A stretch of 24,086 nt of DNA. Origin: a virus. Position numbers and translations under genes: made by a program. Shown here in pieces: positions 1 to 24,086 of this stretch (its first letter is position 1; each line of letters begins with the position of its first letter). Below the pieces are notes generated by a model that saw only the letters and a program-made list of their open reading frames with translations, was not told the DNA's origin and made no database searches. The DNA lies in the IMG/VR virus record IMGVR_UViG_3300048446_000191, positions 1 to 24,086 of that record; one strand, given 5' to 3'.

Positions 1-212
1 AACCGTTCGGCTGAGCCTTTGATCTGCACAATAGAATTAGTGTGAATGTGTGTTGTTATTTCTTGTCCATCTGCATGTTTGTAATAACCACATTGTTTGT
101 GGCACCACTCATGTCCGTCGCTGTATAGAGCGTTGGCATCACTGGAACCACACTGTGGACACGGTATGTGTCTTACAAATTCAGAGGAGCCATTTGATTG
201 GGATGTTCGCAA
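1..212 (-). CDS. Primase-helicase (T7 gp4-like), N-terminal zinc domain, 3' end cut by window edge
   Basis: The product would make RNA primers on the lagging strand and unwind DNA at the phage fork. Only about 70 residues are present. They match the start of T7 gp4: HIPCPQCGSSD followed by YSDGH, then a second cysteine pair. Ligands are C18, C21, C37 and C41, counted from the proposed start. T7 has CxxC in the second pair, but here it is CHKQC, one residue longer. The frame has a TAA just upstream and no ATG before the zinc motif; the only plausible start is a TTG at 212 without a clear Shine-Dalgarno. The gene overlaps the end of endonuclease I by 32 bases. Order after SSB and endonuclease I is as in T7, but no gp3.5 amidase gene lies between. 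The family is secure; the start is not. Confidence 0.85.
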   Translation of the reverse strand, partial: MRTSQSNGSSEFVRHIPCPQCGSSDANALYSDGHEWCHKQCGYYKHADGQEITTHIHTNSIVQIKGSAER

Positions 213-534
213 AGGAGCACCAAGGTATGTTTAATTTCTCGCAATATTTTGCGTAAGTAGTCTTTGATTTCTTAGATATTGTGTTGTAAGGAGCCTGGAA
301 GACCATACGTAAATCTAATTCAGGATGCTGTTGTTTGACTGCTTTAATCTTGCGTCTGTCATCAGCATCCCAATAGCCTTTACATTCTAGCACGACGCCA
401 TTCGGTAAAAAAAAGTCTGGCGTGTATAAATGTGGGATTGTATAGGGTACTTTTTCAGTTTCATATTCGTACTTGACATCCAGGTTGCAGAGAAGATCAG
501 CGACCTTCTCCTCAAGTCCTGATCGGAATGCCAC
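181..534 (-). CDS. Endonuclease I (T7 gp3-like Holliday junction resolvase)
   Basis: This enzyme cleaves branched DNA and helps degrade host DNA and resolve replication intermediates before packaging. At 117 residues it is shorter than T7 gp3 (149), lacking about 12 N-terminal residues and a basic C-terminal tail. The alignment is clear: AFRSGLEEKV, VPYTIP, YTPDFFLPNG, ECKGYW, and DDRRK followed by QQHPELD. The T7 catalytic residues E20, D55, E65 and K67 correspond to E8, D40, E50 and K52. The start is GTG at 534, sharing one base with the stop of the upstream gene (TAGTG), which suggests translational coupling. An AAAGGGA stretch upstream may serve as a weak ribosome site. Confidence 0.95.
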   Translation of the reverse strand: MAFRSGLEEKVADLLCNLDVKYEYETEKVPYTIPHLYTPDFFLPNGVVLECKGYWDADDRRKIKAVKQQHPELDLRMVFQAPYNTISKKSKTTYAKYCEKLNIPWCSFANIPIKWLL

Positions 535-716
535 TAATCGTCAATCCCTTTCTCAACAATCTCTGATACAATGTCGCTAATTGCACTACGCATTTCATAT
601 TTGAAATCATTGCGGTCAGCTTTATAACGAACTGCTGTAAGTTCAGGCAGGTTAACAGTTAATGTTCCTTTGTACAGCCCGGTGGCTGCATCTTTTTCAA
701 CGATAAAATCAATCAT
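534..716 (-). CDS. Small protein of unknown function between SSB and endonuclease I
   Basis: This 60-residue protein is not recognised. It has a beta-rich first half (residues 1-32, containing the stretch LYKGTLTVNLPEL) and a likely helix at the end (SAISDIVSEIVEKG). No catalytic or metal motif is visible. Its ATG shares a base with the SSB stop (TGATG) and its stop shares a base with the GTG of endonuclease I. It therefore sits in a translationally coupled cassette of DNA-processing genes. A role with SSB or the nuclease is only inferred from position. Confidence 0.75.
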   Translation of the reverse strand: MIDFIVEKDAATGLYKGTLTVNLPELTAVRYKADRNDFKYEMRSAISDIVSEIVEKGIDD

Positions 717-1279
717 CAGAAGTCGTCCTCAGTGCTGTCAGATGGTGTTACATTAGGCTCACTAGCCTTGAACCCTTCAGTCTTACCAAAGAGTGCTGCA
801 ACGTCTTCTGTAGACATATCACCGGTATCTACACCAGCTGCTGTATTGAGAGACACCAGTTGTACACCAACCAATTTAAGGCTTGTTCCATACGTGACTC
901 CATCACGGAGGATATACGGCTTCTGATAGAACGCAAGCTTAACACGACTACCAGCATACATAGGTGTATTGTCATCAGTAATATGCGTCCCTTCAGTATC
1001 GACAACAGGTGGACGAGATTCTTCATTCCAAGAGAACTTAACTTTGTATTGTCCTTCAGTAACTTCTTCCCAAGGTTCAGGCTTAAGTGTAGAACGCTTA
1101 GGATTCTTCAGTTTAGTTTCAGCCCACTTAAGGGATTCAACACGATCATCTTCCAGTACATCAACCATGGATTGATCAACTAGAGCAGCAAGTGAGTAAC
1201 CAAACTTACTTGGTTTCAGTACAGCTTGATATCCTTCAAGGACTACAGGCTGTGCGGTTTTGTGGATTGTACGTGGCAT
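716..1279 (-). CDS. Single-stranded DNA-binding protein (T7 gp2.5-like)
   Basis: The protein would coat single-stranded DNA at the phage fork and recruit polymerase and primase-helicase. It has 187 residues against 232 for T7 gp2.5. The body looks like one OB-fold domain, including a long central strand region around residues 75-145. The hallmark is the C-terminus: a spacer rich in S, T, P and acidic residues ending in TEDDF. In T7 gp2.5 an acidic tail with a terminal phenylalanine contacts the partner replication proteins. The ATG follows directly on the RNA polymerase stop (TAAATG), and the next gene starts within its stop codon. Position between RNA polymerase and endonuclease I is the T7 order and strengthens the call. 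Confidence 0.88.
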   Translation of the reverse strand: MPRTIHKTAQPVVLEGYQAVLKPSKFGYSLAALVDQSMVDVLEDDRVESLKWAETKLKNPKRSTLKPEPWEEVTEGQYKVKFSWNEESRPPVVDTEGTHITDDNTPMYAGSRVKLAFYQKPYILRDGVTYGTSLKLVGVQLVSLNTAAGVDTGDMSTEDVAALFGKTEGFKASEPNVTPSDSTEDDF

Positions 1280-3622
1280 TTAACAGAAAAAATAAGTGGA
1301 ATCAATTACGGAGCTAGGTTCTAGATCTCCAATAATCGGTGGGTTAGACTCTGCTCCTATTTGGTTAGCAAAGTCTTGCAAGTAATCGTGTTCAGCAAAG
1401 AGGTGCATATATGTTTCTCGTACAATTGCACTGAGAACAGACATGTCGGTAGCACGACACAATACAGAATCATGAATGAGAGCGATCGGTGCATTGAAAG
1501 CCAATGCGCTGAAGTGGAGCAAGGAAGCATCGAGTGAATGTATTAGATTCGGCGCTGTTGCATTTTTGTGGTGTTGTTTGTCAACCTTGTCACTATCTTG
1601 TGTAGCAACAGTTAGTTTACAACGACCAAGCAACTGCAATTCTAATTGAATTGTTTCTTTCTTCATGAGCTTTTGAGTGACAACAAAACCTGATGGTGTA
1701 GACCATGTTAGTTCTGTTTTACCCAAGTCGATTGCTTTAGCAACCTCCTCTTCAATCCAACTCATGACAGCCATAGGACCAGGTACGACCTCATCCATAG
1801 CATTTCTAACAGCCTCAACAGTTTTTGTCAAGTCATCTTTATCAATCTCAATACCCTTTTCTTTTAGTGCGTCCTTGATGTACCCACGATTTGAGAAAGG
1901 TTTTGCATTGTAAGGTACGGTCATTACTACTCTTTTGACTACCTTTCTATCCATATAATTGCGGATAGAATTAGGGCAGAAAGGAGTAGCAGTACGAGCG
2001 ACGACAGCATAAGCATCCTGTGGTTTATCAGACGGTAATACGTTAACAAGACTAGCAGTATTTTTATCTTTAGCAAGACCTGCTAATATCTGTAACCCGC
2101 TACAAGTAGCATCTGTAGCTACAGGCAAGCTTGTAAAATGACGATCACACTTAAGCACACAATGATAATACTCATCACATGCTGCAAGAAATTGCCATGG
2201 CTCATCAGCTGCTTCCCAGTCGTGAATGTGTAAGATAGGATCACTAGCGACACAAGTTATAAGATGAGTATTATTCTTTACCCAATCTAATCTTTCTTGC
2301 ATCGTAGCTTTATCTAGACCATAAGTAGTAGCTACTTGAAAGGCTAACCAGTCTTCAGCTTCAGGAGTCATGTAAGCTGATTCAGCAAAAGACAATAAAC
2401 TTTTTCCAAAGTCTGTGTCTTGTGGTGTTAAGAATGCAGGGATTGGGTAAGCTCTACCTCTGTAATCAAAAGACCAAGGAATAAAGAATTTATCTTTACT
2501 CTTAAATCTTTGTACAGCTTCCATTGTCATTCTTGTTCTACATGACTTCTTAAACTCTTGTGCTTGTAGATTGTAAACATCAGCAGCTTGTCTATTATAA
2601 TTATGACGAGCTTCTTTATTAGTTGCTATGTCTACAGGCTTAGGAGGTAAGTCATGATGAATAATAGGGAGAAACTTACCGACAGCTCGTTCCAATCTAT
2701 CTAGTTCTTCCGCTACACCCACAATAAAGGGGTTTAGACGGTAAGCAACCTTCTGAATTCGATTCAAGAACTCAATAGGTCTCTCTCCCTGTATACATGT
2801 GGGATCTCCTCTTCGTACCATATCATGCCCACGCATCACCTCATTTAGGATGTAACCGCCACATTTTTCATGTGTCCAGTCATTAGGTTCGATGAGCATT
2901 GGCCAAGCAAGTGGGCTAAATAACTCAGCATCACGCATTACTGCGTCCTTGATCTCAAGGAATTCTGGAGTTGGGACAACATAGTGGACACGTTTGCGTC
3001 CTTCTTGTTGCATGTCTTTTGTGAACCACCCGCTGCTTTGCATGATGCAGTCAAGTAACCAGCCTCCAAGTTTAATGCGATTAGCTCTGCCCCATGCATC
3101 CCATTGTTTAACGTCATAGCGATTCATCAAAGTACGGATCACAACTATTTTTTGTTGTGTACCTATTGAACGATGCCAATAGTTTTCTTTTAAAACATGT
3201 AACAAGCCTGGTGCATGTGTTTCGTAGTGACGCATCTGGCATTCTTGCTCAACAGCAAGACCAATAGCATCGCACACATTGACTGTTTGATTGCTTTTGT
3301 CTTTATATGAAAAGACTTTATCAAACGTTAGCTTAACAGCTAAAGCAGCAGCAGCCAAAGGCTCAACATCAGCAAGATACTTTTGTATTTCTTTGAAAGC
3401 TACACCTGTTTTACCACGTTTAATGGCATATTCTACAGTGTCTTCAATACGTGCAACCACAAGAGGCAACAAGGTATCGATAGAAGCAGCTCCGTAAACA
3501 GTAGCAGACGCATACGATTTGTTTTCTAAGTCGTAGGTGTTTTTATGTAGACGCTTGAGACCTTGTGAAATAGCATCACGCTCAAGCTGGATCTGTTCGT
3601 CAATCTCTGCTGGTGTTGGCAA
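1280..3622 (-). CDS. Single-subunit DNA-directed RNA polymerase (T7 gp1-like)
   Basis: This enzyme transcribes the middle and late phage genes. It has 780 residues (T7 has 883), with the shortening mostly in the N-terminal domain. Visible motifs in order are DYRGRAYP (386-393), motif A with D504 in ATDATCSGLQ, motif B with R559, K563 and Y571 (T7 K631 and Y639), and motif C IHDS with D718 (T7 D812). In the specificity loop the T7 promoter-reading residues R746, N748 and Q758 align with Q, E and T, so promoter choice should differ. The C-terminus is YFFC where T7 ends AFA. The start is TTG at 3622, chosen because AGGAGGAG lies just upstream and the frame begins PTPAEIDEQ. It overlaps the preceding small gene by 23 bases. 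Confidence 0.97.
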   Translation of the reverse strand: MPTPAEIDEQIQLERDAISQGLKRLHKNTYDLENKSYASATVYGAASIDTLLPLVVARIEDTVEYAIKRGKTGVAFKEIQKYLADVEPLAAAALAVKLTFDKVFSYKDKSNQTVNVCDAIGLAVEQECQMRHYETHAPGLLHVLKENYWHRSIGTQQKIVVIRTLMNRYDVKQWDAWGRANRIKLGGWLLDCIMQSSGWFTKDMQQEGRKRVHYVVPTPEFLEIKDAVMRDAELFSPLAWPMLIEPNDWTHEKCGGYILNEVMRGHDMVRRGDPTCIQGERPIEFLNRIQKVAYRLNPFIVGVAEELDRLERAVGKFLPIIHHDLPPKPVDIATNKEARHNYNRQAADVYNLQAQEFKKSCRTRMTMEAVQRFKSKDKFFIPWSFDYRGRAYPIPAFLTPQDTDFGKSLLSFAESAYMTPEAEDWLAFQVATTYGLDKATMQERLDWVKNNTHLITCVASDPILHIHDWEAADEPWQFLAACDEYYHCVLKCDRHFTSLPVATDATCSGLQILAGLAKDKNTASLVNVLPSDKPQDAYAVVARTATPFCPNSIRNYMDRKVVKRVVMTVPYNAKPFSNRGYIKDALKEKGIEIDKDDLTKTVEAVRNAMDEVVPGPMAVMSWIEEEVAKAIDLGKTELTWSTPSGFVVTQKLMKKETIQLELQLLGRCKLTVATQDSDKVDKQHHKNATAPNLIHSLDASLLHFSALAFNAPIALIHDSVLCRATDMSVLSAIVRETYMHLFAEHDYLQDFANQIGAESNPPIIGDLEPSSVIDSTYFFC

Positions 3623-3734
3623 TAGGCTCCTCCTCTGCGTCCTTGTTGTGCGTGTATGTGAAATCGTAGCATTGAGCTAGCTCAGGGTAATCTTCAGCAA
3701 ACTCTGCAAATTGGTCAATCGTAATCAGGCTCAT
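3600..3734 (-). CDS. Small acidic protein of unknown function just upstream of RNA polymerase
   Basis: This 44-residue protein is not recognised. The first half (ITIDQFAEFAEDYPELA) looks helical and acidic. The ATG at 3734 is preferred over an earlier in-frame ATG because it overlaps the stop region of the upstream 106-residue gene by only 20 bases. Its own 3' end overlaps the RNA polymerase start by 23 bases. The last third of its coding sequence carries the leader-like element ATTTCACATACAC and the AAGGACGCA box that precede the polymerase. That stretch may be constrained as a translation leader more than as protein. Confidence 0.55.
   Translation of the reverse strand: MSLITIDQFAEFAEDYPELAQCYDFTYTHNKDAEEEPIANTSRD
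3636..3664 (-). promoter_or_regulatory. Repeated leader element upstream of the RNA polymerase start
   Basis: On the minus strand this reads ATTTCACATACAC, a short spacer, then AAGGACGCA, followed by AGGAGGAG and the TTG start of RNA polymerase. AAGGACGCA also occurs at 4213-4221 and 5129-5137, each time after a CACATTCACA-type element. The 13-base ATTTCACATACAC recurs directly before the start at 6172. The purine-rich boxes are plausible ribosome-binding sites; the function of the A/C-rich part is unknown. Confidence 0.5.
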
Positions 3735-4035
3735 TGGTGTTTTTTGGTGGGTTAAATTGTAGCGCATCTTCAGTACAAACAATAAATTCTGTGCCTTTTA
3801 GCATTAGTTGTCGTACTTTCTTTTCTGCTGATGCTGGTCGTTGATATGTATACTCCTTGATCTTACCGCTTGGCTTTGTCTCTCTGATGATACAAAACAC
3901 TGAGCTAGGTAGTTGCCAGCCATGGAGCTTCCAATCATTGAACTCTTCGTATGTTGGTGCATAAAGAAACTCATCGGGAACTTCTTTCCACTCTCTCCAG
4001 TTGTTTGGAAAGTAAGGCTTTTTACCACTCATCAT
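3715..4035 (-). CDS. Conserved-looking early protein of unknown function (106 aa)
   Basis: The function is not recognised. The sequence is globular-looking and rich in aromatic residues near the start (YFPNNWREWKEVPDEFLY, residues 8-25), with a central strand pair (VFCIIRETKPSGKIKEYTYQ) and a likely helix over SAEKKVRQLML. No metal or nucleotide motif is visible and no membrane segment is present. Two tandem ATG codons (4035 and 4032) could start it; both overlap the end of the preceding gene. The downstream gene starts inside its 3' end with a 20-base overlap. It belongs to the early run of small genes leading to RNA polymerase, where T7-like phages carry host-takeover proteins. Confidence 0.75.
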   Translation of the reverse strand: MMSGKKPYFPNNWREWKEVPDEFLYAPTYEEFNDWKLHGWQLPSSVFCIIRETKPSGKIKEYTYQRPASAEKKVRQLMLKGTEFIVCTEDALQFNPPKNTNEPDYD

Positions 4036-4186
4036 TGTCTAAATAAACATCTTTTAAGTATTCAGAGCCACCGGACAATTCAGCTGCTGCCCATGTGGCA
4101 TGTTCTGAATCGGGTGCAAGTAACCATCGCACCTGCCCATCTGTTGTGGTGTAACGCCACGTTTTAACCGTCTGTTTTTTTAGCAT
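4022..4186 (-). CDS. Small early protein of unknown function (54 aa)
   Basis: The protein reads MLKKQTVKTWRYTTTDGQ and ends in an acidic tail (KDVYLDNDEW). It has no recognisable domain. The middle (WLLAPDSEHATWAAAELSGG) resembles small phage proteins of the strand-helix type, which is a weak impression only. A GTG at 4234 would add 16 residues. ATG at 4186 is preferred because the overlap with the upstream gene is then 23 bases rather than 71. Neither start has a good Shine-Dalgarno. Its last codons overlap the tandem ATG of the next gene. Confidence 0.6.
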   Translation of the reverse strand: MLKKQTVKTWRYTTTDGQVRWLLAPDSEHATWAAAELSGGSEYLKDVYLDNDEW

Positions 4187-4346
4187 TTGATTTACGTGTT
4201 CGGGTTGTACGCTGCGTCCTTGTGAATGTGTCACGTTGGGCTAACTCTTCATAAATTGGTGTCCACTTATGTTTAGGATAGTAGTACAAAAAACATAAGA
4301 TAGCATTTTTTATGAAGAAGTCATCATCTAATGATTTAGATTCCAT
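4164..4346 (-). CDS. Small early protein with a basic C-terminus (60 aa)
   Basis: The function is not recognised. The N-terminal part (LDDDFFIKNAILCFLYYYPKHKW) is an amphipathic or hydrophobic helix followed by YEELA. The C-terminal 23 residues are rich in R, K and T. That C-terminal part is encoded over the CACATTCACA and AAGGACGCA repeat elements at 4213-4230, so its odd composition may reflect DNA or RNA signals. The ATG is preceded by a TAA-TT-ATG junction with the gene upstream, the same exact junction as at four other places in the window. Confidence 0.6.
   Translation of the reverse strand: MESKSLDDDFFIKNAILCFLYYYPKHKWTPIYEELAQRDTFTRTQRTTRTRKSNAKKTDG
4213..4230 (-). repeat. CACATTCACA / AAGGACGCA repeat element inside a gene 3' end
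   Basis: Minus strand CACATTCACAAGGACGCA. The first ten bases are identical to copies at 41-50, 5144-5153, 5638-5647 and 6909-6918, all in the same orientation. The last nine are shared with 3636-3644 and 5129-5137. No start codon lies at a normal distance after the AAGGA box here, so its role at this site is unclear. Confidence 0.5.
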
Positions 4347-4348
4347 AA

Positions 4349-4483
4349 TTAAATGATATCGTCTGGTTTGATATACTGTGCCTTGAGAGCTTCTGCACGC
4401 TCTTTAAGCTTCTTTAGTTGTCTCTGTACCCATAGAGTCTGGAAGCCTGCTGTAGGTGCTTGTGGACGTGTCTCAGGTGCCAT
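4349..4483 (-). CDS. Small charged helical protein of unknown function (44 aa)
   Basis: This short gene starts MAPETRPQAPTAGF and continues as a charged helix (VQRQLKKLKERAEALKAQY, residues 19-37), ending KPDDII. It may form a coiled coil. Its first 11 bases overlap the end of the upstream gene (TAATGGCACCTGA), and it stops two bases before the next start with a TAA-TT-ATG junction. The packing and intact frame support a real gene. No function can be assigned. Confidence 0.6.
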   Translation of the reverse strand: MAPETRPQAPTAGFQTLWVQRQLKKLKERAEALKAQYIKPDDII

Positions 4484-4613
4484 TAGTTACCTCTTTCTTT
4501 AGAATGTCAAGTCGTTTGAGAATGAGAAGGTATTCAGCATCAGATGCTCTACCTCGTTTACAAAACAATCTGTAGATGTCATCACGAATAACATCAATGT
4601 ATTGTTCAGTCAT
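4473..4613 (-). CDS. Small helical early protein of unknown function (46 aa)
   Basis: The protein begins MTEQYIDVIRDDIYRL and continues with FCKRGRASDAEYLLILKRLD, so it looks like two helices. There is no membrane segment or known motif. The ATG overlaps the stop of the upstream gene by four bases (ATGA), and its 3' end overlaps the next gene by 11 bases. This tight coupling, with an ATG start and a full-length frame, is the main evidence that it is a gene. Confidence 0.6.
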   Translation of the reverse strand: MTEQYIDVIRDDIYRLFCKRGRASDAEYLLILKRLDILKKEVTNGT

Positions 4614-4726
4614 TTCTTACCGTAGTAACGTGAGGTGATACGATTGGAACGTTGATACACTGTTGCCGTGGCAAATAAGCCTAACATGCCGACAACAGCT
4701 AGGATGATTGTGGTTTCACTGGGCAT
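4610..4726 (-). CDS. Tiny single-span membrane protein (38 aa)
   Basis: The frame encodes a short N-terminus, one strongly hydrophobic segment (residues 6-24, TIILAVVGMLGLFATATVY), and a basic tail (QRSNRITSRYYGKK). By the positive-inside rule the C-terminus should face the cytoplasm. Small early membrane peptides in T7-like phages often act on host envelope or division functions, but nothing here indicates a specific role. It starts inside the 3' end of the upstream gene (11-base overlap) and ends in an ATGA overlap. Confidence 0.6.
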   Translation of the reverse strand: MPSETTIILAVVGMLGLFATATVYQRSNRITSRYYGKK

Positions 4727-4853
4727 CGTAATACTCCTCTTTAAAGTCTTCAAAGCTCATAGCTGGTACATAATCGTCACCACCATCTAGTGGTGTTGGA
4801 TCATAGTCTGACAAGTAACGCTCATAAGCGTATACTAAATGAAGCTCTAACAT
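4716..4853 (-). CDS. Small acidic early protein (45 aa)
   Basis: The sequence starts MLELHLVYAYERYLSDYD, continues with a Pro/Gly/Asp-rich turn (PTPLDGGDDYVPA), and ends acidic (SFEDFKEEYYDAQ). It is strongly acidic overall, with no known motif. The ATG shares one base with the TAA of the preceding gene (TAATG). DNA-mimic or inhibitor roles are conceivable for such early acidic peptides, but this is only a guess from composition. Confidence 0.6.
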   Translation of the reverse strand: MLELHLVYAYERYLSDYDPTPLDGGDDYVPAMSFEDFKEEYYDAQ

Positions 4854-5125
4854 TAGTTGTTCTCCTCAACATACTTTTGCAGTGTTGCAATCATTTCTTT
4901 TGCAGACGCAATTGTATGCTCTTTAGTTTTTAGTTCTCCAAAGACACTATTTTTACTGCACAACGCATTACGACAAGCCATAAACATAGCGGTAGCATCT
5001 ACACCATGGATGCAAATAGTGTTGTCTTCATAATCATGTAGATTAATAGAGTCGTCACACTCTGCCCAGAAGACTGAAGCATCCTTCATGTAATATGTAT
5101 ACATGACTGAAGGCTGTGAAAGCAT
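4853..5125 (-). CDS. Early protein of unknown function (90 aa)
   Basis: The function is not recognised. The protein has a beta-type first half with aromatic and acidic residues (VFWAECDDSINLHDYEDNTICIHG, about residues 18-41) and two likely helices (ATAMFMACRNALC; SAKEMIATLQKYVEEN). Four cysteines are present without a zinc-like spacing. The ATG at 5125 is supported by the AAGGACGCA box a few bases upstream, making this one of the best-supported starts in the early region. Its stop is joined to the next start as TAATG. Confidence 0.72.
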   Translation of the reverse strand: MLSQPSVMYTYYMKDASVFWAECDDSINLHDYEDNTICIHGVDATAMFMACRNALCSKNSVFGELKTKEHTIASAKEMIATLQKYVEENN

Positions 5126-5128
5126 TGG

Positions 5129-5153
5129 TGCGTCCTTGTAATGTGTGAATGTG
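5129..5153 (-). promoter_or_regulatory. Leader with CACATTCACA repeat and Shine-Dalgarno box
   Basis: Minus strand reads CACATTCACA, then CATTAC, then AAGGACGCA, followed by CCA and the ATG at 5125. This is the clearest example of the repeated leader, because the AAGGA box has normal ribosome-binding spacing to a start codon. The same two boxes occur at 4213-4230, and the first box occurs before the start at 5632. Confidence 0.55.
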
Positions 5154-5174
5154 TTGGCTGTGAGTTACAAATAG

Positions 5175-5194
5175 AGGCGACAATAATGCCGCCT
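5175..5194 (-). terminator. Intergenic hairpin, possible terminator or processing site
   Basis: Minus strand AGGCGGC, loop ATTATT, GTCGCCT: a 7-bp stem with one G-T pair in the 79-base gap after the ArdA-like gene. It is followed by CTATTTG, which is only partly U-rich, so termination would be weak. An RNA-processing hairpin is equally possible. Confidence 0.35.
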
Positions 5195-5203
5195 ATGTGT
5201 TAA

Positions 5204-5632
5204 TCAGAAGTTACGATTGAAGAAATAGTATTCACAATCGTGATAGATTGCAAAGTAATCATATTGCATTGATTGATGCCATACCATCTCCCAATCGATT
5301 GCAGTCTGTAAGAATACTGGCATCGCATCGATTGCCTCACTGTAGCACTCACATAGTAAGTCCTCACAGAATGTTGACTCGTCACGATAACAACCCGAGA
5401 AAGCATCATCTAACGTTTCTTCGTTGTCGATGCCATACCCTTCAAGTTCTTGAATGATGGTGTCAATCTTAGATACGCTGTCGATGTCAAACAACTCGCT
5501 TACACGTTGTTGCATGTCAGTGATAGTTTCTTCAATCATTAAAGTTTCTGGAACAACAGTATCAGGTTTAAAACGTTTTGCAATATATTCATCACGTTCT
5601 GAACCAGTGAGTAGAATAGTGTTGTCAGACAT
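5204..5632 (-). CDS. ArdA-like antirestriction protein
   Basis: ArdA proteins mimic bent B-form DNA and block type I restriction enzymes soon after DNA entry. This 142-residue protein is very acidic (about 32 D/E against 8 K/R). Its second half carries the ArdA pattern: DDAFSGCYRDESTFCEDLL (residues 75-93), AIDWE (111-115), and a final aromatic strand (DYFAIYHDCEYYFF, 125-138). The first 60 residues are less clearly alignable, so it may be a shortened or two-domain variant. ATG at 5632 is preferred over an ATG 33 bases upstream, because a CACATTCACA leader lies directly before it. Early position among host-takeover genes fits anti-defence. The family call is by motif reading only. Confidence 0.72.
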   Translation of the reverse strand: MSDNTILLTGSERDEYIAKRFKPDTVVPETLMIEETITDMQQRVSELFDIDSVSKIDTIIQELEGYGIDNEETLDDAFSGCYRDESTFCEDLLCECYSEAIDAMPVFLQTAIDWEMVWHQSMQYDYFAIYHDCEYYFFNRNF

Positions 5633-5637
5633 AATGT

Positions 5638-5647
5638 TGTGAATGTG
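5638..5647 (-). repeat. CACATTCACA leader repeat before the ArdA-like gene
   Basis: Minus strand context is ACAACACATTCACAACATT followed by the ATG at 5632. The ten-base core is identical to copies at 41-50, 4221-4230, 5144-5153 and 6909-6918. There is no AAGGA box here, so this start lacks a normal Shine-Dalgarno and may depend on the A/C-rich leader. Confidence 0.5.
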
Positions 5648-5669
5648 TTGTTTGATTAAAGACAAAGAA

Positions 5670-5897
5670 TCAGCCGACGACAGTAGTTAGATTGCCCTTG
5701 CAGTATGCATTGACAAACTTACCAAAAGACTGCTCACCCTCACTTAAAAAGACATCAACGATAGCATCGTAAGCAACGTTTTCATAAAGATAAGTCTTTG
5801 AATTGTTCTTGAATTGTACCATCACTTGATTAGTAGATGGGCTGAGCAAGATGTTACGAACAGTTGAAGATTCGATGGTGTTAGGCTTGAAAAACAT
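5670..5897 (-). CDS. KTSC-domain protein (75 aa)
   Basis: The protein resembles the KTSC domain, a small fold found alone in phages and plasmids and at the end of some lysyl-tRNA synthetases. Visible features are SSTVRNILLSPSTNQVMVQF (residues 10-29), the strand-turn NNSKTYLYENV, and a final helix with FGKFVNAY (58-65). The usual pattern is a first strand ending in a hydrophobic-x-F, an N or G turn, then Y-x-Y/F-x-x-V, as seen here. KTSC proteins have no firmly established biochemical role. The start follows TAACTAATCACC rather than a Shine-Dalgarno. A second, divergent copy lies immediately upstream. Confidence 0.78.
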   Translation of the reverse strand: MFFKPNTIESSTVRNILLSPSTNQVMVQFKNNSKTYLYENVAYDAIVDVFLSEGEQSFGKFVNAYCKGNLTTVVG

Positions 5898-5938
5898 GGT
5901 GATTAGTTAGGTGAATGAATAGTTAGTTGGAAGTTAGA

Positions 5939-6172
5939 TCAAGCAGCGTTGAGCTGAAGTTTGAACTCTTGGTTTGTACGCTCGTTAATGCAATTACGAT
6001 TGAACCACAAACCCAAAGAGATTGAAGGGTTGTAGTCAAGGTTAAGTAATGCACGACGTGACACGTTGGTGTAACGATAGTATGAACCATTCTTCATCAT
6101 GACGTTACAAGTGCCACGCAATACATCAGTGAAGATGTAGCTGATGAATGAAGATGATTGATAGGTGAACAT
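5939..6172 (-). CDS. Divergent KTSC-like protein (77 aa)
   Basis: The protein shows the same layout as its neighbour: a leading SSSFISYIF strand, VLRGTCNVMMKNGSYYRYTNV (KTSC-like strand, NG turn, YxYxxV), RRALLNL, and a tail with FNRNCINERTNQ. It lacks some of the conserved serine-valine start of the neighbour. The ATG at 6172 is chosen because the 13-base element ATTTCACATACAC, shared with the RNA polymerase leader, ends exactly at it. An upstream ATG at 6226 would add 18 unlikely residues. The two genes probably arose by duplication, although identity is low. Confidence 0.62.
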   Translation of the reverse strand: MFTYQSSSFISYIFTDVLRGTCNVMMKNGSYYRYTNVSRRALLNLDYNPSISLGLWFNRNCINERTNQEFKLQLNAA

Positions 6173-6185
6173 GTGTATGTGAAAT
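6173..6185 (-). repeat. ATTTCACATACAC leader element directly before a start codon
   Basis: The 13-base sequence is identical to 3652-3664 upstream of RNA polymerase. Here it directly abuts the ATG at 6172. It resembles the CACATTCACA family with A in place of T. There is no AAGGA box between it and the start. Confidence 0.45.
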
Positions 6186-6247
6186 AAAGGTGAATAGTGG
6201 TAGACGTGAAGTCTACATCTAACCAAACAAATGGCTAGAGGTAAACA

Positions 6248-6466
6248 TCAAGAGTAAGCGTACATAAACTCAGACAAAGGATTCTCTTCGTCTGTAGCTG
6301 TCTCAACTATAAGCTCAGCATGAGTCATAGCGTTAAGATAGTCTAGATGCTCATCTAATGTGAAGTCGTCTTCAGTAGGCTCAACATCATGCATGAGTTG
6401 GATATACTCAGCTTGCAAAGCATCGACGAGTTGTTGGTGTGAGTAGTCAGTTGGAAGTGTTTGCAT
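6248..6466 (-). CDS. Small acidic early protein (72 aa)
   Basis: The function is not recognised. The sequence is highly acidic and probably all-helical: HQQLVDALQAEYIQLMHD, then EPTEDDFTLDEHLDYLNAM, then HAELIVETATDEENPLSEF. There are no membrane segments or metal motifs. The start lies two bases after the TAA of the upstream mini-gene (TAATCATG). Such acidic helical early proteins in phages can be DNA mimics or enzyme inhibitors, but nothing specific can be claimed. Confidence 0.68.
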   Translation of the reverse strand: MQTLPTDYSHQQLVDALQAEYIQLMHDVEPTEDDFTLDEHLDYLNAMTHAELIVETATDEENPLSEFMYAYS

Positions 6467-6468
6467 GA

Positions 6469-6570
6469 TTAGTTAATGATTCCAGTGTTGATACATTGTG
6501 CTACATAGTTGGCGTCGTTATCACCAATGATGAAGCAAGCAAGGAAGAAAGGGAGGAGTTTGTTTGTCAT
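6469..6570 (-). CDS. Mini-gene with hydrophobic N-terminus, possibly leaderless (33 aa)
   Basis: The frame begins MTNKLLPFFLACFIIG, which looks like a signal peptide or membrane anchor (one lysine, then 12 mostly hydrophobic residues with a cysteine at 12). It continues DNDANYVAQCINTGIIN. The ATG lies exactly six bases after the -10 hexamer of the promoter at 6577-6620, so the transcript may begin at or very near the start codon. The stop is two bases before the next ATG. It is short, so reality rests on the promoter arrangement and tight packing. Confidence 0.5.
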   Translation of the reverse strand: MTNKLLPFFLACFIIGDNDANYVAQCINTGIIN

Positions 6571-6576
6571 GTATTA

Positions 6577-6620
6577 ATGATAGCAGATGGAGGAGAGGAA
6601 GTCAAGCAGTAGTGGACAGT
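6577..6620 (-). promoter_or_regulatory. Host-type early promoter P3
   Basis: Minus strand: ACTGTCCAC (6620-6612), six bases, TTGACT (-35, 6605-6600), 17 bases ending TGC, TATCAT (-10, 6582-6577). It matches the sigma70 consensus with optimal spacing and an extended TGn before the -10. The ACTGTCYAC box sits at the same distance in all three promoters. P3 also shares CAACG before this box (with one base between) with P1. Confidence 0.75.
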
Positions 6621-6621
6621 T
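6588..6621 (-). repeat. Promoter-cassette repeat, copy 1
   Basis: This is an imperfect direct repeat of 6736-6766 and covers the upstream box, the -35 element and part of the spacer. Copies differ by a three-base indel and a few substitutions. The arrangement suggests duplication of a promoter cassette, with the -10 elements 145 bases apart. Confidence 0.7.
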
Positions 6622-6715
6622 CGTTGTCTGGTTCTTCGTTCATCATCTCTTCATACTCTTCCCATTGTTGCTCTTCAATCCAATGAATCATGGCGTCAGT
6701 TGGTGGGTTGTTCAT
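6602..6715 (-). CDS. Mini-gene for an acidic peptide, possibly leaderless (37 aa)
   Basis: The peptide begins MNNPPTDAMIHWIEEQQW and continues EEYEEMMNEEPDNEL. It is strongly acidic and probably a single helix. The ATG at 6715 lies exactly six bases after the -10 hexamer of promoter P2, as for the mini-gene downstream of P3, so initiation on a leaderless message is likely if the promoter is real. A longer frame from 6790 would run through the promoter and is not favoured. Function unknown. Confidence 0.5.
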   Translation of the reverse strand: MNNPPTDAMIHWIEEQQWEEYEEMMNEEPDNELSTTA

Positions 6716-6721
6716 ACTGTT

Positions 6722-6765
6722 AGTATGGCAGAGTTTGGAGGAGAAGTCAAGCGATGGTGGACAGT
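6722..6765 (-). promoter_or_regulatory. Host-type early promoter P2
   Basis: Minus strand: ACTGTCCAC (6765-6757), six bases, TTGACT (6750-6745), 17 bases ending TGC, CATACT (6727-6722). The -35 matches five of six and the -10 four of six, with an extended TGn. It lies between the 56-residue early gene and the 37-residue mini-gene. Confidence 0.72.
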
Positions 6766-6766
6766 T
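6736..6766 (-). repeat. Promoter-cassette repeat, copy 2
   Basis: This is the partner of 6588-6621, with the same order of upstream box, -35 element and pyrimidine-rich spacer. It begins just after the stop codon of the upstream gene. Confidence 0.7.
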
Positions 6767-6935
6767 ATCTAAGTGGTTGATAGTACACATGCTCCACGCT
6801 CTCGCTTATTTCATGATGTTGAATACCGTTAATCTTTGAGGGTTTGTTACGCTTACCCTTTGGCACTTTGTTACACCATAGCAGCTCACGCATAGGCTTA
6901 GCTCCAAGTGTGAATGTGACTTCTTTTAGTTTCAT
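6765..6935 (-). CDS. Small basic early protein (56 aa)
   Basis: The protein begins MKLKEVTFTLGAKPMRELLW, then CNKVPKGKRNKPSKINGIQHH, and ends VEHVYYQPLR. It is basic, with a likely strand-helix start, and no known domain is recognised. ATG at 6935 is chosen over an upstream in-frame ATG because GAGGG lies about seven bases before it and the preceding gene stops two bases earlier. One copy of the CACATTCACA repeat (6909-6918) falls inside its codons for VTFT and may be coincidental there. Confidence 0.65.
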   Translation of the reverse strand: MKLKEVTFTLGAKPMRELLWCNKVPKGKRNKPSKINGIQHHEISESVEHVYYQPLR

Positions 6936-6936
6936 A

Positions 6937-7266
6937 TCAAACCCTCGCGAAGGTGTAACCATTCTCAAACTGATGGATTAACTTATCATCAGTAATAAAC
7001 CATTCAAAAGCAAATTGATACACACTACATGTATACCCATCACACAATCCTTTTAAGATAGCATTCAACCGTGACTTGGTTGTATTACTTTGCCAACCTC
7101 CATCATATACTTCAACCTCTTCATCACTAATGCTTGCAATGTGATTACAATGCAGATGTACTGAAGTGATGCCTATCGTGCTGTCATAATATACAGCAGT
7201 ATTATCTTTCTTCCAGTCTTTACGCTGTTTGATAGCGTCAATCATCTGTCGTTCAATGAGTCGCAT
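6937..7266 (-). CDS. First early gene: conserved cyanophage-type hypothetical protein (109 aa)
   Basis: The sequence pattern NTAVYYDS, HLHCNHIASI, YDGGWQSNTTKSRLNAIL (about residues 54-71), and a following aromatic strand pair resembles a hypothetical protein that I recall as common in cyanophages. Its function is not known to me. ATG at 7266 is chosen because GGAGAGAG precedes it at normal spacing and because the P1 promoter lies 27-55 bases upstream, so an earlier ATG at 7302 would lie within the promoter. It is the first gene of the early region. Confidence 0.8.
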   Translation of the reverse strand: MRLIERQMIDAIKQRKDWKKDNTAVYYDSTIGITSVHLHCNHIASISDEEVEVYDGGWQSNTTKSRLNAILKGLCDGYTCSVYQFAFEWFITDDKLIHQFENGYTFARV

Positions 7267-7292
7267 GTGCTCTCTCCGTTGGTGATGTACAT

Positions 7293-7336
7293 AGTATGGC
7301 ACAGCTCACAGCATATGTCAACATGACGTAGACAGT
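7293..7336 (-). promoter_or_regulatory. Host-type early promoter P1
   Basis: Minus strand: ACTGTCTAC (7336-7328), six bases, TTGACA (perfect -35, 7321-7316), 17 bases ending TGC, CATACT (7298-7293). Predicted start is near 7286, giving a leader of about 20 bases with GGAGAGAG before the ATG at 7266. It shares CAACG before the box (one base between) with P3. It is positioned like the A promoters at the left end of T7. Confidence 0.8.
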
Positions 7337-7436
7337 ACGTTGACTGTCATTACAGATGTTTTGAGAATCATTATCATTATCAATATTTAATTACGATACG
7401 TATTCGTACCGCAACAATTAATTTGCTCGCGCTACG

Positions 7437-7486
7437 CGCTCGCTCCGCGTGATGATCATGATGATGATGGGCAAAGGAAGCGAGCG
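7437..7486. repeat. GC-rich inverted repeat (CGCTCGCTCC / GGAAGCGAGCG)
   Basis: Arms at 7437-7446 and 7476-7486 pair with one bulged base around a GAT-rich loop of about 29 bases. The GCGAGCG unit is repeated again at 7489-7495, and a related CGCTCGC hairpin lies in the end of thyX (7594-7617). The base composition contrasts with the AT-rich flanks. Confidence 0.5.
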
Positions 7487-7510
7487 AAGCGAGCGGCATT
7501 AATCAGGAAT

Positions 7511-7539
7511 GCTGATACCCTATGGGGGTTTTTATCAGC
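7511..7539. terminator. Perfect 7-bp palindrome with inner CCC/GGG stem
   Basis: GCTGATA (7511-7517) pairs perfectly with TATCAGC (7533-7539). Inside, CCC and GGG pair around TATG, leaving a bulge of T and G on one side. On the plus strand the inner stem is followed by five Ts, but no plus-strand gene precedes it. In the minus direction it follows thyX without a clear U tract. It may terminate transcription, stabilise RNA or mark the genome end. Confidence 0.35.
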
Positions 7540-7581
7540 GTTGCTTATATTAGATAGGCTTCAGAAATTTTTATCATTTTT

Positions 7582-8238
7582 CTACGAGGTAATCGCTCGC
7601 ACTTCGTGCTCGCTCGGCCACATTGCCTCTGCAACAAGAGGGAAATGAGTACGTATTAACCCGTGAACGCCAGTTGCAACCAATTGGTGTTCAAGTTGAG
7701 TCCCGTTAGCGCATCTTAGCGCAGTATAATGCAACCAAGAGCGTAGAGTACCGTTCATATAGAGTTTAGTAGGTGTAGAGAGTGGAAGAACATCTCTTGC
7801 ACATTCTTTAGCGACACCAGCGGCCAACATTTCTTTATAAAGGGCTAAAGATTGATCAAACAGGTCTTGAGTACGAATTTGGAACTCTTGTTGAGTAAAT
7901 TCATTAAGATCATCAATACTATTTTGTCTATTTGTTGTATCTTGGCGTCTAAAGTTAGGGAGAGCTGGTGTTTTAACGACTTGAGCGTACCTTTGACTAA
8001 ATTCTTGAAAACTAAAAGATCTATGTCTTAAGATTTGACTAGCAACACTTCTGGTAGTGTCAATCTGTACACACATATTAACCATTTCAAAGGGTGACCA
8101 ATGATTATGTTTAATAAGATATTTAATTAATTTAATACAATCAGGATTATCTTGATTATCTGGGTTAGATACTCTAGCCATATAAGCTATCAATTGTTCA
8201 GCATCAGGAGTGACATGAACTAACTCTACATTATGCAT
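7582..8238 (-). CDS. thyX: Flavin-dependent thymidylate synthase ThyX
   Basis: ThyX makes dTMP from dUMP using FAD, NADPH and methylene-tetrahydrofolate, supporting phage DNA synthesis. The 218-residue length is typical. The signature RHRSFSFQEFSQR (residues 71-83) matches the ThyX motif RHRxxSxxxxSxR. HWSPFE (46-51) and the C-terminal block from RDVLPLSTPTKLYMNGTLRSW to QLEHQ are also typical. The start follows GTATGC without a Shine-Dalgarno. The gene sits alone between the terminase end and the early promoters, away from the replication genes. Its last codons lie in a CGCTCGC hairpin also found in the neighbouring non-coding stretch. Confidence 0.97.
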   Translation of the reverse strand: MHNVELVHVTPDAEQLIAYMARVSNPDNQDNPDCIKLIKYLIKHNHWSPFEMVNMCVQIDTTRSVASQILRHRSFSFQEFSQRYAQVVKTPALPNFRRQDTTNRQNSIDDLNEFTQQEFQIRTQDLFDQSLALYKEMLAAGVAKECARDVLPLSTPTKLYMNGTLRSWLHYTALRCANGTQLEHQLVATGVHGLIRTHFPLVAEAMWPSEHEVRAITS

Positions 8239-8475
8239 ACAGTAGTATAAGTTGTGGTGGGATTAAAGTTTTGTGATGGAATGTTTAATAAGTTCTCACG
8301 GGATTCATCTTATTAAAGGATGTATTTTTAAAGAATGAAGAAGAGGGAGATATTTTGTCTTTTGTGTCCTCACGCTTCATTAAGAAAAGAGGAGGAATGA
8401 GAGCTTGTCTCGAATTCCTCCCTTTCGGAGAGTCGGGTCCACCCTTCCCTTCCCCCCTATACATGTGGGATCTGG
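8239..8475. other. Mostly non-coding gap between large terminase and thyX
   Basis: Apart from the doubtful frame above, it contains a purine-rich block on the minus strand after a TATA-GGGGGG element and a small GNRA-type hairpin (8418-8432, stem of five pairs with one bulge). An AT-rich stretch leads to thyX, where TATACT lies upstream of the start but lacks a -35 partner. It is a second candidate for the site of the genome end or the packaging signal. Confidence 0.4.
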
Positions 8476-8479
8476 TCAA
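8285..8479 (-). CDS. Doubtful small reading frame after the large terminase (64 aa)
   Basis: The frame starts at a TTG overlapping the terminase stop, with an ATG at 8464 and another at 8380 as alternatives. The protein is basic and low in complexity (YRGEGKGGPDSPKGRN; PLFLMKREDTKDK; SPSSSFF), with no known motif. No start has a Shine-Dalgarno. The DNA also holds a candidate phage promoter and a small hairpin (8418-8432), which could explain the composition. It may be non-coding leader or genome-end sequence. Confidence 0.3.
   Translation of the reverse strand: MTRSHMYRGEGKGGPDSPKGRNSRQALIPPLFLMKREDTKDKISPSSSFFKNTSFNKMNPVRTY
8451..8475 (-). promoter_or_regulatory. Candidate promoter for the phage RNA polymerase
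   Basis: Minus strand AGATCCCACATGTATA followed by GGGGGG. It has the layout of T7-type promoters: a TATA melting region immediately before a run of G initiation bases. The 16 bases AGATCCCACATGTATA recur exactly at 2807-2792 inside the RNA polymerase gene, followed there by CAGGGAGAG. With two copies, one of them coding, this is suggestive only. Confidence 0.35.
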
Positions 8480-10200
8480 ACCCAGGTAGGGACTGAGTTT
8501 TTAGAGTTACCTTTGGCTTGTTGTCGCTGGTCTAAATTCATACCAAAAACCATATGATTAGCAGAAGCTTGTGGATCATCAATCATTTCTTCAATCATTG
8601 AATTCCACTCATCACGTTTACGATTTTTAATAGCTTCTAGAGCAGAGATACCGAGGGCATCTGTATAATATTGTACACCTTGAGCTAACGCATCTATTCT
8701 ATCATCATGACGGATTGCACCTTTTTCACGACACATCCTTGACATTTGATAGAATAACATATAAAGAAGACGTTCTTCGGGTGCAGCTTGTGGATTAGAT
8801 TTAAAGTCCCATTCTATAACAGACCGGTCGATAACGAGTCGGTGTTGATTAAGGACGGGTTCAAGGGAATCGATGATTCGATCTTCTTTTCTAACATTTG
8901 CTCGGACTTCTTCAATATCAATTGCTTGCTTTGTTTGTTGAAGATGTTTGCGGAACAACTCGCTAACAATGCCGTCACCAAAATTAGTTTCAATGAGGAG
9001 CTTAGAAACGCCATACTTTTTACAACCTTTTAGAATATCGAGTAATGTATTGTCGCTGTATCCGTCCCTGTAAGCACGCATGTCGTGCAAGTACAGAAAA
9101 CCATTGCGTTGTGAGAGATAAGCTGCTGCCGTTTCATCCGATCCACGACCCGACGGGTCAACACTGCAGATTGTTTCTTGGTAAGGGTCCCATGTTCCCT
9201 GTAACTGCATTGGAGAGTAGAAATAATCTCCAGGGAGTCCAACAATGGGGAGGTCTTTGATAACGTTTTGTGGATCGGAACACCAAACGATGGATTCGGG
9301 AGCAGTAGAGGGGTTAACGCTAGTGACGATAAGGTCAGAGCATTTAAGAGGAAATTTTTCAGCATCAGATAAGCTTGTGTCTAACATGAACTGCAACATA
9401 AAGTTGCTGCGACCCATTGACGCTTCACGTTCAATCAGGTCTTCATTATCAAATCTATCATCAGTTACTTCCCATTTCTCTGCACCACCATCTATATCTT
9501 CTACCAGTTGAGGCGCTAGAAGGCCTTCGTATTGTGAAACCTTCCTAGGATACCTAGCAGGCCAAACAAAGGGCTTGTAACTCCTCTCAGCTAGCTTACG
9601 ATAGACAGTAAATGTTGTCTGAGGTGTACCCAGAAACATAATACGTGAATCTGGTTTAGGAGTAAGGATAGATTCAGCTTCAGTACATAATTGTAGAAGC
9701 TTCTCCCTCATAAATTCTGTCATTGAGTTACCAGGAACTTCAATGTCGTCAAGGATCATTAAATCAGCGCGACTACCGGTAAGCTGACCAGTAATACCGA
9801 CTGATTTAACAGAAGGAGCTTGGTGAGGGGAACAAGCCACATCAAATGAGATACGACTCCAACGGGAGTCATCAGATTTTGGGCGCAAATGTACCAACCA
9901 GGGTGTTTCAATGATTAATTTCTGTAGGAAGATTGACATGTTATCTGCTCGTTCTTTAGAAGCAGATATAATCATTATTTTCTTTTCGGGGTTATTAAAT
10001 AAAGTCCAAAGAACAAAAGCACCAGTAATCCAGCTCTTACCAACTCCCCGAAATGCTTGGATTTGTAAACGCTTTGGACCATGTTGAAGGTAATCAGCAA
10101 TTGCATATTGAGCACGTGTAGGGTTTGGTAGTTCTAATTCACTCCATAATGCTTGTAGGAATAGCTTAAAATCGTCTTTAAGGAGGTCTAAAGTGTTCAT
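8476..10200 (-). CDS. Large terminase subunit, ATPase and nuclease (T7 gp19-like)
   Basis: TerL translocates concatemeric DNA into the prohead and cuts it. The 574-residue length fits T7 gp19. ATPase features are Walker A FRGVGKSW (residues 50-57), Walker B LMILDDIE (147-154) and the coupling motif FLGTPQT (189-195). The nuclease domain shows acidic clusters SVDPSGRGSDE (D348), LLIETNFGDG (E404) and HDDRIDAL (D499, D500, D503). The start has no clear Shine-Dalgarno. It is the last gene of the virion and packaging region, and its stop overlaps a doubtful small frame. T7-type TerL suggests packaging with direct terminal repeats. Confidence 0.96.
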   Translation of the reverse strand: MNTLDLLKDDFKLFLQALWSELELPNPTRAQYAIADYLQHGPKRLQIQAFRGVGKSWITGAFVLWTLFNNPEKKIMIISASKERADNMSIFLQKLIIETPWLVHLRPKSDDSRWSRISFDVACSPHQAPSVKSVGITGQLTGSRADLMILDDIEVPGNSMTEFMREKLLQLCTEAESILTPKPDSRIMFLGTPQTTFTVYRKLAERSYKPFVWPARYPRKVSQYEGLLAPQLVEDIDGGAEKWEVTDDRFDNEDLIEREASMGRSNFMLQFMLDTSLSDAEKFPLKCSDLIVTSVNPSTAPESIVWCSDPQNVIKDLPIVGLPGDYFYSPMQLQGTWDPYQETICSVDPSGRGSDETAAAYLSQRNGFLYLHDMRAYRDGYSDNTLLDILKGCKKYGVSKLLIETNFGDGIVSELFRKHLQQTKQAIDIEEVRANVRKEDRIIDSLEPVLNQHRLVIDRSVIEWDFKSNPQAAPEERLLYMLFYQMSRMCREKGAIRHDDRIDALAQGVQYYTDALGISALEAIKNRKRDEWNSMIEEMIDDPQASANHMVFGMNLDQRQQAKGNSKNSVPTWV

Positions 10201-10246
10201 AGGTAGAATCTAGCGTGTAGGGGGTTAGGAGGGCTTGTAGAGGCTT

Positions 10247-11482
10247 TTACTTATACAGTTTAGGATTATCCATTTCAAATAATTTTTGATAAGCTTTAGC
10301 ATCTTCTTTAACGGATAATTGATTATCAATAAAATCCTTATACATTTCCATCAATTCATCAGCACTTTTAGCTTTTCTAACCATCTTTTTAATTTGTTCA
10401 GGTTTTAATTCTTGCCCTGTATCTCTTAAATAAGTATGGAATTCATTGTGTGGAACTTCGTGCATATTAAGTATGTTTGATGTAACATCACCTGATGAAG
10501 CCTGTCTCATTTTAGCATATTCTCCCATTGCTACTAAATCATCTAAATCAGCCATACCACGTTCAATCATATAATCCATTTGATCGTAAAATCCAGATGT
10601 TTGTGCTTTACTAATTAAATGATGCTGTTCTTTATTTATAAGACTTTTAAATTGCTGCTTACGATATGCAATAGGATCGTCTTGAATTATTTGAGGCATA
10701 TTTGACATTTGACTATAAAAATCAGCTCTTGCTTTTTTCTGATTTTTTTTAGCTACTTTTAATTCTTTTGGTGTTAAAGCACTAAGCTCTTTATCAATCC
10801 ATGATGTTAATCTGTTGGCTTGCTTTTCTACTTTTGTTGATCTGTCTACTATTTGTTTAGCAATAGCAGGATCTTTAGCAATGCCTTCTCTTACTCCCGG
10901 TGCTAAAAATTCTGGATCTGTAATAGTAAGATCCATCACTTGTGGAGATAAATTAATGCTACCTCTTGATGCATTTAACTGCATTTGAGGTGTAGCACCA
11001 GCCGTAGCTAAAGCCGCAGGTGGTGGTGGCATTAAATCGTCACCAATAGTTTTTAAACCTTCAGCAGTTTCTTTAACAGCTGTTTTTACAGAATTCTTTG
11101 TTGCTGCCCTTGTTGCTCTAGTAATAGCACTAGGTGCTGGAGCTGCTAAGCCTGGTGCTAATGCTCCACCAACAAATTCACCTACACCTCTAGGTAGTCC
11201 GAAAGTTTCTGCAGTATTACCGCCAAGAATTATAGCACCTTGTTCTGCACGTCCAACAAGTGAATTTTCATAACCAATCTGTGCTATGTCTACTGCTGTT
11301 AAAGAAGCTGAATCTAAAGTATTAACAATAGGTTCAGGTACAACATCTTCAATAAAACCTCTAACTTGTTTCCTACCATATTCTATTTCATTACCTATCA
11401 TACTACCAACACGAACAACACCATTAACAAATTCTAATGGGTTATTAGCGTATCGGCGTAGGTTTTGTAAAAATTGAGGCAT
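10247..11482 (-). CDS. 411-aa protein with possible HH-type (HNH-like) nuclease C-terminus
   Basis: The N-terminal 120 residues are rich in Gly, Ala and hydrophobic residues (FVGGALAPGLAAPAPSA), suggesting membrane association or a virion-packed segment. The middle is a Pro/Ala linker (150-170) and lysine-rich helices (215-260). The C-terminal part has EQHHLI (285-290), then N336 and N339, H341, VPH345 and H349. This HH...N...H...H order resembles the AHH/WHH-type HNH toxin nucleases of the polymorphic toxin group. The assignment is tentative. It lies between a classical HNH gene and TerL, where T7 carries its spanin genes. The start follows a TAA-TT-ATG junction. It could be an ejected or packaging-linked protein. 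Confidence 0.75.
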   Translation of the reverse strand: MPQFLQNLRRYANNPLEFVNGVVRVGSMIGNEIEYGRKQVRGFIEDVVPEPIVNTLDSASLTAVDIAQIGYENSLVGRAEQGAIILGGNTAETFGLPRGVGEFVGGALAPGLAAPAPSAITRATRAATKNSVKTAVKETAEGLKTIGDDLMPPPPAALATAGATPQMQLNASRGSINLSPQVMDLTITDPEFLAPGVREGIAKDPAIAKQIVDRSTKVEKQANRLTSWIDKELSALTPKELKVAKKNQKKARADFYSQMSNMPQIIQDDPIAYRKQQFKSLINKEQHHLISKAQTSGFYDQMDYMIERGMADLDDLVAMGEYAKMRQASSGDVTSNILNMHEVPHNEFHTYLRDTGQELKPEQIKKMVRKAKSADELMEMYKDFIDNQLSVKEDAKAYQKLFEMDNPKLYK

Positions 11483-11484
11483 AA

Positions 11485-11814
11485 TTAATTAATATACTCC
11501 ATAATTAGTTTTTCACGGAGTCTATTAACTCCAAATTTGTCTCTCATCCAAGAGAGAACTGGTGTACTTCCTTTATCCTGATTACATCTGGTACAGGCGC
11601 ATACAACATTCGTTGCGACATCCTCTCCGCCACGTGCGCGAGGATGAACATGATCGATAGATAACTGACTAAGGTCATAAGTTTTTCCGCAATAGATACA
11701 AGTATGGTCAAAGTGTTCCTTAATAGAGCGTCTCCACAGACGCTTAGCTTCTGGTGAGGTCATGGCTATTAAGTTGTAGAGGTAATCGTTAGGGGTAGGA
11801 AGTAATGGGGTCAT
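11485..11814 (-). CDS. HNH endonuclease next to the terminase genes
   Basis: This 109-residue protein has a full HNH core: CIYCGK (C39, C42), SIDHVHPRARGGED with catalytic D53-H54, NVVCACTRCNQDKG with the N and the second cysteine pair. The zinc-ribbon HNH class is widespread beside phage terminases, where such enzymes are needed for or stimulate terminase cutting in some phages. A free-standing homing enzyme is the alternative. The ATG overlaps the stop of the upstream basic protein by four bases (ATGA), so it is integrated in the operon rather than a recent insertion. Confidence 0.93.
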   Translation of the reverse strand: MTPLLPTPNDYLYNLIAMTSPEAKRLWRRSIKEHFDHTCIYCGKTYDLSQLSIDHVHPRARGGEDVATNVVCACTRCNQDKGSTPVLSWMRDKFGVNRLREKLIMEYIN

Positions 11815-12047
11815 GCGCGTCCTTTACGTGCTCTGTTTTTTGATGCTGCTTCGAGGAATGTCTTTCCATTTTTCTTGTGGGATACATCCTTGCCATCGCC
11901 GTTACCGTAGGTTCCACGTTTACGGTTTTCTTTATTTAATGCAGATCGTTTACCAATCTGTAGTTTAGAGCCATCATATTTCTTTTGGTAAGATTTATAA
12001 TTACCATTAGCATATTTGGCTCCGCTATGACTAGACTTTCGAGCCAT
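11811..12047 (-). CDS. Small very basic protein between small terminase and HNH gene (78 aa)
   Basis: The protein begins MARKSSHSGAKYANGNYK and is rich in lysine, arginine, glycine and asparagine throughout (SALNKENRKRGTYGNG; LEAASKNRARKGRA). It is probably nucleic-acid binding and partly disordered. ATG at 12047 is preferred over one at 12077 because CGGAGACTTT gives a good Shine-Dalgarno and a 17-base overlap with the upstream gene. No known domain is recognised. Position suggests a link to packaging. Confidence 0.75.
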   Translation of the reverse strand: MARKSSHSGAKYANGNYKSYQKKYDGSKLQIGKRSALNKENRKRGTYGNGDGKDVSHKKNGKTFLEAASKNRARKGRA

Positions 12048-12279
12048 AAAGTCTCCGTTGTACAAGTTCAGGGTCAACAGTTGGCATGATACTAACCAGT
12101 TTATCTAGGGGGCTACCTTCAAAGGCGACACCACTGATATCATTCTTTGATAACCAATCACAAGCTGCTTTTAGATCTTGTGTGGAAGCCTCACCCGATT
12201 TAATACGGGCAAGGAATTCCTTTGTGACAAGATTATGCAACTCGTTAAACTGGTCCTCTGTTGCTTTCTTGTTTGTCAT
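12031..12279 (-). CDS. Likely small terminase subunit (T7 gp18-like)
   Basis: The 82-residue protein fits the size of T7 gp18 (89), which recognises DNA and regulates TerL. It has an N-terminal helical part (EDQFNELHNLVTKEFLARI), a second helix unit (TQDLKAACDWLSKNDISG, about residues 37-54), and the tail DPELVQRRLYG. The AxxDLKAAxxWLxxN pattern is what I associate with small terminase proteins of T7-like cyanophages. It precedes the large terminase by three genes, consistent with the gp18 to gp19 order. Sequence evidence alone is moderate. Its start overlaps the upstream gene by ATGA. Confidence 0.68.
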   Translation of the reverse strand: MTNKKATEDQFNELHNLVTKEFLARIKSGEASTQDLKAACDWLSKNDISGVAFEGSPLDKLVSIMPTVDPELVQRRLYGSKV

Positions 12280-12446
12280 TTTGCTTTAGGTTTAGCCTTT
12301 AGTTTAGGTTTAGTTGGTGCTTTAATCTCGTAACGAACTTCATTAGGTTCATGGATGAGATGTGATTCGTCACGTTCAGCTTCAGCTAATGTTTCGTATT
12401 CACCAAGTACCTTGCTAGTGTATAGGTCGATAAGTTTGTAAGTCAT
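12276..12446 (-). CDS. Small lysine-tailed protein of unknown function (56 aa)
   Basis: The frame reads MTYKLIDLYTSKVLGEYETL, then a charged helix (AEAERDESHLIH), then strand EVRYEIKAP and a tail of Lys/Pro/Ala repeats (KPKLKAKPKAK). The layout, a strand-turn-strand followed by a helix, resembles small phage proteins of unknown role. It is joined to both neighbours by four-base ATGA overlaps, which is good evidence of translation. Confidence 0.68.
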   Translation of the reverse strand: MTYKLIDLYTSKVLGEYETLAEAERDESHLIHEPNEVRYEIKAPTKPKLKAKPKAK

Positions 12447-12583
12447 GCGTTAACAGAGTTTGTTTTTCCTTTGACAAGTTTTGGTGCCAGGCCAAGTCCA
12501 GGGTAATTTTTTATAATAGCTTTTGGTGCTTTTACAGGGTTTTTAATGCTAGGAGCATCTTTAGGAAAAGGTTCTTTATTCAT
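12443..12583 (-). CDS. Small basic protein of unknown function (46 aa)
   Basis: The protein is rich in Lys, Pro and Ala (KDAPSIKNPVKAPKAIIKNY, residues 8-27) and ends GKTNSVNA. It is probably extended or disordered. Its end shares the KTNSVN stretch and a 20-base identical DNA segment with the gene directly upstream, which points to a local duplication. It overlaps both neighbours by ATGA. Confidence 0.62.
   Translation of the reverse strand: MNKEPFPKDAPSIKNPVKAPKAIIKNYPGLGLAPKLVKGKTNSVNA
12449..12468 (-). repeat. 20-bp exact direct repeat, copy A
   Basis: Identical to 12589-12608. It encodes the KTNSVN end of the 46-residue protein and lies just before the ATGA overlap to the next gene. 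Spacing between the copies is 140 bases, about one gene length. Confidence 0.75.
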
Positions 12584-12729
12584 GCTTCGTTAACAGAGTT
12601 TGTTTTTCTTTTAGCTTTTTTAGGTTGAAGTTGATAACGATAAGGTTGAGGTACATCCTGACCGTCTGGAGTATATTTTTTACTCTTTTTCAACTCATCC
12701 ATGTGTGTTTGATTGACTTTTCTAGACAT
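12580..12729 (-). CDS. Small basic protein of unknown function (49 aa)
   Basis: The protein starts MSRKVNQTHMDELKKSKKY, has a PDGQDVPQPYRYQLQP middle, and ends RKTNSVNEA. The C-terminus is a near copy of that of the next gene. The start is well supported: AAGGA lies ten bases before the ATG, within an AAGGAATTAATT leader, and the junction to the upstream gene is TAA-TT-ATG. Function unknown. Confidence 0.65.
   Translation of the reverse strand: MSRKVNQTHMDELKKSKKYTPDGQDVPQPYRYQLQPKKAKRKTNSVNEA
12589..12608 (-). repeat. 20-bp exact direct repeat, copy B
   Basis: Identical to 12449-12468. It encodes KTNSVN of the 49-residue protein. Identity at third codon positions as well as in the protein indicates recent duplication or a nucleic-acid-level function. 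Confidence 0.75.
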
Positions 12730-12731
12730 AA

Positions 12732-12980
12732 TTAATTCCTTAATACGATTTGATCTAGTTTGTTTTCGATACGTACCATATGGTCTTCCATACGTTGGAC
12801 CATTACTGATAGGTCAGCTTTAGATACGTAGTCTTGAGCTACATTTAATTCAATAGCGTCAATACGTCTGTCAAGACCACTAATGCGGTCATGCACGTTA
12901 TTTATTCTGTTGTGTAATCTGTTATTTAAAGCTGCCCCACCACCAATTAAAGCGATTAGAGCAGTCACAGCTGCTTCCAT
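12732..12980 (-). CDS. Membrane-anchored coiled-coil protein (82 aa)
   Basis: An N-terminal hydrophobic segment (AAVTALIALIGGGAALN, residues 3-19) is followed by a long heptad-patterned region with regular I, L and V spacing (NRINNVHDRISGLDRRIDAI; SVMVQRMEDHMVRIENKLDQIV). It would sit in the inner membrane with the coiled coil in the cytoplasm or periplasm. Holin-accessory or spanin-like roles are possible from its place in the lysis-type cluster, but no family is certain. It is linked to the upstream gene by TAATG. Confidence 0.7.
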   Translation of the reverse strand: MEAAVTALIALIGGGAALNNRLHNRINNVHDRISGLDRRIDAIELNVAQDYVSKADLSVMVQRMEDHMVRIENKLDQIVLRN

Positions 12981-13615
12981 TATTTAAGAGAGACAATAGG
13001 TACAATGTCATGACAAAGCACTTCTACGCGACTGCCAGGACGAAAGGTAAAACCAGCTTTCATGATTTCTGTACATTTAAGAGCACGTACTAGCTCATAA
13101 TCCAACCGCATCTTTTGTTCGTGTCTACGAGCTATCTGTTTGCATGTTTCAACCATGCCACCGTCTAACGGTACAGAAAAGCCAAGCTGTACACCAAAGT
13201 TTTGGGTACGTTGATACGCATCTGTGTGTACATCACCACCCATATAAAATGGTTGGAATGTCATTGTTGTTCCGTTGCAAGAGTTACCGTTGACAAAGTT
13301 TTGTCTAGATGGTGCTCCGTTGTTCTGGAACTGCACAGCTTGATTGGTGACGTTACCCGTAGCAGCCGCTACAGGTGACGAAGTATTAGATACCTTTGGG
13401 TCATCTCCTGCATAAGCTGGGCTTACTGCGAGAAGACTGATAAGGAAGTAGTAATAGACGTTTGTTCGATGGTTTCGGTGATGTCGATTGTCTCGATCAC
13501 TCCTGCCGCTCTGTCTACGATCTCCAGTTGAAATGGATCTCCAGCAGTGGTTACTGAAAATGTTGTCGAAGAATCTTCGATTGAACCACTGGGTGTAACG
13601 TTGGTTCCAGACCAT
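12980..13615 (-). CDS. Secreted protein with internal signal peptide; true start unclear
   Basis: From about 13459 down, the frame encodes a convincing signal peptide (YYYFLISLLAVSPAYA, cleavage after AYA) and then a secreted domain: NVTNQAVQFQNNGAPSRQNF, NSCNGTTMTFQPF, a region with QLGFSVPLDGGMVETC, and a basic helical part ending in CTEIMKAGF. This resembles proteins paired with the upstream gene in many cyanophages, as I recall; the function is unknown. The 52 residues before the signal peptide overlap the upstream gene in another frame and look like a shadow. No ATG, GTG or TTG occurs between 13612 and the signal peptide. The real start may be non-canonical or reached by frameshifting. 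Confidence 0.7.
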   Translation of the reverse strand: MVWNQRYTQWFNRRFFDNIFSNHCWRSISTGDRRQSGRSDRDNRHHRNHRTNVYYYFLISLLAVSPAYAGDDPKVSNTSSPVAAATGNVTNQAVQFQNNGAPSRQNFVNGNSCNGTTMTFQPFYMGGDVHTDAYQRTQNFGVQLGFSVPLDGGMVETCKQIARRHEQKMRLDYELVRALKCTEIMKAGFTFRPGSRVEVLCHDIVPIVSLK

Positions 13616-13773
13616 GCTTTATAAGCTCCACCGTACACTTCTGTTGCAATAGTACGGTCAATATCAATAGTTGTAGTTGTGGTAGATTGCATACTACCTT
13701 GCGTAAAATTAGGTGTAACTGACTGAGCTGACACTGGTGCAGCAAGCAGTAACAGTAAAGCTAACTTTTTCAT
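13423..13773 (-). CDS. Secreted protein with signal peptide, Thr-rich (116 aa)
   Basis: A classical signal peptide (MKKLALLLLLAAPVSA) is followed by QSVTPNFTQG, a Thr run (TTTTTIDIDRTI), and a beta-rich region ending SLSVFSQ. It is probably exported or virion-surface associated. ATG at 13773 is fixed by the ATGA overlap with the holin-like gene and a preceding AAGGG. Its 3' end overlaps, in another frame, the signal-peptide region of the next gene. No enzyme motif is present. Confidence 0.8.
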   Translation of the reverse strand: MKKLALLLLLAAPVSAQSVTPNFTQGSMQSTTTTTIDIDRTIATEVYGGAYKAWSGTNVTPSGSIEDSSTTFSVTTAGDPFQLEIVDRAAGVIETIDITETIEQTSITTSLSVFSQ

Positions 13774-13946
13774 TTGTTCTTTTCCCTTGAGATTGAAAAT
13801 GTTGCTAATGTTCCACTCAAAATAGATGCCACATAAGTAGGATCCATCTTCTCCATCCATCCAGCATAACTAGCAGTTAAGAGTCCGGCGGACCAGACGA
13901 GGACGACAAATTTGATGATTCCTCCTTTTTTTTCATCTTGTTCCAT
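13770..13946 (-). CDS. Holin-like small membrane protein (58 aa)
   Basis: The short charged start (MEQDEKKGG) is followed by two hydrophobic segments: IIKFVVLVWSAGLLTASYAGW (residues 10-30, split by small residues) and YVASILSGTLATFSI (about 38-52), with a basic end (SREKNK). Size, two membrane spans and charged tails match small phage holins such as T7 gp17.5, which permeabilise the inner membrane at lysis. The position after the tail fibre genes and before the terminase is also that of gp17.5. It overlaps the proline-rich gene by 70 bases in another frame and the next gene by ATGA. No sequence family is certain. Confidence 0.65.
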   Translation of the reverse strand: MEQDEKKGGIIKFVVLVWSAGLLTASYAGWMEKMDPTYVASILSGTLATFSISREKNK

Positions 13947-14344
13947 GCTTGTTTAATTATAGGTTTAAATAAACTAACTAAATGTTTAAATAAAGAAGTA
14001 GCAAGCAAAGTAGCTGCAACTGATACAAATGCTGTAGTAGCTGCAGTAACTAAAATTTCACCACTAGGTACAGGCACTTCAATATCAGTTCCAGGTACTT
14101 CAAATGTTTGTACTTCTGGCGGCTTTATTGGTGGTGTAATAGGTGGTTTTGGTTTTGAATTAACCTGAGACTCAGTTGTCTTTATCGGACTAACTCCAGG
14201 TGGGGGTCTAAGGTCGCTAGGAGGTACCACTAAGGGCTTGTAAGAGGGTATATCTGCCCGTGGCACCTCTAGTATTGGTGCAGGTAATTGAAGCGGTTCA
14301 GGGAGCGTTATAGAGGGGAAAAGTGGTGGCTCCCCTAAGTTCAT
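13877..14344 (-). CDS. Proline-rich protein with C-terminal membrane segment (155 aa)
   Basis: Residues 1-95 are extremely proline-rich (LPEPLQLPAPILEVP; PKPPITPPIKPPE), ending in VPGTDIEVPVPSGEI. A hydrophobic segment rich in Ala, Val and Thr follows (about 98-118), then a basic helix (FKHLVSLFKPIIKQAWNKMKKK) and a Ser-rich tail. The layout suggests an extended periplasmic or virion rod with a C-terminal anchor. Similar proteins occur in cyanophages, as I recall, without known function. A spanin-like role is possible but there is no lipobox. The start overlaps the upstream stop by ATGA. Confidence 0.72.
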   Translation of the reverse strand: MNLGEPPLFPSITLPEPLQLPAPILEVPRADIPSYKPLVVPPSDLRPPPGVSPIKTTESQVNSKPKPPITPPIKPPEVQTFEVPGTDIEVPVPSGEILVTAATTAFVSVAATLLATSLFKHLVSLFKPIIKQAWNKMKKKEESSNLSSSSGPPDS

Positions 14345-14505
14345 TTTTTAACCGGAAATAAACCGTTACGGATAAAGTCAACTGCTTTGTCATCAATATC
14401 ATTATCAGTTGACTCAACTAGCTTGGTGAGCATATCAATAATGAGTAGTTTGACTTTTTCAGACTGTAGGAATGAAAACAGGATTGGACGGATAAGTGTA
14501 ATCAT
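14341..14505 (-). CDS. Small helical protein of unknown function (54 aa)
   Basis: The protein starts MITLIRPILFSFLQSEKVKL, continues LIIDMLTKLVESTDNDIDDK, and ends AVDFIRNGLFPVKK. The N-terminal helix is amphipathic rather than clearly membrane spanning. The pattern, with a conserved-looking TDN-D-DDKAV turn, resembles a small protein that I recall as common in cyanophage lysis or tail regions. The ATG and stop each overlap neighbours by four bases. Function unknown. Confidence 0.68.
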   Translation of the reverse strand: MITLIRPILFSFLQSEKVKLLIIDMLTKLVESTDNDIDDKAVDFIRNGLFPVKK

Positions 14506-14672
14506 GGTGTAAGTTGGTTTACTAGGTTTGTAATTTCTTCGGTTGTATTAGTACCCTCAGCTTCGACATAAGCTAGAGTTTCCTCAAGTGTCATTGCCTT
14601 TAAAATAGCAGAGTCATCTTGTGGGTTTTCGTCTACCAGTTGATGCTTAAGAATAAAAAATGGATCAGACAT
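14502..14672 (-). CDS. Small acidic protein of unknown function (56 aa)
   Basis: The sequence begins MSDPFFILKHQLVDENPQDD and continues with two acidic helices (AILKAMTLEETLAYVEAEG; TTEEITNLVNQLTP). It is predicted to be soluble, with no known motif. The ATG is one base after the TAA of the upstream gene and the stop forms an ATGA overlap with the next. It sits between tail and lysis-type genes; a tail-fibre chaperone role is conceivable but unproven. Confidence 0.65.
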   Translation of the reverse strand: MSDPFFILKHQLVDENPQDDSAILKAMTLEETLAYVEAEGTNTTEEITNLVNQLTP

Positions 14673-14673
14673 A

Positions 14674-15315
14674 TTATAATGTAATAGTAGATGCTGTTCT
14701 TAATGTTGCCATATATGACGCCCCAATATCAGTTCCTTCAAAATAAATGTACTCACTCGTATCGGTATCATCATGATGCTGATCTGGACCAGTGCCTGAA
14801 CTTCCAGTATTTTCAGTTTGGGTCTGCCATACATTAGTATTAGTTGTCGGATAGACAGTAGTAGATTTGGCTTGAGCATCTGCTAAAGTAGTAGAATTAG
14901 TTGAAGCAGTTTTCCAATCAGTACCAAAATTGTTTAAAGTTACAGTGCCAGATTGAGTTGTAATCGAAAATTCGCAAAAAGCCGCATCAGTTCTAAAATT
15001 ATTTGAAGTAGCATTGGAAAGTTTCTGACCAATAATTACAATATTACCTGTCTCCCCATCTTTGTTGTGCAAGGTAGTACCGGTATCATGGAGAGTCCAA
15101 GGTGTGTCATGTGCTGCATGTTGCTGTCCACTTTTTAGAAACAACGATGTGTAAGTACCACCTGATTCCCAATAGATCCGCATAATACCCATAGCACTAC
15201 CCTTCATGTGGTATCTGAATGACAGTTGTGCTTGATTAAATGCACTAGGCGGTGTTACAACAACACTACCTGTAGTTTTAGAAGTAATAGAAGCCCTTGT
15301 TGATGATAATCTCAT
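14674..15315 (-). CDS. Tail or adhesin protein with a MAM/lectin-like beta domain (213 aa)
   Basis: Residues 28-120 read like a MAM or jelly-roll domain: QAQLSFRYHMKGSAMGIMRIYW is close to the conserved MAM core (L-F-Y-x-M-x-G, then G-x-L-x-V), followed by alternating strands and NIVIIGQKL. The second half is Thr, Ser and Asn-rich (QAKSTTVYPTTNTN; TQTENTGSSGTG) and ends in a strand. This fits an accessory fibre that touches the host surface. It lies in the tail gene run, coupled by TGATG to the upstream gene. Confidence 0.65.
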   Translation of the reverse strand: MRLSSTRASITSKTTGSVVVTPPSAFNQAQLSFRYHMKGSAMGIMRIYWESGGTYTSLFLKSGQQHAAHDTPWTLHDTGTTLHNKDGETGNIVIIGQKLSNATSNNFRTDAAFCEFSITTQSGTVTLNNFGTDWKTASTNSTTLADAQAKSTTVYPTTNTNVWQTQTENTGSSGTGPDQHHDDTDTSEYIYFEGTDIGASYMATLRTASTITL

Positions 15316-15617
15316 CAGACAAGCTCCGTTACTTCCAACACTCCATCTGTAGATGCATCACGGATGTAACAAATATAGCCACCACTAGGAACTGCAAAAT
15401 CAAGACGTTCTCCATTAGCAATAAAGTGAGAAGTGGAAGCGTCTGCAGTACCAGTTGCTTGTTGAATAAGAAAACGTACATCAGCACCAACTGCTCGCAT
15501 ACTGATTCGTGTAATTCCTGAAGTAAGCTGCGTCGATGCAGATGTATCGCCTGCAGTAAGTTGACGCGCTACACCGGGCAAGCCCAAAGGCTCGACTTGA
15601 TTTGAAAAATAATTCAT
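15315..15617 (-). CDS. Small tail-region protein of unknown function (100 aa)
   Basis: A compact, beta-rich protein: QLTAGDTSASTQLTSGITRI, SMRAVGADVRFLIQQATG, HFIANGERLDFAVPSGGYI, IRDASTDGVLEVTELV. It looks like one small beta-sandwich of the kind found as decoration or fibre-base proteins in cyanophages. No catalytic motif is seen. The start ATG has only a TAACTTTT leader. The next gene starts within its stop codon (TGATG). Confidence 0.75.
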   Translation of the reverse strand: MNYFSNQVEPLGLPGVARQLTAGDTSASTQLTSGITRISMRAVGADVRFLIQQATGTADASTSHFIANGERLDFAVPSGGYICYIRDASTDGVLEVTELV

Positions 15618-15622
15618 AAAAG

Positions 15623-15862
15623 TTATTCAGGATTAATTGCTTCAGGAACCCAATCTGCAGGAATCGTATGCTCTTCTTTTAAAGAAGTAACTTCTTCATC
15701 AGTTAAAGCGGTAATTACAACAGTAGGGTTTTCAACTTGAGTCAAGTCTCCATCAGGACGTAAAGCGAAAATTGAATTAGAGATTGATTGGACATTTTCT
15801 GGTTGTGAAATACCAAAGCCCCAATCAGCTTTGGTGCCAGTAAGAGTAAATTTATAAAACAT
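15623..15862 (-). CDS. Small tail-region protein of unknown function (79 aa)
   Basis: The protein starts MFYKFTLTGTKADWGFGISQ, then has a short strand with ALRPDGDLTQVENPTVVITA and an acidic helix (LTDEEVTSLKEEHTIP) ending WVPEAINPE. It is likely soluble. Position directly after the large RCC1-repeat protein suggests a tail assembly chaperone or a small structural part. The junction to the upstream gene is the exact TAA-TT-ATG seen elsewhere. Confidence 0.72.
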   Translation of the reverse strand: MFYKFTLTGTKADWGFGISQPENVQSISNSIFALRPDGDLTQVENPTVVITALTDEEVTSLKEEHTIPADWVPEAINPE

Positions 15863-15864
15863 AA

Positions 15865-18510
15865 TTAAGCACCAGTAAGTAAGAAAGGATTAAAGTTGAC
15901 GCCAGTAATGCCTCGGTTAGCATACCAACCGTCATAGCCTCCACCGTAAACAGTTCCAGATTTGCCAACGCAGTACCAATTTTCAGAAGCCTTGTCAATT
16001 TCACCAAATCCACAGCTAACCATTGGTTCCGGTTGGTTATAAATTTGATACCAACCTTGGGTATATTGATTAGTACCTTCAAAATCATTTTGACTGTCAA
16101 AATTCCAATAGGCAATTGGATTATGCGTATGCCACCTACCGGACAGCCATAACTGACCTAAAGAATCAAGCATAAATGCAAAACCTTCACCAGTAAGTGT
16201 GGTATTACCACCCGAATAAACGATGCAAGGGTCACCAACTTTAAGTAAAGTACCTACGTCTGCTCTGATTTTATTATCAGTAGTAGAACCGGGCCAATTA
16301 GTACGATAAACGCACTCATTCATAAACCAAGTACCTTGAGCCGAAGCAGAGACTCCTGCGGTCGTTGTCGCGGCACTTCCCTGTTGATTGGATTGGTTAC
16401 TACCTGTGGCATACATCCGGACGAGACCACTATCTCCACCATCAGTAATTAACCACAGACAGTTATAGCGATACTGGCTGCACCACATAGAAACAACTTT
16501 TTGATTATCACTATTGCAACCAGTGGCTGAATCGGTAAGAAGAATTGGAGTTGTTACATTAGTTTGGTCAGACCTATAGACACCCAAATAAACACCGTAC
16601 ACTTCAGCATCACCACAAGCATAAACCTTACCTTCAGATGTCAAGAAGTAAGTATGTGAATAAGTATTGGAACCTTGATTATTACTACAAATATGAGTAA
16701 TAACTTTGTTTTCGATAGGTGAGCCAGTGACGGCTGTAACTTCTTGCGGAGTAGTTTGATTGGTTGTATTACCTAAACCAAGTTGACCAACAGCATTGTT
16801 ACCCCAAGCAAAACATTTACCAGTTTCAGTAATGGCAAAAACCGAAGCGTTGTCACCATTATAAGCATGAATGAAAATTACTTGCTCGTTATTAAACTGT
16901 GCCGGATCAATACGCTTGAAGTAGAAGTTATCAGTAGTGGTGCCATTACCAAGCTGGCCACTACCGTTATCACCCATGGCAAAAACTTGACCATCGGTAG
17001 ACAAACCATAAAGAGAATAGTTAACTCCACTATACGCAACATTACTAAGTACAGTTTGCTTAAATTTTGGCCTTGCAGTACCTTCTAATATAGTCGTGGA
17101 TTCATCATAAGGTTGGATATAGGTAAGAGCATAGACATTAGCATTGGTACCGCCCTCGCCATTGGACCCAAAACCTCCATAACCACCTTTCATAATCATA
17201 CCGTTCTCAGTAAGAACGACCTGATGCTGCAAACTCCTCCATAAATGTATAATTTTTGGCTTACAATTAGTAGTGTAATCAAGACTATTGCCGTTTAAAT
17301 CAGTAAGGAATTTGGCATCAGCTGCAGTACCAGCTAGTGCTGTTTGGAAGAAAACAGGAGTCCTCATGTATGAAGGCTGGAGTCGAAATGAGGTAGAATT
17401 TATATTCCAGCCTACACTTTGCGACCCATAAGTGTAACCTTGAGTAACATTATTATAAAAATTACCCCAAGAATATGTGATTCCATCTGTGCCTAATACA
17501 GTTGTTGTACGGTAAGCGGTAAGACCAGGATTACTACTGAAGAGAGCACCACGACCAAACTCTTTATTTTGTTGGATAGGCAGCAAGGATTCAGTAAGAG
17601 TATTACGGAAATCATTAGCGATACGATATCCATGCCCATTACGTAGTTCAGCACCACTCCAACTAGGCACTAATGCCATATCAACAACATTAATTGTCAG
17701 TTCATCAGTACCTGATGCTTCATTACGAACTAAAACCGAATTAGGAGTTAGTGAAGTTGGTGAAAACAAAAAGGATCCACCGTTAGTTACAAAGTCAGGA
17801 GTAACGCCAGAAGTTACACGACCATTGGAACCCGCTGTACTGTAATTAGCAGCAGCTGGATCTTTGATTGAGTACGTCAAACCATTAGCAGGGAAGACAA
17901 TTACATAACTACGACCACGAGACAGAGTAATTGAACCATTGGCAGCATTAGTACCAAACGTCGAAGATGTGTTATCAGCGTCTGTAGCAATAGCAGTAGC
18001 AGGTGTAGCTGTACCTACAGAGTAATTAATGGTACGAGCAATACTGTTGTTAGGTTCTTCAATTACTTGGATAGTACTATTAAGTGTTCCAATTGGAAGC
18101 CTTTGAGTATTGTTAGTATTATCTCTATAAACAATATCTCCAACTGATGTGAGTACACTAGAAGCAGGTGCAGGTGTCAAAAGACCCCAATAAGAAGAAC
18201 CTGATGCTGGAGTTTGACCAGTAAAAGCATTGGATTGGGTAGAGATCCAAGACGCACTATTAAAGGTAACGATCTCATTATGGAGATACGAAGCCGTATT
18301 GTTATAAGCACCACGGAAATTAAGACCGCGTGCCATGAGTTCAAAACTAGCAGAAGCGCCAGGCTCACTAGTATTAGTAGCGGGTACATCTGTCACTACG
18401 ACATATGTAGTACCGTCATAGTGAACAACATCGTCCACTTCATATGCTGTAGAAGTTGTCCAAAGACCCTTCCATTGAAACTTGAGTTTACCCAGATCGA
18501 TTTGTGCCAT
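15865..18510 (-). CDS. Large tail protein with RCC1-type repeats (881 aa)
   Basis: The N-terminus (MAQIDLGKLKFQWKGLW) is of the type that begins many cyanophage tail proteins. Residues 13-115 hold two carbohydrate-binding-like units with W, Y and DDVVHYDG patterns (ChtBD3-like). Residues about 430-860 contain RCC1-type blades: GQVFAMGDNGSGQLGNG (about 504-520), GKCFAWGNNAVGQLGLG (about 564-580), GKVYACGD, and GTVYGGGYDGW near the end. RCC1 repeats form beta-propellers; here a receptor-binding or structural tail role is inferred. It follows the tail fibre gene with a TAA-TT-ATG junction, and both probably assemble at the tail tip. Confidence 0.88.
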   Translation of the reverse strand: MAQIDLGKLKFQWKGLWTTSTAYEVDDVVHYDGTTYVVVTDVPATNTSEPGASASFELMARGLNFRGAYNNTASYLHNEIVTFNSASWISTQSNAFTGQTPASGSSYWGLLTPAPASSVLTSVGDIVYRDNTNNTQRLPIGTLNSTIQVIEEPNNSIARTINYSVGTATPATAIATDADNTSSTFGTNAANGSITLSRGRSYVIVFPANGLTYSIKDPAAANYSTAGSNGRVTSGVTPDFVTNGGSFLFSPTSLTPNSVLVRNEASGTDELTINVVDMALVPSWSGAELRNGHGYRIANDFRNTLTESLLPIQQNKEFGRGALFSSNPGLTAYRTTTVLGTDGITYSWGNFYNNVTQGYTYGSQSVGWNINSTSFRLQPSYMRTPVFFQTALAGTAADAKFLTDLNGNSLDYTTNCKPKIIHLWRSLQHQVVLTENGMIMKGGYGGFGSNGEGGTNANVYALTYIQPYDESTTILEGTARPKFKQTVLSNVAYSGVNYSLYGLSTDGQVFAMGDNGSGQLGNGTTTDNFYFKRIDPAQFNNEQVIFIHAYNGDNASVFAITETGKCFAWGNNAVGQLGLGNTTNQTTPQEVTAVTGSPIENKVITHICSNNQGSNTYSHTYFLTSEGKVYACGDAEVYGVYLGVYRSDQTNVTTPILLTDSATGCNSDNQKVVSMWCSQYRYNCLWLITDGGDSGLVRMYATGSNQSNQQGSAATTTAGVSASAQGTWFMNECVYRTNWPGSTTDNKIRADVGTLLKVGDPCIVYSGGNTTLTGEGFAFMLDSLGQLWLSGRWHTHNPIAYWNFDSQNDFEGTNQYTQGWYQIYNQPEPMVSCGFGEIDKASENWYCVGKSGTVYGGGYDGWYANRGITGVNFNPFLLTGA

Positions 18511-18512
18511 AA

Positions 18513-19430
18513 TTATGCAGTAAGAATAAGATGTCCGTTAGAATTAAATTCAATTTTTGGTTGCCCAACATTGGGACCAGACGTATGAAGTAAGTCGTTT
18601 GCTCCAATGTACCACTGATTACCATCTTTGTATTGGTAATCTTTTACTTCGTAAGTTGTGGTATCCGTAGGGCTGCTGTAGTACAACTCAAGATTAGATG
18701 TTGCATTACGCTTGTAACCATAGAAAATTGTTTTACCAGCAAAAGTGGCAGAAATAGTAGCGCTGGCTGCAGCATTGGTAGCGCTTGTACTTGCTGCGGA
18801 AACAGAAGCCGCCGCTGCATTTTGAGAGGCCAACGAAGCCGCTGCTGAAGTCGCTGCAGCTGCAGCACTGTTTGACAAACTTGTAGCACTTGTTGATGCT
18901 TGACTAGCACTAGCTGCCGCTGCTGTAGCACTATTAGTTGCACTTGCCGTAGCAGTAGCTACTGCTGCAGCTATCTGTGCTTGGTTTGAAACAAGTAGAC
19001 CATCTACATACTCCTTTGTACTTGCGTCGTTAGTTGCTGTAGGCGTTGCTAAGTTTACAATTTTCTGGTTGCCCATATCGAGCTGACCAGTCATTGTACC
19101 ACCTAAGGTACTTAATGCGTTGTTATCGGTTTCTTGTGAAACATATAACGCTTGGTCAAAGTTGGCATTTAGATCTTCTGCTTTAATAGCTGAACCAGCA
19201 AAGAATGTTGCGACGGTAGCATCGTTTGCAGTGTCTCGAAAGATAACAATGTTGTCACCATTTGCAGGTGCTGTAGTAAAGGCAACTGTGGTTGCGTTTG
19301 CAAATGTAAATGCTGTTGTAGCAGCGCCATTTAGAGAGGCTTTAACGTCCTCTTGGCTAATATATTCAAATGTAAATGAATAGTTCGTGGTCGAACCATT
19401 CCCTGTATATGTATTTTGTGTAGTTGCCAT
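18513..19430 (-). CDS. Tail fibre protein with T7 gp17-like N-terminal domain (305 aa)
   Basis: Residues 1-140 match the phage T7 tail-fibre attachment domain: YTGNGSTTNYSFTFEYIS, then VKASLNG, a VIFRDT strand, and SAIKAEDLNANFDQALY. This is followed by GGTMTGQLDMGNQKIVNLATP, a motif of fibre hinges, then STKEYVDGLL. Residues about 150-225 are an Ala/Ser-rich, heptad-like rod and the last 80 residues form a short beta tip (NQWYIGANDLLHTSG). At 305 residues it is much shorter than T7 gp17 (553); host contact may be handled by the RCC1 and lectin-like proteins that follow. Confidence 0.93.
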   Translation of the reverse strand: MATTQNTYTGNGSTTNYSFTFEYISQEDVKASLNGAATTAFTFANATTVAFTTAPANGDNIVIFRDTANDATVATFFAGSAIKAEDLNANFDQALYVSQETDNNALSTLGGTMTGQLDMGNQKIVNLATPTATNDASTKEYVDGLLVSNQAQIAAAVATATASATNSATAAAASASQASTSATSLSNSAAAAATSAAASLASQNAAAASVSAASTSATNAAASATISATFAGKTIFYGYKRNATSNLELYYSSPTDTTTYEVKDYQYKDGNQWYIGANDLLHTSGPNVGQPKIEFNSNGHLILTA

Positions 19431-19436
19431 TAGTAA

Positions 19437-22400
19437 TTAGTTACGAATGTTTAGAATTGAATCATCAAAAGTCTCACCTGCTATATTAGCTTCTTCTGTT
19501 AGTTGCTTTTGAATTTGACGCAACTCAAGTGCAGCATACATATCTGCATCCATATCTGCATAAGCAAACTCTTCTGCAGCACGTCTAGCTTCAGACAACC
19601 TAGCATGTAAATCATGCCATTTCTTCAAAGATACTTCATCTGCTTTATAACCTTGGTTACGTAGCTCACGTAGCTCTTCAATACTCTTCCAGTCACCTGC
19701 ATCACGCATGATTTCTTGGATAGCTTCTTTAAAGAATCCACGATCACCCATTAAACGAAATAGTTCAGAACGTTCAGGAGCAAGTAGCTTAACACCATCC
19801 TTAGATCTAAAGCTAGTGTTTACATCAAACTCCATCTCTTGTAAGAATTTTTCTTCAGGTGTTTGTTCTGGATGAATTTTAATAGGACTATAAGCATTCC
19901 ATACACGTTGCAAGAAACTATAACCATTAGGCTTCTCGCCAGTTACTGGGCTATAAACATAAGGTTGTCTATTGGAAGGGTCTAGTTCACCGATAAACCT
20001 ATTACGGTTTTCAAGTTGTGACATAAAATCATTCTCAACTTCTACCAATCCTTGACTTAAAATACGACTCCATTCACCACGTTGTGAAGCAAGAGGACCA
20101 AGACTATTAACAAAGCCAGCAGACCAACGTGCCATTGCACCTTCGTTTTGACTAAGCATATCTAACAAAGGTTTGATAGTAGATAAACCTGTACGATCAG
20201 TAACAGCAGCACCAAAGACAAAACCTAGTTTAGAAAGAAAATGTTCTACTTTAGCTTCACCAAGCATATCAAAGTTATCAGCAACATTAGCTGTAAGTGC
20301 TAACCAATCAGCAATTGGACCTAAAGCTTCGTATGAATAAAACTTACCATCAAGACCTTTAATACTACGTTTCTGCCAATTAGAGTTTTTAACACGAGAC
20401 ATTTGAGTCTCTTTATCGTAAAGACCATCACCAGTAATACGATCGTTCACAATAAGACCAACAGCACCTGTCACTGCTAATGCACCAATAGCTTTACGAC
20501 CACGTGTCATGTACTTAAGATCAGCGATTTTATTTTGCTTGGCAATAGTATCCATACTTTTAATATCGATATTGCGTGCTTTAAGTAATTGATCAATACG
20601 TTCTTCGTTACCAAGTAGGTCGTCTAATTTGGTATAAGCTAGTTCATTTACATCACGTTGAAATGGAGTCCAAGGACCGTATTTACCCATCATATCAATC
20701 ATGTTCATACCAGTTGTGGGGAACATAAGGAATGGACGCAAACCAGGTAGTGTTTTGATAAGATCACCAACACCTTCTGCTAATGGTGTGTCTAGGTTAA
20801 GAGCCATTTCACTGTTAGCATATTTAACAGCTTCATCTTTTAACAAACCATTATCACCAAACATTTGCTTATAATATTTATCAGCAATAGGTTTGACATT
20901 TTCTTTAGTTATTGGTTTACCAGATGCTACAAGTTCATCCATAGCACGGAATCTAGATTCAGCAGCTGCATTAAATACACCAGTAAAGCCATCCAATGCT
21001 GTCATAGCATTAGGACCAAATCTTAGTACAGGATCTTTACCAAGATCGTTTAGCATTTCAATTTGATTTACAATGTACTGTAAACCGTCATTACCATCAG
21101 CAGCCTGTGCACGTGCTGCTTGTTTAAGAAAATCTAACTCACGTTCTGATTGTAGTAACAAATCAGTACGAGTAACAGAACGAATTGAATCTGGTTCACG
21201 AGAAGCTTTTAAGAAAACATCACCAGCATAAGGTAATGCTTTTTTCATAGTTTCTCCAACAGAACTATAAGCAATCCAACCACGTTGCATAGCCTTCAAA
21301 CCTTTACCAGATAATGCTGCACCAGCAAAATAAGAAATAGGTTGACTAATAATACCACCAAAGTTACCAGCAAGTGCTTGGATAGGTGTTTTAAATGCAG
21401 ATAGAATGTTGTTATAAACATTAGACCATACACCAGCAATTAGTTTATTCTCTATTTCAGGGTTAAGGTTAATAATAGCCTTACCTAGATCAGTAGTCAT
21501 CCCAGCGATGTAGCTATTCATCTTAGTGATAGTATCAATACTACCATCAGTAAGTTCATAAGCCATCAAGAATTGTTCCATTAGCCGTGGTTGATTAGCT
21601 GCAATCTGTCGCATTGTATCACCAAACCTTTGAGAATCTTCAAAGATACGCTTAGCAGTTTCACCAGCTCCAAGTGCAGTAGCTTCGTTATATCCTTCGA
21701 TGTTCTTAAATCCATTCCGTACTTGTTGGATAAGATTCATCTTACGGTTTTTGTAGTACTTAGCAGAAGCAGATAATTGAGTGACATATTGCATCATATC
21801 AATAATCTTTTCTTGTGCTACTTCTACAGCTGCTGTACCGTCCATCAACCGTGCACCTTCAGAAAGGTCTGAGATGCGTCCAGAAAGGCTTCCAGCAAGG
21901 ATAGATTGTGCCCTTGCTACATCCATACTGGTAAGGTCACTTCCGAAGCCTCTGAGGGCTTTAGCAGCCATAGCAAAACCACCTTCTGCAAGAATCTCTT
22001 TACCGTCATCAGTACGAGTAATAAAGGGTTCTAATACTTTTCTTACATCAGCCTTACTCATACGTGGATCAAATAATTGAATCGCAAGGTTTTCACCTTC
22101 ATCAATTACCTCATCAAAGGTAACCTTCCAGCCGTTACCTTCCATACCAATACGACCAGCTTGATGTAGTTGATCAGCAAGACCAAGCACAACATCCTGT
22201 GCATTATCGCCATTGGTTAGGCTATACTTTAATGCTGGTTCAGAGATTACATTACCAAGTCTACCGTAAACAGTATCTAGGTTTTTAGCAACACGGACTG
22301 CATCTACACTAGCACCAACAACACCAAAGTCATCAACAGTACGAATACCAACTTCAGTGTAATCATACATATCATGTACACCTTTGATTGGTTGATCCAT

Positions 22401-23567
22401 AGAAGGATTCATAGAATATCCATACATCCCCACTTCATCAAGAGCTTCCTCTTGTTTAATGGCAGAACGTGTTACAGCATCTTCTGGAGTTTCACGGAGT
22501 AAGTTATTATCAGTATAAGTTTTAATAATTTTTTGTTGCTGCTCTTCTGAAAGCTCTGAAAAGGGTGTGCGGGTACGTATTGTTTCTGCTCTAAATTTTT
22601 CATCTAAAGTTTCACCTTGATCCCAAATACGTTTAGCTTTAGAATAGTCAGAATTTTCAGGTTGTGCTGAATTAAGCCATTGTCTTGCTTGAGGTGTTTC
22701 ACCAACAAGTGTATCAGATTTACGTAAAGCACCGCTAGTACCAACAAGAGCATTAACAAATCTAACACTACCAACTGCTAAGTCAGTAACAAAACCAAGC
22801 CCAATATCTTCACGGATGTTCTTCTGACGTTTCATGTCAGGAGTATCACTACCCAAAGTAGCCATGCTATCAGGAATAAAATCAAACGTTTTAGGGAACG
22901 CTTTCTTTAAAGTACCTGTAGCATTGTCTTCTTCGTATTCACTGCTGACAGCACCTACAGTAAGGCCAGCCAAAGCTTCTACACCACGTTCACCCATAAA
23001 CTGGACAAACTTATTCTGACCAATTGACCAGCCCACACGTGTGTTAGCAGCAGTACCAGCAGATTTACCACCGGCACCTAATAGAAGAGTAGGTGTAACA
23101 ACAGAAGATATTTGTCTTATTGCTTGTGCTGTTTCGTTTTCAAATTTAGTAAGTTTAGGTATATTAACACCAGGAAGTACATTAAGAATGTCTACACCAA
23201 AGTCAAGTAAACTTGTAGGTACAGCTGCAGCAAGTTCAGCAGAATATCTTGGGTCGTCAACAAAACCAGGTAGTTCAGCATCAGTACCTGTAGCCATTTG
23301 CCTGCGGTTCCATTCACCACGACTCATTCCTTGGGCTTCGTAAAAAGAAAAGTCTTTTGTTTTATCGAATGGTTCTGGAGGTGCCGTAGCTGCCTCGGGT
23401 TGTGGAGCGGGTTCAGGCTGTTCTCCCGTAGGAGTAGAGGTTTCATCTAGTTGAGTATCTTCAAGCTCTGCAGCCTCTTGGGCAAGCTGCAAATCAGCAT
23501 TGAATTCTGGTGTCAAACCAGTCTCATCTGGATCCTCCCTAAACATCTCGTTAGGATCGTATTCCAT
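19437..23567 (-). CDS. Internal virion protein (T7 gp16-like core or ejection protein, 1376 aa)
   Basis: Size and position directly before the gp17-like fibre are those of T7 gp16, which is ejected and forms the DNA conduit across the envelope. Residues 1-70 are acidic and Pro/Glu-rich (PTGEQPEPAPQPEAATAPP). Most of the rest is helical, with a hydrophobic stretch AIGALAVTGAVGLIVND near residue 1025. The first 100 residues show no transglycosylase signature like that of T7 gp16. A peptidase domain is instead encoded at the end of the gene upstream. The ATG is four bases after that gene and is preceded by TAATTAAACT. Confidence 0.85.
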   Translation of the reverse strand: MEYDPNEMFREDPDETGLTPEFNADLQLAQEAAELEDTQLDETSTPTGEQPEPAPQPEAATAPPEPFDKTKDFSFYEAQGMSRGEWNRRQMATGTDAELPGFVDDPRYSAELAAAVPTSLLDFGVDILNVLPGVNIPKLTKFENETAQAIRQISSVVTPTLLLGAGGKSAGTAANTRVGWSIGQNKFVQFMGERGVEALAGLTVGAVSSEYEEDNATGTLKKAFPKTFDFIPDSMATLGSDTPDMKRQKNIREDIGLGFVTDLAVGSVRFVNALVGTSGALRKSDTLVGETPQARQWLNSAQPENSDYSKAKRIWDQGETLDEKFRAETIRTRTPFSELSEEQQQKIIKTYTDNNLLRETPEDAVTRSAIKQEEALDEVGMYGYSMNPSMDQPIKGVHDMYDYTEVGIRTVDDFGVVGASVDAVRVAKNLDTVYGRLGNVISEPALKYSLTNGDNAQDVVLGLADQLHQAGRIGMEGNGWKVTFDEVIDEGENLAIQLFDPRMSKADVRKVLEPFITRTDDGKEILAEGGFAMAAKALRGFGSDLTSMDVARAQSILAGSLSGRISDLSEGARLMDGTAAVEVAQEKIIDMMQYVTQLSASAKYYKNRKMNLIQQVRNGFKNIEGYNEATALGAGETAKRIFEDSQRFGDTMRQIAANQPRLMEQFLMAYELTDGSIDTITKMNSYIAGMTTDLGKAIINLNPEIENKLIAGVWSNVYNNILSAFKTPIQALAGNFGGIISQPISYFAGAALSGKGLKAMQRGWIAYSSVGETMKKALPYAGDVFLKASREPDSIRSVTRTDLLLQSERELDFLKQAARAQAADGNDGLQYIVNQIEMLNDLGKDPVLRFGPNAMTALDGFTGVFNAAAESRFRAMDELVASGKPITKENVKPIADKYYKQMFGDNGLLKDEAVKYANSEMALNLDTPLAEGVGDLIKTLPGLRPFLMFPTTGMNMIDMMGKYGPWTPFQRDVNELAYTKLDDLLGNEERIDQLLKARNIDIKSMDTIAKQNKIADLKYMTRGRKAIGALAVTGAVGLIVNDRITGDGLYDKETQMSRVKNSNWQKRSIKGLDGKFYSYEALGPIADWLALTANVADNFDMLGEAKVEHFLSKLGFVFGAAVTDRTGLSTIKPLLDMLSQNEGAMARWSAGFVNSLGPLASQRGEWSRILSQGLVEVENDFMSQLENRNRFIGELDPSNRQPYVYSPVTGEKPNGYSFLQRVWNAYSPIKIHPEQTPEEKFLQEMEFDVNTSFRSKDGVKLLAPERSELFRLMGDRGFFKEAIQEIMRDAGDWKSIEELRELRNQGYKADEVSLKKWHDLHARLSEARRAAEEFAYADMDADMYAALELRQIQKQLTEEANIAGETFDDSILNIRN

Positions 23568-23570
23568 AGT

Positions 23571-24086
23571 TTAATTAAATAGTGACTTTAATGTCGCAAT
23601 ATCTTGTGGTGTAATAGGACGCATTAAACCACCTAAATGTAAATGTGTTTCATGGTTTGGATCACCATCACCAGGGCCAATAATTTCTTCAAATAGACCC
23701 ATGCTTCTAATAGCATCTTTAAGTTGTTTGGTTTTTTCAATGGAAGCATTGTATTCACCAGTTTGGTGTGTAACATCAAAAGCTTCCCCATAACCATGAT
23801 AACTATTACCAGCGTGTACAGGAGCAGTACCGCCGAAAGCAGGGTGTTCTGCTACTTTAAAACCAAGACCAACCAAAGCTTCACCAGTTTTAACGTATTC
23901 TTGAGGGTTGTCGCTGTACATCATTGCACCAGTGAAAGACCTTCTAAACATAGAGCCAGGTCGCATTGCACCAGGTCTTTGGAAAGTACGTGTATCACCA
24001 GACGTTAGAGACAATCCTTGCTCTAATGCACGTCTTTTAGCCGCTTCTCGTGTCTTTGCATCATAAATGATACTACGAAATTCAGG
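23571..24086 (-). CDS. C-terminal part of a virion protein with an M15-type peptidase domain, 5' end beyond window
   Basis: The frame is open to the window edge (24 further residues before the TTG at 24014, reading PEFRSIIYDAKTREAAKRR), so this is the end of a longer protein. The terminal 140 residues carry the M15 zinc metallopeptidase pattern: SYHGYGEAFDV (His and Asp ligands, the SxHxxGxAxD motif) and HETHLHLGG with the final His. Such enzymes cut peptidoglycan peptide bridges. Just before the gp16-like gene, it is probably part of a gp15-like or other core protein that opens the wall during DNA entry. It could also be a separate gene started at the TTG, but a helical extension without a stop argues against that. 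Confidence 0.85.
   Translation of the reverse strand, partial: PEFRSIIYDAKTREAAKRRALEQGLSLTSGDTRTFQRPGAMRPGSMFRRSFTGAMMYSDNPQEYVKTGEALVGLGFKVAEHPAFGGTAPVHAGNSYHGYGEAFDVTHQTGEYNASIEKTKQLKDAIRSMGLFEEIIGPGDGDPNHETHLHLGGLMRPITPQDIATLKSLFN

Follow-up and report, generated by a model that had tools for sequence, protein, structure and literature searches.

What starts transcription in cyanophages is poorly known, and early and middle control in cyanomyoviruses is called unclear in a review (PMC2984593). The locus studied here bears on this question. The whole stretch of DNA analysed (hereafter, the window; 24,086 bases, from a virus record that is possibly a fragment) belongs to a T7-like cyanopodovirus; its genes were identified by matches to S-RIP1, WH11-B, 7B11-B and S-SBP1, and the order of the RNA polymerase, thyX and terminase large subunit genes is that of related Synechococcus phages. 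Three promoters, P1 to P3, are located between thyX and the RNA polymerase gene, in the usual early region of the group, and are directed towards the latter; from this position upstream of the phage RNA polymerase gene, we infer that they are early promoters. A reading of the letters alone (the sequence-only reading) had noted that all three carry a 9-bp box, ACTGTCYAC, six bases upstream of the −35. What is this box, and what is it likely to do?

All three sites were found on the minus strand exactly where the sequence-only reading had placed them (Table 1). The exact pattern box-N6-TTGAC has three matches in the window and none in 200 order-1 shuffles, a backwards control pattern has no match in the window, and with a weight matrix for the whole module P1–P3 alone score above 14 bits, the shuffled window remaining below 0. 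The assignment of the promoters to the σ70 type also held, with a TTGACA-like −35 and a TANNNT-like −10 separated by 17 bp and 9–10 of the 12 consensus letters present at each of P1, P2 and P3; moreover, TGC is found immediately 5′ of the −10 at all three, which are thus extended −10 promoters.

Table 1. Promoter elements and genes of the window (dyads and cores are read on the minus strand; +1, predicted transcription start)
Feature	Position	Strand	Description
P1 module	7336-7293	−	ACTGTCTAC-GTCATG-TTGACA-17-CATACT
P1 operator dyad	7328-7351	−	left AATGACAGT 7351-7343, spacer 7342-7337, right ACTGTCTAC 7336-7328 (the box of the sequence-only reading)
P1 core	7293-7321	−	TTGACA 7321-7316, 17-bp spacer ending TGC, CATACT 7298-7293; predicted +1 at 7286
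P1 leader with GGAG ribosome site	7277-7274	−	sequence
P1-driven gene, PF23790 Kyanoviridae Gp96 family	6937-7266	−	E 5.5e-38
P2 module	6765-6722	−	ACTGTCCAC-CATCGC-TTGACT-17-CATACT
P2 operator dyad	6757-6780	−	left TCAACCACT 6780-6772 (weak), right ACTGTCCAC 6765-6757
P2 core	6722-6750	−	TTGACT 6750-6745, 17-bp spacer ending TGC, CATACT 6727-6722; predicted +1 at 6715
P2 ORF, 37 aa	6602-6715	−	start codon A = predicted +1 (predicted leaderless)
P3 module	6620-6577	−	ACTGTCCAC-TACTGC-TTGACT-17-TATCAT
P3 operator dyad	6612-6635	−	left AGAACCAGA 6635-6627 (weak), right ACTGTCCAC 6620-6612
P3 core	6577-6605	−	TTGACT 6605-6600, 17-bp spacer ending TGC, TATCAT 6582-6577; predicted +1 at 6570
P3 ORF, 33 aa	6469-6570	−	start codon A = predicted +1 (predicted leaderless)
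phrog_734 gene, 72 aa, acidic	6248-6466	−	start codon at the predicted +1 of such a promoter in S-RIP1, L025 and L044
T7-type RNA polymerase ORF	1280-3622	−	matches to related phages
thyX	7582-8238	−	matches to related phages
Terminase large subunit	8476-10200	−	matches to related phages

The box exists as described, but it is only half of the element: judged by its sequence, ACTGTCYAC forms the right half of a 24-bp dyad of two-fold symmetry, TGTGMCAST-N6-ASTGTCYAC, with a variant of the form TGTGNCAST-N6-ASTGNCACA. The left half-site, separated from the 5′ end of the box by six bases, had been missed; it carries seven of the nine consensus letters at P1, six at P2 and five at P3. The dyad is centred at about −53.5 from the predicted start of σ70 extended −10 promoters, and perfect inverted repeats (TGTGCCAGT-N6-ACTGGCACA and TGTGCCACT-N6-AGTGGCACA) occupy the same place at other promoters of the same contigs, which were located by the core alone. 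In 1.77 Mb of phage loci, TGnCAST-N6-ASTGnCA occurs 94 times, as compared with 0–3 times for spacers of 3, 4, 5, 8 or 9 bases and 10 times for a spacer of 7. The arms also pair in register (70% of cells over 42 operators, against 31–43% when slid), but no covariation between them was found in the same 42 operators and no consensus fold of the dyad was predicted. Since the arms pair without covariation or fold, a dimeric protein reading each half separately is suggested, rather than an RNA hairpin; the dyad looks like DNA that is read by a protein. Covariation at the S position, suggested by single sites of S-RIP1 and Syn9, was absent in sets of 84 and of 77 sites. A direct-repeat reading was rejected (best direct score 4.9, below the best inverted score of 6.4), and a reading of TGTCCAC as a DnaA box was considered by eye and dropped. 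The CAACG that the sequence-only reading saw before the box at P1 and P3 is present at both, but falls in the family-variable spacer and is probably shared by chance.

Conservation of box and spacing in relatives, on which the sequence-only reading had staked its proposal, proved strong: box-N6-TTGAC-N15-TGC matched 98 stretches in IMG/VR, most of them with the full −10, against five matches for the N7 control, none with a −10. Seven contigs lacking a −10 were excluded by eye, as probable chance matches, ahead of the motif statistics, which were computed on 61 sites sharing less than 80% identity over 120 bp. This set reveals two further blocks: TGTGMCAST, six bases 5′ of the box, and, where transcription is predicted to start, RTG. 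As many of the loci were retrieved by the pattern itself, the letters of the pattern are conserved by construction, a reservation that does not apply to the left half, the −10 or the block at +1. The operator is moreover phased to the core. Downstream of 140 non-redundant operators, an extended −10 begins 43 times at offset 29, 11 times at offset 30 and no more than twice at any other, and the two operator classes differ by 1 bp in their distance from the core. The −35, by contrast, decays: it has at least three mismatches to TTGACA in 24 of 61 promoters with an operator and an extended −10, a few of which may be chance, the scan having read palindromes both ways. Syn9, S-RIM50, S-RIM2 and S-ShM2 likewise have operators that lack a good −35; P1–P3 retain one. 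That the operator stays phased to the −10 while the −35 decays suggests the footprint of an activator. The suspicion that the upstream element could be a regulator site is supported: the element is conserved and precisely spaced, is unlike an UP element and resembles such a site. Some operators have TTGAC on both flanks and a poor −10, as if for divergent promoters (L019 13537, L027 3329 and L268 5591).

The block at +1 often coincides with a start codon. Of the 61 non-redundant sites, 34 have an ATG whose first base is the predicted +1; these ATGs open ORFs of 26 to 303 codons, and in S-RIP1, L025, L044 and others the ORF that starts there is the phrog_734 gene. At P2 and P3 the predicted +1 is likewise the A of an ATG; at P1, a leader containing GGAG is found instead. 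Provided that the starts are confirmed, the mRNAs with ATG at +1 are leaderless. The parallel drawn earlier with the T7 A1–A3 promoters is thus a loose one, each promoter here serving a small gene cassette and two appearing leaderless.

The module is present in the T7-like S-RIP1 and in the T4-like Kyanoviridae (S-RIM50, Syn9, S-RIM2, S-ShM2 and others); among operator-bearing contigs, 11 encode a T7-type RNA polymerase and six the T4-like Gp23. It was not found in Syn5, P60, P-SSP7 or S-SBP1, nor in the examined parts of 7B11-B, WH11-B and S45-C4; S-SBP1 has a lone palindrome with two mismatches, within a gene. Early genes are likewise common to the two families: the P1 gene belongs to the Kyanoviridae Gp96 family (PF23790), and operator-bearing podoviruses and myoviruses both have phrog_734 and phrog_649. 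The former occurs in 254 phage records, S-RIP1 being the sole podovirus among the matches listed, and in 16 of 18 partial operator-bearing podovirus loci as opposed to none of seven operator-lacking loci. We considered phrog_734 as the regulator, but the protein is acidic and its gene sits behind the promoter, so that it is more likely cargo. Exchange of promoter-gene cassettes accounts more simply than convergence for the sharing between two families, although a cassette, once transferred, would have to meet the same protein in its new setting. In some relatives (L009, L034, L060, L090, L104 and L252), a different inverted repeat, TTATCAACAATGATAA, takes the place of the operator upstream of the −35 of P1.

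Which known promoters do these resemble? The late promoters activated by P2 Ogr and P4 Delta have a dyad some 55 bp ahead of the start, use a small activator together with host RNA polymerase, and can dispense with the −35; the activator is a phage-encoded zinc-finger protein that recognizes TGT-N12-ACA and serves late genes. This is the closest functional analogue known to us, with a dyad near −55 in both systems and, as in activator-dependent promoters of this type, at a fixed distance from the −10 (offset 29 or 30, 54 cases). However, the dyad described here is of 24 bp with other half-sites, the outer TGT and ACA being 18 bp apart in the consensus rather than separated by N12; the promoters seem to be early ones, and no protein resembling Ogr was found. 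In being early, σ70-type and placed in several copies before small takeover genes, they are like the T4 and T7 early promoters, which are used by the unmodified host σ70 polymerase; those, however, are without a dyad operator, and the T4 ones have A+T-rich upstream tracts. σ70-like early promoters have been predicted in S-PM2 and Syn9, the passage concerned giving the motif only and describing no dyad (PMC2984593); these very likely belong to the same class. Promoters of 16 cyanomyoviruses have been predicted with BPROM and with NtcA and Pho models, and NtcA, a host dyad regulator, has been proposed as used by cyanophages (PMC3037559); the NtcA sites of marine cyanobacteria (GTA-N8-TAC) differ from the dyad in half-site and spacing when the consensus sequences are compared directly. 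We found no earlier account of the dyad, in a literature search incomplete for key papers, and it may have been reported.

Searches for the regulator covered hosts and phages. With three patterns and one profile search, host genomes showed no clear excess of the site, matches in sets of 34 and 81 genomes being at control level, and a host regulon was set aside since the site is not enriched there; in genome G019 the matches lie on short contigs, the single one compared resembling T4-like phages. On the phage side, the early ORFs tested gave no match to a DNA-binding family, and no regulator was found that the two phage families share. The binder may be a protein of the host whose sites are few or degenerate, one carried by the particle, or a phage protein that escaped recognition; a host protein is favoured because the promoters should act first. 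The transcription programme of Syn9 is near identical in three Synechococcus strains (PMC5490813), which is compatible with any of these.

Taken as a whole, an activator operator carried on exchangeable early-gene cassettes is the explanation that we regard as probable, if not strongly so. A dimeric DNA-binding protein, present as infection starts, would bind the dyad and assist host RNA polymerase in promoter binding or opening, making a good −35 optional. Promoter and start codon would move as a cassette before small early genes, exchanged between T7-like and T4-like cyanophages, and about half of the promoters would start transcription on the A of the start codon, producing early mRNAs that lack a leader. 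As the promoters should act first, the regulator would most likely be host-encoded or brought in by the particle. Counting against an activator are the host genomes without an excess of the site, awkward for a host regulator, the good −35 kept by the promoters of the window together with the weak left halves of P2 and P3, and the 1-bp difference between operator classes.

Dyads are typical of repressors, and an early phage protein that binds the site and turns the early promoters off when later transcription begins would account, being phage-encoded, for the absence of the site from hosts. We think this unlikely: the site lies upstream of the −35 and not over the core, its 1-bp phasing to the −10 is kept, it persists where the −35 has decayed, and neither a DNA-binding family in the early ORFs tested nor a regulator common to both families came to light. 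Fixed phasing to the core would also be expected if the α subunit or σ touched the upstream sequence directly, in the manner of an UP element; with no extra protein, no host regulon would be expected either. UP elements, however, are A+T-rich tracts just upstream of the −35, whereas the site contains G+C and is a dyad of 24 bp whose half-sites have specific sequences, and the sequence-only reading was right to deny the box that identity; contact by polymerase alone seems quite improbable.

Very little weight can be given to an RNA role, with the dyad as the stem-loop or terminator of an upstream gene joined to an early promoter. Perfect inverted repeats do exist, and composites of a stem-loop and an early promoter (PeSL) are described for T4-like phages (PMC4503421); as here, promoter cassettes are there tied to the shuffling of early genes. 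But the PeSL repeat is an RNA stem-loop, whereas the arms of the dyad neither covary nor fold; P2 and P3 are unable to form a stem, and no terminator-like site was called at the boxes. Equally far-fetched is a functionless dyad, alike by descent in recently copied cassettes. Phages do exchange early cassettes, and some of the resemblance is accordingly inherited; yet the 61 sites with less than 80% identity over 120 bp keep dyad, TGC and −10 amid near-random spacers and flanks, and half-site variants mix while dyad and phasing persist.

Relative to the 9-bp box, the advance is a phased 24-bp operator on exchangeable early cassettes, with a putative activator role. The presence of the module in two unrelated cyanophage families suggests a shared regulator that switches on infection, and early genes appear to move between the families as promoter-gene cassettes. 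The common operator offers a DNA bait for isolating the regulator, and allows start sites to be predicted in hundreds of genomes. Should a single host factor serve the two families, that factor would be a vulnerability that they share, with a possible bearing on host range, in hosts that are some of the most abundant photosynthetic bacteria. More tentatively, and with some doubt, one picocyanobacterial DNA-binding activator may be used by T7-like and T4-like phages alike through the module of 24-bp operator, extended −10 and start codon at +1, giving a shared entry switch and leaderless early mRNAs, and an integrated host island may respond to it too.

The island, in genome G107, is of about 16 kb and lies downstream of a tRNA-Ser; it is flanked by a 13-bp repeat and carries an integrase gene and a type ISP restriction-modification gene. 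Two operator-like dyads are found near its ends (L325 6042-6065 and L326 4294-4317); one of them lies 5′ of the integrase and is followed at offset 29 by a −10-like hexamer. On this slight evidence, the island might be a satellite or a defence island that uses the phage signal.

Other sequences occur near P1. About 90 bp upstream of its start, GATAATGATAATGATTCTC (window 7363-7381, minus strand) agrees at 17 of 19 positions with the canonical Fur box, and similar sequences, e.g., GAGAACGATTCTC, are found again upstream of P1 in many relatives, with AAAACATCTGT after them. In L009 and L071, paired DnaA-box-like sequences, e.g., TTATCCACAAGTTGTGGAAAA, are found upstream of P1 in the early region. 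Lastly, the product of window 5204-5665 (minus strand) shows a weak likeness to the ArdA antirestriction protein (Pfam E 0.0003, under the curated cut-off; PHROG anti-restriction E 0.0037) and is a candidate early anti-defence protein.
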